Shown here piece by piece: positions 1-64,000 of a DNA stretch of 64,000 nucleotides. The stretch's first letter is position 1. Every line of letters begins with the position of its first letter. This DNA comes from Gammaproteobacteria bacterium. Lineage in GTDB: Bacteria; Pseudomonadota; Gammaproteobacteria; Steroidobacterales; Rariloculaceae. The stretch is taken from assembly GCA_022820625.1 (NCBI GenBank), contig JAJEFE010000127.1, positions 1 to 64,000 of the forward strand, in the 5' to 3' direction. A model generated the notes under the pieces. The model made no database searches, was not told where the DNA came from, and saw only the letters and a program-made list of their open reading frames with translations. The translations under genes were made by a program, and so were the position numbers.

Positions 1-140
1 GCTTGGGGTGAAAATCCGGCGCCGAGACCGGAAACGGCCCAAAATCCCGCCAAAACCGCCGATTCCTGGGGTAAAGTTCTTTTTGGACTTGCTCGAAACC
101 TTTATCGATCAAAGGCTTCCGAACAGCGCAAGAGGCTCAT

Positions 141-403
141 CCGTGGCTTACCGGCATTCCGGCGATCGACAGTCCCCACCTGCCCGGGGAATACCGTGAC
201 GCGTCCGAAGGCTACGACGTCGAAAAACTCGTGTTTGTGCAGTGTGATGTCGCGGACGGGCAGTCCCGCGACGAGGTGCGCTGGATTTCAGAACTTGCAG
301 AAACCGACGAACCGCGCATCGCCGGCATCGTTGCCTGGGCACCCGTCGCCGAGGGCTCGGCCGTAGCCCCGGAGCTCGAGTGGCTTGCGACCAGCCAGGG
401 CCT
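141..403 (+). pseudogene. Amidohydrolase (COG3618-like) internal fragment
   Basis: Read from 141 in one frame, about 88 codons match the N-terminal third of the intact amidohydrolase at 19903-20760: PWL..PAI, GYDVEKLVFVQCD against GYEVEKMIFVQCD, RDEVRW against RDEIRW, and AGIVAWA in both. The metal-binding start (DSHLHLWDP in the intact copy) is not found upstream, and the match stops near LATSQG, where the intact copy continues LAAQPLVRG. It is therefore truncated at both ends and presumably non-functional. Bases 1-140 and 404-570 show nothing else I recognise. It could be left from a duplication or recombination of the locus near 20 kb. Confidence 0.75.
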
Positions 404-572
404 GTTAACACTCATGGGATTGTCACTGCCATCTCGATCTGGCACATGAGTACAGATCCGGGCAGCGACCACAGTTTTTGGTAATTGGATATGAACTGAT
501 ATTCGTACAGCAGGCCGTGGCCTCAGCCAGCCTATGCGATACCCGTATATAATCATGCCGATTCGCCAGTAA

Positions 573-598
573 TTGGAGATTTTCCGATTCGGTATAAT
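573..598 (+). promoter_or_regulatory. Possible sigma-70 promoter of the DUF2231/DUF1549/DUF1501 operon
   Basis: A perfect -10 hexamer TATAAT lies at 593-598. A TTGGAG lies at 573-578, but the 14-base spacing is short; a weaker TAATTG at 570 has the normal 17-base spacing. Placement about 90 bases before the first start at 691 suits a leader. The hexamer overlaps an in-frame TTG at 598, which argues against that codon being the start. Confidence 0.35.
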
Positions 599-690
599 TG
601 ACGAACGAATCCAGGTGTACTGGGCATCGCCTGTCTCAATCCCTTCGTAGCGCAACGATAATCATGACGGCCGATCAACCAGGAATACTG

Positions 691-2073
691 ATGTTTTACG
701 GGCACCTGCATCCGCTGGTCCTGCACTTCCCGATCGCTTTGATGCTATTGGTCGCCGTACTCGAAGTCCTGCCGACACTAACCCGCCAGCAGTTTGGATC
801 CGGATACGGCAAGGCGAAGCGAGTCGTTCTTATCCTTGGTGCAGCGTCGGCAGTTGTCGCTGCGACAATGGGGCTGACGCTGGCTTCGGGTGGCGCTTAC
901 GAAGGCGAAACGGTATCGCTGCATAAGTCGGCTGGCATTTCAGTCGCGGTACTGGCCGTTTCAAGTGTGGTACTGGCCTACCTCACCCAGCGTGGCGCGG
1001 CGTTTCGCGGTCTCTATGGCACCGCGCTTGCGGGCACCGTGATCGCCATTTTCGTTGCCGGACACTGGGGTGGAAACCTGACTCACGGAAGCCGTTTCCT
1101 GTCCGGTGCTGCGCCAGAACCGCTGGCCACATGGATGGGCGAGGACCGACTCGCTGTGCTGAAGGCGCGGTACAACAACGATAGCTATGCGGCAGACGTC
1201 GAACCGATTCTCGACGAACACTGCCTGCAGTGCCACGGTCCAGACAAACAACAGGGTGATTTACGGCTCGACCTCAAAGACGCAGCATTGGCGGGCGGTG
1301 AAAGTGGTCGGCCGGCCATCGAACCCGGCAACCCACTTGCCAGCGACGTGATCCGTCGCCTGTTCCTGCCGCGCGACCACGAAGAAGCTATGCCACCAGA
1401 CGATCGCCCGCGTCCCAGCGATGAACAAATCGTGGTGCTTGCAGACTGGATCGCAGAAGGCGCGCTTTTCGCCGGCGAGTTGTCTGGCGCTGCCGGGTTT
1501 CTCGCGGATTACCTTGGCAGCGACATTGAGCCCGCTGACGAAACGGCGGTAGCGACACTTCGCGATGCGGGTGCTGTGGTAGCCAGCTTGTCCAAAGACA
1601 ACAATCTGCTGTCGGTTGATGTGTCACTGAAGCCTTTGGACAAGGCTTTGTTACTTGATTTGCTCGAGCCGCTTTCGAAGCATATCGCTTGGCTGGATCT
1701 GGGCGGTAATTCCATCGACGACGATGTGCTGGACATGGTCGCCAACCTTCAGAATCTCACGCGGCTGTCACTGGAAAACACTGCCGTAGACGACAAAATG
1801 ATTCGACCGGTAAGCGAAGTCGAAAGCCTGGTAACACTGAACGTAACCAACACCCGGGTAACAGCCGACTCGTTTGCCAGCCTGAGCCAGCTGCCGTTCC
1901 TGGAATCGGTCTACGCCTGGAACACTGAAACAACACCGGCCGCGCTCGATGAAGTGCGTACGGCACTGGCTCCTGTGAAGATTATCGGTGGCGCAACGTT
2001 GTCGTTGCCACCACCGGAACGCGGAGTGAACGAAGTAATGGAAGAACCAATCGATGCCGCGATCGATGAATAG
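691..2073 (+). CDS. DUF2231 membrane protein with planctomycete-type cytochrome c (PSCyt1) and LRR-like C-terminus
   Basis: The N-terminus MFYGHLHPLVLHFPIAL is typical of DUF2231, followed by about four hydrophobic segments up to residue 150. A haem-binding site CLQCH (C178, C181, H182) with downstream AMPP fits a PSCyt1 domain (residues about 165-270). The last 150 residues hold leucine-rich-repeat-like strands (IAWLDLGGN, LTRLSLENT, LVTLNVTNT). It is probably a membrane-anchored haem protein with its domains outside the cytoplasm; the substrate is unknown. ATG 691 is chosen because AGGAA lies 6 bases upstream; in-frame ATG 664 and TTG 598 lack this. It heads an operon with the next two genes. 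This architecture is common in Planctomycetes and Verrucomicrobia, and base composition is lower in GC than the window average, so transfer is possible. Confidence 0.85.
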   Translation: MFYGHLHPLVLHFPIALMLLVAVLEVLPTLTRQQFGSGYGKAKRVVLILGAASAVVAATMGLTLASGGAYEGETVSLHKSAGISVAVLAVSSVVLAYLTQRGAAFRGLYGTALAGTVIAIFVAGHWGGNLTHGSRFLSGAAPEPLATWMGEDRLAVLKARYNNDSYAADVEPILDEHCLQCHGPDKQQGDLRLDLKDAALAGGESGRPAIEPGNPLASDVIRRLFLPRDHEEAMPPDDRPRPSDEQIVVLADWIAEGALFAGELSGAAGFLADYLGSDIEPADETAVATLRDAGAVVASLSKDNNLLSVDVSLKPLDKALLLDLLEPLSKHIAWLDLGGNSIDDDVLDMVANLQNLTRLSLENTAVDDKMIRPVSEVESLVTLNVTNTRVTADSFASLSQLPFLESVYAWNTETTPAALDEVRTALAPVKIIGGATLSLPPPERGVNEVMEEPIDAAIDE

Positions 2074-5000
2074 TTCGATCAATGCGATCGCGATTGCCGC
2101 GATAACTGCGGGCCTGATTCCGTCGGCAGCTGCCTGGGGCGACGAAAATGAACAGGGAGCTGTACGATTCAATCGCGACGTGCGGCCGATTCTTTCCGAC
2201 AAGTGTTTCGTATGCCATGGCAACGACGCCGGCAGCCGCGAAGCTGAACTGAATCTGTCGTCACGCAAGAACGCGACAGCGGAACGCGACGGGGCCAGAT
2301 TCGCCATCAAGCCAGGCGACGCAGCCGCGAGTGAAGTGCTGCGGCGAATCAGCCACGGGAACCCGACCGATCGCATGCCACCGGCGGAAACCGGCAAGAC
2401 GCTGACGAACGCCGAGATCGAGACGATAGAACGATGGATCCACGAAGGTGCGGAATACGAGCCGCACTGGTCGTATACGCTGCCACAGCGCGCGTCAGTG
2501 CCCGACGCCGGCTCCGGTTGGGCTCGAAACGCGATCGATCGATTCGTTGCCCGAAAGCTGGACGAGAAATCGCTTGTCCCGTCCGAAGAAGCCGACCGGC
2601 GCACACTCATTCGCCGCCTCAGCCTGGATCTGACCGGGTTGCCGCCGGCGCCGGCCGAAGTCGAGGCTTTCGTTAATGACACAGATCCACGTGCCTACGA
2701 GCGTGTCGTTGATCGTCTCTTAGCGTCGCCGCACTACGGCGAACGCATGGCTCTCCCGTGGCTCGACGCAGCACGGTACTCGGATTCATGGGGTTATCAC
2801 AGCGACAACGAGCGCATGGTGTGGCCGTACCGCGACTACGTTATTAACGCGTTCAACAGCAACAAGTCATTCGCACAGTTCACGCGCGAGCAGCTCGCCG
2901 GTGACCTGTTGCCCGAAACCGGGCTCGAAGGCCTGACGGCGTCGACGTATAACCATTTGATAAAAGTCACTCAGGAAGCTGGCGCCCAACCGAAAGAGTA
3001 CATGATCAATTTTCTGATTGATCGGGTTTCATCAGTGGGTACAGCCTGGCTTGGCACAACGACGGCTTGCGCCCAATGTCACGATCACAAGTTTGATCCG
3101 TTTACGGCGAGGGACTTTTACAGCCTGGGCGCCTTTTTCGCCGACATCGAAGAAGAAGGGCATCGCGGCAGCACTTACAGGGGGTCAGAGTTTCTCGACC
3201 GTTTTCCGATCGAATTCGTTGGTTCAAAGGAGGAGCGGGACGAGATTCAGCGCTTAAAGGAAGCCGCGATACGAGCCAAACAGCTGGCGCCGACCTTTGG
3301 TGTAGACAATCTCTGGGAATATGACGACACGGTCCCGATGATGGCAGGTATGGATGCCTGGGTCGAAAGCCTGAAGAACGACGTCCCGCCAGGCGAGTCG
3401 ATCTGGACGCCTGTAACGATCGAGTCGGCAACGGCTGTTGACCACCCGGCCGTCACCGTCGAAGACAAGTTCATAATTCGAACGCCCTGGACAATGCCGA
3501 ATAAGGCCGGCCGCGTGCTGGTTGAGGCCTCCGGGAAACTGCCGGACACCATTTCGGCAATTCAGCTCGAGTTCCTGGGTCCGGACGAAAGCGAAATCAA
3601 ACCCGAGGATATGGAAGCCGAACCCTGGCTCGCCTTTCATAACGTCACATTCGTCGTTCGCCATGCGGATGGCCGAACAGACGAGTCGGGACTGGATTTT
3701 CACTCTTACACCGGCAGCGACAGTCCACCAAACTTTCACGCGTACCGCACCTGGACCAAAAAGCGCGTGCCCTACTTCCGCTATGAACGCGACCGCGTCA
3801 TCGACTACCGTGAGGAATTGCTGGGCAACGTCGCGAGCCTGCATTTGCAGCGCCCGCTCGAGTGGAGCGACGGTGCACGCCTTGAAATCCGCATGGAATT
3901 GGCGTGGGACGACGGCCTGCCGAACAGCGAAGCCGGTTCTCTGCCGAGCCTGCGCCTGAATGCCACTGATCACCCATACCCGGGCCCCGACTACGGCCGG
4001 GCGCAGGCACTTGCGCGAAAACCCGAGTCGAATCGAACCGAAGAAGAAGCGCTCGAACTGAAACGCTACTACCAACGGTTCAGCGAGGCCGGCGTGACAC
4101 TCGGAAGAGCAGCTCTCGATGCCGAATACGAACTGCTCGAATACGCCCAGTATGCCGCGCGTACCTGGGCGACTCAGCGCATTGACGAGCCGCGGGTGAC
4201 TCGAATTCTCCCGCGCGGCGACTGGATGGATGAAAGCGGTGAGATCGTCGAACCGGCTATACCCGAGTTTCTTGGCAAGCTCGATATCGGCGACCGACGT
4301 GCAACCCGGCTGGACCTCGCAAACTGGCTCGTCTCAGTGGATAACCCGCTGACTTCGCGGGTCATCGTAAATCGATTCTGGAACCAGTTCTTCGGCGTCG
4401 GCCTGTCAAACGTTTTGGCAGATCTCGGCAATCAGGGTGAGTGGCCTACACATCCTGAGCTGCTCGACTGGCTGGCCGTCGAATTCGTCGAAAGCGGCTG
4501 GGATGTCAAGCACATGGTTCGCCTGATGGTGACTTCAGCAACGTACCGCCAGTCGTCATTCGCTGACGCGGATCGCCGCGAAGCCGACCCGCTGAATCGT
4601 TACTACTCACGGCAGGCACAGATTCGGTTACCGGCCGAAATCTTGCGTGACAATGCTCTGGCAATTTCCGGGCTGTTGGTAACCGACATCGGCGGCAGAA
4701 GCGTTCGGCCCTACCAACCTGACGGGTATCTGGGTGACCTGAATTTCCCGCGCCGCGTCTGGCATGCCGATTCCGGGGAGAACCAGTACCGACGTGGCAT
4801 GTACACGTTCTGGCAACGCACTCACCTGCACCCGACGTTGCAGGCATTCGATGCGCCGTCACGTGAAGAAGCCGTCGCTCACCGGGAGAAATCGAATACG
4901 CCACTTCAGGCACTGGCGCTGCTGAACGATCCGACCTTTGTCGAGGCCGCCCGTGCCTTCGGTGAGGAGATCCTGGCGCAGGACGGCGATGTCGAAGCTC

Positions 5001-5245
5001 GCATCGACTGGGCCATGCAACAGGCGGTCGCGCGACCAGTGCGACAAAACGGCGAAGCCGAACTGCTGGCCAACACGTACGAGCAAAGTGAAACGTACTT
5101 CGCGAACAATCCCGACGAGGCGGCCAACCTGCTTGGCATAGGCCAACGGCCAATTCCTTCTGACGTCGATCGGACGTCGCTCGCCGCCTGGACGGCGGTG
5201 GCGCGAGTGATACTCAATCTGCATGAGACGGTGACCCGACTATGA
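2054..5245 (+). CDS. PSCyt1-DUF1549-DUF1553 secreted cytochrome protein
   Basis: A 1063-residue protein with an N-terminal signal segment (about residues 6-28, ending SAAAW). A haem site CFVCH (C51, C54, H55) lies in a PSCyt1 domain followed by RMPP. DUF1549 covers about 160-370 ([25 protein letters not shown]) and ends with a second cysteine motif, CAQCHDH. DUF1553 covers about 760-1020 ([39 protein letters not shown]). The function of DUF1549/DUF1553 proteins is unproven; they are usually encoded beside DUF1501 proteins and sulfatases, as here. The start at 2054 overlaps the previous gene by 20 bases and has GGAAGAA about 8 bases upstream; ATG 2066 is possible. It is translationally coupled at both ends. 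Confidence 0.9.
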
Positions 5246-6645
5246 GTGAACATGCAAAACTCTCTCGCCGTGACTTCCTGAACGCCGGACTCGGTGGCGT
5301 TGCCGCTGGTCTGGTTCCCGGCGTCGCCGGCGCACAAGGGAGCGATCGCTGGACCGGCGCACTGGCCAGTACTCACCATACACCTAGGGCCAAACGCGTC
5401 ATCTGGCTGTACATGGCCGGCGGCCCGTCGCAAATTGACCTGTTCGACTACAAGGCAGAACTCGAAAAACGCGACGGCGAAATGTTCCCGGAATCCCTGA
5501 CCAAGGGTCAGCAAATTGCGCAATTGCAGGGCAAGGAACTTCGCGTATTTGGTCCGCAATTCAAGCACCGGCAATACGGTGAGTCCGGAATCCGCATGAC
5601 GTCGCTTCTGCCCTACATCGGCAACAACGTCGCGGACAAAATGTGCCTGATCAACTCAATGCGCACGGAGCAAATCAATCACGATACTGCGCATATGTTC
5701 ATGAACACGGGCAGTCAGGTCGCAGGACGGCCGAGTTTTGGCTCCTGGATTGATTACGGTCTCGGTGGCATGGCTGGCGACTTGCCGCCGTATGTCGTCA
5801 TGGTTTCAAAGGAAGTCGACAGCGGATCGCAACCGTTGTCGAATCGCCAATGGAATTCAGGATTCTTGCCGAGCCGCTTCCAGGGCATAGAATTCCAGTC
5901 CGGCCGTACACCGGTTTACTACCTCGACAACCCCGGCACGGGCGCCAGCCACCAGGAGTTTCTCGTCGACCAGATTCGGGCGCTGAACGATATTGACCGG
6001 TCCCGTTCCAAAGATCCGGAGTCGGTTACGCGCAATCTGCAGTATGAAATGGCCTACCGGATGCAGCACAGCCTGCCGAACCTGGCGTCGCTCGATGACG
6101 AACCGGACTACATCAAGAACATGTATGGTCTCGGCAAGGGCAATGACAGCTTCGCACGCAACTGCCTGCTCGCCCGCAAAATGGCCGAAAGCGGCGTTCG
6201 GGTGATCCAGCTATACCATCGAGGCTGGGACCATCACAAAAACCTGAGCAATCGCTTTCCGAAAGTGTGCAAGTCCGTCGATCAGGGTTCCGCCGCGCTG
6301 GTACTGGACCTCGAACAACGCGGCCTCCTCGAAGACACGCTCGTCATCTGGGGCGGAGAATTCGGACGTACTCCTATGGGCCAGAACGGCGACGGTCGCG
6401 ATCATCACATCCAGGCATTCTCAATGTGGATGGCGGGCGCCGGCATCAAGCCAGGCATCATTTACGGCGAAACCGATCCGTTCGGCTACAACATCATTCG
6501 CGACGAAGTCCACGTCCACGACTTTCACGCAACGATCATGCATCTGATGGGCATTGATCACGAAAAGCTTCGCTACCGTTACCAGGGTCGCGATTTTCGA
6601 CTGACCGACGTCCACGGACACGTTGTGAAGAATATTCTCGCCTGA
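5242..6645 (+). CDS. DUF1501 (sulfatase-like superfamily) Tat-exported protein
   Basis: A 467-residue protein starting with a twin-arginine signal SRRDFLNAG (residues 8-16), so probably exported folded. DUF1501 markers follow: the NxMRTEQINHDTAHMF region, VIWGGEFGRTPMGQ and GRDHHIQAF near residues 370-395, a histidine/aspartate-rich metal site like that of alkaline-phosphatase/sulfatase relatives. The start overlaps the stop of the DUF1549 gene by four bases (ATGA), so the pair is translationally coupled. Its substrate is unknown. The next gene, a sulfatase, is convergent. The family is frequent in Planctomycetes but also occurs in marine gammaproteobacteria. Confidence 0.9.
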   Translation: MSEHAKLSRRDFLNAGLGGVAAGLVPGVAGAQGSDRWTGALASTHHTPRAKRVIWLYMAGGPSQIDLFDYKAELEKRDGEMFPESLTKGQQIAQLQGKELRVFGPQFKHRQYGESGIRMTSLLPYIGNNVADKMCLINSMRTEQINHDTAHMFMNTGSQVAGRPSFGSWIDYGLGGMAGDLPPYVVMVSKEVDSGSQPLSNRQWNSGFLPSRFQGIEFQSGRTPVYYLDNPGTGASHQEFLVDQIRALNDIDRSRSKDPESVTRNLQYEMAYRMQHSLPNLASLDDEPDYIKNMYGLGKGNDSFARNCLLARKMAESGVRVIQLYHRGWDHHKNLSNRFPKVCKSVDQGSAALVLDLEQRGLLEDTLVIWGGEFGRTPMGQNGDGRDHHIQAFSMWMAGAGIKPGIIYGETDPFGYNIIRDEVHVHDFHATIMHLMGIDHEKLRYRYQGRDFRLTDVHGHVVKNILA

Positions 6646-6679
6646 GACTGATGCGATTGCGCACAATGGCCCTGCCGTC

Positions 6680-6696
6680 AGCTTCGACATGAAGCT
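6680..6696. terminator. Small stem-loop between convergent genes
   Basis: AGCTTC and GAAGCT form a perfect six-base stem around a five-base loop, in the 96 bases between the convergent DUF1501 and sulfatase genes. There is no T tract on either strand, so a terminator role is only suggested by position. Confidence 0.25.
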
Positions 6697-6741
6697 ATAC
6701 CTGTGCGTTGTCCGCATGTTGTCATGCCCTTTTGTTGGTCG

Positions 6742-8340
6742 TCAGGTTCCGAATCCGGAACTGAGAGGCTCGTTCGATGGAACATCGAACTTCTTTTTTT
6801 GCTTCTCAAGATGCGATTCCAGATTGCGTCGAATATCTCTATACCGGGGATCGTCGTATACGCTGCGCATTTCCATCGGGTCCTCGATCAGGTCGAACAA
6901 TTCCCACTCGTCCGATATCAAGAAATGAATCAGCTTGAAACGTTTGTCGGCAACTCCCTCATGCGGCTCAACGAGGTGGCTACCAGGGTATTCGTAGTAG
7001 CGATAGTAGAGTACATCGCGCCATTGGTATTCGAGTTCGTTTTCCAGGATGGGGCGTAAGCTTAGTCCCTGCATATGGGGATTGGCATCGACGCGGGCGA
7101 GATCCAACAGGGTCGGGGCAATGTCAAGGTTGGAGACGAGCTCGCTGGTGGAGGTTCCCGGTTCTATTCTTCCCGGCCATTGCATGAGCAATGGCGTTCG
7201 AAATGACTCTTCGTACATAAATCGCTTGTCGTACCAGCCGTGCTCGCCCAGATAGAAACCCTGATCGGACGAGTAAATAACGATCGTGTTGTCTTCCAGG
7301 CCGTTGGCAATGAGGTAGTTGAGAATCTCACCGACACTGTCGTCTATGGAACGGATTGTGCGCAGGTAGTCTTTCAAATAGGCTTGATACTGCCAGCGAA
7401 CGAGATCGGCACCCTCGAGAACAACATCTGCAATATCAGCGTTTCTTTGCTTGTACGCGGCATACCAGAGGCGTCGCTGCGCATCGCTCATATTGCCGTA
7501 CATCCACTTCGGCCATGGTGTGTCGTTCTCGACTCCGTAGGCTTTCAGGTCTTCGCGCTGGGTTTCCTCACTGGGGTCATAGATTTTCAGATCCGCCCGA
7601 GGTCGGAAATCGTTGGCAATCGTCATCGCCTGATTGCTCGCCGCTGATGCTCGATTTTCGTAGCGGTCAAAAAGATTGGCAGGCTCCGGGATCGTCTGGC
7701 CTTCGAGAAAGTACAAATGTCGCGGACCTGATACCCACGGTCTGTGCGGTGCCTTGTGCTGCATCATCAACAGAAAGGGTTTGTCCTTCCCGCGGACCGT
7801 CTCAAGCCAGCGAAGCGATTTTTCAGTCATAATATCAGTGACATAGCCAGGTACGGTTTCGATACCCGCTTTCGTCTTGAATTCCGGGTTGTAGTACAAC
7901 CCCTGGCCTGGCAAGACATCCCAGTGATCGAAGCCGGTCGGATCGGAACCCAGGTGCCATTTGCCGATAATTGCCGTTTCATACCCATTCTCCCGAAGCA
8001 TCTTGGGAAAGGTATTTTGGCTGCCATCGAATGTGGTGGCGTTGTCGCGAACGCCATTGAGGTGGCTGTACTTCCCAGTCAGCACGACAGCACGCGCCGG
8101 CGCGCATATTGAATTCGTTACAGTGGCCCGGTCAAAGCGAATACCGTTCCGCGCAATACGGTCAATGTTCGGCGTCGGAGCGACATCCTTCAGGCGGCCG
8201 CCATACGCACTGATGGATTGAAACGCATGATCGTCACTGTAAACAAAAATGATGTTGGGGCGAGCCTCGCTCGCAGCAGAAATACACGGGAGTAAGGCTG
8301 CAAGCGCGCCGAGCAACAAGCCTCGCTGTGGGATATTCAT
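6742..8340 (-). CDS. Secreted sulfatase (S1 family, formylglycine type)
   Basis: A 532-residue sulfatase with a signal peptide (residues 1-25, cleavage near SAASEA). The metal site DD (36-37) lies in VYSDDHA. The sulfatase signature is C79-A-P-A-R, with Cys79 the residue normally oxidised to formylglycine; the usual serine of CxPSR is alanine here. GKWHLG lies at 126-131 and a second metal site in SSDQGF. The C-terminal YRYYEYP and RFKLIHF blocks match N-acetylglucosamine-6-sulfatase/choline-sulfatase-like subfamilies, but the sugar cannot be told. It is a close paralogue of the sulfatase at 11780-13321 (ATVTNSIC and ETAIIGKWHLGS shared). It is transcribed left from the AT-richer region at 8341-8460. 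Confidence 0.9.
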   Translation of the reverse strand: MNIPQRGLLLGALAALLPCISAASEARPNIIFVYSDDHAFQSISAYGGRLKDVAPTPNIDRIARNGIRFDRATVTNSICAPARAVVLTGKYSHLNGVRDNATTFDGSQNTFPKMLRENGYETAIIGKWHLGSDPTGFDHWDVLPGQGLYYNPEFKTKAGIETVPGYVTDIMTEKSLRWLETVRGKDKPFLLMMQHKAPHRPWVSGPRHLYFLEGQTIPEPANLFDRYENRASAASNQAMTIANDFRPRADLKIYDPSEETQREDLKAYGVENDTPWPKWMYGNMSDAQRRLWYAAYKQRNADIADVVLEGADLVRWQYQAYLKDYLRTIRSIDDSVGEILNYLIANGLEDNTIVIYSSDQGFYLGEHGWYDKRFMYEESFRTPLLMQWPGRIEPGTSTSELVSNLDIAPTLLDLARVDANPHMQGLSLRPILENELEYQWRDVLYYRYYEYPGSHLVEPHEGVADKRFKLIHFLISDEWELFDLIEDPMEMRSVYDDPRYRDIRRNLESHLEKQKKKFDVPSNEPLSSGFGT

Positions 8341-8460
8341 TCTTGCTCCTTCGGATATCGGCCCACTGCCTCTAGCTCTTCGATATAAGCGTGTTGACTG
8401 CGATATTTACCGCCAAGAGAATTCTAGAGTCATGATTGCACTGACAAAAGCGTCAAACTG

Positions 8461-8490
8461 TCATGACTTCATGCAAATATTGCTTCAATC
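8461..8490 (+). pseudogene. Decayed 5' end of a second LysR gene
   Basis: On the + strand TCATGACTTCATGCAAATA differs at one base from the leader and start of the intact LysR gene on the opposite strand (TCATGACTTTATGCAAATA, ending near 9643). Both encode HDF-MQIL. The match stops just before the inverted-repeat element at 8494. This suggests a divergent LysR copy once faced the sulfatase and lost everything after about codon 8. A shared regulatory motif rather than a gene remnant is the alternative. Confidence 0.5.
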
Positions 8491-8493
8491 TTT

Positions 8494-8685
8494 GGGACTT
8501 GTATCGTTGACTGCGCAGCGGAACAATAATGCCCGAAGGGGGCATCTGGCAGGTGCCCGACCCTGTGAATGGGGTGTCGCAAGAGTGTTTGGACCTTGGA
8601 AACCCGCAATAAACACCCTGCCCGACGCTATCGATCAACCTGTATGCATTATTCCGCGTTTTGCGCAGTCAACGATATAAGTCCC
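8494..8685. mobile_element. 192-bp inverted-repeat element (MITE-like)
   Basis: The left end GGGACTTGTATCGTTGACTG (from 8494) and the right end, read on the opposite strand from 8685, GGGACTTATATCGTTGACTG, agree at 19 of 20 bases. The match continues GCGCA on both sides and, with small gaps, through CGGAA..TAATGC, giving terminal repeats of about 24-40 bases. The interior of about 110 bases has no plausible gene. No clear target duplication is seen (TTT on both sides is too short to judge). Size and structure fit a non-autonomous transposable element. The right repeat contains the stop codon of the LysR gene. Confidence 0.6.
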
Positions 8686-9652
8686 CCTTTTTTAGCACTA
8701 CATTATGTCTATGGGGCAACTCATGGCCGGGAACTGATGCACTCGTTGCCGAACGCGACGCATGCAGCGTCTGCTCCGCCTCGCGCAGGATCCAGTTGCA
8801 CAATTCCGTTACGATGGGGGCCGTCGGCCGGTTTTCCGGAATGGCGATATAGTAGCCTTTGCTGGACTCGATCGCGCTGGTGCTGGCGAGAACGAGCTTG
8901 CCGCGTCCCAATTCTTCCTCAACGAACAGATCGGGTAGTAACGCTGCACCGAGACCGGCAACGGCAGCTTCCGTCAGCATGGAAAACTGGTCCAGCAACC
9001 AGCCTCTGTAGGCGTTCCTGGTGGAAATTGACAATTGCGTACACCAGTCCACCCATGCCGTACGCCGCAGGGACAGATGCAGCAGGGGCGCGGCTGCCAG
9101 GTCCGCATCGGAAAGGATGTTGTGCCTGCGAAGGAAGTCGGGGCTGCTGATGGCGATCATGCGCTCGTCGAACATATGGTGCATTCGCGTCCCGGCCCAG
9201 TCCGGCGTGCCGAAGTGTATGGCGATGTCGAACGGTTCTGCATCGAAGTTGAACGGATCGAATTTGGAAGTCAGGCGAATTGAAGCCTGGGGATGTTCGG
9301 CATAGAACTTCGGCAGGCGCGGAATCAACCACCGCGAGCAGAAGGTCGGCAATGTCGCCATCTCAATAAGTTGCACCCCCTTGGCGCGCGCACTGACCCG
9401 GGTCGAAGCCGCTTCCAGGTTGGCCATGATGGGCTGGATCTCCTCCAGGTAAGCACGGCCTGCCTGGGTCAATACGATGCGCTGCCGAATCAGGTCGAAC
9501 AGCCTTGCGCCAAGCAGGTCCTCCAAACCCCGAACCTGCCGGCTGACGGCGCTCTGCGCCAGGCAGAGTTCCTCTGCCGCACGCGTAAAGCTGCCAAGTC
9601 GCGCGGCCGCCTCGAAAGCGCGGAGAGACTTCAGAGTAGGCAGTATTTGCAT
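8669..9652 (-). CDS. LysR-family (GcvA-like) transcriptional regulator
   Basis: A 327-residue regulator. Residues 8-65 form the winged helix-turn-helix (LRAFEAAARLGSFTRAA, then LAQSAVSRQVRGLE), and residues 90-300 the periplasmic-binding-like effector domain (PLLHLSL, GLGAALLPD). The start is ATG 9652, aligned to the usual MxxLPxLxxLRAFEAAAR beginning of GcvA-type members; a much longer upstream reading frame is not credible. The last 20 or so residues (after LREAEQTLHAS) look non-native, and the stop lies inside the inverted repeat of the adjacent element, so the C-terminus was probably altered by that insertion. It is divergent from the pyridoxamine-oxidase-like gene and probably controls it from the site at 9665-9681. 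Confidence 0.88.
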   Translation of the reverse strand: MQILPTLKSLRAFEAAARLGSFTRAAEELCLAQSAVSRQVRGLEDLLGARLFDLIRQRIVLTQAGRAYLEEIQPIMANLEAASTRVSARAKGVQLIEMATLPTFCSRWLIPRLPKFYAEHPQASIRLTSKFDPFNFDAEPFDIAIHFGTPDWAGTRMHHMFDERMIAISSPDFLRRHNILSDADLAAAPLLHLSLRRTAWVDWCTQLSISTRNAYRGWLLDQFSMLTEAAVAGLGAALLPDLFVEEELGRGKLVLASTSAIESSKGYYIAIPENRPTAPIVTELCNWILREAEQTLHASRSATSASVPGHELPHRHNVVLKKGDLYR

Positions 9653-9664
9653 AAAGTCATGAGG

Positions 9665-9681
9665 AATTAATGCTTTTAATT
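9665..9681. promoter_or_regulatory. LysR-type operator (dyad ATTAA-N5-TTAAT)
   Basis: AATTAA (9665-9670) and TTAATT (9676-9681) form a perfect inverted repeat with five bases between. The core ATTAA-N5-TTAAT is a T-N11-A box of the kind bound by LysR regulators. It lies 13 bases upstream of the LysR start and about 60 bases before the divergent gene at 9743, the expected place for an autoregulatory and divergent-promoter operator. Confidence 0.5.
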
Positions 9682-9742
9682 GTTGATTTATAGCTCTAAT
9701 ATCGGGTGGACTGCAAGTTGTGCACACGCAACGGGACCATTC

Positions 9743-10294
9743 ATGGGTAAGGTCTACGAAGAAATCAACGACAGGCTGGCGGCGTTCATCGAGGCACAGC
9801 ACATCTTCTTCGTCGCGACAGCGCCCGAACGCCCGAATGGCCTGGTCAACGTTTCGCCGAAGGGGCATGACAGTTTCCGCATTCTCGGGCCGCGACGGGT
9901 CGCCTATCTCGACATCACCGGCAGCGGGGTGGAAACCATCGCGCACGTCAAGGAGAATGGCCGCCTCACCGTCATGTTCTGCGCCTTCGACGGACCCGCC
10001 AAGATCCTGCGGCTATACGGTAACGCTCGGGTCTGTGAGCGTGGCGACGAGGGCTACGACGAGTTGCTGGCCAAGTTTCCCGAGTACCCTGGCATTCGCT
10101 CCATAATCGTCTCGGACCTGTTTCGCATCGCCGACTCCTGCGGCTGGTCGATTCCGTTTTACGACTACCGTGAAGAACGCCAGCAATTGTTGCGTTACGC
10201 TGCGTCCTTTGACGAGGAGCAACTGCTGCAAAAGCACCGCGACAACTGTTCACACAGCCTCGACGGCCTGGTGGGCGTAAAGCCCGACCTGTAG
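9743..10294 (+). CDS. Pyridoxamine 5'-phosphate oxidase family (flavin-binding split barrel) protein
   Basis: A 183-residue cytoplasmic protein with the FMN-binding split-barrel features of this family: FFVATAPE (residues 22-29), NVSPKGHDSF (36-45), YLDITGSGVETIAHVKENG (58-76) and ARVCERGDEGYDEL. Family members bind FMN, F420 or haem; the true pyridoxamine phosphate oxidase signature is not seen, so the substrate is unknown. Start ATG 9743 is chosen because MGKVYEEI matches family starts; the ribosome site is weak. It is divergent from the LysR gene and followed after 30 bases by a sulfatase on the same strand, so the two may be cotranscribed. Confidence 0.8.
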   Translation: MGKVYEEINDRLAAFIEAQHIFFVATAPERPNGLVNVSPKGHDSFRILGPRRVAYLDITGSGVETIAHVKENGRLTVMFCAFDGPAKILRLYGNARVCERGDEGYDELLAKFPEYPGIRSIIVSDLFRIADSCGWSIPFYDYREERQQLLRYAASFDEEQLLQKHRDNCSHSLDGLVGVKPDL

Positions 10295-10324
10295 CGAGGC
10301 CGGCGCACCGCGTACAGTCGCCAA

Positions 10325-11701
10325 ATGTTGAAGTTGGCCAGGTCTCGACGTTCGGTGCTGCTGACGCTGTGCGCATTGCCGGCTTTCACGGCTACCGTGG
10401 CGCAGACATACGACTCCGGCGCGGACCCGGCCAAGCCCAACATCATACTTGTGCTCGCGGATGACGCCGGCGTCGAGGCTTTCCGGCCATACGGCGGCAC
10501 GTCCTATGCGACACCCAACATCGCGGCGCTCGCCGCCCGGGGCCGCACTTTCACGCGTGCCTTCAGCCAGCCGCTTTGTACGCCGTCCCGGGTACAACTC
10601 ATGACAGGGAAACAGAACTACCGGAACTATGAAGCCTTCGGGTGGCTGGATCCCGACGAAGCCACGTTCGCGCAGGCGCTGCGGGCTGCAGGTTATCGCA
10701 CGGCGATCGCGGGCAAGTGGCAGCTTTCCATGCCCGAACCCGACCGCCCCATCGAATTCGACGCCGAGCGGGCAGCACCGAATGTCACTCCAGCCATCAT
10801 CCGTGACGACTACGGTTTCGACGGCTACTCCCTGTGGCAGCTGAACCATGTGCTTGCTGACGGCAGGGGGCCACGCTACTGGAACCCCAGGATCGAACGC
10901 GACGGCAACCTGTTGCCCGCAGGTGCCGAGGATTACGGTCCCGACCTCAATGCCGCCTACCTGATCGATTTCATCGAAGCAGCCAGCGGGGACGGCATTC
11001 CGTTCCTGGCCTACTTCCCGACTGCGCTGCCGCACGCTCCATGGGTGCCGACGCCGTTTACGGTGGACGGCCGCGCATCGGACGAGATGCATTCGCCTGA
11101 GCACTTCGGCGCGAATGTGGAGTATCTCGACCATCTGGTCGGTGAGTTGCTGGCGGCCGTGGACGCGCTCGGCATCGGCGGCCGCACCTATCTGATTTTC
11201 ACGAGCGACAACGGGACGGCACGCAACATCACCAGCGAAACGAATTCTGGACCAGTGACCGGCGCCAAGGGCCACCTGACGATACCGGGCACCCATGTTC
11301 CGCTCATCATTGCCGGTCCGGAGATCCAGGCGGGCTCGGTGGACCACCGCCTGGTCGGGATTGCCGACATCACCACGACCGTCCTCGCCGCTGCGGGGCT
11401 TGACGCGGAAATCGAATCGCTGGACGGACGGCCGCTACTGCCGGTGACGAGCGACGAGGGCAAGCCTGCCGGACTGCTCTATTCCTGGTATGACCCCAAG
11501 GGACGGAACTTCGCGCCGGGCGCGGTGGCCATGTCGCCCACCCGGCGGCTCTACGCCGACGGACGCATGACGGCCGTCGAAGCCGCTCCGGTTTGCTGCG
11601 TCCTGCGGGAACTGGACATGGCCGAGACCGGGAGGCCGACCGAGGCCGACCCGCAGCTACGCCAGGTGCTGCTCAGTCACGAACAACACGGAACACGCTG
11701 A
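10325..11701 (+). CDS. Secreted sulfatase (S1 family)
   Basis: A 458-residue sulfatase with signal peptide MLKLARSRRS...TVAQT. It has a metal site DD (46-47), the full C85-T-P-S-R formylglycine signature followed by MTGK, the GKWQL motif (the histidine of the usual GKWHLG is glutamine) and a second metal site FTSDNGTA. It is shorter than its neighbours and does not closely resemble them, so it belongs to another subfamily. The 30-base gap after the preceding gene suggests one transcript. It acts outside the cytoplasm and needs a formylglycine-generating enzyme, which is not in the window. Confidence 0.88.
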   Translation: MLKLARSRRSVLLTLCALPAFTATVAQTYDSGADPAKPNIILVLADDAGVEAFRPYGGTSYATPNIAALAARGRTFTRAFSQPLCTPSRVQLMTGKQNYRNYEAFGWLDPDEATFAQALRAAGYRTAIAGKWQLSMPEPDRPIEFDAERAAPNVTPAIIRDDYGFDGYSLWQLNHVLADGRGPRYWNPRIERDGNLLPAGAEDYGPDLNAAYLIDFIEAASGDGIPFLAYFPTALPHAPWVPTPFTVDGRASDEMHSPEHFGANVEYLDHLVGELLAAVDALGIGGRTYLIFTSDNGTARNITSETNSGPVTGAKGHLTIPGTHVPLIIAGPEIQAGSVDHRLVGIADITTTVLAAAGLDAEIESLDGRPLLPVTSDEGKPAGLLYSWYDPKGRNFAPGAVAMSPTRRLYADGRMTAVEAAPVCCVLRELDMAETGRPTEADPQLRQVLLSHEQHGTR

Positions 11702-11779
11702 ATGTGCCGCTGCCGGGTGCGAGCTGCAAGGGCGGCCGGGAGCGAATCCGGTAGCGCGCCCGGAGCGGATCGCCTCGAC

Positions 11780-13321
11780 TCAGTTATCCCCGTACCGTGA
11801 ACGCAGGGCCTGCAGGCGCTCAAGCATCCCGGCCTGTACGTCCCGGTAGTCCGGGTCGCCGTATACGCTATGCATTTCGTCGGGGTCGCGCTGCAGGTCG
11901 AACAGCTCCCACTCGCCCAGATCGTAGTAGTTGATCAGCTTGTAGCGCGCCGAACGTACCCCGTAGTGGCGCGGCACGGCGTGTACCGCCGGCGGCCCCT
12001 CGTAGTAGTGGTAGTAGATGGCGTCGCGCCAGCCGGCCGGCTCCCCGCCGCGCAGGAACGGCGTGAAACTCTCGCCCTGCATGTCTTCGGGGACCGGCGC
12101 TCCGACGGCGTCCAGCAACGTCGGCGCGATGTCGATGTTCTGGATCAGCGCGCCGGTCTCGCTGCCCGGCGCCGTCACGCCGGGCCAGCGGACCAGCAAC
12201 GGCGCATGCAGGGATTCCTCATACATCCAGCGCTTGTCGTACCAGCCGTGCTCGCCGAGATAGAACCCCTGGTCGGATGTGTAGATGACGATGGTGTTCG
12301 CAGCCAGTCCCGACTCGTCCAGATAGTCCAGCAGGCGGTCGATGTTCTCGTCCATGGCAGTCACCACGGCCAGGTAGTCCTGCATGTAGCGCTGGTAGAT
12401 GTGGCGTACCCGGTCGTCTCCGCTGAGACTGCCCTCCACCAGCGGCCGGTTGCGCTGTTCGAACGCGTCCCGATAGGCCTGCCGCTGTCCCGGCGTCAGC
12501 CGCGAGACCATGTACCGCCAGCCGGCTTGCCGGGGGATGTCGTCCGGGCGAACGGCCAGGTCGGCCTCGCCCGGCAGGAATTTCAGATCGCGGTCGTTGA
12601 AGTGGCGCGCCAGCGTCATTTCCTGTTGCGCCGCCCCCGACGCACGACCCTCGTAGGTATCGAACAGCGAATCGGGTTCCGGGAACACCGTATCGGCGTA
12701 CAGGTTCAGGTGCCTCAGCGGAGGGAACCATTCGCGATGCGGCGCCTTGTGCTGGGACATGAGGAAAAACGGCTTGTCGCCGGCGCGCTGCCGCTCGATC
12801 CAGTCGATGGTCTTGCGCCCGATCACGTCGGTGGCGTATCCGCCGAACACGGCTTCTCCACGCGCGCTGATGAAGGTCGGCTGGAAGTACTCGCCCTGGC
12901 CCCGCAGTATGTCCCAGTGGTCGAATCCGGTCGGCTCCGAACCCAGATGCCACTTGCCGATGATCGCCGTCTCGTAGCCGTGCGCCTGCAGGTACTTGGG
13001 CAGCGTCGGCTGGGAACCGTCGAACAGGCCGCCGTTCGTGAATTTGCCGTTCAAATGGCTGAACTTGCCCGTCAGCAGCGCTGCCCGGCTCGGACCGCAG
13101 ATCGAATTGGTCACCGTCGCATGGCGAAACAGCATGCCTTCGTGCGCGATCCGGTCGATGCCCGGCGTTTCGATGAGCGCGTCGCCGTAGGCGCTGACCG
13201 CCCGCAGTGCGTGATCGTCGCTGAAGATCAGGATGATGTTGGGGCGGTCGCCGGTCTGGGCCAGACCCGACCCCCCGATCAGGGTGAGCGAGAGGAGCAA
13301 GAGCGAAGTCAATCGAATCAT
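11780..13321 (-). CDS. Secreted sulfatase (S1 family), last gene of the GH95/sulfatase operon
   Basis: A 513-residue protein: signal peptide (1-21), metal site SDDHA at 34-38, C75-G-P-S-R signature, ETAIIGKWHLGS and YTSDQGFYLGEHGWYDKR. It is a paralogue of the sulfatase at 6742. Start ATG 13321 follows the stop of the GH95-like gene by two bases, with AAGGGA inside the end of that gene as ribosome site; a longer open frame upstream is only a shadow of the GH95 gene. It probably acts on the same glycan as the two genes before it in the operon. Confidence 0.9.
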   Translation of the reverse strand: MIRLTSLLLLSLTLIGGSGLAQTGDRPNIILIFSDDHALRAVSAYGDALIETPGIDRIAHEGMLFRHATVTNSICGPSRAALLTGKFSHLNGKFTNGGLFDGSQPTLPKYLQAHGYETAIIGKWHLGSEPTGFDHWDILRGQGEYFQPTFISARGEAVFGGYATDVIGRKTIDWIERQRAGDKPFFLMSQHKAPHREWFPPLRHLNLYADTVFPEPDSLFDTYEGRASGAAQQEMTLARHFNDRDLKFLPGEADLAVRPDDIPRQAGWRYMVSRLTPGQRQAYRDAFEQRNRPLVEGSLSGDDRVRHIYQRYMQDYLAVVTAMDENIDRLLDYLDESGLAANTIVIYTSDQGFYLGEHGWYDKRWMYEESLHAPLLVRWPGVTAPGSETGALIQNIDIAPTLLDAVGAPVPEDMQGESFTPFLRGGEPAGWRDAIYYHYYEGPPAVHAVPRHYGVRSARYKLINYYDLGEWELFDLQRDPDEMHSVYGDPDYRDVQAGMLERLQALRSRYGDN

Positions 13322-13323
13322 GA

Positions 13324-15720
13324 TCAGGGTCCCTTCAGTCCGAAGAAGTTGGCCTCGTCCCGGCCGTCCCCCGACACCGGCAGCATGGCCGGGGCCGCCT
13401 GGGGCGCGGCCAGCAGTAATGCTTCGCCGGCAGACAGGTCGCAGAGCACTTCGTCCTCCGCGACGAATTCGAGTCGTTCGGCGTCCGCGGATGCAGCCGC
13501 GGCAAGCCTCGACAGACCTTCCGCCTTCACGCGGCACGGCCCGCCGGCCAGGCTGGCGACGTGCAGGCGCGCCAGTTCGCCCGCTCTGCGCTCGGCACTG
13601 ACCAGGAAGGCGCCTTCGCCTCGCAGGCTCGCAAACGCCACGTCCTCCCAGTGCTCGGGCACAGCGGGGAAGACCCGCAACTTGCCGCCCCAACTCTGCA
13701 GCAGCATGTCGTTGAGGCTGACCGAGCCGGTCAGCGAGACCTCCTGGGTCATGCCGCTGACCGAGTGGGCATAGTAGTGGGTATTGCCCCGCGAGATGTC
13801 GGCGCCGCCATAGGTGTCGACGAAGGCGTCGAGGTAGGCATAGGCCTGCTCGCCGTCGCCCATGGCAGCGTACATTGACGCCGCGATCGTAAACGAGTAG
13901 CCCGCCACGGCGACTTCACTGTGGGTCGCGCGGATGTCTTCGGCAAAGCCAAGCCAGAAATCCACCGATCTGCGAATCCTTTCCGGGCCTCCGGGCTGTT
14001 CGATGTGAACGTCGTAGAAGGGGTAGATCATCATCAGGTGGGAGAAGTGCCGGTGCGCGTCCTCAAGCTTCACTCCGGTGCCGATGGTGTAGCCTTCCTC
14101 GGGGTCGTAGGGGTAGTCGACCAATCGCGCGGCAATGTCCTGCCACTCCCGTATCTGGTCCCCGGTGACGCCATCGACTGCCGATGCGTGCTGCAACAGC
14201 ATCCCGACGGCCCACTTCAGCACGGTCAGATCGTAGTTCGCGTTCGGCGCATACACGTATTCCGGCGAATACATCACCGGCAGGTGCAGCCGCCCGTCCG
14301 CGCCCTCCTGCATGACCTGCTGGTAGAGCCGCACGCCCCTGACCAGCAGCGGGTAGAGGGTCCCCGTCAGCAGTTCCTCATCCATCGTGTAGCGGTGGAT
14401 CTGCCAAAGGTTGTGGCACAGCCAGAGGAAGCTCCCGAAAGTGGCCCGGTGGAAAACCGCGGGGATGGGATTGTCGCGCTTGAACGCCTCCGGGATGTCG
14501 TCGTACAGCAGAATCGAACTTTCGCCGGGACCCGGCGGGATGAAGTCGGGTGTGGTCCTCGAAACCAGTCCGTAGCCGCCTTCGTAGGGGCCGGCCATGG
14601 CGGCGAAACGTCGTCGGTTTTCGTTCATGTAGCGAATCAACGGCTCGGCCAGTTCGGGCGCGTTTCCGGTACTCAGAAGCCAGTAGGCGATCTGGATGTT
14701 GAGGTTGTGCCAGACGGCCGGCCAGGGTGAGCGCGGGTCGAACCAGGTCGCCTGCAGGTCAATGAGGTTGCCGCCGGGGCGAGTGCCGCCGCGCAGCTTG
14801 TGGTACTGAATGTAGTAGAACGATTCGAGCTTCTTGTCGGGGATGGAGACGAACCGGCGGCTCATGAACTCGTTCCAGACTTCCCTGTGCCGGTCAAGCC
14901 GGGCTTCGGTTGTCTGGGCGCGCGCCGCCTCGAGCGTCGCCAGCGCCGTTTCGCGCGTGTCGGTCCCCTGGTTGCGGTTGTAGGCCATGGTCGCGTTGCG
15001 GACGGTCCACCCGGCTTCGCCGGCTTCGTCCCAGGCAACGGTGATGTCGCCGGCAGGCTCACCCACCTCCGTGTAGGCCAGGCTGAAGAACCAGGCACCC
15101 CGCTCCCGTCCGGTGGTGGGCGGGGCCGTTTCGTACGGGCCCAGGTAGTAGGGACCCACGTTGCGCGCGCGGTTGGTGGGCTGCGGGTCGGAATCGCCTT
15201 CGAAACGCCACTCGGCGGCGGCGTCCCCCGAGTTGCGGGTCAGCACCGTGAGAACCTCGCGTTCAGCCTCGATGAACGCCTGAAGCTCGATTTCACCCGT
15301 GCCGGTCCGCAGCGTACCCTCCATCAGGCCGTCGAAAATCCGTACGCGGAACGGCCGTGCCGGCTCGAGGTCGATGGCGGCATCGGTCTCGAGCACGAAG
15401 CGCCCAATGGGTTTGCGGTGCGGAAAGACCTCTTCGGAAAGGCTGTAGACATCCGAACGGGTGACCAGGAAGACCAGCCGGTTCGGTTGCTCCACGTAGA
15501 CCAGCGCTCCCATGACGCCGTTGCCGAGGATGAGACCGTCGTAGTATTCCGTGGGCAGTCGCGTATACACCATGTCGTGATCGGCGAGATACGCGCCCAT
15601 GTCGATATGTCCGGCCGTATCGAGCGTGTTCACATCGCGGAAGTTCTGAGCGCCGGCCTCGGCCATGCAGACCGCAACCGCCAGACACACCAGCGGAAAG
15701 ACCGATCGTTGCCGGAACAT
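13324..15720 (-). CDS. GH95-like glycoside hydrolase, secreted
   Basis: A 798-residue protein with signal peptide (1-24, ending EAGAQ). The N-terminal beta domain carries GLILGNGVMGALVY, matching the LPIGNGxLGAMV of GH95 enzymes. The middle (alpha/alpha)6-barrel region has WHNLNIQIAYWLLSTGN, matching the HNxNxQMNYW block. The C-terminal part has SWGGKLRVFPAVPEHW and RGEGAFLVSAER, as at the end of GH95 proteins. Most characterised GH95 members are alpha-1,2-L-fucosidases, with some alpha-L-galactosidases; the substrate here is inferred only. The start ATG overlaps the stop of the double sulfatase by one base (TAATG), and the downstream sulfatase follows after two bases. Confidence 0.75.
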   Translation of the reverse strand: MFRQRSVFPLVCLAVAVCMAEAGAQNFRDVNTLDTAGHIDMGAYLADHDMVYTRLPTEYYDGLILGNGVMGALVYVEQPNRLVFLVTRSDVYSLSEEVFPHRKPIGRFVLETDAAIDLEPARPFRVRIFDGLMEGTLRTGTGEIELQAFIEAEREVLTVLTRNSGDAAAEWRFEGDSDPQPTNRARNVGPYYLGPYETAPPTTGRERGAWFFSLAYTEVGEPAGDITVAWDEAGEAGWTVRNATMAYNRNQGTDTRETALATLEAARAQTTEARLDRHREVWNEFMSRRFVSIPDKKLESFYYIQYHKLRGGTRPGGNLIDLQATWFDPRSPWPAVWHNLNIQIAYWLLSTGNAPELAEPLIRYMNENRRRFAAMAGPYEGGYGLVSRTTPDFIPPGPGESSILLYDDIPEAFKRDNPIPAVFHRATFGSFLWLCHNLWQIHRYTMDEELLTGTLYPLLVRGVRLYQQVMQEGADGRLHLPVMYSPEYVYAPNANYDLTVLKWAVGMLLQHASAVDGVTGDQIREWQDIAARLVDYPYDPEEGYTIGTGVKLEDAHRHFSHLMMIYPFYDVHIEQPGGPERIRRSVDFWLGFAEDIRATHSEVAVAGYSFTIAASMYAAMGDGEQAYAYLDAFVDTYGGADISRGNTHYYAHSVSGMTQEVSLTGSVSLNDMLLQSWGGKLRVFPAVPEHWEDVAFASLRGEGAFLVSAERRAGELARLHVASLAGGPCRVKAEGLSRLAAAASADAERLEFVAEDEVLCDLSAGEALLLAAPQAAPAMLPVSGDGRDEANFFGLKGP

Positions 15721-18700
15721 TAGTGCACCCTGCTTTGTCCGGATTCGATGATGGCCTGCAGCTTCGACTGCAGGTCGAGGACGAGGACTCGCTCCGCCTC
15801 GCTGACGCCGTCCTTCAGCAGGTCGTTGGATTCGCCGGGGTCGGCGGTCAGATCGTACAGCTGCAGGTGGGAATCGAAATCGAAGGTCTCGCCGATGGTA
15901 GTGAATGGATCGAAGGGCGCACCGCCGGAGAATCCTCCGGCCGCCTGCCCCCCGAAGATGACTTTCCATTCACGGCCCTGGGCATCCATTTCGCGAATCG
16001 CGAAGCCGCCCCGGTGGGAATGGTTGACACCAAACGTTCTCGGCGCCCGCGGGTCCGAAGGGGCCGCGTTTCCAAACAACAGGCGCGCCATGCTGATGCT
16101 GTCGTGCCCGCCAGCGGATGGTTCCTCAACACCCAGGATGTCCGCGACGGTACGGTAGATGTCGTTCAACTCCACCAGGTCGCTGCTGACCCGCGCCTCT
16201 CCGATCCGCCCGGGCCAGCGGAACAACAGCGGCACGCGGTGCCCGCCCTCGAAGGCGTCGGCCTTCTGCCCGCGCAGCAGAACTCCTTCAACGAAGCCCG
16301 GCGAGATGCGGTCGTGGGAGGCGAAGGACTTTGACACGCCATTGTCCGAAGTAAAAATCACCAGCGTATCTCCGTCGATGTCTGCGGCATCGAGCGCATT
16401 GAGTACCTGTTCCACCGACCAGTCCACCAGGCGAATGAAGTTCGAGTAAAGCGTCTGTCCGTCATCCCGGGAGAATTCGCTCAAGCCCCGTTCGGCATCC
16501 GCGGGCACAAGTGCGGGCGGTACGATCGGCGCATGGGGGGCGGTCAACGAAAGGTAAACGAAGAACGGACGGTCCCGGGTTGACTGCTCGCGAATGTAAT
16601 CCACCGACCGGCCGACGGTCTCGGGCAGAACGTCGCCGAACTCATATCCCTCTGCCCTGAACCCGTACAGAATCTCGTCCTTGAGCACGGGCTCAGTGGG
16701 CATGCCGATCACCCGATCATCCTGCATGAAGGCGAATGGCGGGAAATTGATCGTGTCGTCGCCGAAGTAGGTGTCGAAGCCGTGATGCACGGGACCTCCA
16801 CCGAAGGGTTGGGCGTAATCCACGTTTGCCCCGGTCCTTGAGGGTGCCTTGCCGTCCGTCGTCGCCCAGTCGAGGCCCAGGTGCCACTTGCCGAACATGG
16901 CGGTCGCAAAGCCCGCGTCCCGCAGCAGTTCCGGCAGAGTCTGCTCGGCCGGATCGATCAGCGAGGGGGCGTGCATGACCACCGTGCCGGCCTTCAGCCG
17001 GGTACGCCATGCATACCGGCCGGTCAGCAACGCGTACCGGGTCGGCGAGCACACCGCCGACGGCGAGTGCGCGTTGGTAAACCGCATGCCCTCGACGGCC
17101 AGGCGGTCGATCGCCGGGGTCGGCACCGGCGAGTCCACGGGGGCGACAGCCGTATTCGTGTAACTGCGGACGTCCCCGAGCCCGAGATCGTCGGCGAGAA
17201 TGAGAACAATATTCGACAATGCCCCTTCCGCCCCGGCTGCCTCGACTGCGGTGCCGCGAACCTCCACCTGGGCCAGCGTCGGTGCACCTTCACGGGCGTG
17301 CTGAACCCGAACGTAGCGGCCTTCGGCGCCCACCGGAATCTCCAGCGACGGACCGGCACCGCCGATGAAGTAGCGTCGCCAGGTGCCGGAATCCCGGGCC
17401 AGGTCAGCAAACGAACGGCCGGCAGGGTCCTCATTGGCGACGAACACGTAGAAATTGCCGGGCGATTCCTGACACTCGCCGTGTCCGCAGCCGCGCAGCG
17501 TGATCGATTCGACGTCATGAACTCGACCGAGGTCCGTCTGCCACCACCCCTGCGGGCCGGAGTCCGATGCAGTCCGCGAAACCACGTCCAGCGACGGCGC
17601 AGATGACTTGGGATAGAGGTAGACGTAGTAGGAAGGCAGCCGCTTACCCTCGTCGTCCTCGAACGTCGCGGTAATCATGGTCGGCCCCGGGCTCAGTTCC
17701 ACCTCGAACCGGGCGCTGCGGTCACCCGTGCCGATCGAATGCGTATAGGTATCCGGGCCGATGACGAGCGACGCACTGACCGCCGCGAATGCCTCGCCCG
17801 GCAGGTCCCGGTGAGACGGACCGCCGGGAACCGGCTCGCCGCCAGGCAATCCGGACCGGATGGGATGATTTAGTTCCCGCGGCCAGCGCCGCATTTCCAC
17901 GACGTACCGCCCCGCGCGCTCGACCTCCACCGCCCACACGCAGTCGTCGTTGACGCGCTGCCGGGCAGCCCGTACATGTGCCTGGCCCCATGCAGGAAGG
18001 CCGGACGACAGGCATTCCCGGGTCACAAGCCGGGTCATGTATTGCTGTTCACTTCCGACGACAATGCGCGGCGTATCGGCAAATGTGGGCTCGAGTTCGT
18101 CCCACCAATCTTCATAAACGCCCCTCAGGGACCTGACCACTTCGGGATGCCGGCCCGAAACGTCCCGGCCCTGCCCAGGATCGGACTCTATTTCGTACAG
18201 TTCCGTCCCGTTGACCAACCGCCAGCGGCGGGTCATGACGCTGCTCTGCTTCCATTTCTGCGGATCGATGATGCGTTGCGAATCGATGACGACCGGCCGG
18301 TCGACCCAGCCCTCTTCGCGACGCTCCAGAAGCGGCCGCAGCGACACGCCGTCGAATCGCTCCGCCGATTCCAGCCGGACGCCGGCCAGGTCCAGCAGCG
18401 TCGGCGCAATATCGATATGCGCCGCCAGATTGCGGATCGCATGGGGGCCGTCCATGGAGCCCGCGGGCCAGCGAAAGAAAAACGGCGCGCGATGACCGCC
18501 CTCGTATTCGCTGGCCTTGTGACCCCGCAGGCCGGCATTGAATAGCGAATGTCCCATGGCCGTGCCATTGTCCGTCATGAACATCAGGATCGTATCGTTT
18601 TCCAGACCCGACTCCCGCAGGTGCCGCCGCAGCCGGCCGAAGTTGTCGTCTATGTTCTCGATCATGCCGAAGAAGTGCGCGAGCGAAACCGGCTGGTCGC

Positions 18701-19400
18701 CGTACCTCTGTGCATATTCCGTCGGTGCGTTGTAAGTCGCGTGCGGAGCGTTGGTCGAAAGGTAGACGAAAAATGGCCGGCCCTCGTCGCGACTGGAATC
18801 GATGAACGCCATGGCCCGGTCGAAAAGGGTATCGGTAATGAACCCCTCGGTCGGCACGGGCTGCCCGTTGTGGTTCATGATCGTGTCGAAATTCGTGTTG
18901 TTCCAGAAGTCGCTGATGTTGCCGGTGCCGCCGCCGCCGAACGTGAACGTCTCTTCGAATCCCCGGTCCTGAGGACGGAATGGATACTCGCCGCCGAGAT
19001 GCCACTTGCCAAAGAGGCCGGTCGCGTAACCTGCCTCTCGCAGCACCTGGGCAATGGTGACTTCGTCCCGGCGCATCAGTCCGCGGCCGGCGGCCGTGTG
19101 CCAGACCCCGGTCCGGTTCGGGTCACGGCCGGTGAGCACTGCGGCCCGCGTTGGCGAGCAGGTCGGGGAGACATGAAAGTCCGAGAAGACGATCGCCTCT
19201 CGGGCAAACGCATCGATATGGGGCGTACGCACGACAGTGTTTCCGTGCACGCCAAGATCGGCATAGCCCTGATCGTCGGTGAGCACCAGCACGATATTCG
19301 GAGGCAGTTCTACGCCATTTGCACTGTCCACACCGGGCACAGACACGCAGAGCACCCCCAGGAGAGCAGCCGCTGAAATATGGGCAACCCCCCCGTTCAC
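15720..19400 (-). CDS. Two-domain sulfatase fusion with a discoidin-like module between the domains
   Basis: About 1226 residues. Sulfatase domain 1 covers about residues 35-430, with formylglycine signature CSPTR at Cys81 (codon at 19160) and GKWHLGG. Sulfatase domain 2 covers about 730-1200, again with CSPTR (Cys784, codon at 17051), GKWHLGL and TSDNGVS. Between them about 250 residues include WWQTDLGRVHDVESITLRGC and RYVRVQ, features of F5/8 type C (discoidin) carbohydrate-binding modules. The N-terminus has a hydrophobic signal (AAALLGVLCVSV). The start is uncertain: GTG 19400 lies just before the signal and downstream of a plausible promoter; ATG 19523 and TTG 19538 are in frame but add an unlikely basic leader. 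It is the first gene of the operon with the GH95-like enzyme. Confidence 0.85.
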   Translation of the reverse strand: MNGGVAHISAAALLGVLCVSVPGVDSANGVELPPNIVLVLTDDQGYADLGVHGNTVVRTPHIDAFAREAIVFSDFHVSPTCSPTRAAVLTGRDPNRTGVWHTAAGRGLMRRDEVTIAQVLREAGYATGLFGKWHLGGEYPFRPQDRGFEETFTFGGGGTGNISDFWNNTNFDTIMNHNGQPVPTEGFITDTLFDRAMAFIDSSRDEGRPFFVYLSTNAPHATYNAPTEYAQRYGDQPVSLAHFFGMIENIDDNFGRLRRHLRESGLENDTILMFMTDNGTAMGHSLFNAGLRGHKASEYEGGHRAPFFFRWPAGSMDGPHAIRNLAAHIDIAPTLLDLAGVRLESAERFDGVSLRPLLERREEGWVDRPVVIDSQRIIDPQKWKQSSVMTRRWRLVNGTELYEIESDPGQGRDVSGRHPEVVRSLRGVYEDWWDELEPTFADTPRIVVGSEQQYMTRLVTRECLSSGLPAWGQAHVRAARQRVNDDCVWAVEVERAGRYVVEMRRWPRELNHPIRSGLPGGEPVPGGPSHRDLPGEAFAAVSASLVIGPDTYTHSIGTGDRSARFEVELSPGPTMITATFEDDEGKRLPSYYVYLYPKSSAPSLDVVSRTASDSGPQGWWQTDLGRVHDVESITLRGCGHGECQESPGNFYVFVANEDPAGRSFADLARDSGTWRRYFIGGAGPSLEIPVGAEGRYVRVQHAREGAPTLAQVEVRGTAVEAAGAEGALSNIVLILADDLGLGDVRSYTNTAVAPVDSPVPTPAIDRLAVEGMRFTNAHSPSAVCSPTRYALLTGRYAWRTRLKAGTVVMHAPSLIDPAEQTLPELLRDAGFATAMFGKWHLGLDWATTDGKAPSRTGANVDYAQPFGGGPVHHGFDTYFGDDTINFPPFAFMQDDRVIGMPTEPVLKDEILYGFRAEGYEFGDVLPETVGRSVDYIREQSTRDRPFFVYLSLTAPHAPIVPPALVPADAERGLSEFSRDDGQTLYSNFIRLVDWSVEQVLNALDAADIDGDTLVIFTSDNGVSKSFASHDRISPGFVEGVLLRGQKADAFEGGHRVPLLFRWPGRIGEARVSSDLVELNDIYRTVADILGVEEPSAGGHDSISMARLLFGNAAPSDPRAPRTFGVNHSHRGGFAIREMDAQGREWKVIFGGQAAGGFSGGAPFDPFTTIGETFDFDSHLQLYDLTADPGESNDLLKDGVSEAERVLVLDLQSKLQAIIESGQSRVH

Positions 19401-19472
19401 GGTGACGAAATCGTTGTAGCCGTCATCATTCAAACTACCGGGAACGCCATGCGAGGCCCCCTTTCCAGGTTG

Positions 19473-19501
19473 ACTATATCTGCGGACACGGGAAAGGTTC
19501 A
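19473..19501 (-). promoter_or_regulatory. Possible promoter of the double-sulfatase operon
   Basis: On the minus strand TGAACC (19501-19496) and TATAGT (19478-19473) are separated by 17 bases. Transcription would begin near 19466, which favours the GTG start at 19400 of the sulfatase fusion. The -35 match is only moderate. Confidence 0.3.
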
Positions 19502-19721
19502 CGCAGTTAGAGCATGATCTCATAATGCGGGTGCGCAAACGTTCACCGCCGCGAAGTCATCCTTTGCCATGGCTGAACGCCGCCCACCGGCCAAGGCGGC
19601 AAAACGGCGACGCCGGGGGCGCCGGTCATTGGACAGGGGCGGGCAAGTCGCATTAGCCTCAACCCGTCGACATCTTGCGTCACGCACTCGAATACGCCTG
19701 GCCGGAAACCCGTTTCAACAT

Positions 19722-19880
19722 GCCTTCCCCAGCATCGTCTGGTCGATACTCATCGTTTCCGGACTGGCGGTGCCGTACACGGTGCTCGGCGGACTCAGGG
19801 CCGTCGTGGTGACCGCGGCGATCCAGACGGTGCTGCTGCTGCTCGGCGCCATTGGTATCCTGTACCTGATCTTTTCCTGA
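19722..19880 (+). pseudogene. Sodium:solute symporter (SSS family) fragment
   Basis: Some 52 codons read FPSIVWSILIVSGL, then YTVLGGLRAVVVTAAIQTVL and LGAIGILYLIFS before a stop. The YTxLGGLRAVVxTDxxQ block and flanking hydrophobic helices are characteristic of SSS-family symporters, although the usual D after VVxT is A. The frame before 19722 is arginine-rich and not recognisable, so only an internal helix pair survives. It lies 22 bases before the amidohydrolase, where a sugar symporter of the same catabolic operon might be expected. Confidence 0.6.
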
Positions 19881-19902
19881 AGAGGCAGGCAGAGAGTGGA
19901 GC

Positions 19903-20760
19903 ATGCCGGATTTCCCGATCATCGATTCCCACCTGCACCTTTGGGACCCGGCACGGCTCACCTACCCGTGGCTGTCCGCGGTTCCGGCCATCGGCGGCCC
20001 CCGGCTGCCCCGGGACTTTCGCGCCGCGTCGACCGGATACGAGGTGGAGAAAATGATCTTCGTGCAGTGCGACACCCTGCCGGAGCAGGCCCGCGACGAG
20101 ATCCGCTGGGTGGCGGAGCTGGCGGCGGATGAGGAGCCGCGCCTGGCCGGAATCGTTGCCTGGGCCTCCGTGTCCAGCGGCGCGGCCGCCGCAACCGAAC
20201 TCGACTGGCTTGCCGCTCAACCCCTGGTGCGGGGCGTTCGCCAGCTCATACAGTCTGAGGATGACGACCGTTACTGTGCCCGGCCGGACTTCGTGCGCGG
20301 TGTACAGCTACTTGGCGAACGGGGCCTGTCGTTCGACCTGTGTATCAAGGGTGACGGTCAGTTCGCGAGCGTGCTCGAACTGGTAGGAAGATGTCCCGAG
20401 GTGGCATTCGCTCTGGACCATTTGGGCAAGCCCTTTATCGGCCAGTCCCGGATCGAACCCTGGGCCGAACACATTCGGCGTCTGGCCGACGCACCGAATG
20501 TGGTCTGCAAGGTCAGCGGGATGTGTACCGAGGCAGACTGGAACGACTGGACGGTGGACGATCTCAGACCCTACGCCGAGATCGCCTTCGATGCATTCGG
20601 ACCCGGGCGCCTGATGTTCGGCGGCGACTGGCCGGTGGTGGACCTGGCGTCCACATGGGCACAGTGGGTGCAGACGCTGACCGAGCTGACCGCCGGCTTC
20701 AGCGCGGCCGACCGGCGCAAGCTTTTCCACGACAACGCCGCATCGTTCTATCGCATCTGA
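19903..20760 (+). CDS. Amidohydrolase family 2 (COG3618, L-fuconolactonase-like)
   Basis: A 285-residue TIM-barrel hydrolase. DSHLHLWDP (residues 6-14) gives the HxH metal site, FALDHLGKP (about 170-178) the conserved histidine region, VVCKVSGM the next strand, and MFGGDWPV (about 242-249) the catalytic aspartate. COG3618 members hydrolyse sugar lactones (L-fucono-, L-rhamnono-lactone) or 2-pyrone-4,6-dicarboxylate. In this neighbourhood a sugar lactone produced by a dehydrogenase is the most likely substrate (inference). It has no signal peptide, so it is cytoplasmic. It follows a symporter remnant. A truncated copy lies at 141-403. Confidence 0.85.
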   Translation: MPDFPIIDSHLHLWDPARLTYPWLSAVPAIGGPRLPRDFRAASTGYEVEKMIFVQCDTLPEQARDEIRWVAELAADEEPRLAGIVAWASVSSGAAAATELDWLAAQPLVRGVRQLIQSEDDDRYCARPDFVRGVQLLGERGLSFDLCIKGDGQFASVLELVGRCPEVAFALDHLGKPFIGQSRIEPWAEHIRRLADAPNVVCKVSGMCTEADWNDWTVDDLRPYAEIAFDAFGPGRLMFGGDWPVVDLASTWAQWVQTLTELTAGFSAADRRKLFHDNAASFYRI

Positions 20761-20794
20761 GAGCAGACGCGGCCGCCGATGACCGGCGCCGGCG

Positions 20795-21508
20795 CTACTC
20801 GACTTCCGGCATTTGCAGGCCCAGGCCGGCGAGGGCCGCTTTCAGGTGTGCCAGCGCCTCCGGCGTCGGCCCCGGGTACTCCCCGATGATGGGTACGTTG
20901 CCGATATAGCCGATATCGGCGCGGCCTTCCTCCGTTGCATAGAATGCGCTGAGAGCCAGGTTCCGGTATTGGTGGAAGAAGGCGGCGGTATCCTCGAGAC
21001 CCGACTCGACGCGATCGGCAAAGGCGATCCGGTCCAGAATTCCGGCACGCTGATCGTCGGTGAGATCCGCGAATCCGGCTGCGAAGCGCTCCCTGGAGGA
21101 CCGCTCCAGCCATTCCAGGCCGTCGAAAATCTGCTCGCGGTCGCGCTGCTGGTCCGGATACGGCGCGCTGACCCACTCGTCGATGAATTCGTGCACGCCC
21201 AACGCGGTGGCCGCCGGCGAAACTTCATCCTCCGGCAGGATCATGTCACACAGGGCTGCGGCGACGCGCAGTTGCCGGGGGGTCATGGTGCGTTCCCAGG
21301 GGACAGTCGGGTTCAGCAGATCGGGATCCCGCCCGTATCCGGGACCGCTTGCCGGCTCGGGCGTACCAAGCAGCGAGAGCCCGGTCCCGGTATCCGTGCC
21401 GGCGCTGCCCGGAATCTGGGCGCGGGCGGCGCCGGCGGTCACCAGGGCGGATGCAAGCCACTTCAGCGTTGTGCGCCGATCGACCATGGGCAGACTGACG
21501 TCCTTCAT
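20795..21508 (-). CDS. Gluconate 2-dehydrogenase subunit 3 family protein (Tat-exported)
   Basis: A 237-residue protein with a Tat-type signal (DRRTTLKWLASALVTAGAARA, interrupted here by no other start). The body shows the family features RQLRVAAALCDMILP and FHQYRNLALSAFYATEEG, then GYIGNVPIIGEYPGP. In this family the small subunit carries the folded flavoprotein partner across the inner membrane. ATG 21508 overlaps the stop of the GMC gene by four bases (ATGA), so the two are coupled. The partner at 21505-23199 has no signal of its own, consistent with hitch-hiking export. Confidence 0.85.
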   Translation of the reverse strand: MKDVSLPMVDRRTTLKWLASALVTAGAARAQIPGSAGTDTGTGLSLLGTPEPASGPGYGRDPDLLNPTVPWERTMTPRQLRVAAALCDMILPEDEVSPAATALGVHEFIDEWVSAPYPDQQRDREQIFDGLEWLERSSRERFAAGFADLTDDQRAGILDRIAFADRVESGLEDTAAFFHQYRNLALSAFYATEEGRADIGYIGNVPIIGEYPGPTPEALAHLKAALAGLGLQMPEVE

Positions 21509-23199
21509 ATCTCGTTCCGCCTCATACGCTCGATCAGATTCTCGGTGCTGCGCCATGCCAATGCCAGGATGGTGAGGGTCGGATTCTTGTGGGCCTTGGA
21601 CGCGAACACCGAACCGTCGGTCAAGTACAGGTTGCCCACTTCCCAGGCCTGGCCGAACCCGTTCGTCACGGAGGTTTCCGGATCGTCTCCCATGCGGGCG
21701 GTACCGACTTCGTGAATGATCACCCCGCCGGCGGAAATGGCCTCTTGCGGAGGGCGCACGTCCGTCAGGAGCCTGCCGCCGAGCCGGTCGATGAGGTCCA
21801 ACGTGGTCTGCTGGAAGTGCGCCACCTGCCGAAATTCGTGCTCGGTATGCCGGTAGTGAAACCGGAGCACGGGGATTCCGAATCGGTCCTTGATCCCGGA
21901 GTCGATCTCGGCGTAGCAGCCGTCGTTGGGGATCATTTCTCCCCGCTGCGCGAAGCGCAGCACGCTGCCGTAGTAGCGGCGGGCATCCTCCTTCAGGGAC
22001 CTGCCGTAGCCGTCGACAATGAACGGGATGTAGTCAATACCGTAACCTGGCTCCCGGAATCCGCCGCCCACCTCGTAGTGGTACCCGCGCGGGAAATCGA
22101 GCCGGCCGGCATCCTGTTCATCGTACAGCCAGAACGGGATGTAGACGTGTCCGCCCATGGCGCCGTCCTCGTTGTAGCGCGGACGATTCTCAAGCGAAGG
22201 GATCTGCGCGGCCATGCCCGCGCCCACCGTATCCATCAGGTTCTTGCCCACCTGTCCGCTGGCGTTGGCCAGCCCGTCCGGGTGCCTCCCGGAGGCGGAG
22301 TTGAGCAGGATGCGCGCGGTCTCGCCCGTGCTTGCGGCAAGCACTACAGCCCGCGCCGGGATGTGACGGTGCTCACCGCTGCCCTTGTCGATGTAGTTGA
22401 TGCCCGAGGCGCGCCCCCGTTCGTCGGTTTCGACCCCGTACACCATGGCATCGGTGAGCATTTCCAGTCGGCCCGTCGCCTTCGCCCACGGGATCAGCGA
22501 TGTGGTCGACTGAAACGCCGCGCCGATGGAGCAACCCCGGCCGCACGCGGTCGCATAGAAGCAGGCGGCGCGGTCGTCCATGGGCCGCGTGAGCACGGCA
22601 CGGCGCATCGGTACACAGGGCATGCCCATGGACTCGGCGACCGACTTGATCATCAATTCCGCGATGCGCGGTCTCGGCGGCTTGTGCAGGATGCCGGGTC
22701 CGGAGTCGGGTGAATTTGTCAGTCCGTCATTGCTGCCGTAGACGCCGATCAAGGCTTCGGTCCGATCGTAATAGGGTTCCAGATCCTCGTAGCCGATCGG
22801 CCAGTCGACCCCCAGCCCGTCCCGGGACCGGGGCTTGAAGTCCAGCGGGCCCATGCGGAACGAATTGCGGCCCCAGTGGTTGGTTCTCCCGCCGAGCATC
22901 CGGGTGCGGTACCAGCGGAAGTCCGAGTCCTCCCCGGTGCTGTAGGGCTCGCCGGGAATTTCCCATCCGCCGCCCACGCCGGCATTGTAGAAGCCGAAAT
23001 CCTTGTCGGGCGTACGAAAGCCCAGCAACGGGGCCTCGCGGCTGGTATTGAACATGGGCGTTTCGGTAAACGGGTCGTAATCGCGGCCCGCCTCCACCAG
23101 TACCACCCCGATACCCGCCCGGGTCAGCAGGTACGCGGACATGCCGCCTCCCGCCCCGGAACCGACGACAACGACTTCGTGATTGCCCGATAATGCCAT
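21505..23199 (-). CDS. GMC-family FAD sugar dehydrogenase, large subunit
   Basis: A 564-residue flavoprotein with the FAD-binding GSGAGGG at residues 13-19, EAGRD at about 36-40, GRTNHWGRNSFRMGP, and the C-terminal HEVGTARMGDDP (catalytic His) and NPTLTILALAWRS. This is the GMC_oxred_C arrangement of membrane-bound gluconate, 2-ketogluconate, sorbitol or fructose dehydrogenases. The start is ATG 23199 with GGAG about 10 bases upstream. It is followed by its subunit 3 with an ATGA overlap. No dedicated cytochrome c subunit follows; the haem domain of the divergent PQQ-type dehydrogenase is a candidate electron acceptor only by proximity. Confidence 0.88.
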   Translation of the reverse strand: MALSGNHEVVVVGSGAGGGMSAYLLTRAGIGVVLVEAGRDYDPFTETPMFNTSREAPLLGFRTPDKDFGFYNAGVGGGWEIPGEPYSTGEDSDFRWYRTRMLGGRTNHWGRNSFRMGPLDFKPRSRDGLGVDWPIGYEDLEPYYDRTEALIGVYGSNDGLTNSPDSGPGILHKPPRPRIAELMIKSVAESMGMPCVPMRRAVLTRPMDDRAACFYATACGRGCSIGAAFQSTTSLIPWAKATGRLEMLTDAMVYGVETDERGRASGINYIDKGSGEHRHIPARAVVLAASTGETARILLNSASGRHPDGLANASGQVGKNLMDTVGAGMAAQIPSLENRPRYNEDGAMGGHVYIPFWLYDEQDAGRLDFPRGYHYEVGGGFREPGYGIDYIPFIVDGYGRSLKEDARRYYGSVLRFAQRGEMIPNDGCYAEIDSGIKDRFGIPVLRFHYRHTEHEFRQVAHFQQTTLDLIDRLGGRLLTDVRPPQEAISAGGVIIHEVGTARMGDDPETSVTNGFGQAWEVGNLYLTDGSVFASKAHKNPTLTILALAWRSTENLIERMRRNEI

Positions 23200-23228
23200 C
23201 GATGTTTTTCTCCGCGCCTGTGACCGGG

Positions 23229-23264
23229 TACGATGATCGTATAGCCACCATCGTGCCCCGATGG
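23229..23264. promoter_or_regulatory. Two palindromes in the GMC/PQQ divergent promoter region
   Basis: TACGAT-G-ATCGTA (23229-23241) is a perfect 13-base palindrome, and CCATCG-N5-CGATGG (23248-23264) a second perfect dyad 6 bases further. Both lie in the 105 bases between two divergent dehydrogenase genes, so they are candidate operators for a shared regulator. No regulator gene lies next to them. Confidence 0.45.
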
Positions 23265-23304
23265 AATCGGCAAGTACAGTAGGCAAATTTCCGGCGATAG
23301 GCAA

Positions 23305-25497
23305 ATGCGACGACGCACAATCGCAAGGCACCTGAGCGCGGGACACGGCCGCCGCCTGGCCGGCGCGGCTCTGGCCCTGGCGGGCGCTTGCGCTGCGCGC
23401 GCGCAGGTGGACATCGACTGGCCCGCCTACAACGGCGGCTACGACAACGGCCACTACTCCCACCTGGACCAGATCGACCGCGCCAACGTCGGCGAACTCG
23501 AGGTCGCATGGGTTCTGGATACCGGCGACCTCTTCCCGGGAAGGGAAATGTACGCCCAGCCACTGGTCATCGACGGTGTGATCTACGTGGTTTCTCCCAA
23601 ACTGAAGGTCATAGCAGCAGACGCGGCCAGCGGCGAGATCATCTGGCAGTTCGACCCTTTCGAAGGCCGCCCGGCGCTGGGCCGGTACCGGGTGCGAGGC
23701 GTCACTCACTGGTCCGGGGACGATGACGCGCGGTTGTTTGTGGGTCTGCGCCATCACCTGTACGCCCTGGACGCGCGCACCGGGGAACCGGTACGGGGCT
23801 TCGGAGACCAGGGAAAAATCGATCTGCGCGAGCACCTGGACCGGGACCCGGAAGCGCTGTCCGTGCAATTGACGACGCCGGGCGTCATTTTCGGGGAGAT
23901 GCTGATCGTGGGCAGCACGGTGAGCGAGTTCCTGCCCTCGGCCTACGGCGACATCCGCGCGTTCGATGTACAGTCCGGCGAACTGCGCTGGTCGTTTCAC
24001 GTCATACCCAGGCCGGGCGAGTTTGGTCACGATACGTGGCCGGAGGGGGCGTGGAGGCACGCCGGCGGCGCCAATAGCTGGGCCGGCCTTGCACTGGACG
24101 CTGCCCGCGGCATCGTCTTTGCACCGACGGGCTCGGCGGCATTCGACTATTACGGCGGCGACCGGCCCGGCGATAACCTGTTTGCGAACTCGCTGCTGGC
24201 GCTGGACGCGGCCACGGGCGAGCGGATCTGGCATTTTCAGACAGTGCGTCACGACACCTGGGACCGGGACCTGCCCACGGCGCCGACCCTGGTGGCGGTG
24301 GAACGCTCCGGCCGCCGCATCGACGCGGTCGTCCAGCCGACAAAGTCCGGCCATCTGTTCGTATTCGATCGCGAAACCGGGGATTCGGTTTTTCCCATTG
24401 AGGAGCGGGCCGTTCCCACCGCTGAAATACCCGGCGAGACACTGTCGCCCCGGCAGCCGCTGCCCGTTCTGCCCGCACCGTTTGCACGCCAACAGCTCAC
24501 GGAGGCGCTGCTGAGCCGGCGCACGCCGGACGCCCACGCGGCGGTGTTGGAGAGATTCCGCCAGTACAGCAGCGGCGGCCAGTTCACTCCGCAGAGCCTC
24601 ACGGGGACGATTATGCAGCCGGGCCTGGACGGAGGCGCGGAATGGGGCGGCGCCGCCTGGGATCCAGAAACCGGCCTGCTGTATCTGAACGCCAACGACG
24701 TACCCTGGCTGGTGCGTCTGTCCGAACGGCCGGAGTCCGGCGACGTCATCAACGGTCGCGAAATCTACGACCGCGAATGCGCCGTCTGTCACGGCGCCGA
24801 TCGGCGCGGCACGGGCGAGTTACCGCCACTGACGGGTCTGGACGAGCACCATTCGCTGCTGGAGGTGGTGCAATTCGTGGCTCTCGGCTCCGGCACCATG
24901 CCCGGATTCCGCGGACTCGGCGCCGACGCGCTGTACGCGGTGGGAGAATACGTATTGACGGGGCGGGAAGCCATGGCGGCCACCGACACACAACTGGCCC
25001 GCGACACCCGGGCGACCAACGCGGCCGTCACCAGCCCCTACACGCTTGCCGAAGCCGCCAGGTTCCAGGATCCCGACGGCTATCCGGCTATCGAGCCGCC
25101 CTGGGGAACGCTCAACGCCATCGACCTCGCCACGGGCGATTACGCCTGGCGGGTTCCGCTCGGAGAGTATCCCGAACTGGCCGAATCGGGCGCGGAACCC
25201 ACGGGCAGCGAGAACTACGGCGGCCCGTTAGTGACCGCGGGCGGTCTGGTATTTATCGCCGCTACCATCTTCGACCGCAAGCTCCGGGCCTTCGACAAGT
25301 TCTCGGGCGAGTTGCTGTGGGAGACCGTGCTGCCGGCAGCCGGCCATGCCACACCGATCGCCTACCGGATCGGCGGCCGCCAGTACATCGTCATCGCAGC
25401 GGGCGGTGGCAAGGCCACTGCGAGGGCGGGAGCCGAAGATGCCGGCAGCGGCGCTTCCTACGTAGCCTTCGCATTGCCTGACGATTTCGATCCCTGA
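23305..25497 (+). CDS. PQQ-dependent dehydrogenase-like beta-propeller with cytochrome c domain
   Basis: A 730-residue secreted protein: signal peptide to about residue 34 (ACAARA), then propeller blades with WPAYNGGYDNGHYSHLDQI, VYVVSPKLKVIAADAASGE, TGSAAFDYYGGDRPGDNLF and W-x-G docking motifs. A cytochrome c insert near residues 485-560 has CAVCH (C492, C495, H496) and the distal Met region GTMPGF. The last blades close the propeller (NYGGPLVTAGGLVFI). This fits quinohaemoprotein dehydrogenases of the PQQ alcohol/glucose dehydrogenase superfamily. The substrate is unknown and PQQ biosynthesis genes are not in the window. It is divergent from the GMC genes. Confidence 0.87.
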   Translation: MRRRTIARHLSAGHGRRLAGAALALAGACAARAQVDIDWPAYNGGYDNGHYSHLDQIDRANVGELEVAWVLDTGDLFPGREMYAQPLVIDGVIYVVSPKLKVIAADAASGEIIWQFDPFEGRPALGRYRVRGVTHWSGDDDARLFVGLRHHLYALDARTGEPVRGFGDQGKIDLREHLDRDPEALSVQLTTPGVIFGEMLIVGSTVSEFLPSAYGDIRAFDVQSGELRWSFHVIPRPGEFGHDTWPEGAWRHAGGANSWAGLALDAARGIVFAPTGSAAFDYYGGDRPGDNLFANSLLALDAATGERIWHFQTVRHDTWDRDLPTAPTLVAVERSGRRIDAVVQPTKSGHLFVFDRETGDSVFPIEERAVPTAEIPGETLSPRQPLPVLPAPFARQQLTEALLSRRTPDAHAAVLERFRQYSSGGQFTPQSLTGTIMQPGLDGGAEWGGAAWDPETGLLYLNANDVPWLVRLSERPESGDVINGREIYDRECAVCHGADRRGTGELPPLTGLDEHHSLLEVVQFVALGSGTMPGFRGLGADALYAVGEYVLTGREAMAATDTQLARDTRATNAAVTSPYTLAEAARFQDPDGYPAIEPPWGTLNAIDLATGDYAWRVPLGEYPELAESGAEPTGSENYGGPLVTAGGLVFIAATIFDRKLRAFDKFSGELLWETVLPAAGHATPIAYRIGGRQYIVIAAGGGKATARAGAEDAGSGASYVAFALPDDFDP

Positions 25498-25649
25498 CGG
25501 CGCGGGATCGGTGCACGATTCGCGGCGGCGCCGGGCGCCGTGCCCTACTGGTGCCGGCGCACGACTGACTGAAACCATCTGCATCGTGCAGGACGGGAGG
25601 GTGAAAGTTGTGCCTTCAGTGGACGCGTATTCACGCCGCATATGCCATG

Positions 25650-25673
25650 TCCGAACAGTCGGAACTGTCCGGA
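25650..25673. promoter_or_regulatory. 24-bp dyad upstream of the dienelactone hydrolase
   Basis: TCCGAACAGT and ACTGTCCGGA are inverted copies with one mismatch around CGGA, 57 bases upstream of the start at 25731. This size and symmetry suit a repressor or activator operator. The rest of the 233-base gap (25498-25730) shows nothing else I recognise. Confidence 0.4.
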
Positions 25674-25730
25674 AAGACGGTGTAAACTCGGGCCAGGTAA
25701 GGCAGCCATCGATAACACGAGGAACAAATC

Positions 25731-26609
25731 ATGTGCGACGATCGGACATTCAGGGAATCCAGCGAGTATCTGGACAGCAAGAATGAATTGACCCGGCGTG
25801 AGTTCGGCACACTGTCGGCGGGGGCCGGGCTCGCGGCGCTGCTGCCGCGGGCGGCCGATGCGCAGGCAGTCACCGAGCAGGACGTCGAGGTGACGACGCC
25901 CGACGGCGTCGCGGACTGCTTTTTCGTGCATCCCGCTTCCGGAACCCATCCCGGTGTGCTGATCTGGCCCGACATTCTGGGCCTGCGGCCGGCATTCCGG
26001 CAGATGGGCCGCCGGCTCGCCGAGTCCGGCTATTCGGTGCTCGTGGTCAATCCTTTCTACCGTTCGGCGCGCTCACCCGTCGTACCCGAGGGCGCGAGCT
26101 TCCAGGACGAGGACACCCGGAACACGGTCATTCCGCTTGCGCGCGCACTCAGCGCCGAAACCCACGTCACCGATGCGCGGGCCTTCGTCGATTTCCTGGA
26201 CGCCCAGGAGGCCGTCGATCCTGATCGCAAGATGGGCACGACCGGATACTGCATGGGCGGCCCGATCACGATGCGCACCGCGTGGGCGCGCGCGGACCGC
26301 GTCGGCGCCGGTGCATCGTTCCACGGCGGAGGGCTCGTGACCGACCAGCCGAACAGCCCCCACCTGCTTGTCGCGGAGATGGACGCGCACTACCTGTTCG
26401 CCATCGCCGAGAACGACGACATGGAGGATCCCGAGGCGAAGAACGTGCTGCGCGAGACCTTCGACGCCGTCGGACTGCCCGCGGAGATCGAGGTCTACGA
26501 GGGCGCGCTGCACGGCTGGTGTCCGCCGGACTCCGCGGTCTACCACGAGGCGCAGGCCGAACGGGCGTGGAGCCGGCTGCTGGTGCTGTTCGAGACGGCG
26601 CTCGCCTGA
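25731..26609 (+). CDS. Dienelactone hydrolase family protein, Tat-exported
   Basis: A 292-residue alpha/beta hydrolase. A twin-arginine signal lies after an N-terminal extension (TRREFGTLSAGAG, residues 21-33; cleavage near AADAQA). The nucleophile is Cys174 in GYCMGG, the acid lies in the IAENDD region, and the catalytic histidine in LHGW: the Cys-Asp-His triad of dienelactone hydrolases. Export of such an enzyme is unusual for classical chlorocatechol-pathway enzymes, and the natural substrate is unknown. The start has AGGAA eight bases upstream. It stands alone, with a dyad upstream and a hairpin downstream. Confidence 0.85.
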   Translation: MCDDRTFRESSEYLDSKNELTRREFGTLSAGAGLAALLPRAADAQAVTEQDVEVTTPDGVADCFFVHPASGTHPGVLIWPDILGLRPAFRQMGRRLAESGYSVLVVNPFYRSARSPVVPEGASFQDEDTRNTVIPLARALSAETHVTDARAFVDFLDAQEAVDPDRKMGTTGYCMGGPITMRTAWARADRVGAGASFHGGGLVTDQPNSPHLLVAEMDAHYLFAIAENDDMEDPEAKNVLRETFDAVGLPAEIEVYEGALHGWCPPDSAVYHEAQAERAWSRLLVLFETALA

Positions 26610-26626
26610 GGACGGCCCAGGTCGCA

Positions 26627-26660
26627 GGGGATGCTCCGAGGTCATTTCGGAGAGCACCCC
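26627..26660. terminator. Hairpin between convergent genes
   Basis: GGGG-A-TGCTC-CGA pairs with TCGGAGAGCA-CCCC, a 12-base-pair stem with two single-base bulges around a 7-base loop. It sits 18 bases after the dienelactone hydrolase stop and 48 bases from the end of the convergent helicase gene. It lacks a T tract, so it is called from stem strength and position. Confidence 0.45.
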
Positions 26661-26707
26661 AACGTGTCGCGCTGGCCGTCCGCGTATCGCCGGCAGCACA
26701 AAGCCTG

Positions 26708-29700
26708 TCAGACCGCATCTCGGCCATACAGCACTTCCACCAGCCCGCCACTGACGGGGAAGTGCACCCAACACCCGGCGCATTGGAGGCCGGCGCCCCG
26801 TAGCGCGTCCGCGTAGGCGGCGAGCTGGCCCGAGTATTCTAGCGCCTCGTCGGGCCACTCGGAGCGCGGGCGCGGTGACGACTTGTGGTCGATCACGATC
26901 CACCCCTGCCCGGTTTCCAGCAAAAGGTCGATCCAGCCGCGCAGCACCTGGCCGTTGTCCCGGACGAGTTCGACGGGATGCTCGACGAGCATGCGTCGCG
27001 GCGCGAATCTCGCGTTGACCGCATCCATGAGACGCCGCGCACAGTCGACGGCATCGCGGGGGGACAGTGCCCCCTCGCCTGCTCCATTGCGGATGAGCGC
27101 CGCAGCGCAGTCCACCGCATCGTCGCGGTGCGGATTGACAAGCTCCGCCGCGATCGCCGCGTGCAGCGCCGTGCCGACCTTCCCCATGTCGTCGGAATGA
27201 ACGGCGATTCGCGGCCCGATCTCGATCCTCTCGCCGACGGTGGCGCCCTCGACAGGGCCGGCATGGGAAGGGCTTGTCCGCTCCCGGAGTCGAAGCTCGC
27301 TCGGCGAACGTTCGGGAAACCAGGCAGGACCGAAAGGGGCCGGCGCCGGAGCCGCAGATTCAGCGACCGGCAGATCCACCACCGCCGAGGGGATGGGTTC
27401 GCCGGGGGAAAACCGGTGGCCGCCGCCGCCGGGAAGCGGGCGCTCGCCGCCAACCGGCAGCGGGTGTTCGTCGCCGGTGGGAAGCAAATGCCGGGAGTTG
27501 AAGTTGCCGATCCACGCACCGCTGCGCGGCCCCGATGGCGGCAGGACGATGATGAGGGTGTCCCGGGCTCGGGTCATGCCCACGTACGCCAGGCGCCGGC
27601 CTTCGGCCTCCGCTGCGGCGGCGCTCCTTGCGCCCTCCTCCGACGACAGGATGTTGTTCAGGACGGGAACGCCCCTGGTGTTCCTGCCGAAGACGTTCGG
27701 GTAGAAGCGGATGGCCCGCCCGTCGAGCGGTTTGTCCAGGTCGAGGTCGTCCGAGCCGGACTCGACGCGAACGTCCCAGATGCGGGGCCGCCATGTGTAG
27801 TGAAAGTCCGTCGCGACCACCACTGGCCACTCCAGGCCCTTTGCGCGGTGGTAGGTCAGCACGTGCACGGCGTCGCCGCCGGTGACCACCGGCTGCAGAA
27901 CCAGTTCCGGGGACGTCGGATTCTCGAGCCAGAACAGGAACCCGGTGAGCGTCGCCGCCTCGTGCTGCGATGCACAGTGGTTTTCGTACTCGACCGAGAG
28001 GTGGAGAAAGGCATCCAGGTTGCGCTGGCGCTGGGCGGCGGTGATGGCGTCCGGCCCCCAGGCGGTCACGATCGGGCGGACGCCGACGTAGTTGAGCACC
28101 CGCGCCAGGATCTCCACCGGCGACTGCGTCATCGTCTGGCCGCGCAGGTGGGCGATGCGGGACACGATGGGATCGTCGGGCTCCGCCCAGTCCTGGTCCC
28201 GTTCCCCGGATGCCAGCCAGCGCAGCCGGTCCGCAAGCCACTCTTCCGGCTCCTCGCAGGCGCCCAGGGCCCGGATTTCTGCCGTGGCAAGCGTGTCGGA
28301 GGGATCGTTCAACCGGCGCAGGCACGCCCTCGCAAGGCACACTTCCGGCGTTTCCAGTAGCCCGGCGAGGGTCATTTTCATGGGCACCCGGCGTTGACGC
28401 AGCGCTCTGGCAATTTCCTGGACGTGGCCGTTGGTCGCGGCGAGCACCGCGATGTCGCCGTAGGTGACGGCCCGCGCTTCGCCCGTTTCCGGGTCGCTCA
28501 CCCGGTGCCCGGAACTCACGAATTCCGAGATGGCGAGCGCCAGTGCGCCGGCCTGTGCCTCACGTTTCCCCTTCGGGAGCGTCCAGCGCACCACCGCCGG
28601 CGACCCGTGGATTTCGGGGCGCTGGGGCGACAGCTCGACCCGATCGGGACTCATCCCATCGCGCTGGAAGGCTTCACCGAATACCGCGTTCAGGTAACGC
28701 ACGAGCGAAGGCCGTGAGCGCCACGACCGGTCGAGCACGTCGAGCCGGCTGCCGCGGGCGACGAGCGCATCGAGCGTGCTTCCCACAAGCTCCGGATCGC
28801 TGCCCCGGAAACCGAATATGGCCTGCTTGACGTCTCCGACGAAGAACACTTCGCCGGCGAAGCGGGCGAATTTCATGAACAGCGCCAGTTGCATCGGATT
28901 GGTGTCCTGGAACTCATCCACCAGCAGCAACCGGACCTCCTCGGAAAGCCGCTCGGCCACCGCTGGCTCGTCGAGCGCGCGCAGCATGAGTTGCTCCATG
29001 TCGGGGTAGTCGACGAGGCCGCGCGCGGTTTTCAGGCGCTGGAACCGGTCGAGGGTTTCCCCTGCGATCGCAAATACGCCCTCGATGTAGCCGCGTATGT
29101 CGGCGTGAAAGTCCGCGTGACGGTCGTAGCAGGCGGCCACGGCCCGCACGGGGACGGCCGCATCCTCGCTGCGTTTGGTCGGACCCGCCTTGCTCAGCGA
29201 AATCCACAGCGTCCATCGGCAGTCGTCGCGGCGAAGTTCCGCCGCGGCGTTGCGCAGTCTGGCAACGTATCCGCGGGTACCCTTGGTGGTATCGGTTACG
29301 AGGTCGATATCTGCGATGGCATTCTCAACGGCCGCACGCAGCGCGTCCGACGCCTCCGCTCCGCAAGTGGCCTCCGGAAAGTAGCCGAGCAATCGCTTCG
29401 CGCTTTGCCGGCCCATCCCGGGCAGATCGGCCGGGTCGATGTCGTTGCTTCTCGCCTCCTGGGCGATTCTGCGTACATGGTCCTGCCAGCCCGTACCGGC
29501 GCGGTCGTCCACGAGGGCCAGGCGCTGGGCGCGGAGGTTCATCTCTCGCACCCAGTCGGCGCTCAGCACCTCGTCCAGTGCCTGGTTGAACAGACGCGCA
29601 CCGTCTTCGGCGCCCGCGACGTTGATTTCCGGCGAGAGTCCGAGTTCGAAGGCAAACCGGCCGAGCAGGCGGGCACAGACGCTGTGCACGGTGCCGATGA

Positions 29701-29941
29701 GGGACTGCGCCATCTGCGCCGAGAGCAAGGGCCTGCCGCGTCGGATCAGTCGCGTCCGCACCCGGTCCTGAAGCTCCGCCGCCGCCTTGACCGTGAACGT
29801 GGTGCCGATCACGGCCGCGGGCGTCACCCTGCCCTCGCAAAGCGCCTGTTCCAGTTCCCGGGTCAGGCGGTACGTCTTGCCGCTGCCGGCTCCGGCGCTG
29901 ATGAAGCGTACGTGTTCGAGGTCCCGCTTCTTGCTGCTCAC
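26708..29941 (-). CDS. AddA-like UvrD helicase / PD-(D/E)XK nuclease
   Basis: About 1077 residues. Walker A GAGSGKT lies at 17-23, TTFTVKAAAELQDR is motif Ia, LLLVDEFQDTNPMQ (about 340) Walker B, GDVKQAIFGFRGSD motif III, and the C-terminal helicase motifs include LTYHRAKGLEWPVVV and RRLAYVGMTRARD. The last 200 residues hold a RecB-type nuclease with GWIDLLLETG and VIDHKSS. With the next gene it forms a two-subunit AddAB-like end-resection helicase/nuclease for double-strand break repair. GTG 29941 is preferred because GGAG lies 8 bases upstream; GTG 29956 is in frame. The 112-base gap to the upstream gene suggests cotranscription. Confidence 0.85.
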   Translation of the reverse strand: MSSKKRDLEHVRFISAGAGSGKTYRLTRELEQALCEGRVTPAAVIGTTFTVKAAAELQDRVRTRLIRRGRPLLSAQMAQSLIGTVHSVCARLLGRFAFELGLSPEINVAGAEDGARLFNQALDEVLSADWVREMNLRAQRLALVDDRAGTGWQDHVRRIAQEARSNDIDPADLPGMGRQSAKRLLGYFPEATCGAEASDALRAAVENAIADIDLVTDTTKGTRGYVARLRNAAAELRRDDCRWTLWISLSKAGPTKRSEDAAVPVRAVAACYDRHADFHADIRGYIEGVFAIAGETLDRFQRLKTARGLVDYPDMEQLMLRALDEPAVAERLSEEVRLLLVDEFQDTNPMQLALFMKFARFAGEVFFVGDVKQAIFGFRGSDPELVGSTLDALVARGSRLDVLDRSWRSRPSLVRYLNAVFGEAFQRDGMSPDRVELSPQRPEIHGSPAVVRWTLPKGKREAQAGALALAISEFVSSGHRVSDPETGEARAVTYGDIAVLAATNGHVQEIARALRQRRVPMKMTLAGLLETPEVCLARACLRRLNDPSDTLATAEIRALGACEEPEEWLADRLRWLASGERDQDWAEPDDPIVSRIAHLRGQTMTQSPVEILARVLNYVGVRPIVTAWGPDAITAAQRQRNLDAFLHLSVEYENHCASQHEAATLTGFLFWLENPTSPELVLQPVVTGGDAVHVLTYHRAKGLEWPVVVATDFHYTWRPRIWDVRVESGSDDLDLDKPLDGRAIRFYPNVFGRNTRGVPVLNNILSSEEGARSAAAAEAEGRRLAYVGMTRARDTLIIVLPPSGPRSGAWIGNFNSRHLLPTGDEHPLPVGGERPLPGGGGHRFSPGEPIPSAVVDLPVAESAAPAPAPFGPAWFPERSPSELRLRERTSPSHAGPVEGATVGERIEIGPRIAVHSDDMGKVGTALHAAIAAELVNPHRDDAVDCAAALIRNGAGEGALSPRDAVDCARRLMDAVNARFAPRRMLVEHPVELVRDNGQVLRGWIDLLLETGQGWIVIDHKSSPRPRSEWPDEALEYSGQLAAYADALRGAGLQCAGCWVHFPVSGGLVEVLYGRDAV

Positions 29942-30053
29942 GCGGTGTTCTCCCACCGGTCGCGTCCGCAGTTCCGGTCGCTCACGCCGGGTTCACCCAC
30001 CGACCGCACTCGCCGTTCCGACTGTTCAAATTGCGCACCGCGCCGTTGGCCGC

Positions 30054-32756
30054 TCATCGGGAACTCTCCCACCCGGTCAGGCGCGTGAAGTCATCGTAAG
30101 GATCGCCTCCCGAAACCGAGCGGAGACCTTCGTCCGGAGGAGTCGACTGTTCGTCCGGTTCGGTATGGTCCGTGACGACCTCGATCCGCCCCGCTCCCAG
30201 TTGCTCCCAACGCCAATCGCACGTGACCCGGAGGCGATCCCAAAGCTCCGCCGTACCGCCGCCGTCCTCCGGCGAGTGCACGATGGCATCGGGAAAGCTC
30301 GCCCGATTGGCGGCGAGCATGTTTCCGGTCGCGAGGATGAAGAACGCGCCCGCGGGCCATGCGTCGCTCCCGTCCCTGCTCTTCTGCATGTACGCGTAGG
30401 TGGCAAGCTGCAGGGCGCGATTCTCCGTCAGCAAACCGCCGCGGTATTTCTCTCCGGCCCACTTGACGTCGAGAACGGCGCGCTGCCCGTTGCCGCGGGT
30501 CAACAACAGGTCGATGGTGCCCGTCAGGCGGCGCCCCTCGAACGGAGCCTCCCCCGAGTCCTCGGCCGCTGCCTCCACCACTCCTGCCGGCCGGAAGTGT
30601 TCAAGGAGCCGGACCAGCGCCCGCTCCAGCGTTGCCGCGACTCGCTGGCGATCCACGCCGCGTCCGTGCCCAAGCAACACGGCGCCTTCGCGTTCGACAA
30701 TGCCGGGCAGTTTGGAGTGTACCCAGTCGACCACGGATTCGTCCGACATGTTCCGCCAATCGTCCCGCGTCGAGAAGAACTCCTCGAACAGGCGGTGACC
30801 GAGGTTTCCCAACAGGCGGGTACCATCCATCACCGCGGCGGCGCGGCCGGCACGGAGCCGCGCGGCGTATTGCAATACCCACTCGTGCGGGTAGTCGCAG
30901 AGCTTCGAGAGACTGGAATAGGATTCGGTTTCTCGCGGCGCTACGGGAAGTTCGGCCGGCAGCGACCACCATCTTCGGGGCGCGCGCAAGTGCCTGAGCG
31001 GAAGCTCGCGCGTGCGAACTCCGAGGGGTTGGAGGGTAGCGCCTCCACGGAGTAACACCGGCTCGATTTCCACCGTCGCCAGCCCGTTGAACAGGCTCTC
31101 GATGCGTGTCCACAGCGGATGCGCGCCGCGCTCGTCGTGGTGCGCGACTAGGACCAGTCGCTCGCTCGCATTGCACAGGGGCCTCAGGCACTCCCGACTG
31201 CGCCGGCGAACGATGTCGTCGATTTCCGGCAGGTCCACGCCGGATGCGCGCAGCGCGTCGAGCTCCCGCCGCGACCAGGGATAGGAGATGGCCGTCGACT
31301 CGCGCGCGAGATTCCACCAGACCACGGTCGGCCAGGAACCCGTCACCGCAGCCGGCGCGGTGGTCGCCCTTGCTCGTCCGGCCTCAGCGTAGGTCGATGG
31401 GTCCGGCGCATCGGTCGTCACTTCATCGATCCGCCGCTGAAGCTCGAGCCGTTCGATGCGCCGGGCGCCGGATTGGCGAAGTTCCGACAGTTCCGTCAGA
31501 AGCGCATCCGCCTGGGCACGGGCCGCTGCGAACATGGCAGCTTCGGACTCGCTCTCCACGGTAATGGCTTGCATGCTCGCCCAGGCCGAAACACGTCCCG
31601 TACGCTCGAGGAGCGTCTCAAGGGGCGCTCCCGCGTCGGGATCGAATCGCTCCGCCTCCAGCCAGAATGCGATGTCGGACCGGAGACGCTCGACCTCCTT
31701 CTCCCCGGCCTCGTCACGTTCCCGCAGCGTTTGAGCGATTCCCTCAATGGCATCGATCCATGCCGGGCCGCCGATGCCAGGAGACGCAGCCACCGCATCG
31801 GCCAGCCGCCACCGTATCCACCTCGGCAGAGGACCGCTGGGATGAAGCAGAAACTGCAGCATCCGGTGCGGGTCCACCGGCTCCCACACCAACGCCAGAG
31901 CGAGCTTCAATACCTGCGTGGCCGACCGAAACCGCGTGTAGTGCCGGAAACCGCACCGCGGCAATCCCGCGCGCTCAAGCGCATTGTCCAACACGATCCC
32001 GTCAACCTCGGCAACCAGTAGCGTCCTGCCTATCCCCCCGGATTCCAGCAGGAATTCGGCGATCGCATCCGCAGAGAGGTCCTTCGAGGCGGACTTCACC
32101 AAAACGAGTGAATCGTCGCCCTGCAGGGACTCGCGTTCCGCGCCGCCATCCTCGTCACGATCGATCATCGACAGCAGCCGCGTCTGCACCCGCGCAAGAT
32201 CGGAACCCTGCGGCCCGGCAGCCGCGAGTTCGAGCCCGGGCGCGGGGATCCACGGCAAGGCACGGACCACGCGCTGCCAGACACGTGGCAGATCCTCGAC
32301 AGGCGTATGAAGCTCGACCTGCTCGATCTGGGTCCTGCGCTCCGCGAGCGCCTCCGCCACCCGCCGCAGGCGCTCCCCGTGCGTGGGCGGCACCCGATTC
32401 CTGGCGATGGCTTCCACGGCAGCCATGTCGGCCAGCCGCGCCGGCGCATCGTCCGGAAACGTGCCGTCCCAACCGGCCTCGTACCACTGCGCCCGCCAAT
32501 CCAGGAGCGTGCGTACGACGTTGATCGGATCGATTTCCAGCGACCGATGAAAGAACCTGTCCGGCGTAGACGCTTCCCGCAGACACTGAAGATAGCCGAA
32601 AGGCGCTTCGCTCGGATGCGTGTTCGGCGTCGGCAGCCCGAGTTGCGTTTCCAGCACCTGTAGGAAACTCATTGGGCCGAGCGTGATTTCGCCCGCCGCG
32701 TTCCGCGGAGCCGCCGGGTTCAGGCCGTCAAGGTGGAGTCCGAAAGCGATTCGCAT
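30054..32756 (-). CDS. AddB-like protein with C-terminal PD-(D/E)XK nuclease
   Basis: A 900-residue protein encoded just upstream of the AddA-like helicase. The N-terminal two thirds look like an inactivated helicase fold with no Walker A. The C-terminal part has LRHLRAPRRWW, LGNLGHRLFEEFF, GTIDLLLTR and VLDVKWAG followed by LQLATYA, the order of a RecB-family nuclease active site (His, Asp, Asp-x-Lys, Gln-x-x-x-Tyr). The four-cysteine iron-sulfur cluster of Bacillus AddB is not apparent, so it is nearer the proteobacterial type. Start ATG 32756 begins MRIAFGLHLDG. It is presumed to act with the helicase in recombinational repair. Confidence 0.8.
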   Translation of the reverse strand: MRIAFGLHLDGLNPAAPRNAAGEITLGPMSFLQVLETQLGLPTPNTHPSEAPFGYLQCLREASTPDRFFHRSLEIDPINVVRTLLDWRAQWYEAGWDGTFPDDAPARLADMAAVEAIARNRVPPTHGERLRRVAEALAERRTQIEQVELHTPVEDLPRVWQRVVRALPWIPAPGLELAAAGPQGSDLARVQTRLLSMIDRDEDGGAERESLQGDDSLVLVKSASKDLSADAIAEFLLESGGIGRTLLVAEVDGIVLDNALERAGLPRCGFRHYTRFRSATQVLKLALALVWEPVDPHRMLQFLLHPSGPLPRWIRWRLADAVAASPGIGGPAWIDAIEGIAQTLRERDEAGEKEVERLRSDIAFWLEAERFDPDAGAPLETLLERTGRVSAWASMQAITVESESEAAMFAAARAQADALLTELSELRQSGARRIERLELQRRIDEVTTDAPDPSTYAEAGRARATTAPAAVTGSWPTVVWWNLARESTAISYPWSRRELDALRASGVDLPEIDDIVRRRSRECLRPLCNASERLVLVAHHDERGAHPLWTRIESLFNGLATVEIEPVLLRGGATLQPLGVRTRELPLRHLRAPRRWWSLPAELPVAPRETESYSSLSKLCDYPHEWVLQYAARLRAGRAAAVMDGTRLLGNLGHRLFEEFFSTRDDWRNMSDESVVDWVHSKLPGIVEREGAVLLGHGRGVDRQRVAATLERALVRLLEHFRPAGVVEAAAEDSGEAPFEGRRLTGTIDLLLTRGNGQRAVLDVKWAGEKYRGGLLTENRALQLATYAYMQKSRDGSDAWPAGAFFILATGNMLAANRASFPDAIVHSPEDGGGTAELWDRLRVTCDWRWEQLGAGRIEVVTDHTEPDEQSTPPDEGLRSVSGGDPYDDFTRLTGWESSR

Positions 32757-32950
32757 GCTTGATTCTCAGTATTGACGATCCGTAGCGCTGACGAATCGGT
32801 GGGCGAGTATATATCGCGGGGCAGCCGGAACCATTGCCCCAACCTCCAGGCAGCCCGGCGCCTCAATCGGAAGGAGATGCCACGCTCTCATCCCGACCGG
32901 CTGGAGTAGCCCGCTTCCCGGCACCGCCCCCGGAACGTTCAAGCACAATC

Positions 32951-33040
32951 ATGACCAACGCCGACATCAACTGGATCGCGAACTACATATGGGGCATCTG
33001 CGACGACGTCCGCCGCGATCTCCAAACCCGTGGCAACCCC
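32951..33040 (+). pseudogene. N-terminal remnant of a type I restriction methylase (HsdM)
   Basis: MTNADINWIANYIWGICDDV followed by RRDLQTRG matches the conserved beginning of HsdM N6-adenine methylases (NADIxxIANYIWGIADDVLRD). After about 27 codons the match ends and the frame runs into unrelated sequence fused to the PIN remnant. No hsdS, hsdR or methylase motifs (NPPF) are present in the window. The 194 bases upstream (32757-32950) show nothing I recognise. Confidence 0.7.
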
Positions 33041-33044
33041 TTGC

Positions 33045-33191
33045 AAGGCAGATGTGCTTGCGAGCTGGAATCTTCGGCACATGGTGAATGCTCGCCGAAT
33101 CCGGGCTTACAATGAGGTGAACAGACTGTTCGGTTATTCGGCCATAGACAGTGGTAAATTGACTGTGGATCGCGACTTGCGCACGGTTTGA
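33045..33191 (+). pseudogene. C-terminal remnant of a PIN-domain (VapC-like) protein
   Basis: The frame reads KADVLASWNLRHMVNARRIRAYN and ends at TGA 33189. This matches the ADxLVSWNFRHIVxxxRIRAYNxVNxxxGY end of a PIN-like family. The N-terminal acidic residues of the nuclease are missing, so it cannot be active. Its stop lies 11 bases before the DUF433 start. Confidence 0.65.
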
Positions 33192-33202
33192 GGAGAAGAG
33201 CA

Positions 33203-33436
33203 ATGGACAGAATGGACTGGGGCACATGTCCCGAGGTCGAGCGAACGCCGGGGAAGGTCAGCGGCGCATGGGTGTTCACCGGCACGCGGATTCCGCTGCA
33301 CGCGCTCTACGAGAACCTAGCCTGTGGCGCCACCGTCAGCGACTTCGTCGAGTGGTTCCCCGGTGTCGACGAGCAACAGGTCCGCGCCGTGCTCGAACAC
33401 GAGGCCAAGATGCTGAGAACGGCGTTGGCGCGTTGA
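33203..33436 (+). CDS. DUF433 protein (putative antitoxin)
   Basis: A 77-residue protein with the DUF433 pattern: CPEVERTPGKVSGAWVFTGTRIPLHALYENLACGATVSDFVEWFPGVDEQQVRAVLEHE shown here as its key blocks GAWVFTGTRIP, DFVEWFPGV and VRAVLEH. DUF433 is a small helix-turn-helix-like domain, usually the antitoxin partner of a PIN-like DUF5615 toxin. Start ATG 33203 has AGGAG seven bases upstream. No intact toxin follows: the 109 bases to 33545 show no full partner, and the preceding PIN remnant is broken. Confidence 0.8.
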   Translation: MDRMDWGTCPEVERTPGKVSGAWVFTGTRIPLHALYENLACGATVSDFVEWFPGVDEQQVRAVLEHEAKMLRTALAR

Positions 33437-33560
33437 AGCGATTGTGGCCGTGCGCCCCGGTGAAGTCCTTGAAGTGCCCATCTGGACTCGCTGACGTGAC
33501 CGCCGACACCTCCGAGCATGGGCTTGAGGCGCTGATCTGCACTCCATGAAAGGAACCACG

Positions 33561-34028
33561 ATGAGACTAATCACTCCTTTTCTCTGGTTCGACGGCAACG
33601 CCGAAGAAGCCGTCAATTTCTATTGCTCTGTTTTCCCCGACTCGAAAATCACCCGCATCAGCTACAAACCCGATGAACCCGGGGCCGGGTCCGTGTTGAC
33701 CATTGAATTCAAGCTGCGCGGGGAGGAATTCATTGCTCTCAATGGAGGACCGCAATTTCAGTTTTCCGAGGCGCTGTCACTGATGGTGGCCTGCGAGACC
33801 CAGGAGGAAATCGACTACTACTGGGACAAGCTGGTGGAAGACGGGGTACCGATGGCCTGCGGTTGGCTGAAAGACCGCTACGGCCTCGCATGGCAAATCA
33901 CACCGAGCGAATTCCTCGACATGATCGGCACCGAAGACATGGAACACAATTCCCGGGTCATGGCAGCAATGAACACCATGATCAAGTTCGACCTGGAGGC
34001 ATTGCGGGCCGCCAATCGGGGTGAATGA
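33561..34028 (+). CDS. VOC family protein, PhnB-like
   Basis: A 155-residue glyoxalase/bleomycin-resistance-fold protein. MRLITPFLWFDGNAEEAVNFY is the usual beginning of the PhnB/3-demethylubiquinone-methyltransferase-like group, with FPDSKITRI, GEEFIALNGGPQFQFSEA and DGVPMACGWLKDRYGLAWQI following, shared with proteins of unknown biochemical role. Start ATG 33561 is preferred (AAGGA seven bases upstream) over ATG 33546. It sits between remnants of toxin-antitoxin loci and is a stand-alone gene. The stop is only six bases before the brnT remnant, so the brnT truncation point lies here. Confidence 0.85.
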   Translation: MRLITPFLWFDGNAEEAVNFYCSVFPDSKITRISYKPDEPGAGSVLTIEFKLRGEEFIALNGGPQFQFSEALSLMVACETQEEIDYYWDKLVEDGVPMACGWLKDRYGLAWQITPSEFLDMIGTEDMEHNSRVMAAMNTMIKFDLEALRAANRGE

Positions 34029-34034
34029 TACTCC

Positions 34035-34163
34035 GATGGGTTTCGAGCGCTGCTTATAGTCGCGGTTTATGTGTACCGAAATACGATGATCCGACTGATT
34101 TCAGCCAGAAGAGCAACCAAATCCGAGAGAAAAGCATATGAGGCAGGAGTACAAGTTCGATAA
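34035..34163 (+). pseudogene. brnT: C-terminal remnant of BrnT toxin
   Basis: The frame reads GFRALLIVAVYVYRNTMIRL, then ISARRATKSERKAYEAG, and ends at TAA 34161. IRxISARRATxxERxxYE is the hallmark C-terminus of BrnT ribonuclease toxins. Only about 40 codons remain; the N-terminal half is replaced by the end of the VOC gene. The 3' end overlaps the brnA start by 26 bases, the normal brnT-brnA arrangement. Confidence 0.75.
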
Positions 34164-34389
34164 GGGCAATCGCGGCCCGATCTTGCGATCAAAGGGAAAG
34201 ACCCAGGTCACGATGTACCTCGACAATGACGTCATCGAGGCTTTCAGGGCGAAAGGCGACGCAGTGGGCCGCGGTTATCAGACGCTGATCAACGATGCCC
34301 TTAAGGATTACATTGCCAAAGCGAGCAAACCAGTGGACGCGAGAACACTTCGGCGCATCCTGCGGGAAGAACTGAATACGGCCGTTTGA
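34138..34389 (+). CDS. brnA: BrnA family antitoxin
   Basis: An 83-residue ribbon-helix-helix antitoxin: KTQVTMYLDNDVIEAFRAKG (from about residue 20) and GYQTLINDALKDYI match BrnA. It normally neutralises the ribonuclease BrnT and represses the operon. Here BrnT is truncated, so the antitoxin is an orphan. It may persist as a repressor, as protection against an external BrnT, or simply as not yet decayed. Start ATG 34138 has GAGAG upstream and lies inside the brnT remnant. Confidence 0.8.
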   Translation: MRQEYKFDKGNRGPILRSKGKTQVTMYLDNDVIEAFRAKGDAVGRGYQTLINDALKDYIAKASKPVDARTLRRILREELNTAV

Positions 34390-34402
34390 CTCGACGGATC
34401 GA

Positions 34403-34447
34403 GCGGGCAAATTATCGGCAAGCAAGATGAGATTGCCGCTTGCCCGC
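34403..34447. terminator. Nested stem-loop between convergent genes
   Basis: GCGGGCAA (34403-34410) pairs perfectly with TTGCCCGC (34440-34447). Inside it CGGCAA (34416-34421) pairs with TTGCCG (34433-34438). It lies between brnA and the convergent methyltransferase, whose stop is at 34450, so it can serve both directions. Confidence 0.5.
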
Positions 34448-34449
34448 CC

Positions 34450-35196
34450 TCAGCTTTCGGCACGCTGAAGAACAAAGAACGTATACCCCGCATCATCCGC
34501 GAAGCGCCGCACGACTTCGATTTCCCTTTGAATGTTCTCAAGGACTTGCTGGACATCCGCGTCAACGCACCCCGCAAGCTCGGCTACCCGCTCCTCCAGC
34601 GGGATGTAGTAGTCGTCGTGCGCCTCCTTCGACATATGGAAGCTGCTGACGACCCGATACCCGGCAGCCTCCCCCATGGCACGAATCGCGACCTCGGTCG
34701 CCATATCCGGGTATTCGGTCGCCCAGAACTCGCTGGCTTCTTCCGAAGGATCGTCGGTCCACCAAACGAAGTCGCTGAATGCGATGCAGCCACCTGGGCG
34801 TAGCCAAGGGCGCCAAATGGCCAGCGCCCGCTCGATGCCCACCAGATAGATGGAACCCTCGGCCCAGATCAGGTCCACGCTCCCCTCGGCGACCTCGATG
34901 TTCCCCATGTCCCCGCACACAATATGGACGCGGTTCGCAACGCCTGCCTCGCTGGCGTATCCGGCCATCTGCTTGACGAAGGGCGCATGGATCTCCACGG
35001 CCGTCACTCGAGCGTCTCGAAGCGCTCGCGCCAGAGTAAAGGTAGTGCGGCCGCGTCCTACCCCCAAGTCGAGCACGTTACAAACTAAATCACGGTCCGG
35101 AACCGCGTCGAGGGCACGCAGCGTTGAAGCCTCGTTACCCGGCGCACCCTGCGGCAGGGGTCCGAAAATTTCGTAAATGATGTCGGCCATGCTCAT
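34450..35196 (-). CDS. Class I SAM-dependent methyltransferase
   Basis: A 248-residue enzyme with SAM-binding motif I VLDLGVGRGR (about 41-50), VTAVEIHAP (motif II), CGDMGNIEVAEGSVDLIWAEGSIY (motif III/IV blocks, acidic D) and PWLRPGGCIAFSDF (motif V). The Methyltransf_25 type core is complete; the substrate is unknown. The short beginning MSMADIIYEIFG places the start at ATG 35196 or 35190; no strong ribosome site separates them. It is divergent from the DUF6152 gene and not clearly in an operon. Confidence 0.82.
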   Translation of the reverse strand: MSMADIIYEIFGPLPQGAPGNEASTLRALDAVPDRDLVCNVLDLGVGRGRTTFTLARALRDARVTAVEIHAPFVKQMAGYASEAGVANRVHIVCGDMGNIEVAEGSVDLIWAEGSIYLVGIERALAIWRPWLRPGGCIAFSDFVWWTDDPSEEASEFWATEYPDMATEVAIRAMGEAAGYRVVSSFHMSKEAHDDYYIPLEERVAELAGCVDADVQQVLENIQREIEVVRRFADDAGYTFFVLQRAES

Positions 35197-35349
35197 GTGC
35201 TGCAATGGATGTGCGAGGTGGCGTACCTCATCGACCCGTTCCTCGCCGCCCGCCCTTTGATCGGTCTCGCCGCAGCAGGAGCCTTCGACCTGTTGCGGCA
35301 GCTAAAAGGTCCACTGGCAAAAAGCTTGCTGGCGTGGAAGAATCGAGGC

Positions 35350-35742
35350 GTGGACAAGAGAAACATATCGACGGTCATCATCTTGGGGGCATGGCTGACG
35401 TTCGCACCAGCGCACGCGCACCATTCCTGGTCGGGAATCTACGATACGCGTAAGAGCATCACGGTGGAGGGAGTGGTGACGGAGTTTCTGCTCCGCCGGC
35501 CGCATCTCGCGCTGCTGATCGATGTCCGCAACGACGCCGGGGAAACCGAGCAGTGGACTGTGGAATGGGGCAGCCTGAGGCGGTTGCAGGAAGCGGGCTA
35601 CGACGGGAATGTATTCCAACCCGGCGACCGGGTCGTCGTCACGGGTCAGCCCGCATGGACGCCGGGAAGGAAGTCGGTGCGGATGCGCTCGCTCTCCCGG
35701 CCGGCGGATGGCTTCACGTTGAGCGAGCGGCAGCGTCGCTGA
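35350..35742 (+). CDS. DUF6152 family secreted protein (copy 1)
   Basis: A 130-residue protein: signal peptide (ILGAWLTFAPAHA) immediately followed by HHSWSGIYD, the mark of DUF6152, then a small beta domain (ITVEGVVTEF, QWTVEWGS, FQPGDRVVVTG). GTG 35350 is chosen because it places the signal at the N-terminus, with GGAAG about 9 bases upstream; the open frame extends to 35197 but that part looks unlike a signal or the family. Function is unknown. Two further copies lie at 39296 and 39749, on either side of the TRAP cluster with this one. Confidence 0.75.
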   Translation: MDKRNISTVIILGAWLTFAPAHAHHSWSGIYDTRKSITVEGVVTEFLLRRPHLALLIDVRNDAGETEQWTVEWGSLRRLQEAGYDGNVFQPGDRVVVTGQPAWTPGRKSVRMRSLSRPADGFTLSERQRR

Positions 35743-35857
35743 TCGAGCCCGGGAAGCGCGGACTTTTGGGCAGCGTTTGCGCGGCCATGCAGTTCGTCAG
35801 TGTCTCCGAGGAGTCCGTCCTGCGGGCACGTGCCGCCCCGAATTACACTGGCGCCAG

Positions 35858-37144
35858 CTAACCGGGGCCGTAAATCAGATCCGGCACCCACAGCGCGATT
35901 CCCGGGAAAAAGACCAGCAGCAACAGCACCGAGATCAGCGGGACAAGAAACGGGACCACTGCGCGCACGCACTCCTCGAAAGGCGTCCGGGACACCTTGG
36001 CGAGCACATAGAGCACCATCCCGACCGGCGGCGTCAGCAGCCCGATCATCAGGTTGAGGATGAATACGATGCCAAGGTGGACGGGGTCGATGCCGACCGC
36101 AACGGCCACGGGCAGGACCAGCGGAGCCAGGATCGTGATGGCAGCGATGGTTTCCACGAAAAAACCCACCGCCAGCACCAGCAGCATGATCATCAGCAGC
36201 ACCGCGGTCTTGTTCGCGGTCATGGAAAGCAGCCCGGAGGCGATTCCGTCGGCGACCTGGTTGACCGTCAGAATCCACGCGAACAGTGCGGCCGAGGCAA
36301 CGATCATGAGCACCGCCGCGGTCGTGTCGATGGTGGCAACGGCCGCATCAAGAATCTTGCGCCAGTTCAAGGTCCTGAATACGAACATGCCGACAAGAAC
36401 CGTATAGAGCACCGCGGCGATCGCCGCTTCGGTGGGTGTGAAAATGCCCAGCACGATGCCGCCCACGATGATGAGTGGGGTCAGCAGCGGCAGGATCGCA
36501 CTGCCTACCGCGTTCAACGTGGTCCGCAGCGGCGGCACCGCTTCCCGGGCAAACCGCCGGCGCACGGCTATCCAGTGCACCATCACCATCAACGCCACGG
36601 CCATCAGCAGTCCCGGCAGCAGCCCGGCGGCGAACAGCCTACCGATGGAGACCTCCGCGATCACGCCATAGATGATGATCGGCAGGGACGGCGGGATGAT
36701 CGGCCCGATGGTCGACGACGCCGCGGTGACGCCGACGGCGAAGCCGCGATCGTAGCCGGCGTCCCGCATCGCCTTGATTTCCACGGCGCCAAGCCCGCCG
36801 GCATCCGCCACCGCCGCACCGGACATGCCCGCGAAGATGACGCTGGCGCCGATGTTGACGTGACCGAGCCCGCCCGGAGCCCAGCCGATGAGCGCGCGGG
36901 CCAGCGCAAAGATGCGTTCCGTGAAGCCGGACGCGTTCATGAGGTGTCCGGCCAGGATGAAGAACGGGACCGCGATCAGGGGAAAGCTGTTGAGGCCGTT
37001 GGCCATCGTGTGAATGGCGGCGGCCCCGCTCATGCCGTCGCCAAGGACATAGACGAGCGACGAAAGCCCCAGCGCGACGTAGACGGGCGCGCCCAGCGCG
37101 ATCAGCGCCAGCAGCAGGACCACCATGCCCAGCAGAGCTAGCAC
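35858..37144 (-). CDS. TRAP transporter large permease (DctM-like)
   Basis: A 428-residue membrane protein with about twelve hydrophobic segments, including VPFFILAGHLMNASG, SVIFAGMSGAAVADAG, SSTIGPIIPPSLPIIIYG and NLMIGLLTPPVGMVLYV, all typical of DctM. It is the sodium-driven channel of a tripartite periplasmic transporter. It starts with GTG 37144, overlapping the small permease by seven bases. It is the last gene of the leftward cluster binding protein - small permease - large permease. Confidence 0.95.
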   Translation of the reverse strand: MLALLGMVVLLLALIALGAPVYVALGLSSLVYVLGDGMSGAAAIHTMANGLNSFPLIAVPFFILAGHLMNASGFTERIFALARALIGWAPGGLGHVNIGASVIFAGMSGAAVADAGGLGAVEIKAMRDAGYDRGFAVGVTAASSTIGPIIPPSLPIIIYGVIAEVSIGRLFAAGLLPGLLMAVALMVMVHWIAVRRRFAREAVPPLRTTLNAVGSAILPLLTPLIIVGGIVLGIFTPTEAAIAAVLYTVLVGMFVFRTLNWRKILDAAVATIDTTAAVLMIVASAALFAWILTVNQVADGIASGLLSMTANKTAVLLMIMLLVLAVGFFVETIAAITILAPLVLPVAVAVGIDPVHLGIVFILNLMIGLLTPPVGMVLYVLAKVSRTPFEECVRAVVPFLVPLISVLLLLVFFPGIALWVPDLIYGPG

Positions 37145-37656
37145 GCGGGCTCCTCCCTGCCGGCCGCCTGTTCGATATCCGCAATGATCTCGCGGGACCC
37201 CTGCCGCCAGCGGCGCAGGAGATGCCGCACGGCGATGACCGTCGCCACAGCGAGCGTCAGGGCCACAAATCCGTAAACGATGCTCCTGGGCAGGTCGATG
37301 GATGTCATGCGCCGGTCGGCGACGTTGGCCAGTTGCATGGCATGCACTGTGAGCAACGCGTGGAACGCGGCCGTGACGGAATCAGCCATGATCGCCAGCG
37401 GCTTCACGCTCGCGGGCGGCGCCAACCGGTAAGTCAGCTCCAGGAAGATGTGCGCGCCCTTTCGCAGGGCGGTGACGGAGCCCGCATAGGCCGTCGCGAC
37501 GAGGAGATAGCGGGCGATTTCCTCCGTCCACGCCAGGCTGTCGGCGAGCACATAGCGGGTGAGAAACTGCAGCAGCACGACCGCCGCCAGCAATCCGAAC
37601 AGTACCAGCGCCGGTGCATCGATCCACCGTACGCGAAGGGGTGAAGGTTCCGTCAT
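37138..37656 (-). CDS. TRAP transporter small permease (DctQ-like)
   Basis: A 172-residue protein with four predicted transmembrane helices, and the DctQ signature RYVLADSLAWTEEIARYLLV followed by ALRKGAHI near residues 35-75. Start ATG 37656 overlaps the stop of the binding-protein gene by four bases (ATGA), and its stop overlaps the large permease start, so all three subunits are translationally coupled. Confidence 0.93.
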   Translation of the reverse strand: MTEPSPLRVRWIDAPALVLFGLLAAVVLLQFLTRYVLADSLAWTEEIARYLLVATAYAGSVTALRKGAHIFLELTYRLAPPASVKPLAIMADSVTAAFHALLTVHAMQLANVADRRMTSIDLPRSIVYGFVALTLAVATVIAVRHLLRRWRQGSREIIADIEQAAGREEPAC

Positions 37657-38666
37657 CGAGGCGCGAGCGCCCGCAGCCGCTCCAGGTACGACGGATCGAA
37701 CGGGTACCGTCTGTCCCTGAATTCCTCTTCTACGGCTATCCGAAACGCAGCGCGGTCCACTTCGTTGACGGCGACGTCCCGATCCCTGAACCACTCGATC
37801 AGCTCTTCCTCGCTGCGCGCGATTTCATGGGATGCGCGGTCCGCCGCGCGCCGGACGACGTCTTCGAGGAGCGCCGCATCCTCCTCACCCAGTTCCTCCA
37901 GGAGTCGCGTGGGAACCAGTATCAGCAGCGACGGCATGATGTGGCCGGTCAGGTTGATGTGGCTCTGAACTTCGTGGAACCGCTTGAACTGGATCGTCGT
38001 CAGCGGATTCTCCTGGGCATCGACGACCCCCTGCTGCAACGCAAGATACACCTCTTCGAAGGGCATCGGCGCGGCGTTGGCGCGCGTCGCTTCAGGCAGG
38101 ATGAGGAACATGGGCGCGTTGGGCACGCGAATCTTCAGGCCCCGCATATGGTCCGGACGCAGGATGGGCCTGTTGGAGGTCACATGGCGAAATCCGTAGT
38201 ACGTCAAGCCGAGGATGCGCGTATCGGTAGCGTCCCCGTACCCGGCGGCCAGTTCCCGGAACAACTCGCTGTCGCGGTAGGACTTCCAGTGCGCAAAGTC
38301 CTCCAGGGCGTAGGGAAAGTCGGACAGTGCGATGGGCGGAAAGTCGTTGGCGACGAAGGACGCCCCGGTATAGATGATGTCGATCGACCCCAGCAACAGG
38401 GACTCGTTGATCGCACTCTCGCCACCCAGCGCCGACGCGGCGAAAACGTCAATCCTGTAACGGCCGGCGGTGAGGCGTTCGAACTCCTCCGCCGCCCACA
38501 GGGCCTGCTGGTGGTAGGGCGAGCTGATTTCGTAGACGTGCGCCCAGCGAAGCGTGCGCGCACTGTCGTCCTGCCCCCACTGCGCAGCAATCAGCGTCGC
38601 CGCGATGATTGCCGCAAACGCAGATGGTAGTGTGTATTCGCGAATCCTTTGCAACAGTGAGGCCAT
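37653..38666 (-). CDS. TRAP transporter solute-binding protein (DctP family)
   Basis: A 337-residue periplasmic protein with an N-terminal hydrophobic segment (FAAIIAATLIAAQW). GLKIRVPNAPMFL contains the arginine that binds the carboxylate of the ligand, and APMPFEEVYLALQQGVVDAQENP is the classic DctP block. The ligand is therefore probably an organic or sugar acid, identity unknown; a uronate or aldonate would suit the sugar dehydrogenases elsewhere in the window (inference). Start ATG 38666 begins MASLLQRIREY. Two small genes end 50 bases upstream on the same strand. Confidence 0.93.
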   Translation of the reverse strand: MASLLQRIREYTLPSAFAAIIAATLIAAQWGQDDSARTLRWAHVYEISSPYHQQALWAAEEFERLTAGRYRIDVFAASALGGESAINESLLLGSIDIIYTGASFVANDFPPIALSDFPYALEDFAHWKSYRDSELFRELAAGYGDATDTRILGLTYYGFRHVTSNRPILRPDHMRGLKIRVPNAPMFLILPEATRANAAPMPFEEVYLALQQGVVDAQENPLTTIQFKRFHEVQSHINLTGHIMPSLLILVPTRLLEELGEEDAALLEDVVRRAADRASHEIARSEEELIEWFRDRDVAVNEVDRAAFRIAVEEEFRDRRYPFDPSYLERLRALAPR

Positions 38667-38716
38667 TCGTCTGATCGATAGTCTCTCGGAAATCGAGCCT
38701 GGACAGCGCGGACTCG

Positions 38717-38920
38717 TCAGAGACGCGGCGGCAACGGGACCTCGCTCAGGGTATCGAGCACGCCATCGATGCACAGGGCGCGGGCCCCCGCCCTGAGCTG
38801 CTCCGTCAAGTCGGTGGCTCTGTCTTCGCCGAACACGGCAAGCTGGACGGCGAGGACAATCGCCTGGAGATAGGCCCGCTCGAGGAACCTCGTTTCGTAA
38901 GAGCAGAGGCTCGTATTCAC
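38717..38920 (-). CDS. Small hypothetical protein upstream of the TRAP genes
   Basis: 67 codons from GTG 38920, which overlaps the stop of the preceding small gene by four bases (GTGA). The sequence is helical, with SLCSYETRFLERAYLQAIV and later GARALCIDGVLDTL; two cysteines, no signal peptide and no recognised domain. It could be the second half of one protein of about 138 residues whose frame has slipped at 38917-38920, since it lacks its own export signal while the first half has one. It precedes the TRAP binding protein by 50 bases. Confidence 0.45.
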   Translation of the reverse strand: MNTSLCSYETRFLERAYLQAIVLAVQLAVFGEDRATDLTEQLRAGARALCIDGVLDTLSEVPLPPRL

Positions 38921-39132
38921 GAGGCGCGGCCCCGCTCGGCATAGGCGTCCAGATCGGCCAATCCCGTTTCGATGTCGGGAGAGGCTGCCCTCGCCCACTG
39001 AAATAGCAGGTCCCATTTCTGGATGACCGCGTCGCAATAGTCGTCCGCGTCGGCAGCGTCCGCAGGCTGCGGCTGCTGCGCGCGTGCCGACAGCGTCCAC
39101 AGAATGCTCGCCAGCAGGATTCCGTACCTCAT
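38917..39132 (-). CDS. Small exported hypothetical protein upstream of the TRAP genes
   Basis: 71 residues: signal peptide MRYGILLASILWTLSARAQ, then an acidic helical segment with DDYCDAVIQKWDLLFQWARA. No domain is recognised. It heads the leftward TRAP operon and could be a periplasmic accessory of the transporter, or the N-terminal half of a frameshifted protein continued in the next frame. No function is claimed. Confidence 0.5.
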   Translation of the reverse strand: MRYGILLASILWTLSARAQQPQPADAADADDYCDAVIQKWDLLFQWARAASPDIETGLADLDAYAERGRAS

Positions 39133-39295
39133 GACTACCCTTTATTGTTGGCAGATGACGAGTTTACCGCGACAGGCACCGTGTTGTCGGAACCACCCAG
39201 GCCGCTCATGACAACGTGCAGCGTGCAGACCCGGCGTGGCACCCGGGACCACAGGTCGGCTACACTGGGTAACAGGGCGAATTCATACGAGAACA

Positions 39296-39712
39296 ATGAT
39301 GCGGACCAACCTTGTAATTCTGTTTGCGACTCTCGTGCTTCCTGTGGGCAGCCAGGCTCACCATTCCTTCGCTCCCTACGACATTCGAACGAAGATCGAG
39401 ATTTCGGGTGTCGTGGAGAGTTGGCGTTTTGCCCGGCCCCATCCGGTTCTGGAGCTGAAAGAGGATAGCGGAGAGGAGCATGTCTGGCGCATAGAAGTCG
39501 CCACCAGGCGATGGGAACAGCAGGAGATTCCCACGGACGCCATCAAGGAAGGAGACGTACTGGATGTCGTGGTCTGGCCGGCCAGAGATGGCTCGCCCGA
39601 AGGTGTCCTGAGCGCCTTCACCAAGGACGGGGTATACACGCTCATCCACGAAGAGGTTCGACAGAGATCCGCCAACGAGGCGGCTGAGGCGGCTGAAGCC
39701 GCTGGAAACTGA
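39296..39712 (+). CDS. DUF6152 family secreted protein (copy 2)
   Basis: A 138-residue protein: signal peptide (LVILFATLVLPVGSQA) followed by HHSFAPYDIRTKIEISGVVE, a beta-rich domain (VLELKEDSGEEHVWRIEV, GDVLDVVVWPAR) and an alanine/glutamate-rich tail. The start is ATG 39296 or the adjacent 39299. It is paired with the next gene, to which it is clearly related (HHSFAPYDIR, QRSANEAA), and is divergent from the TRAP operon. A possible -10 TACACT lies at 39260. Function unknown. Confidence 0.8.
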   Translation: MMRTNLVILFATLVLPVGSQAHHSFAPYDIRTKIEISGVVESWRFARPHPVLELKEDSGEEHVWRIEVATRRWEQQEIPTDAIKEGDVLDVVVWPARDGSPEGVLSAFTKDGVYTLIHEEVRQRSANEAAEAAEAAGN

Positions 39713-39748
39713 TTCATTTGCTTTGGCTTCGACAGGAGTGATATTCCC

Positions 39749-40195
39749 GTGAAAATCAAACTAACGCTTCTTTCTCTTGGTTCTTTTTTGGTCGCCGGCT
39801 CTGCATCTGCACATCACTCCTTCGCTCCCTACGACATCCGGAACCCCGTTGACATGGCGGGCGTCGCCGTCGACTTCGTGTACAGGCGTCCTCACCCCAT
39901 GCTCACTTTCCTTGATGAGGAAAACGTGGAGTGGGAAATCGAAGTACCCGTTCGGTTCTGGGAGCGCGCCGGGCTACCGCAGGACGCTATCGAACCGGGC
40001 GATGAGATCATCGTCCGCGGGTTCCCCGCCCGAACGGGGGTTGCAAAGATGGCCCTGGCCGCTTTCGAGAAGGAAGGGACGTTCTACAGCGTCCACGAAC
40101 AGGTCGGCCAAAGATCCGCCAACGAGGCCGCCGATGCCATCGAGAGCGGTGAATCGCTCGAGTCCGTGCTGGAACGATTCGCCGACGAAGAATAA
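39749..40195 (+). CDS. DUF6152 family secreted protein (copy 3)
   Basis: A 148-residue tandem paralogue of the previous gene: GTG start with AGGAG about 9 bases upstream, signal peptide (LLSLGSFLVAGSASA), HHSFAPYDIRNPVDMAGV, VEWEIEVPVRFWERAGLPQ, and the same QRSANEAADA tail with a longer C-terminus. Probably cotranscribed with copy 2 (36-base gap). Secreted; role unknown. Confidence 0.82.
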   Translation: MKIKLTLLSLGSFLVAGSASAHHSFAPYDIRNPVDMAGVAVDFVYRRPHPMLTFLDEENVEWEIEVPVRFWERAGLPQDAIEPGDEIIVRGFPARTGVAKMALAAFEKEGTFYSVHEQVGQRSANEAADAIESGESLESVLERFADEE

Positions 40196-40356
40196 GGAGC
40201 ACTCATCCAGTAGCTTCGCGTTCCCTTCGATCCGGCGTTCGGCACCTCAGGACACCGAGAATGGGTGCGATCACGGACATGCAAGCGGGAATACGCGGCG
40301 CATTCGCCTCCAACTCTTGATCGAGTTCCTCATGATTACTGGCTCAGCCGGTCTCG

Positions 40357-42009
40357 TCACTCAGCCGTCATGCCAGCCATCCCCGCCATACTCCCGTTGG
40401 CGCGCGGTACGGAAGATGGGGCTTGCGGTCGGTTGTTGTTCAAGGCCACCGCTCCCGCAAAGTCTTCCCACGCCGTCATCAGCTCCCGTCTGATCTCCGG
40501 ATACTCGTTCGACAAATCGTTCATCTCCTGAGGATCATCGGCGAGATTGAACAACTCCCAGTCCGTATCTTCCGTGGGCTCCTGCATTCGCAAGAGATCG
40601 TAAATGAGCTTCCATTCCCCTCTCACGAGCGCGCGCGCCTCCGCCGTCACATAGGGAATGGCCTCTGATTCGCCGTGGGTCGACGCGGGGTCACCGGTCA
40701 GCCGGGGCCAGAAAGACTTGCCCCTGACGGGTAGATGGTCGGGCCCGGGACCCTCCGCGTCGGCGATCTCCAGAAGCGTCGGAAGGATGTCCATGACTGT
40801 CATGTAGTCGTCATCGAGCCCGCCCTTATCGGCGATGGCACTGTGCGCCACGAACGCGGTGACGCGAACGCCACCTTCGGTAAGCGCGCCTTTCGTCCAC
40901 TTGAAAGGCGCAGTGGACGCTTCCGCCCAGCCGATACCGTACGCGGGAAAGGACTCGGCCGTGCCGAGCTTCTCCAGGGAATTGTCGAACTCGATCCCCA
41001 TTCTCGCCGTATAAAAGCCCTCGAGGAGATCTTCGGCGCCGTTATCGGACATGAATATGAAAACGGTGTTGTCGAACTGGCCGGACTGCTTCAGGTAATT
41101 GACGAAGCGTCCCACATGAAAGTCGATGTTCTCTATCATGGCCGCGTAGACTTCCATGGTTCGTGCCGAGTGCGCCTTCTCTTCGTCGGTGAGTGTCTCC
41201 CAGCGAACGGTTCGACTGGGCGGCACGTAGTCCACATCGATATTCCCGGGAATGATCCCGAGTTCCCTCGCTCTCGCCATCCGCTGCCTCAGGAGGACGT
41301 CGTACCCGGCGTCATAGTGGCCTTCGTAGCGATCCAGCCAGTCATCCGGCGCCTGCAGCGGTATGTGGGGGGCCGTATAGGCCAGCCACGTAAACCAGGG
41401 CCTTCCATCTGCCCGGTTCGATTCGATGTACTCGATGGCCTTGTCGGTAAAGGCTGCGGTTGAGAAGAAATCGGAGGGCAGATCCTGCATCCGGATGTCT
41501 TCTCCGTTTTCCTTCATCTCCAGGCCGCCGGTATTGACGTTCGCGGGCGCATTGAAATGCGAGCCGATAATGGCATCCCGGACGTACGCCTTTTCGAAGC
41601 CGTGAGCCAGGGCGCCATTTTCCGGTGGCCTGCGGCCGGGCGGATTGTTCTGCCACTTGCCCGACAGATAGGTGTGATAACCGGCCTCGCGCAGTAGCTC
41701 GGGCAGGCTCTGCACATTCGGTTTCAGCGCGCCGCGAGTCAACGACTCCACGCTCGTCATCCCCGACATGAGCATCGCCCGCGTGGGACCGCAGGTGGGG
41801 CCGCTGTGAAAATTCGTCAGCCTGACCCCGCTGAACGCAAGCTCATCGAGATTCGGGGTCCTGATCTCGGCACCGAAAGCACCGATGTCCGTGTATCCCA
41901 TGTCGTCGGGCATGATGATGACGATATTGGGGCGGGTATCCGGTTGCTGCGCCGCCGCCGCCGCCCACCAGACCGCAACCCATAGAACCGCCAACAGCCG
42001 CTCATTCAT
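40357..42009 (-). CDS. Secreted arylsulfatase (S1 family)
   Basis: A 550-residue sulfatase: signal peptide (1-20), metal site PDD (34-36), C73-G-P-T-R formylglycine signature with MLMSG, SGKWQNNPPGRRP in place of the usual GKWHLG, second metal site MSDNGAEDL, and LAYTAPHIPLQAP. It resembles the long arylsulfatases that desulfate aryl or sugar esters. Start ATG 42009 follows the cytochrome gene by 104 bases, so it may belong to the same leftward transcript. It is not closely related to the other sulfatases in the window. Confidence 0.88.
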   Translation of the reverse strand: MNERLLAVLWVAVWWAAAAAQQPDTRPNIVIIMPDDMGYTDIGAFGAEIRTPNLDELAFSGVRLTNFHSGPTCGPTRAMLMSGMTSVESLTRGALKPNVQSLPELLREAGYHTYLSGKWQNNPPGRRPPENGALAHGFEKAYVRDAIIGSHFNAPANVNTGGLEMKENGEDIRMQDLPSDFFSTAAFTDKAIEYIESNRADGRPWFTWLAYTAPHIPLQAPDDWLDRYEGHYDAGYDVLLRQRMARARELGIIPGNIDVDYVPPSRTVRWETLTDEEKAHSARTMEVYAAMIENIDFHVGRFVNYLKQSGQFDNTVFIFMSDNGAEDLLEGFYTARMGIEFDNSLEKLGTAESFPAYGIGWAEASTAPFKWTKGALTEGGVRVTAFVAHSAIADKGGLDDDYMTVMDILPTLLEIADAEGPGPDHLPVRGKSFWPRLTGDPASTHGESEAIPYVTAEARALVRGEWKLIYDLLRMQEPTEDTDWELFNLADDPQEMNDLSNEYPEIRRELMTAWEDFAGAVALNNNRPQAPSSVPRANGSMAGMAGMTAE

Positions 42010-42113
42010 GTGATGGCCTTTTAATCCAGGCGGCGATATCGATCGACGATGCGTACAGTGCCACCTTCCCAATGGCGCACGGAATCTCCCGCCAGGACGG
42101 GTGCAGTCTGCCC

Positions 42114-42458
42114 CTATGGCTCGTTGTGACGGGTGAGATACGCAATTACCGCCTCCAGGTCCTGCTCCGACACTTCAGTGATCCGAATCGGCGTCATGCC
42201 GGGCGTCGCTGTGCGCACCACCGCTCTTATGTACTCCGGCGTCAGGTTCGTGCGCTCGGCGAGGACGCCCGGGACCGCGCCCTGGTAACGAAGTTGCAAA
42301 GTCATCGTGCCGCCTTTCTGCGGCCCTGATCCGTGGCAGTATTCGCACCTGGCCAAATAGACTTCCCGGCCCTGGGCCACGAGGTCGTCCTGACCAAGCG
42401 CGGCGCTGACGACAACAACGACGGCAGCAAACCCGGATAGCCAACTCAGGATTCTCAT
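42114..42458 (-). CDS. Small secreted cytochrome c, electron acceptor of the flavoprotein
   Basis: A 114-residue protein: signal peptide (1-22), haem site CEYCH (C38, C41, H42), a distal TPGMTPI methionine near residue 88, and a C-terminal helix LEAVIAYLTRH. The start overlaps the flavoprotein stop by four bases (ATGA), the same order and coupling as the flavoprotein/cytochrome subunits of 4-cresol dehydrogenase and eugenol hydroxylase. It probably takes electrons from that enzyme in the periplasm. Confidence 0.88.
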   Translation of the reverse strand: MRILSWLSGFAAVVVVVSAALGQDDLVAQGREVYLARCEYCHGSGPQKGGTMTLQLRYQGAVPGVLAERTNLTPEYIRAVVRTATPGMTPIRITEVSEQDLEAVIAYLTRHNEP

Positions 42459-44014
42459 GCCTGGCCCTCCCGCATCCGCGCCGGCCAGATGCCGTTCTTT
42501 CCGGGCGCGATGATGCCGTTGGGGTCGAGCGCGTCCTTGATCCGTTCGTTAAAACGCAAAAGCGCAGCGTCGTTCCAGTCGTAGGCCGCCATGGCTTCGG
42601 ACATCATGGACAGAGGCGCGCGGTATTCGCCCCAGCCGTTCTCGCGCGCGAGTTGATGGAGTTGCACGATTTGCTCCCTCGATCGCTCGTTGAAGTCCCG
42701 ATCGGTCGCACTGCCGGGCACACCCGCGAGCGCGATGAGCCCGTGCGGCGAGTGCATGTGAAGCGGTCCGCCGAAATACCGTCGCCCGAATTGCCGGCTG
42801 AACGCATCGACAGTCTCGAGGAACTCCCAGTACTTCCGGCCGCTGAACGGCACAATCATCGACGCGGCCCAGCCGTTGCCGTGATTCCACAACGGGATCT
42901 CCTGGAACGACGGGATGCCGGCGGCGAGCTTGGCTTCGCTCAGCATCTCATCCGGGTTGTAAGGCGCCGTGTAGCGCTCGGAGACGAACTGACAATTGTC
43001 AATGGCCGATGCAAACTCGTCCTGTGTCTGTTCCCAATTCGTATCGACCACCCGTTCGTATCCGTAGTAGCCAAGCCGGCAGCGCCAACCCGGCGGACCC
43101 GGGGGCGGGCCACCGGGCGCCATGCCGCCAGGGGGCATTCCGCCCCCGGGCCCAAAGCCGCCTTCGACCGGGCCGCCGCGATTCGTGCTGGCCGATGCGC
43201 TGTTGGGAATGACGTTCGAGATACGCAGCGGCCGCAAGACGTCGAGCATGGGCACGATATCTTCATGATTCGGCACATAGACCTCGGCCGAACGGAATGC
43301 CGGTGGCTCGGGGTAAAGCCAGATGCCCATCTTTGTCACGACGCCAAGGCTTGTCTGGGAGAAGAGGCCATCGACATATGGACCCAAACCATACTTGTAC
43401 TGCTGCCATGTTTCGGAATTGGCAACTGCGCCCATGCCGGTGCGAACGACCTCGCCCGTAGCAAGCACGACCTCCATGCCGCATTGCGCGTTGAGCCGCT
43501 CCCCGAGCGGGCCATAGCCCACGCCGCGCTCGATGGTGTTGGCGATGATGCTGGAGTACGCGGGAGACGGCCCATCGATCCAGAGCTTCATTCCGCGCCG
43601 CTGAATCTCGATCCACAGATCGTACTGGCTTACGCCCGGCTCGACGAGCGCGTAGGCCTGCTCCTCGTTGATCTCGAGGATGCGGTTCATGCGTTTCAGG
43701 TCGAGAATCACGCTGCCGTTCACGATGGCATCGGGACCGCCATAGCTGTAGTTCTTGCCGGTCGAGATGATCCAGATCGGTATCCGATAGTCGTTGCAGA
43801 CTCGCAGCACACCCTGGACGCCCTCGACATTCTCCGGCGCCACGGCGGCCGACGGAATGGCCTGCTCACCCAATGCCGCCAACGGCGAAGAGGTGTCGCG
43901 ATACATCTCGATGTGTTCTTCGATCGTGAAAACCCAGTCGTTGCCGACAACGCCACGGAATTCGTCCAACGCATCGTCGAATTGGCTCTGGGATAATCCT
44001 GGAGGAATGGTCAT
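42455..44014 (-). CDS. FAD-linked oxidoreductase, 4-cresol dehydrogenase/vanillyl-alcohol-oxidase type
   Basis: A 519-residue flavoprotein. The PCMH-type FAD domain (about 50-270) has STGKNYSYGGPD, VILDLKRMNRILEI, VEPGVSQYDLW and NTIERGVGYGPLGER; the C-terminal substrate cap ends ALDPNGIIAPGKNGIWP, as in the 4-cresol dehydrogenase group. Such enzymes oxidise para-alkylphenols to alcohols or aldehydes. Near residues 277-308 there is a Gly/Pro/Met-rich insert not expected in the family. No signal peptide is visible, although the cytochrome partner is exported. It lies between an M24-type protein and the cytochrome gene in one leftward operon. Confidence 0.85.
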   Translation of the reverse strand: MTIPPGLSQSQFDDALDEFRGVVGNDWVFTIEEHIEMYRDTSSPLAALGEQAIPSAAVAPENVEGVQGVLRVCNDYRIPIWIISTGKNYSYGGPDAIVNGSVILDLKRMNRILEINEEQAYALVEPGVSQYDLWIEIQRRGMKLWIDGPSPAYSSIIANTIERGVGYGPLGERLNAQCGMEVVLATGEVVRTGMGAVANSETWQQYKYGLGPYVDGLFSQTSLGVVTKMGIWLYPEPPAFRSAEVYVPNHEDIVPMLDVLRPLRISNVIPNSASASTNRGGPVEGGFGPGGGMPPGGMAPGGPPPGPPGWRCRLGYYGYERVVDTNWEQTQDEFASAIDNCQFVSERYTAPYNPDEMLSEAKLAAGIPSFQEIPLWNHGNGWAASMIVPFSGRKYWEFLETVDAFSRQFGRRYFGGPLHMHSPHGLIALAGVPGSATDRDFNERSREQIVQLHQLARENGWGEYRAPLSMMSEAMAAYDWNDAALLRFNERIKDALDPNGIIAPGKNGIWPARMREGQA

Positions 44015-44036
44015 TGTTGTTCCCCTTAGCTGGACG

Positions 44037-45350
44037 CTACACGGAATGCAGTTCCAGTCCGAGCGTATTGAACATTTCGAAACCGTTTTCGGTCACGACG
44101 CCCGAACCGCCGAGACGAACTTCGTCAAACCTGCTGCTGAAAGCACCGCACTCGAAGCTCAGCACCATGCCCGGCTGCAAAACGATGTCCGCGCCGCGGG
44201 TGACCCGCTCCGGGCTCGGCTGACGAACCGGTCCCACAAGCGCAAGCGGCATCAGGCTGTGGATGTGCGGAAAGCCGTGCCGGAGACCAGCGTCGGCGAC
44301 GATCTGTTCCATCGGATCGATCACGGAGGCAAACGTCCGGCCGGGCCTGACGTTGTCCAGACCATAGTCCAGAACCTGTCTTGCGATCTCCGCGCTCCCG
44401 AGCACAGCCTCGCCCGGTTCGCCGATCGTGAAGGTCAGCGTGACCTGAGCGTAACTGCCCGCGTGGTGAATGCCGTACTCCGTGGCAAAGCACTGGCCCG
44501 CGCGCATCGGCCCGCCGCCGGCGTGAACCTGAATGTCCGAGACGATATCGTTGAGCACGAAGAACCTGTGAATCTCGGCCCTCAGTTCGCGAACCTCCAT
44601 GCCCTCGCGGGCTGTCGCCAGCATGAATTCGTGCAGCCTTTCGCCGGCCGCCGCAGCCTTTCGCACGTTGGCGATTTCCTCGTCGCCCTTTACCATCATT
44701 ACTTCAGTAAACTGATCGGTAATATCGACAAACGAGGCGTCCGGCAGGCCCGTTTCAATTTCGTTCCACGTACTGTGGTCCCACAGACCGTCGTGGAAGA
44801 ACTCCGGCAGACCGAACTGACCCGGCTCGAGGCCGACAACACCGAAGCGCCTATCGGCGAGGCCCTCTTCTCTGACACTCCGAACAACGAGTTCGCCCGT
44901 GCGGCCCTGCATATTGGAGTAGCTCCGAGTTATCCACCTCGGTCCCGCCGACGGAAATGGGCGGGCATTCATGGTGAAGGGATCACCGGAAACCGGAAGA
45001 ATAACCACTGACGGTTTGAGAAATGCTCCCTCATTCGTCAGATAGTTCGCGAACTGGAGAATGGTTGTCCCGGTGCGTTGCGGAACCATCAGCGCATCGA
45101 GGTTGTTCCTCTCAAGGAGTGCCCGGACCGCAGCGAATCGGCGGTCGCGTTCTGCGAGCGTGTACGTCGGCGCACCCATACCTGGCGGCGGTGCCGGCGG
45201 CCGGCGCTCGTCCGCTTGCTGGGCGAGCGTTTTCCCCGAGTGCGTACCGAGTGTCAGCAGCCCGAGCCCTGCTGCCATCGCACTCGAATCGCCAATGAAC
45301 TGGCGTCTGTTGACGTTGATGATCTCGCGCTTTCCCGGTCGCATCTTCAT
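44037..45350 (-). CDS. M24-family (Xaa-Pro peptidase/creatinase-like) protein with altered metal site, Tat-exported
   Basis: A 437-residue protein. A Tat signal NRRQFIGDSS (residues 14-23) is followed by a Pro-rich linker, a creatinase-type N-terminal domain (RRFAAVRALLERNNLDALMV) and a pita-bread C-terminal domain (MVLSFECGAF, GSGVVTENGFEMF). The usual M24 ligands are Asp, Asp, His, Glu, Glu. The first aspartate position reads TEYG, the second SYAQVT, and the last Glu (normally in RIEDxxxVT) is Gly. So it may not bind two metals and may be a non-peptidase or an inactive homologue. First gene of the leftward operon, 22 bases before the flavoprotein. Confidence 0.8.
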   Translation of the reverse strand: MKMRPGKREIINVNRRQFIGDSSAMAAGLGLLTLGTHSGKTLAQQADERRPPAPPPGMGAPTYTLAERDRRFAAVRALLERNNLDALMVPQRTGTTILQFANYLTNEGAFLKPSVVILPVSGDPFTMNARPFPSAGPRWITRSYSNMQGRTGELVVRSVREEGLADRRFGVVGLEPGQFGLPEFFHDGLWDHSTWNEIETGLPDASFVDITDQFTEVMMVKGDEEIANVRKAAAAGERLHEFMLATAREGMEVRELRAEIHRFFVLNDIVSDIQVHAGGGPMRAGQCFATEYGIHHAGSYAQVTLTFTIGEPGEAVLGSAEIARQVLDYGLDNVRPGRTFASVIDPMEQIVADAGLRHGFPHIHSLMPLALVGPVRQPSPERVTRGADIVLQPGMVLSFECGAFSSRFDEVRLGGSGVVTENGFEMFNTLGLELHSV

Positions 45351-45504
45351 ATCGTCTGGTCCTTTCGCTTGCGCTCCCCCGAGTTATGCTTCCCCGTTCA
45401 TACTACGTGAACCGTCAGGGTAAGGTCTGATCCATTGTCGAAATCGCTCTTGTGCCGACTGAATCGGCGCGTCGCCACCATTTCCGCGCTGGCCGGGCGT
45501 CAAT

Positions 45505-45525
45505 AGTGCCTCCGAGCGTGGCACT
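45505..45525 (-). terminator. Stem-loop after tRNA-Leu
   Basis: AGTGCC (45505-45510) and GGCACT (45520-45525) form a perfect six-base stem with a nine-base loop, 17 bases beyond the 3' end of the tRNA and before the M24 gene. No long T run follows, so it is a moderate terminator candidate for the secG-tRNA transcript. The remaining 45351-45504 shows nothing else. Confidence 0.4.
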
Positions 45526-45541
45526 TTGCGGAATCGAATCG

Positions 45542-45626
45542 TGGTGCCGATGGCCGGACTCGAACCGGCACGGCTTGCGCCACTGCCCCCTCAAGACAGC
45601 GTGTCTACCAGTTCCACCACATCGGC
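45542..45626 (-). tRNA. tRNA-Leu, anticodon GAG
   Basis: An 85-nt tRNA with encoded CCA. The acceptor stem GCCGATG pairs with CATCGGC. The anticodon stem CTGTC/GGCAG encloses the loop TTGAGGG, giving GAG (reads CUC/CUU). A long variable arm follows (class II, as for leucine), and the T arm contains GGTTCGAGTCC. Its position directly downstream of secG matches leuU in Escherichia coli and the same tRNA in Pseudomonas. Confidence 0.95.
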
Positions 45627-45671
45627 ATTGAATCGGGTCGGTGCTATCCGCGTGTTTGCGACAGCGGAAGC

Positions 45672-46073
45672 CTAGGGTTGGGCCGGATCATCGGCCGGAG
45701 GTTCCTCGAGGCCTGGCAGCGAAGGTAGCTCGGGCAGTTCGGTCGGAACCGCCAGGGGATCGGGCTCGAAGACTTCGGGCTCCGGCGAGGTCCCCATCAC
45801 GGATTCGTCTTCCAGAATGCTCGTCGGTGCGGTGGGAGTCTGACCGGCCAGATAGGCCAGCGAAAGACTGGTGACGAAAAACATCGTCGCCAATACACCG
45901 GTCGCCCGGGAGAAAAAGCTCGCGCTGCCGCGGGCGCCGAATACCGTACCCGAGGCGCCGGCCCCGAAACCGGTGCCGGCCTCTGCCCCCTTGCCGCGCT
46001 GCAGCAGCACAAGGACGATGATCATCAGCGCCACCAGCAGGTGTATGTAGAGCACTATGGATTGAATCGCCAT
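45672..46073 (-). CDS. secG: Preprotein translocase subunit SecG
   Basis: A 133-residue membrane protein: first helix SIVLYIHLLVALMIIVLVLL, the conserved QRGKGAEAGTGFGAGASGTVFG loop blocks (QRGKGAE, GASGTVFG), second helix ATGVLATMFFVTSLSLAYL, then a proline/glutamate-rich tail. It assists SecYE in protein export at the inner membrane. It follows tpiA by 18 bases and precedes tRNA-Leu. Confidence 0.97.
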   Translation of the reverse strand: MAIQSIVLYIHLLVALMIIVLVLLQRGKGAEAGTGFGAGASGTVFGARGSASFFSRATGVLATMFFVTSLSLAYLAGQTPTAPTSILEDESVMGTSPEPEVFEPDPLAVPTELPELPSLPGLEEPPADDPAQP

Positions 46074-46091
46074 TCGCCGATCTCCGTCCGC

Positions 46092-46856
46092 CTACGCCGC
46101 TGCAGCCTCGAAAATTGCCAGGAAGTCCTGCGCATCCAGCGATGCGCCGCCCACCAGGCCGCCGTCGATGTCGTCCATGGCGAGCAGTTCGCGGGCGTTG
46201 GAACCCTTGACGCTGCCGCCGTAGAGGATCCTCAATTCGGCGGCGATTATATCATCCTGCCCTGCGATCAATCCGCGAATGAAGCCGTGAACTTCCTGGG
46301 CCTGTCGCGGGGTGGCGGTGTGCCCGGTACCAATGGCCCAGACGGGTTCATAGGCCACGACTGCGTCGGCGAAGGCAGCGGCCCCGGCTGACGACAATAC
46401 GCTTTCTACCTGCCGTCCCACGACCTCCTCGGTTCGCCCTGCTTCGCGATCTTCCAGCAATTCGCCGACACAGAGGATCGGCGTGAGGCCCTGCGCTTGC
46501 GCGGCGCTGAACTTGGCCGCAACCGTATCGTCGCCCTCCCCGAACAGCGCGCGCCGTTCCGAATGGCCCACGATGACAAAGTCGCAGCCCAGGTCTTTCA
46601 GCATCCTTCCCGACACCTCGCCCGTATAGGCCCCGGAATCGGCGAACGCGGCGAGATTCTGGGCGCCGAGATGGATGGGACCGCCGGAGAGGCGGCGGCC
46701 GACAGTCTGCAGATAGACCGGCGGCGGGCACAGCAGCATGCTCGCCCGGGAGGTCTCGCCGATTCCGCCCGTCAATGCGGCCGCAAGCACCTCGCAGGAC
46801 GCGAGCGAGCCGTGCATCTTCCAGTTTCCCGCGATGAGCGGGGTTCTCTTCGTCAT
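46092..46856 (-). CDS. tpiA: Triosephosphate isomerase
   Basis: A 254-residue enzyme interconverting dihydroxyacetone phosphate and glyceraldehyde 3-phosphate. AGNWKMHG places Lys13 at the active site, VGHSERR gives His98, [11 protein letters not shown] the catalytic base Glu170, and the phosphate-binding [11 protein letters not shown] and GGLVGGASL end the protein. Start ATG 46856 ([13 protein letters not shown]); a longer frame overlaps glmM and is not needed. Position between glmM and secG is as in Pseudomonas. Confidence 0.97.
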
Positions 46857-46902
46857 ATCTGTAGTCGCCAGGAGGTTGAATGCCGGTCGGCCGGCGCAGA
46901 GC

Positions 46903-48258
46903 TTACGAACCGGCGGCCATGGAATCAATACGGCTTCTCACCGAATCCGCCAGGCGGTGGGCCACCGAGGAGACGGTTTCTTCGTCCTCGCCCTCCACCA
47001 TCACGCGAATCACGGGCTCCGTGCCGGAGGCCCGAAGAACCACGCGGCCGTGTTTTCCGAGAACTGCCTCAGCTTCGCCTACGGCGTCGCGGATGGCAGG
47101 TTCTTTGTTGACGTCAAGTGTGTGTGCGGCCTCGACGTTGACGATCAGTTGCGGGTAGACCGGCATGTCCTCGACAAGTTCCCGGAGGCTGGCTCCGGTA
47201 CGGCGCATTACCGCGAGGACCTGTAGCGCGGTGACGAGGCCGTCGCCGGTGGTGGCCTTGTCGAGGCACAGGACGTGTCCCGAGGTCTCACCGCCCAGTA
47301 TTCCGCCGCTGGCCTTGAGCATCTCCAGGACGTGGCGGTCGCCTACCTTCGCGCGGCGAAATTCGATGCCGAGTTCCCCAAGCGCTGTTTCAAGGCCCAG
47401 GTTGCTCATTACCGTGCCGACGACCGGGCCTCGCAACGCACCCTGCTCCAGCCTGTCGCGCGCCAGGATATAGAGCAGGCGGTCACCGTCGATCAATTCA
47501 CCGCTTTCGTCCACCATCACCACACGGTCGCCGTCGCCGTCCAGCGCCAATCCGGCGTGGGCGCGCACACCCGTCACCGTCAATTGCAACAAGTCAGGCC
47601 GGGTCGCGCCGCAGCCGTCATTGATGTTCCGCCCGTTGGGAGAACAGCCAACCGGCACCACTTCCGCCGCCAGATCCTCCATCACCCGAGGCGCAACCTT
47701 GTAGGCGGCGCCGTGGGAGGCATCCACCACCAGTTTCAGTCCTTCGAAGTTCATACCGCCGGGAATCGTCCGCTTGCAGAACTCCTGGTAGTCCACCCGC
47801 GTGTCGGCGATATGCCTGGCCTGCCCCAGCGCCCTGGAGGAACGGGTCACGACTGGCGATTCGAGCTGCGCCTCAATGGCCTCCTCGATCTCGTCGGAGA
47901 GCTTGGCGCCCGCGCGGTCGAACAGCTTGATGCCGTTGTCGTAGTAGGGATTGTGTGAGGCACTGATTACGATACCGAAGTCAGCGCCCAGCTTCCTGGT
48001 TAGAAAAGCGATAGCAGGCGTCGGCAACGGCCCCGTGAGCAGCACGTCAACGCCGGATGCCACAAATCCCGCCTCCATGGCCGATTCGAACATATAGCCC
48101 GAGACGCGCGTGTCCTTGCCGATAAGCACCGACCCGCCATCGGGCGCCAGCACCCGGGCCGCCGCGCTGGCCAATCGTAACGCGAATTCCACAGTCATCG
48201 GCGGCCGGCCGACTTCCCCACGAATCCCGTCAGTACCGAAATAGCGCTTGGACGGCAT
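46903..48258 (-). CDS. glmM: Phosphoglucosamine mutase
   Basis: A 451-residue enzyme converting glucosamine 6-phosphate to glucosamine 1-phosphate for cell-wall precursor synthesis. KRYFGTDGIRG begins the protein, ISASHNPYYDNG carries the phosphoserine Ser101, DGDGDRV (about 240-246) binds magnesium, GETSGH recognises the sugar, and RASGTEPVIRVMVEG binds phosphate. ATG 48258 lies one base after the stop of the inserted unit's second gene, so glmM translation probably depends on that gene being translated. In relatives folP precedes it. Confidence 0.97.
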   Translation of the reverse strand: MPSKRYFGTDGIRGEVGRPPMTVEFALRLASAAARVLAPDGGSVLIGKDTRVSGYMFESAMEAGFVASGVDVLLTGPLPTPAIAFLTRKLGADFGIVISASHNPYYDNGIKLFDRAGAKLSDEIEEAIEAQLESPVVTRSSRALGQARHIADTRVDYQEFCKRTIPGGMNFEGLKLVVDASHGAAYKVAPRVMEDLAAEVVPVGCSPNGRNINDGCGATRPDLLQLTVTGVRAHAGLALDGDGDRVVMVDESGELIDGDRLLYILARDRLEQGALRGPVVGTVMSNLGLETALGELGIEFRRAKVGDRHVLEMLKASGGILGGETSGHVLCLDKATTGDGLVTALQVLAVMRRTGASLRELVEDMPVYPQLIVNVEAAHTLDVNKEPAIRDAVGEAEAVLGKHGRVVLRASGTEPVIRVMVEGEDEETVSSVAHRLADSVRSRIDSMAAGS

Positions 48259-48259
48259 T

Positions 48260-48727
48260 TCAGGAATCAGATTTCTCTTCCAGGACTACTGCTGGATGCA
48301 TGGCAACAACACACTGCGAAATCAGATCGCCGACATACATTGCGAGGTCTGATTCACCAGGCGGCAGTCCTGTAACTTCCGCATGTGATGGGTCGGCTTC
48401 ATACACTTCATCCGCTTCAAGCGGTTCATGAACGATACGCAGCAGCATCGACTCTTCCGAGACCGACCGGATGGTTGCGCCGACGTTCAACTCAGCGAAT
48501 CGTGCGGCTGGTTTTCTTTCCAATCGACATAGCTGGCGAACCTTTGCCATTTGATAGCCCTTTCCTGATCCCAACACCTCCAGCCAGTTTACCGATAGCC
48601 CTGTTTCGTCCGGTCGATTCGGACGCAGCCGAAAGTCCGCGCCATCCGGAGTTCCATCCTTGCGAATCATGCTCGGCTTGACATAACGAACGATGTGATC
48701 GTCCTGTGGCAAATCATCGTTTTTCAT
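48260..48727 (-). CDS. Hypothetical protein, second gene of the inserted ftsH-glmM unit
   Basis: A 155-residue protein that I cannot place in a named family. Visible blocks: HIVRYVKPSMI (about 12-22), GADFRLRP and GLSVNWLEVLGSGKGYQMAKVRQL, then ESMLLRIVHEPL and GESDLAMYVGDLIS. It is soluble, with no signal or helix-turn-helix obvious. ATG 48727 overlaps the stop of the preceding gene by four bases (ATGA), so the two are made together; glmM follows after one base. Codon use and base composition are AT-richer than neighbours, indicating acquisition. It may act as partner, immunity or substrate-selector of the larger protein (inference). Confidence 0.7.
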   Translation of the reverse strand: MKNDDLPQDDHIVRYVKPSMIRKDGTPDGADFRLRPNRPDETGLSVNWLEVLGSGKGYQMAKVRQLCRLERKPAARFAELNVGATIRSVSEESMLLRIVHEPLEADEVYEADPSHAEVTGLPPGESDLAMYVGDLISQCVVAMHPAVVLEEKSDS

Positions 48728-49914
48728 TCGTATAGCAGGGATTGAAGTTCGAACGCTCGAATCTGGCTCTCGAATCCAGCAACCGTGTCCCTCCCAACGA
48801 CTCTCGAAACTGGCCGCGACGCGCATCTCCGCTTGAAAAGAACAAACTGCACAATATCGTCACCGAGAAACTGCAACCCCACGTGTGTCTCCTTTTCATC
48901 CTGCCAGACCGCACGCAGATTGCCATTGTCGATCAGCACGAGCTCGAACCGGCGCAGTCGAGGCCCGGCGCCAAAGAAATTCCAGAATCCCTGTTCGGAC
49001 TCCGGACGAAGCGAGTAACCATCGTCCACCGCATAAGCGCATAGTTCCTTGATTCGCGAACGGTAGATATCGGAATCTTCCAATCGAAGGACGTCGGGTT
49101 CATAGAGTTGAGCTGCTTTCTCGGCAACAAGATTATTTGTATAGCTCGCGCTATTCCCGGTGTCGTCGACGTGCGAATAATGGAAACTCAACTTCTGTGA
49201 CATATCGGCAAACCTAGAAACGTTTTCGGTCAGGCGTGCAGAAGGATTGACGATAAAGAAACTCCTTGCGGATCCTGCCCCTGAGCGCACTGCAATTGCA
49301 TTTCCTCCAAGCTTTTTGAGCCAATAGTCTATCTCCTGAATATTGCGGTACTTTCGCGTGTGATGGTGATAAACAACCACGGTGCGACCACCGTGGGCCA
49401 AAGTTTCAACTTCACTTACGGGTATCCGCTTCCAGTGTTTTACGGTTCCATAGCGAAATTTCTCGTTTTCATATAATCCGTTATCCGGATCAACAAAAAT
49501 CAAATTACACTCATCGAGCTTCCTTCGGGACTCGTCAAACCAACCCCTGCGCCACTTCTTGCGATTCTGATGGTCTGCTACCGTATTTCGCGCTATGGAA
49601 TGAGGGGGAGTCAGTCTCTTCGAGAAAAATCTCGTATTGTTTCCAAGAATTTCGCTATCGCATTCGATTGAGGCTACCTTTCGGGCTTTGCGTTCTACTA
49701 TCTCCTTGAGTTTCCAATAGAGTTCTTTGTCCAGATGCTCCCAGTCCTTCCGTCTCCGCCTGTCAAGGTACTCCAAGTGGCCACCATCGCCGTTGGGTTC
49801 GTCGGGGTACAGATACCACGCCACTCCAAGTCTTCCACCTTCGACCTTGCGTATGAGACGAAGGAGAGCGTACTTGACGTAATCGCCTATATCTCCGGTG
49901 TACCTGTCTTGCAT
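48724..49914 (-). CDS. Hypothetical two-domain protein, first gene of the inserted ftsH-glmM unit
   Basis: A 396-residue protein. Domain 1 (about 1-245) begins DRYTGDIGDYVKYALLR and contains LGVAWYLYPDE, NLIFVDPDNGL (Asp142-Pro-Asp144) and VVVYHHHTRKY (His183-185), a Rossmann-like layout recalling methyltransferase or nuclease folds but without a clear SAM motif I. A linker follows, then domain 2 (about 297-396) with IDNGNLRAVWQ, VGLQFLGDDIVQFVLFKRR and a C-terminal helix. No signal, no membrane helix. It starts at ATG 49914, 168 bases beyond the ftsH stop; that gap shows nothing I recognise, not even folP remains. Lower GC than flanking genes. Function is unknown. Confidence 0.75.
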   Translation of the reverse strand: MQDRYTGDIGDYVKYALLRLIRKVEGGRLGVAWYLYPDEPNGDGGHLEYLDRRRRKDWEHLDKELYWKLKEIVERKARKVASIECDSEILGNNTRFFSKRLTPPHSIARNTVADHQNRKKWRRGWFDESRRKLDECNLIFVDPDNGLYENEKFRYGTVKHWKRIPVSEVETLAHGGRTVVVYHHHTRKYRNIQEIDYWLKKLGGNAIAVRSGAGSARSFFIVNPSARLTENVSRFADMSQKLSFHYSHVDDTGNSASYTNNLVAEKAAQLYEPDVLRLEDSDIYRSRIKELCAYAVDDGYSLRPESEQGFWNFFGAGPRLRRFELVLIDNGNLRAVWQDEKETHVGLQFLGDDIVQFVLFKRRCASRPVSRVVGRDTVAGFESQIRAFELQSLLYE

Positions 49915-50082
49915 AGGATAAGTACGTGATGACTATCGCTTACGGCATTGGCTACGGGCTAATGGCAACAAGCGATATGACGCTCGATCAAGCGCAGCAG
50001 ACTGTCACCGGGACGCCGTTCAGCAATTCCTCGCGGTGCAATACAGGGAAATCCCGCAGTTTCGCGCGTGCCGGTCCGACAA

Positions 50083-52002
50083 TCAGTGCTGGCCCGCGGG
50101 ACCGCCCAGCGGTGGCGTGCCCTTTTCCTCGGCGGGCCTGGGTTTGGTCGAAAGGCCCTCGCCGGGTTCGGAGTCGTCCCAGTCTTCCGGCGGACTGGGC
50201 TCGCGGTTTTCCATGACTTCCTGGATCTGGTTCTCGTCGAGGGTTTCGTACTTCACCAGCGCGTTGGCCATCAGGTGCAGCTTGTCCATCTCGCGCTCGA
50301 GAATGCTCTTGGCGTCGACGTAGCAGACGTCCACCAGCTTGCGAACCTCTTCGTCGATGGCGTGCGCAGTCACGTCGGATACCTGCTTGTGGCGGGTGAC
50401 GCTGCGGCCGAGGAAGATCTCGCCGTCGTCCTCGCTGTAGGTCAGCGGGCCCAATCGGTCGGACAAGCCCCACTTGGTCACCATGTTGCGGGCAATCTCC
50501 GTGGCGCGCTCGATGTCGTTGGAAGCCCCCGTGGTCACGTAGTCTGCGCCGTAGATGATCTCCTCGGCGATGCGGCCGCCGAAGAGGCTCTTCATCTGGC
50601 TGAGGAGGCGCTGCCTGGAGTAGCTGTAGCGGTCCTCTTCCGGCAGGAACATGGTCAGGCCCAGCGCCCTGCCCCGCGGAATGATGGTCACCTTGTAGAC
50701 GGGATCGTGCTCCGGGACATGGAGGCCGACGATGGCGTGCCCGGCCTCGTGGTAGGCCGTGAGCCGCTTGTCGTCCTCGCTCATGACCATGGAGCGGCGC
50801 TCGGTACCCATCATGATCTTGTCCTTGGCGCTGTCGAACTCTTCCATGCCGACGGTGCGCCGGTTGGCGCGGGCCGCCAGCAATGCCGCCTCGTTGACGA
50901 GATTGGCCAGGTCCGCACCGGAAAATCCGGGCGTGCCGCGTGCGATTACCGACGGCCGTACGCTCTTGCCGATCGGCACCTTGCGCATGTGGACTTTCAG
51001 TATCTGCTCGCGGCCGCGCACGTCGGGCAGCGGCACCACCACCTGGCGGTCGAACCGCCCCGGCCGCAACAGCGCCGGGTCGAGCACGTCCGGACGGTTG
51101 GTGGCGGCGATGACGATTACTCCCTCGTTGCCCTCGAAGCCGTCCATCTCCACCAGGAGCTGGTTCAGGGTCTGCTCGCGCTCGTCGTGCCCGCCGCCGA
51201 GTCCGGCGCCGCGATGGCGTCCGACGGCGTCGATCTCATCAATGAAGACGATGCACGGCGCGTGCTTCTTGGCCTGCTCGAACATGTCGCGGACACGGGA
51301 AGCGCCCACGCCCACGAACATCTCAACGAAATCGGATCCGGAAATCGTAAAGAACGGCACCTTGGCCTCGCCGGCGATGGCGCGCGCCAGCAGCGTCTTG
51401 CCCGTGCCCGGAGAACCAACCATGAGCACGCCCTTGGGAATCTTGCCGCCGAGGCGCTGGAACTTGGCAGGATCCTTGAGGAATTCGACGATCTCGACAA
51501 CTTCCTCCTTGGCCTCCTCGACACCCGCCACGTCGGCAAAGGTTACGCTGACCTGATCCTCGCCCAGCAGCCTGGCCCGGCTCTTGCCGAAGGACATGGC
51601 CCCGCGGCCCCCGCCGGCGCCCTGCATCTGGCGCATGAAGTAGATCCACACGGCGATCAACAGCAGGATCGGGAACGAGGAGACGAACAACTGCAGCAGG
51701 AACGACTGCTGCTCCGGCGGTTCCGCCTGGATGCGTACGTTGTTCTCCTGCAGCGTGGTGATCAGCAGGGTATTGTCGGTCTCCGGGTTATACGTCACGA
51801 ACGCGTCGCCATTGCGGTCGTACTCGATGGTGTCGCCCGTAAATGTCACCGTGGACACCGAGCCGTCCTTCACCTGGGCGATGAATTCCGAATAGGGAAC
51901 AGTCTCCACGCGCTGGTTCGCCGGCCCGAAGCTTCGAACCACAGACGCCAGCACGACGGCGATGACGATCCAGAGAATCGCGTTCCTTACCAAGTCGTTC
52001 AA
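50083..52002 (-). CDS. ftsH: ATP-dependent zinc metalloprotease FtsH
   Basis: A 639-residue inner-membrane protease for quality control of membrane and regulatory proteins. Two N-terminal helices (about 5-22 and 100-120), AAA module with GSPGTGKT (about 195) and [10 protein letters not shown], second region of homology [20 protein letters not shown], and zinc site HEAGH (about 418). The C-terminal tail is charged and proline-rich. The start is TTG 52002, with GGGGGTAGGG just upstream; no ATG fits the beginning [11 protein letters not shown]. It lies between rlmE and the inserted unit. Confidence 0.97.
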
Positions 52003-52107
52003 GACCCTACCCCCTTCGGCATTCCCGCCGAATACCGCAGCGGCCGCTGGTAGCAGAACCCGCCGATACACGGTTTTCGGCTGGTTCCGGCACTAAAGCG
52101 GACCCTA

Positions 52108-52731
52108 CTACATCCCATGATTTCTCGCCAGCAAGTACATTTCGCGGCTTTCCGGCCTGGAGGCCTTCGGTTTGATGGTTCGCACCCTCCCGAATCGTTT
52201 CCGCGTGCGTTCGACAAACGCTTCGAATCCTTCGCCCTGGAAGAGTTTGACCAGGAAACTACCCTTGCGTTCAAGCTCTTCGCAGGCAAATTCCAGGGCC
52301 TCCTCGGCCAGGTGCATCGCCCGGGGCTGATCCACGTCGCGATACCCAGTGATATTGGGCGCCATGTCCGACATTACAAGGTCTGCCCGAGACCCATCCA
52401 ATGCAGCGACGATCTGCTTCCGGGTCGCCGCCTCGGTGAAATCTCCCTGAACAAATCGGACGCCCCGGATTGGATCCATCGGCTGCAGGTCCACCGCCAG
52501 CAGACGCCCGGCGGAGCCGACTTTCCCAGCCGCGTACTGGCTCCAGCTCCCTGGACAAGAGCCGAGATCCACGCAGGACATTCCCTTTCCAAACAATCGC
52601 TCCCTGACATCAATCTGTTCCAGTTTGAATACTGCCCGGCTTCGCCATCCTTCCCGGGCGGCGCGAGACATGAACGCATCGCTGCCCCGCTGGCGGCGCC
52701 AGTGCCCGGAGGCTTTGGATCGACGGCTCAA
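52108..52731 (-). CDS. rlmE: 23S rRNA (uridine2552-2'-O)-methyltransferase RlmE
   Basis: A 207-residue enzyme that methylates the ribose of U2552 in the 50S subunit. Conserved blocks: SRAVFKLEQID (catalytic Lys), CVDLGSCPGSWSQYA (SAM site), VMSDMAPNITG (catalytic Asp), GSFLVKLFQGEG (catalytic Lys) and KASRPESREMYLLA (Glu). The start is TTG 52731 with GGAAG six bases upstream. It is followed by ftsH 105 bases downstream, as in most gammaproteobacteria. Confidence 0.95.
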   Translation of the reverse strand: MSRRSKASGHWRRQRGSDAFMSRAAREGWRSRAVFKLEQIDVRERLFGKGMSCVDLGSCPGSWSQYAAGKVGSAGRLLAVDLQPMDPIRGVRFVQGDFTEAATRKQIVAALDGSRADLVMSDMAPNITGYRDVDQPRAMHLAEEALEFACEELERKGSFLVKLFQGEGFEAFVERTRKRFGRVRTIKPKASRPESREMYLLARNHGM

Positions 52732-52765
52732 TGCGTACTTCCATGCCGGCCGCCCGACAAGGAAT

Positions 52766-53023
52766 TCAACCCAGGAGGTCCGAAGCGAAAAGTTGCGCCG
52801 CCAACAGCAGGCCGACTATTCCGATGGCACACGTGTACAGCCGCATGGTGATCCTGGCTTCGAGCGCCTTCAGGTCAGCTTTGAGCGCCGTCACGTCGGC
52901 TTTCGTGGCAAGACCCTCGTCGGACTGGATGATGGCATTCACAATCGCGCTTGCCTGCTCAGGTTGTATTCCGGCGGCTTCCAATGAACGGATAGTCGCG
53001 GCAGTGTCGATAGTGTAGCCCAT
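52766..53023 (-). CDS. Small coiled-coil membrane protein (DUF1640/CCDC90-like)
   Basis: An 85-residue protein: an N-terminal helix (DTAATIRSLEAAGIQPEQA), a coiled coil with repeated LATKADVTALKADLKALEAR, and one C-terminal membrane helix (CAIGIVGLLLAAQLF). This is the layout of DUF1640-type small proteins, whose function in bacteria is unknown. ATG 53023 has AGGGA about 8 bases upstream. It sits between greA and rlmE, where yhbY (divergent) is usual. Bases 53024-53178 are non-coding. Confidence 0.75.
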   Translation of the reverse strand: MGYTIDTAATIRSLEAAGIQPEQASAIVNAIIQSDEGLATKADVTALKADLKALEARITMRLYTCAIGIVGLLLAAQLFASDLLG

Positions 53024-53178
53024 TGCGGATTTCCCTGTGGCGGTTCGTAGCAAACGTCCTCGCTCAATTTGTATGAAAGTCTGTCGCAGTGCACGCGGTC
53101 TTTCTGGCTGGATTGGCCAGTTTTACCGGCTGACGCCCGATTCGAGCTGAAAGTGAGCAAGTCGGCAGAGCAGCGACC

Positions 53179-53652
53179 CTACACGTACTCCACCCCGACG
53201 ATTTCGTACGACTGCCGGCCCTTGGGCGCGGCGACCTCGATCTCGTCGCCCTCCCGCTTGCCGATCATGGCGCGCGCCAGCGGCGAACGAATGGAGATCA
53301 GGCCCTGCCTGATGTCGGATTCGTCTTCGCCGACGATCTGGTAGCGCTTTTCGGTATCGTCTTCAGCGTTGACCAGGTGAACTGTCGCGCCGAACACCAC
53401 CTTGCCGCCGGCGTCCAGCTTCTCCACGTCGATGATCTGCGCCAGGGAGAGCTTGGCCTCGATATCCCGGATGCGCGCTTCGGCCAGCCCCTGCTGCTCC
53501 TTGGCGGCATGGTATTCGGCGTTCTCGCGCAGGTCGCCGTGCTCCCTGGCGGCGCCGATGGCGGCGCTGATCTGTGGCCGCTCGGCCTTGAGGCGCTGCA
53601 GTTCCTCGCGAAGCAGACGCGCGCCGCGAACCGTCAGGGGAACCTTGTTCAC
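53179..53652 (-). CDS. greA: Transcription elongation factor GreA
   Basis: A 157-residue factor that stimulates RNA cleavage by backtracked RNA polymerase. The N-terminal coiled coil has the acidic tip [21 protein letters not shown] (split as [12 protein letters not shown]), and the C-terminal FKBP-like domain has [18 protein letters not shown]. The start is GTG 53652. It lies 31 bases after carB, the order seen in Pseudomonas. Confidence 0.97.
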
Positions 53653-53683
53653 CTGGCCATCCCGTTCAACGGACCGTCCCGGT

Positions 53684-56600
53684 TCACTGTGCCATTTCCC
53701 GGTGCAGGTCCCGCAGCCGGTTCACGACCACGTTGTCCATGTAGTCCAGCGCGTCGCAGGTCGCCGCCGCGGCGGGGAGCGTCGTGTAGTACGTCACCTT
53801 CCGATGCACCGCCGCAACCCGGATGGAGTGCGACTCCTTGATGGCCTGCTTGCCCTCGGTGGTATTGACGATCAGGCTGATCTCGTCGTTCTTGATCATG
53901 TCCACGACGTGCGGGCGGCCCTCCCTGACCTTGTTGATGCGCCGGCAGCGGACCCCGCCGTCGGCCAGCGCCCGTGCCGTGCCGCCCGTCGCCACGATTT
54001 CGAACCCCCGATCCGCAAGGATATGTCCCAGTTTCACGGCAGCCGGCTTGTCCGGATCTCGAACGCTGATCAGCGCTGTCCCACCGCGGGGCAATGCAAC
54101 CCCTGAGGCCGCCTGGGCCTTGGCATAAGCCTCCCCGAAACTGCGCCCCGTCCCCATCACCTCACCGGTGGACTTCATTTCAGGGCCGAGAATGGGGTCC
54201 GCCTCGGGGAACTTGATGAACGGGAATACCGATTCCTTGACAGAAAAGTAAGGCGGCCTGGCGTTGAACTCGACGCCCTGCTCCCTAAAAGTGATGCCCG
54301 CCATCGCCTTGGCGGCGATCTTCGCGAACGGCTGACCGGTGGCCTTGGAAACGAAGGGAATCGTGCGCGACGCCCTCGGGTTGACCTCGAGCACGTAAAT
54401 CGTGCCGTTGTGGATCGCGAACTGGGTGTTCATGATGCCGACCACGCCCAGCGCCCGGGCCATGGCAGTCACCTGTACCTCCAGTTCCTGCTCCTGTTCG
54501 CCGGTCAGCGTATGGGGCGGCAGACAGCAACCGGAGTCGCCGGAGTGGATCCCGGCCTGCTCCACGTGTTCCATGATGCCGCCGACGATGACCTGTTCGC
54601 CGTCGCACACCGCGTCCACGTCCACTTCCACGGCCAGATCCAGGAAGCGGTCCAGCAGCACGGGGCTCTCGTTGGAAACACTGACCGCCTCGCCCATGTA
54701 TTCCCTGAGGTCGTCTTCCTCGTAGACGATCTCCATTGCCCGGCCGCCGAGCACGTAAGAAGGCCGCACGACCAGCGGATACCCCACCTCCGCCGCCATC
54801 TCCACCGCTTCCCCAGTGGTCCGCGCCGTACGGTTCGGCGGCTGTTTCAGGCCCAGGCGCTCGATGAGTTGCTGGAAACGCTCCCGGTCCTCCGCAAGGT
54901 CGATGGAATCCGGGCTGGTGCCGATGATGGGGACGCCGGCCGCTTCCAGGGGCCGCGCAAGCTTCAGAGGCGTCTGCCCGCCGTACTGGACGATCACGCC
55001 CAGCGGCCGCTCCTTGTCCACGATGGCGAGCACGTCTTCCAGAGTGAGCGGCTCGAAGTAGAGCCGGTCCGAGGTATCGAAGTCCGTGGACACGGTCTCC
55101 GGGTTGCAGTTCACCATGATGGTCTCGAAACCGGCCTCCTTGAGCGCGAAGGCCGCGTGGACGCAGCAGTAGTCGAATTCGATACCCTGCCCGATCCGGT
55201 TCGGCCCCCCGCCCAGGATCATGATCTTTCGCGCCCCGGTGGGATCCGACTCGCATTCGCTCTCGTAGGTGGAGTACAGGTAGGCGGTATGGCTGACGAA
55301 TTCCGCCGCGCAGGTGTCAACTCTTTTGAATACTGGCTTTAAGTTATAACCATAACGTTTTGATCTAACGTCGTTTTCATTCAAGCCAATCAAATCGCCG
55401 ATACGACTGTCGGAAAAGCCCTTACGCTTCAGTTGCCACATGCGCTCGGCCGTCAGACCGTCCGCACCATGGGCCTTCAGGCGCCCTTCTTCCTCCACCA
55501 GGTCGCGAATTTGCGCCAGGAACCACAAGTCGATTCCCGTGAGTTCGCCCACCTCACCAAGTGTCAGCCCATGCCGGAAGGCATCGGCGACATACCAGAT
55601 GCGTTGCGCACCCGCCATGCGCAGTTCCCGGTGCAGGGCGTCCCGGTCTTCTCGAGTACGCACTTCCCCACAGGCGGGGTTGAGTCCGTCGGTCCCCGTT
55701 TCAAGCCCTCGCAAAGCCTTCTGCAGCGACTCCTGGAAGGTGCGGCCGATGGCCATGACCTCGCCGACGGACTTCATCTGCGTGGTGAGCCGGTCGTTGG
55801 CCTGGGGGAACTTCTCGAAGGTGAACCGGGGCACCTTGGTGACCACGTAGTCGATGCTCGGCTCGAAGGACGCCGGCGTTGCGCCCCCGGTGATCTCGTT
55901 GCGCAACTCGTCCAGCGTGTAGCCCACCGCCAGTTTCGCCGCCACCTTGGCGATGGGGAACCCGGTCGCCTTGGAAGCCAGCGCGGAGGACCGCGACACG
56001 CGGGGATTCATTTCGATGATGATCAGGCGGCCGTCTTCCGGGTTCACGGCGAACTGCACGTTCGAACCGCCGGTATCCACGCCGATCTTGCGCAGCACGT
56101 CGATGGAGGCGTCGCGCATCAACTGGTATTCCTTGTCGGTAGTGTCTTCGAGGGCGCCACGGTGATGGAGTCGCCGGTGTGAATCCCCATGGGATCGAGG
56201 TTCTCGATGGAACAGACGATGATGCAATTGTCGTTGTGGTCCCGGACCACCTCCATCTCGAATTCCTTCCACCCCAGCACCGACTCTTCCAGGAGAACCT
56301 CCGTGGTCGGCGACTGGTCCAGGCCGCGGGAGACGATCTCCTCGAATTCCTCCCGGTTGTAGGCGATCCCGCCGCCGCTGCCGCCCAGCGTGAACGACGG
56401 CCGCACGATGGTCGGGAACCCCACTTCCGCCTGAATCTCCCAGGCCCTGTCGAGGTCCTTCGCGACATCGGCTTTGGGGACTTCCAGCCCGATCTCCCGC
56501 ATCGCGTCGCGAAAGCGCTCGCGGTCTTCCGCCATGTCGATGGCGTCGCGGGAGGCGCCGATCAGTTCCACGCCGTATTTCTCAAGGACCCCGTGGCGAA

Positions 56601-56907
56601 CGAGATCCAGCGCGCAGTTCAGTCCCGTCTGCCCGCCCATGGTGGGCAGCAGCGCGTCCGGCCGTTCCCGCTCGATGATGCGCTCCAGGGTCCGCCAGTG
56701 AATCGGCTCGATGTAGACCGCATCGGCGCTTGAGGGGTCCGTCATGATCGTGGCCGGATTGGAGTTGGCGAGGATGACCCGGTAGCCCTCCTCCTGCAGC
56801 GCCTTGCAGGCCTGGGTCCCGGAATAGTCGAATTCGCAGGCCTGGCCGATGACGATCGGGCCGGCGCCGATGATCAATACGCTCTCGATGTCGGTTCGCC
56901 GCGGCAT
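53684..56907 (-). pseudogene. carB: Carbamoyl-phosphate synthase large subunit, interrupted by a one-base frameshift
   Basis: Full-length homology (about 1074 codons) is present, but in two frames. From ATG 56907 the first frame runs through the ATP-grasp start ([21 protein letters not shown], split here as [15 protein letters not shown]) to [13 protein letters not shown] and stops at 56119. The rest, from [12 protein letters not shown] onward, is in another frame and complete to 53684: second ATP-grasp half with [18 protein letters not shown], and the MGS-like allosteric domain. Normal proteins read VAPxxTLTDKEYQ, so one base appears lost near 56143. Either the gene is broken or the base is a sequencing or assembly error; the otherwise perfect preservation favours error. 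It follows carA directly. Confidence 0.9.
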
Positions 56908-58065
56908 CTACCTGGCCTGCCTTGCCCTGCGTCCATTTGCCTTGCGCTCGCGCATGGAGCGAATGAAGCGCGCGAACAGCGGATCCACGTCGTGGGGTCC
57001 CGGACTCGCTTCGGGGTGACCCTGGAATGAGAACGCGGGCCGGTCGGTCCGCTCGATCCCCTGCAACGATCCGTCGAAGAGCGACCGGTGCGTGGCACGC
57101 ACGTTGTCAGGCAACGTGTCCTCGTCGACGGCAAAGCCGTGATTCTGGCTGGTGATCATGACCCGCCCGCTGTCGATGTCCACCACGGGGTGATTGGCGC
57201 CATGGTGCCCGAATTTCATCTTCACGGTCCGTGCGCCGCTGGCCAGTGCCAGGAGTTGATGCCCGAGGCAGATACCGAACGTGGGCAGGCCCGAGTCCAC
57301 CAGCGTGCGAATCGCCCCGATCGCATAGTCGCAGGGCTCCGGATCCCCCGGCCCGTTGGAAAGAAAGACCCCGTCGACACGCAGAGTCAGGACTTCTTCC
57401 GCCGGCGTGGCGGCCGGCAGTACGCTGACGCGGCAACCGGCATCGGCCAGCTTCCGCAGGATATTGCGCTTGACCCCGTAGTCATAAGCCGCCACATGCC
57501 ATGGCCCGGTACGTTCGCCCTCCCGTGCTTGCTGCGGCCAGAGACTGCCTTCGTCCCACTGGTACGGCACGTCCGTGGTGACGTCTTTCGCAAGGTCCAT
57601 CCCTTTCAGACCCGGAAACTGCCGGGCCGCGTGGACCGCCTTCTCTGCGTCCGCGCCGGGGCCGGCGAGGATGCAACCACCCTGAGCGCCCTTGTCGCGA
57701 ATGATTCGCGTGAGCTGACGCGTGTCGATGTCCGCTATCGCGACCGTTTCGCCGCGTCGGAGGTAATCCTCCAGGCTGCTTTCCGAGCGCCAGTTGCTGA
57801 CGGCCATGGACAGATCGCGAACGATCAGGCCGGCGGCGTAGATGGCCGGCGACTCGAAGTCCGTGGCGTTGGTGCCGGTATTGCCGATGTGGGGATAGGT
57901 GAGCGTGACGATCTGGCGAAAATAGGAGGGATCGTTGAGGATTTCCTGGTAGCCGGTCATGGCTGTGTTGAACACGACCTCGCCGACCGTTTGCCCGGAA
58001 ACGCCGATGGAGCGGCCCCTGAAGACCGTACCATCCTCCAGCGCGAGTACCGCTGTCTCTATCAC
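56908..58065 (-). CDS. carA: Carbamoyl-phosphate synthase small subunit
   Basis: A 385-residue glutaminase subunit that delivers ammonia to CarB for arginine and pyrimidine synthesis. [20 protein letters not shown] lies near the N-terminus; the class I amidotransferase domain has [11 protein letters not shown] (nucleophile Cys), NHGFAVDED and [13 protein letters not shown] (catalytic His, Glu). The start is GTG 58065 with GGGAG six bases upstream; a longer frame adds an arginine-rich stretch not in the family. The stop directly abuts the carB ATG. Confidence 0.96.
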
Positions 58066-58158
58066 CCCTGACTCCCGGGCGTTCCGCGTCCGCCCTGCAT
58101 AATCGAAGCGGGACAGCCGCAAGGCGCGCGGCTCATCCCGCCAGTTCTCCGAACACGC

Positions 58159-58962
58159 CTATTTTAAGCCGAGAACGTCCTCCATCGAATAGAGTCCCGG
58201 AGGCTGTCCGACCACCCAACCGGCGGCTCGCAGGGCGCCGCGTGCGAAGACAGCCCGATCCGCCGCCCGATGCACGAGTTCGACCTGCTCTTCCGCCCCG
58301 GCAAAAAGAACGCTGTGATTGCCGACGATCCGACCGGCGCGAACGACCGAAAAGCCGACGGCGCCACGCTCCCTGAGCCCTGTCTGGCCGTGGCGCGCAT
58401 ACACGGCCAGTGCCTCTAGGGACCCGCCGCGTGCCGCAGCAACGCACTCGCCCAGTTCAAGCGCCGTACCGGAGGGCGCATCCGCCTTTTGCGCGTGGTG
58501 CGCATCCAGAATTTCGATATCGTAGTCGTCATCGAGCGCTGCCGCCGCCCGCTCGACCAGGTCCTTGAACACCGCCATCCCTATGCTCATGTTACGTGCG
58601 TACACGATCGGGATGCGTTTGGCGCCTGACCGCAGCGCCGCCGTTTGTTCCGAACCCAGCCCGGTCGTACCCACGACCATGGCAACACCCTCGGCTGCCG
58701 CGGCGCCTACATTGACTTCAGTGGCCGAAGGCAGGGTGAAGTCGACGGCAACCTGCGCGTTCCGCAAGCCCGCCCTGGGATCGTCCGTCAATGCCACCCC
58801 GGTTCTCGGGAGTCCGCAGATCTCGCCAACGTCCTGTCCCAGGGCGGCATCCCCGGCCTCGGTGACCGCGCCCGCAAGCCGCATGCCCTCCGTACCGGCA
58901 AGGCAACGGATCACAGCGCGCCCCATACGGCCCGTGGCTCCCACTACCGAAACATCAAGCAC
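58159..58962 (-). CDS. dapB: 4-hydroxy-tetrahydrodipicolinate reductase
   Basis: A 267-residue enzyme of lysine and diaminopimelate synthesis. The nucleotide-binding GATGRMGRAV begins at residue 8, VVGTTGL lies at about 90, NMSIGMAVF at about 120, and the catalytic motif DAHHAQKADAPSGTAL at about 150. The start is GTG 58962, six bases after the dnaJ stop. The order dnaJ-dapB-carA is as in Pseudomonas. Confidence 0.96.
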   Translation of the reverse strand: MLDVSVVGATGRMGRAVIRCLAGTEGMRLAGAVTEAGDAALGQDVGEICGLPRTGVALTDDPRAGLRNAQVAVDFTLPSATEVNVGAAAAEGVAMVVGTTGLGSEQTAALRSGAKRIPIVYARNMSIGMAVFKDLVERAAAALDDDYDIEILDAHHAQKADAPSGTALELGECVAAARGGSLEALAVYARHGQTGLRERGAVGFSVVRAGRIVGNHSVLFAGAEEQVELVHRAADRAVFARGALRAAGWVVGQPPGLYSMEDVLGLK

Positions 58963-58968
58963 AGGCTT

Positions 58969-60102
58969 CTACGCGCTCAGTCGATCGAAAAACTTCCTGA
59001 CTCCGTCGAGCCAGGACCGTGCCCTTGGACTGTGGCGGGAACTCCTGGACTGGAGCGACGCGTCGAATTGTCGCAGCATTTCCTTCTGATCCTCGTCCAG
59101 TTTCACCGGAGTCTCCACCTGAACCTTGCAGAACAGGTCTCCGATGCCTGTGCCGCGCACAGACCTCACACCCTTGCCGCGCAAGCGAAATACCCTTCCG
59201 GACTGGGTTTCGGACGGAATTCTGAGCACTACATGGCCGCCCAGGGTAGGCACTTCCACCGAACTGCCGAGAACCGCATCGGCAAAACTGATCGGCACCT
59301 CACAGCTCAGGTTCCGGCCTTCCCTGGCGAATATCGGATGCGGGTTGACCGCTATGTCCACGTAAAGATCGCCCGCCGGGCCGCCATTGCGTCCGGCTTC
59401 ACCCTCGCCGGCCAGCCGGATCCGGTCGCCCGTATCGACACCGGCCGGAACCTGGACAGCCAGGGTCTTGACCTTTCGAACCCGCCCGCGCCCGGAACAT
59501 TCGCTGCACGGAGACGTGATGATCGTACCCTGCCCACGACAGGTGGGACAAGTTTGCTGAATCGAAAAGAATCCCTGCTGGACACGAACCTGTCCGCTGC
59601 CGCTGCACCGGTTGCAGGTGGAGCGCTGCGTGCCCGGCTCGGCTCCCGCGCCGCGGCACCGGTCGCATTCCACCTTGGTCGGCACTTCGATATTGACGGA
59701 GTCGCCCGCGACGGCCTGCTCCAGCGACAGGGCCAACTCGTACCGCAGGTCGGCCCCGCGGAAAACCCGGCTGCGCCCGCGGCGGCCGGCATTGCCGAAG
59801 ATATCGCCGAAGACATCCCCGAATATGTCGCCGAATGCATCCGCGCCACCGCCGAAACCGCCGCCGGCCTGACTGGCATCCACACCTGCGTGACCGAATT
59901 GATCGTAGGCGGCGCGCTTGTCCGCATTGGACAGGATTTCGTAAGCTTCCTTGGCTTCCTTGAAGCGGGTTTCGGCCTGTTTGTCGTCGGGATTGCGGTC
60001 CGGATGGTATTTCATGGCCAAACGCCGGTAAGCCTTCTTCAGTTCGGCTTCCCCGGCGTTTCTGCCGCATCCCAGGACTTCATAGTAATCCCGCTTGGCC
60101 AT
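58969..60102 (-). CDS. dnaJ: Chaperone DnaJ
   Basis: A 377-residue co-chaperone that stimulates DnaK ATPase. J domain with [10 protein letters not shown] (HPD about residue 33), a Gly/Phe-rich segment ([17 protein letters not shown] in parts), four zinc repeats [24 protein letters not shown] and CSECSGRG, then the substrate-binding C-terminal domain. The third repeat ends in Q-G rather than the usual G-x-G. It is 34 bases after dnaK. Confidence 0.97.
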
Positions 60103-60136
60103 GCCCCATCCTTTCAGGGCCCGTTAAGGTGGAGGG

Positions 60137-62065
60137 TCATGCGCTGCGCTTGTCTTCGCCGTTGCCCCTGACCTCTTCGAACTCCGCGTCCACGACGTTG
60201 TCGTCGCCGCTTTCACCGGCCTGTGGTTCCGATTCGGCAGCCTGCGCCTGCTCGGCGTACATCCTCTGGGCGATCGGCGCCGAGGCTTCGCTGAGCGCGT
60301 TGATCTTGGTCTCGATGACGCCCTTGTCGTCACCGGAAACCGCCTCCCTGAGTTCGGACAGCGCCGCCTCGACGCGGCCGCGCTCGTCGGCCTCCACCTT
60401 TTCACCCAGTTCGGAGAGCATCTTCTCGGTGGCGTGCACCAGCGCATCGCCCTGGTTGCGCACCTCGATGAGCTCGCGGAACGCCTGATCTTCCGCCTCA
60501 TGGGCCTCGGCGTCGGCAACCATACGCTCGATTTCGTCGTCGCTGAGGCCCGACGATGCCTTGATGACGATCTTCTGCTCCTTGCCGGTCGCCTTGTCCT
60601 TTGCGGAGACATTCAGGATACCGTTGGCATCGATATCGAAGGTCACCTCGATCTGCGGCATACCCCTCGGTGCGGGCGGAATATCGGTCAGGTCGAAACG
60701 GCCCAGGGACTTGTTGTCCTGGGCGCGTTGCCGTTCGCCCTGCAGAACGTGGATCGTGACCGCAGTCTGGTTGTCGTCCGCGGTGGAGAACACCTGGTTC
60801 GCCTTTGTGGGGATGGTGGTGTTCTTGTCGATCAACCGCGTCATCACCCTGCCAAGGGTCTCGATGCCCAGGGAAAGCGGCGTGACGTCGAGCAACAGCA
60901 CATCCTTGACGTCGCCTGACAGCACGCCGGCCTGGATGGCCGCACCGATGGCGACGGCTTCGTCGGGATTGACGTCCCTGCGGGGGTCCTGGCCGAAGAA
61001 ATTGCGAACTTCCTCCTGAACTTTGGGCATCCGGATCTGGCCGCCCACCAGGATCACGTCGTCCACATCGGAAACCTTCAATCCGGCATCCTTCAGCGCG
61101 ATCCGGCAGGGATCCAGGGTGAGCTTCACCAGGTCCTCGACCATGGATTCGAGCTTCGCCCGGGTGAGATTGATGTTCAGGTGTTTCGGCCCGGTGGAAT
61201 CGGCCGTGATATACGGCAGGTTGACCTCGGTCTGCTGCCGGGTGGACAGCTCGATCTTCGCCTTCTCGGCCGCTTCCTTGAGCCGTTGCATGGCCAGCGG
61301 ATCCTTGCGGATATTGATGCCGCTCTCCTTCTCGAACTCCGACGCAAGGTAGTCGATGATGCGCTTGTCGAAGTCCTCCCCGCCAAGGAAGGTGTTGCCG
61401 TTGGTCGCCAGCACCTCGAACTGGTGTTCGCCGTCGATTTCGGCGATCTCTATGATGGAAATGTCGAAGGTGCCGCCACCCAGGTCGTAAACCGCCACCT
61501 TACGGTCGCCGCGGCGCTTGTCGAGCCCGTACGCCAGCGCCGCCGCCGTGGGCTCGTTGATGATCCGCCTGACTTCAAGCCCGGCGATGCGCCCGGCATC
61601 CTTGGTGGCCTGGCGCTGCGAATCGTTGAAGTAGGCCGGCACCGTGATGACGGCTTCGGTCACCGTTTCCCCCAGATAGTCTTCCGCGGTCTGCTTCATC
61701 TTCGTCAGCACGCGCGCGGAGATTTCCGGCGGCGCCATGCGATTGTCGCCGGCCTGCACCCACGCGTCGCCGTTGTCCGCCTTGACGATCCCGTAGGGAA
61801 CCATGTCGACGTCCTTCTGAACCACGTCGTCGGCGTAGCGCCGGCCGATCAGCCGCTTGATGGCGAACAGCGTGTTGGTGGGATTGGTAACCGCCTGGCG
61901 CTTGGCCGTCTGGCCCACCAGGACCTCGCCGTCCTTGGTGAACGCGACCACGGAGGGCGTGGTGCGATCTCCCTCGCTGTTCTCGATCACCCTTGCGCTG
62001 TCGCCGTCCATGACGGCCACGCAGGAATTGGTGGTTCCCAGGTCAATACCGATCACTCGTCCCAT
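60137..62065 (-). CDS. dnaK: Chaperone DnaK (Hsp70)
   Basis: A 642-residue Hsp70. [16 protein letters not shown] begins the ATPase domain, [13 protein letters not shown] (about 195) and [13 protein letters not shown] (about 340) are its phosphate and adenosine motifs, and the substrate-binding domain has [18 protein letters not shown] (in parts). The C-terminus ends with VDAEFEEV and a short charged tail. Start ATG 62065. It is preceded by a heat-shock-type promoter and follows grpE. Confidence 0.98.
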
Positions 62066-62108
62066 GATTTTCGATCTCCACACATGGTCAGTTTCCCTGT
62101 CCTTCCAG

Positions 62109-62135
62109 TTGGGGGCGGCATTCGCACAATTCAAG
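62109..62135 (-). promoter_or_regulatory. Sigma-32 (heat-shock) promoter of dnaK
   Basis: On the minus strand CTTGAA (62135-62130), a 15-base spacer and CCCCAA (62114-62109) match the RpoH consensus CTTGAA-N13-15-CCCCAT closely. The element lies 44 bases before the dnaK ATG, in the 104-base grpE-dnaK gap, so dnaK-dnaJ can be induced apart from hrcA-grpE. Confidence 0.7.
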
Positions 62136-62169
62136 GCGCAACGACGCGCTGGCGGCCCGTCCCGGCACG

Positions 62170-62754
62170 TTATTCGCCGCTGTCTGCCGGCTCCTTCGCG
62201 ACCACCACGCGGGCCGCGCGCAGCAACCTGTCGTGGATGGAATAGCCCTTCTGAAATACTTCCATGACCGTTCCCGGTTCGGCATCTTCCGAGGGCGCCA
62301 TGGCCATCGCCTCGTGCAAGGCGGGATCGAAGGGCTCGCCGTGGGGATCCACTTCCCTGATACCGACCTGCTCCAGCGCCGAATGCAGCAGGCGCATGGT
62401 TGCCTTCTTGCCGTCCAGCAGGGATTCCGCGCTGGCCTGATCTGCGGAAGCGAGGCCCGCCTCCAGACTGTCGATGACCGGCAACAACGCCTGCGCCAGC
62501 CGCTCGAGACCGTAGCGCCTTGCGTTTTCCACGTCACGCGCCGCTCGCCTGCGCACGTTTTCCAGTTCCGCCACCGCACGCAGGTACCGATCATGGTTGG
62601 CCGCCGCCTGGTCCCGCAAGGCCGCAATTTCCGCAAGCACGGCGGCTTCGGCCTCCTCGCCATCCTCGTCGGATTTCCCGGCGGCGTCACGCTCCTCCCC
62701 CGAGTCCTCGGCGCCGGTGTCCCCCGTCAACCTCTCGTCACCATCTTGGGTCAT
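62170..62754 (-). CDS. grpE: Nucleotide exchange factor GrpE
   Basis: A 194-residue protein that releases ADP from DnaK. An acidic N-terminal tail ([19 protein letters not shown]) leads into a long coiled coil, [22 protein letters not shown], followed by [12 protein letters not shown] and the C-terminal beta domain with [11 protein letters not shown] and [18 protein letters not shown]. Start ATG 62754, with GGAGGG 11 bases upstream; a GTG at 62772 is possible. Confidence 0.96.
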
Positions 62755-62792
62755 CGAATTCAATCCCTCCACCAGGCAATTTCCATCACCGC

Positions 62793-62814
62793 CGGCCGCA
62801 CTCGGCTGCGGCCG
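62793..62814. other. GC-rich hairpin in the hrcA-grpE gap
   Basis: CGGCCGCA and TGCGGCCG pair perfectly over eight bases around CTCGGC. It lies about 40 bases before the grpE start, without a T tract. It could attenuate readthrough from hrcA or stabilise the processed grpE transcript; no other regulatory element, and no CIRCE, is visible in this 98-base gap. Confidence 0.4.
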
Positions 62815-62852
62815 CCGGAGTACTTGCGGCCATTGTTGTTGAGATATGGGCG

Positions 62853-63902
62853 CTAGTTCCTGGAGTTCAAGGCGCTGCCAAGCAGTTTCGCGGTGACGTC
62901 GACGATGGGAATCACGCGTTCATAGGCCATGCGGGTCGGGCCTATGACGCCCAGAACACCCATGGTGTGATCCTCCGCTTCGTACGGCGCGGCCACCACG
63001 CTGTACTCGTCCAGAAGTTGGTAACCGGACTCCTTGCCGATAAAGATCTGCACGCCGTGAGCATTCAACGTCTTGTCGAGAAGATGCAGGATATCGTGCT
63101 GCCTGGCGAACGCCTCGAACAGCCGCTTCAGCTTCGACATCCCGCCCATGCCATCGAGGCCCATGAGGTTGGTTTCCCCGGCAACGATGAATTCACCTTC
63201 CGATTCGGTTGCTTCGAAGGCCTGCTGCGCCATCTCGATGGCATCCAGCATCACCGAGTTCATGCTTTCCCTGGTATCCCGGAGCTGCTTGATCAGCCTC
63301 TTGCGGACATTGTCGAGCTCGCTGCCCCCAAACTGTTCGGTCAGGTAGTTTCCAGCCCTTCTGAGCTCATCTTCGCTGAAATTTCGGTGAACGTGCAGGA
63401 TCTTGTTCTGAACGTCGCGATCATTGAGAACCAGGATCGCCAGAATACGCTTATTGGAAAGCGGCAGAAATTCGATCTGTCTGAGCGCCGTCTGGGGGCG
63501 CCTGGGAATCGTCACCACGCCCGCAAGCCTCGTCATCGCCGACAGCAGGTTGGACGCCGACAGAACCAGCGCCTGTGGGTCGGAATCCCGTAACGCGTCC
63601 TCGAACAATTGCACCTCGGTTTCCCGTGGCGGACGCAACTTCACCAGGGTATCCACGAAGAACCGGTAGCCCTTGATGGTCGGCACCCGACCGGCGGAAG
63701 TGTGCGGGGCGGAAATAAAACCCATGTCTTCCAGGTCGGCCATGATGTTGCGGATGGTCGCCGGGCTGACCTCGAGACCCGACTCGCGCGACAGCGTGCG
63801 CGAGCCTATGGGATGACCCTCGCGAATATAGCGGTTGACCAGCACCCGCAGCAGATGCTGGGCCCTTTCGTCCGGCAATTCCGCGAGCCGCCTCGCCCGC
63901 AT
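62853..63902 (-). CDS. hrcA: Heat-inducible transcription repressor HrcA
   Basis: A 349-residue repressor, normally of dnaK and groE operons through the CIRCE operator. The winged helix lies at 1-80: LLRVLVNRYIREGHPIGSRTL (in parts) and SPATIRNIMADLEDMGFI. Then come the SAGRVPTIKGYRFFVD block, the IQIFIGKE-like segment and the C-terminal VLGVIGPTRMAYERVIPIV. Start ATG 63902, with GAGG nine bases upstream. First gene of the leftward heat-shock cluster. Confidence 0.95.
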   Translation of the reverse strand: MRARRLAELPDERAQHLLRVLVNRYIREGHPIGSRTLSRESGLEVSPATIRNIMADLEDMGFISAPHTSAGRVPTIKGYRFFVDTLVKLRPPRETEVQLFEDALRDSDPQALVLSASNLLSAMTRLAGVVTIPRRPQTALRQIEFLPLSNKRILAILVLNDRDVQNKILHVHRNFSEDELRRAGNYLTEQFGGSELDNVRKRLIKQLRDTRESMNSVMLDAIEMAQQAFEATESEGEFIVAGETNLMGLDGMGGMSKLKRLFEAFARQHDILHLLDKTLNAHGVQIFIGKESGYQLLDEYSVVAAPYEAEDHTMGVLGVIGPTRMAYERVIPIVDVTAKLLGSALNSRN

Positions 63903-63943
63903 GGCACAAACCCTCGCTTTTCTGGATGAACGTAGTCGAAAAC

Positions 63944-63973
63944 AAGCTAGCAATCGCATCCTTGGACTGTCAA
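63944..63973 (-). promoter_or_regulatory. Possible sigma-70 promoter of hrcA
   Basis: A perfect -35 TTGACA (63973-63968) and TAGCTT (63949-63944) are 18 bases apart on the minus strand, about 40 bases before the hrcA ATG. The -10 match is only partial. No CIRCE (TTAGCACTC-N9-GAGTGCTAA) is seen in the 98 bases up to the window edge. Confidence 0.4.
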
Positions 63974-64000
63974 GAATTCCTGGTCGCGTTTTCGAGAGGA

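Follow-up and report, generated by a model that had tools for sequence, protein, structure and literature searches.

An acquired gene pair between ftsH and glmM joins a head of predicted RlmJ-like fold to a strictly linked adaptor and partner and probably forms a bacterial immune system of an uncharacterised kind

The two overlapping genes between ftsH and glmM in the window, the whole 64,000-nucleotide stretch of DNA analysed here, constitute an acquired unit that probably serves bacterial immunity in a way not yet characterised. With moderate confidence, we regard it as a rare conflict module that spreads horizontally and is most likely directed against phages, in which an exchangeable head is combined with a conserved adaptor and a partner. 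Gene 1 (49914-48724, minus strand) encodes a 396 aa protein (P0001) in which a head domain (49144..49914, minus strand; approximately residues 1-245, the coordinates corresponding to residues 1-257) is fused to an adaptor module (48727..49107, minus strand; approximately residues 270-396), and gene 2 (48727-48260, minus strand) encodes the 155 aa partner (P0002), which likely fills the effector slot. The fusion was demonstrated by a search of 58 relatives, in which the matches to gene 1 split between residues 1-237, found as a stand-alone gene (L002), and residues 279-396, found in other genes; the two-part character that the first-pass annotation had ascribed to this protein is therefore real.

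The insertion is flanked on its 3′ side by glmM (46903..48258, minus strand) and on its 5′ side by ftsH (50083..52071, minus strand). The stop and start codons of the two genes overlap as ATGA (48724..48727, minus strand), and a single base separates the gene 2 stop codon from the glmM start at 48258 (TGA-A-ATG). The GC content of the unit is 0.510, compared with 0.639 in glmM and 0.645 in ftsH, and the unit is the lowest-GC 1655-bp segment in the 64 kb, ~3 SD under the mean of 0.627. The first-pass annotation had described this layout, the one-base spacing to glmM and the AT-richness relative to both flanks correctly, and all of the motifs that it quoted (VDPDNGL, YHHHTR, NGNLRAVW, VGLQFLG, VRYVKP, and LSVNWLE) are present. 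In the 168 bp leader between the ftsH stop and gene 1 (49915..50082, minus strand), neither a promoter match nor a stable RNA fold above chance was found. The leader contains an 8-bp inverted repeat upstream of gene 1 (49934-49941 / 49970-49977, TATCGCTT/AAGCGATA, arms 28 bp apart), which may be an operator or may have arisen by chance. A second low-GC stretch (GC < 0.56), possibly another acquisition, was observed at 5301-9850 of the window, with ORFs resembling DUF1549/DUF1553, DUF1501 and sulfatase genes typical of Planctomycetes.

The history of the site was read from the ftsH-glmM junctions of relatives; glmM was found in 39 of them, with the preceding 1500 bases readable in 30. In the readable junctions of the window's own family, only 8-204 bases separate the end of ftsH from glmM, the exceptions being the window genome (G000) and G001, which has a 699-base gap. 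The junction of the nearest relative, G005 (glmM 97% identical, ftsH match 100%), is empty with a 91-base gap, and G001 (glmM 93%) carries at the same site a remnant that keeps the N-terminal 98 residues of gene 1 and, joined to them in frame, the C-terminal ~40 of gene 2. The absence from G005 and, the G001 remnant apart, from the other readable junctions of the family, together with the low GC content, demonstrated that the unit was acquired here, as the first-pass annotation had proposed, and the flanking bases adjacent to glmM suggest a single shared insertion that was afterwards lost or deleted. The remnant (L003:1372-1794), joining the head start to the partner end, forms an intact 140-aa reading frame, which may be maintained or may be a one-in-three coincidence. 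Two further proposals of the first-pass annotation fared less well. Its statement that relatives carry folP at this site applies to most other families of the order (frames 276-339 aa), but not to the window's own family, where folP is absent in every readable member, and the folP of the window genome lies on a different contig (C152). Replacement of folP by the unit was thus rejected, because the family had lost folP from the site before the insertion; the unit was inserted into an already shortened ftsH-glmM junction. The proposal that the unit preserves itself by coupling to glmM is likewise weakened, because most of the unit was deleted in G001 without loss of glmM, and glmM is also intact in G005, which has no unit. 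Comparison of the G000 copy with that of G001 gave pS 0.76 and pN 0.23 over the 97 head codons, compared with pS 0.49 and pN 0.035 for glmM; the unit has therefore diverged faster than its flank, yet its protein is under constraint. The unit is scarce, being present in 5/147 relatives.

Seventeen homologous loci were found with the partner alignment alone, the presence of an adaptor being no condition of the search, and in 17/17 the adaptor gene lies directly upstream of the partner with the same 4-base ATGA overlap. These results demonstrated a strict adaptor-partner linkage, repeated in unrelated contexts across four bacterial groups, namely Gammaproteobacteria (including Arenicellales), Alphaproteobacteria (Ruegeria, Alterinioella), Gemmatimonadota and Bryobacterales, the gamma- and alphaproteobacterial hosts being sponge-associated or marine. 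The adaptor, with the pattern DNGN(L)RAVW...GLQFLG...SRV.GRD, is a separate gene in all 17 loci and is fused to the head in the window; the partner carries the pattern D(H)IVRYVKPSMI...LSVNWLE...DPSHAE. All 17 adaptors are open, and the partners are truncated or frameshifted in 5/17 loci (L010, L020, L021, L022, and L023), some of which may be assembly errors because the loci are mostly MAG contigs. As the first-pass annotation had anticipated, neither P0001 nor P0002 belongs to a named family, with no direct match to Pfam, NCBIfam, PADLOC, PHROGs or PDB sequences; nothing credible was obtained for the partner in viral contigs, plasmids or the PDB, and no DNA of the unit was found on plasmids. 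The predicted structure of the partner was unusable (pLDDT 41), so that its proposed effector role draws no support from structure.

The linked pair was foreseen by the first-pass annotation as a two-component module, but elsewhere the module is larger, with an interchangeable head gene in front of the adaptor. A TIGR04255 protein is encoded upstream of the adaptor in 9/17 loci (L007, L008, L009, L011, L012, L013, L015, and L022, with a remnant in L023), and a glycine-rich protein in the other 8/17 (L010, L014, L016, L017, L018, L019, L020, and L021, the last assigned by eye from the reading frame). Exchange of heads on one adaptor-partner pair was thereby demonstrated, the version in the window being the fused RlmJ-like head. 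The glycine-rich head (L014:6704-7297, L017:4098-4691 and homologues) shows GGGGGGGG runs and a FEWPW(T/S) start and has no Pfam match. In two more distant units, L025 and L142, a further kind of head precedes a related adaptor-partner pair. TIGR04255 is present in 18/185 genomes of the class, gave no match in the window genome, so that gene 1 is not TIGR04255, and was found on one plasmid (Mycobacterium) and in no phage record; a literature search returned no mention of it. The two genes after TIGR04255 vary between loci: some units have a helix-turn-helix protein second and an unnamed protein third, others an adaptor of a second class (WDG...PxxGxIxxEW) together with a partner of its own, and in three loci the third place is taken by a PIN nuclease, so the third position looks like an effector slot. 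An unnamed third-gene family with the motif T(H/Q)(S/D)CD(I/L) was also observed after TIGR04255 (L027, L030, L031, L041, L044, L045, L046, and L049), the proteins searched having no Pfam or NCBIfam match.

The second adaptor class connects the unit to PDC-M32, a computational PADLOC candidate. Using hhalign, the window-type adaptor scored 36.1 (E 3.5e-5) against the second, TIGR04255/PDC-M32-type adaptor, and the window-type partner scored 29.0 (E 5e-4) against the second-class partner, compared with maxima of 17.8 and 15.2, respectively, in 60 column shuffles each. One second-class adaptor protein scores against positions 270-330 of PDC-M32A, which consists of a different head followed by an adaptor module in the C-terminal part of a single chain, and in G058, TIGR04255, a second-class adaptor module and PDC-M32B are consecutive. 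The PADLOC profiles themselves gave no match of PDC-M32A to P0001 (E<=1) or of PDC-M32B to P0002, and PDC-M32B reached only E 0.019 with the homologue L007. The profile comparisons of adaptor and partner demonstrated a distant kinship with PDC-M32, and we do not file the unit as a member. PDC-M32 has been reported in Sinorhizobium prophages with no function given, and neither a published function nor a defence assay was found for it in the literature.

The AlphaFold model of gene 1 had a mean pLDDT of 69, with values from 60 to 93 over the greater part of the head. When this model was submitted to Foldseek, the top 14 rows were all RlmJ/DUF519 proteins, including a Legionella relative (E 8e-6 to 1.5e-4). 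Supporting this, VIA aligned the head to RlmJ with Z 12.4 over 209 residues (rmsd 4.1 Å; RlmJ range Z 11.6-12.4), compared with Z 7.8 for the next family. The head gave no match to the RlmJ sequence family PF04378 and none to five RlmJ proteins in profile-profile comparison (hhalign); since sequence profiles give no link, the kinship is drawn only from the predicted structure and the reading of motifs. Across 14 head homologues, the features GD..D..K and DPDNG are invariant, as are K14 and D142. The alignment of head and adaptor homologues used in the analysis (A7) has ~12 misplaced residues per head row. RlmJ motif X, G-N-x-x-D-x-x-K, corresponds by eye to G-D-x-x-D-x-x-K in the head, the Asp-Pro of motif IV is retained, with DPPYE of RlmJ becoming DPDNG, and the SAM-binding motif I (THAGAG) is absent, the aligned positions reading WYLxPDE..N.DG.H. 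Mutants of RlmJ showed that Y4, H6, K18 and D164 are required, K18 and D164 being the catalytic pair (PMC3814359). K14 and D142 of the head fall in the motifs matching K18 and D164 as placed by eye, and this invariant D/K pair reads like the catalytic pair of RlmJ. Collectively, the model and motifs indicate a predicted Rossmann/methyltransferase fold of RlmJ type with a rebuilt active site, and we do not class the head as RlmJ.

Homologues of the head also occur alone, in L002, on three plasmids (Ensifer, Lacticaseibacillus, and Sulfuricurvum) and in 13 contigs of viral or prophage origin, with neither adaptor nor partner beside them. The viral contigs came from the head alignment and the genome loci from the partner alignment; scans of the genome and viral collections with the single sequence of P0001 returned nothing. 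On the Ensifer plasmid, the homologue lies between two genes annotated as GIY-YIG nuclease, the downstream one without such a Pfam domain. Among the 13 viral or prophage contigs, two carry McrBC and a macrodomain gene beside the head, one of these also an ADP-ribosylglycohydrolase, and in another GmrSD adjoins the head. In the two McrBC clusters (L063:2711-5720 and L070:987-5339), the McrC, macrodomain and RlmJ-like genes are adjacent, followed in L070 by the ADP-ribosylglycohydrolase, which suggests a separate composite restriction/ADP-ribose locus. In the related prophages L059-L069 (for example, L060:5001-5747 and L064:5001-5720), the RlmJ-like gene was observed on the opposite strand between apparent terminase and portal genes, placed as an accessory (moron) gene would be.

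A role in defence is suggested by the neighbours of the homologous loci and the kinship with the defence candidate PDC-M32. Consistent with the first-pass annotation, which had looked to defence-type neighbourhoods, Pfam identified GmrSD in L010 and HerA with SIR2 in L017, and reading of the frames gave HsdM/HsdS in L013 and DNA methylases in L012, L019 and L020; an OLD-like ATPase was also recognised by reading and PADLOC similarity. The copy in the window is surrounded by core genes, with no defence island there, and a literature search found no link between RlmJ and the phrase 'phage defence'. Adaptor and partner are constant, the head changes, and sister units may carry a PIN nuclease as their third gene; on the simplest scheme, the head would be sensor or signal handler, the adaptor the coupling and the partner the effector. 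The head may use the former RlmJ active site to recognise or chemically handle a nucleic-acid or nucleotide infection signal, the adaptor would hold the partner and couple it to the head, and the triggered head would free or activate the partner, a putative damaging effector.

The main rival to the conflict module, which we consider unlikely, reverses these roles in a toxin-antitoxin-like manner: the RlmJ-like head would itself be the toxic or effector enzyme, with nucleic acid or nucleotides as the target of its modification, and the adaptor and partner together would be its brake. The tight gene overlap, the invariance in 14 homologues of a D/K pair resembling the catalytic one of RlmJ (PMC3814359), and the occurrence of the head alone and near McrBC/macrodomain/ADP-ribosylglycohydrolase genes and GmrSD all fit such a toxin. 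On the same adaptor-partner pair, however, TIGR04255 and glycine-rich heads substitute for it, which places the shared function in the adaptor and partner; moreover, neither an adaptor nor a partner accompanies the head where it stands alone, and breakage is greatest in the partners rather than the heads.

It is less probable still that the unit is mobile cargo of a non-defensive, selfish or regulatory kind that landed between ftsH and glmM by chance and is now decaying. The remnant in G001, the absence from G005, the five broken partners among 17 and the few genomes carrying the unit (5/147 relatives) would be expected of decaying cargo, but the constraint between G000 and G001 (pN 0.23 vs pS 0.76 over 97 codons), the strict linkage across four bacterial groups and the defence-type neighbours argue against it. 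That the unit works within the ftsH-glmM operon, for instance by controlling glmM translation, is disfavoured as very improbable: the TGA-A-ATG spacing and the want of a good Shine-Dalgarno sequence near the glmM start, as judged by eye, agree with it, but all other readable genomes of the family except for the one remnant lack the unit at this site, and its homologues lie in unrelated contexts.

Within the conflict-module reading, we tentatively extend the scheme to a family of head-swapping immune modules, which is possible though held with less than even confidence, in which one adaptor-effector engine is fitted with interchangeable heads each reading a different infection signal: TIGR04255 as the commonest, the glycine-rich head, the PDC-M32A-type head, and a repurposed RlmJ-fold enzyme with the D/K pair and without the SAM loop. 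The finding joins TIGR04255, the PADLOC candidate PDC-M32 and an unnamed RlmJ-fold family of prophages, plasmids and McrBC loci. Should the heads prove to be exchangeable sensors attached to one shared engine, function could be approached by head swaps and many orphan three-gene units could be annotated. The RlmJ fold, repurposed in this way, would also open a new path leading from RNA modification to immunity.

Among known systems, RlmJ (YhiR; the 23S rRNA m6A2030 methyltransferase, PF04378/DUF519) resembles the head in its predicted fold over ~210 residues, the motif X pattern and the motif IV Asp-Pro, whereas the head has DPDNG in place of DPPYE and lacks the THAGAG loop and a PF04378 match, and gene 1 carries a C-terminal adaptor and has a different genomic setting. 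Type II toxin-antitoxin pairs with PIN toxins likewise consist of short overlapping genes, and TIGR04255 units can carry PIN in third place; unlike them, the unit in the window contains no PIN domain or recognisable antitoxin, and its relatives elsewhere have an obligatory third component. TIGR04255, a 'sporadically distributed' NCBIfam family, provides the head before the window-type adaptor and partner in 9/17 loci, although in the window an RlmJ-like domain takes its place and is fused to the adaptor. PDC-M32 (PADLOC-DB 2.0 candidate, PDC-M32A and PDC-M32B), which occurs in prophages and adjoins a lysin-like gene in L128, shares with the unit a head and adaptor in one chain followed by a short related partner; it differs in its head domain, and its adaptor and partner are too diverged for the PADLOC profiles to match the window proteins. 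The unit is thus PDC-M32/TIGR04255-like with a new head, of a kind already known but uncharacterised.
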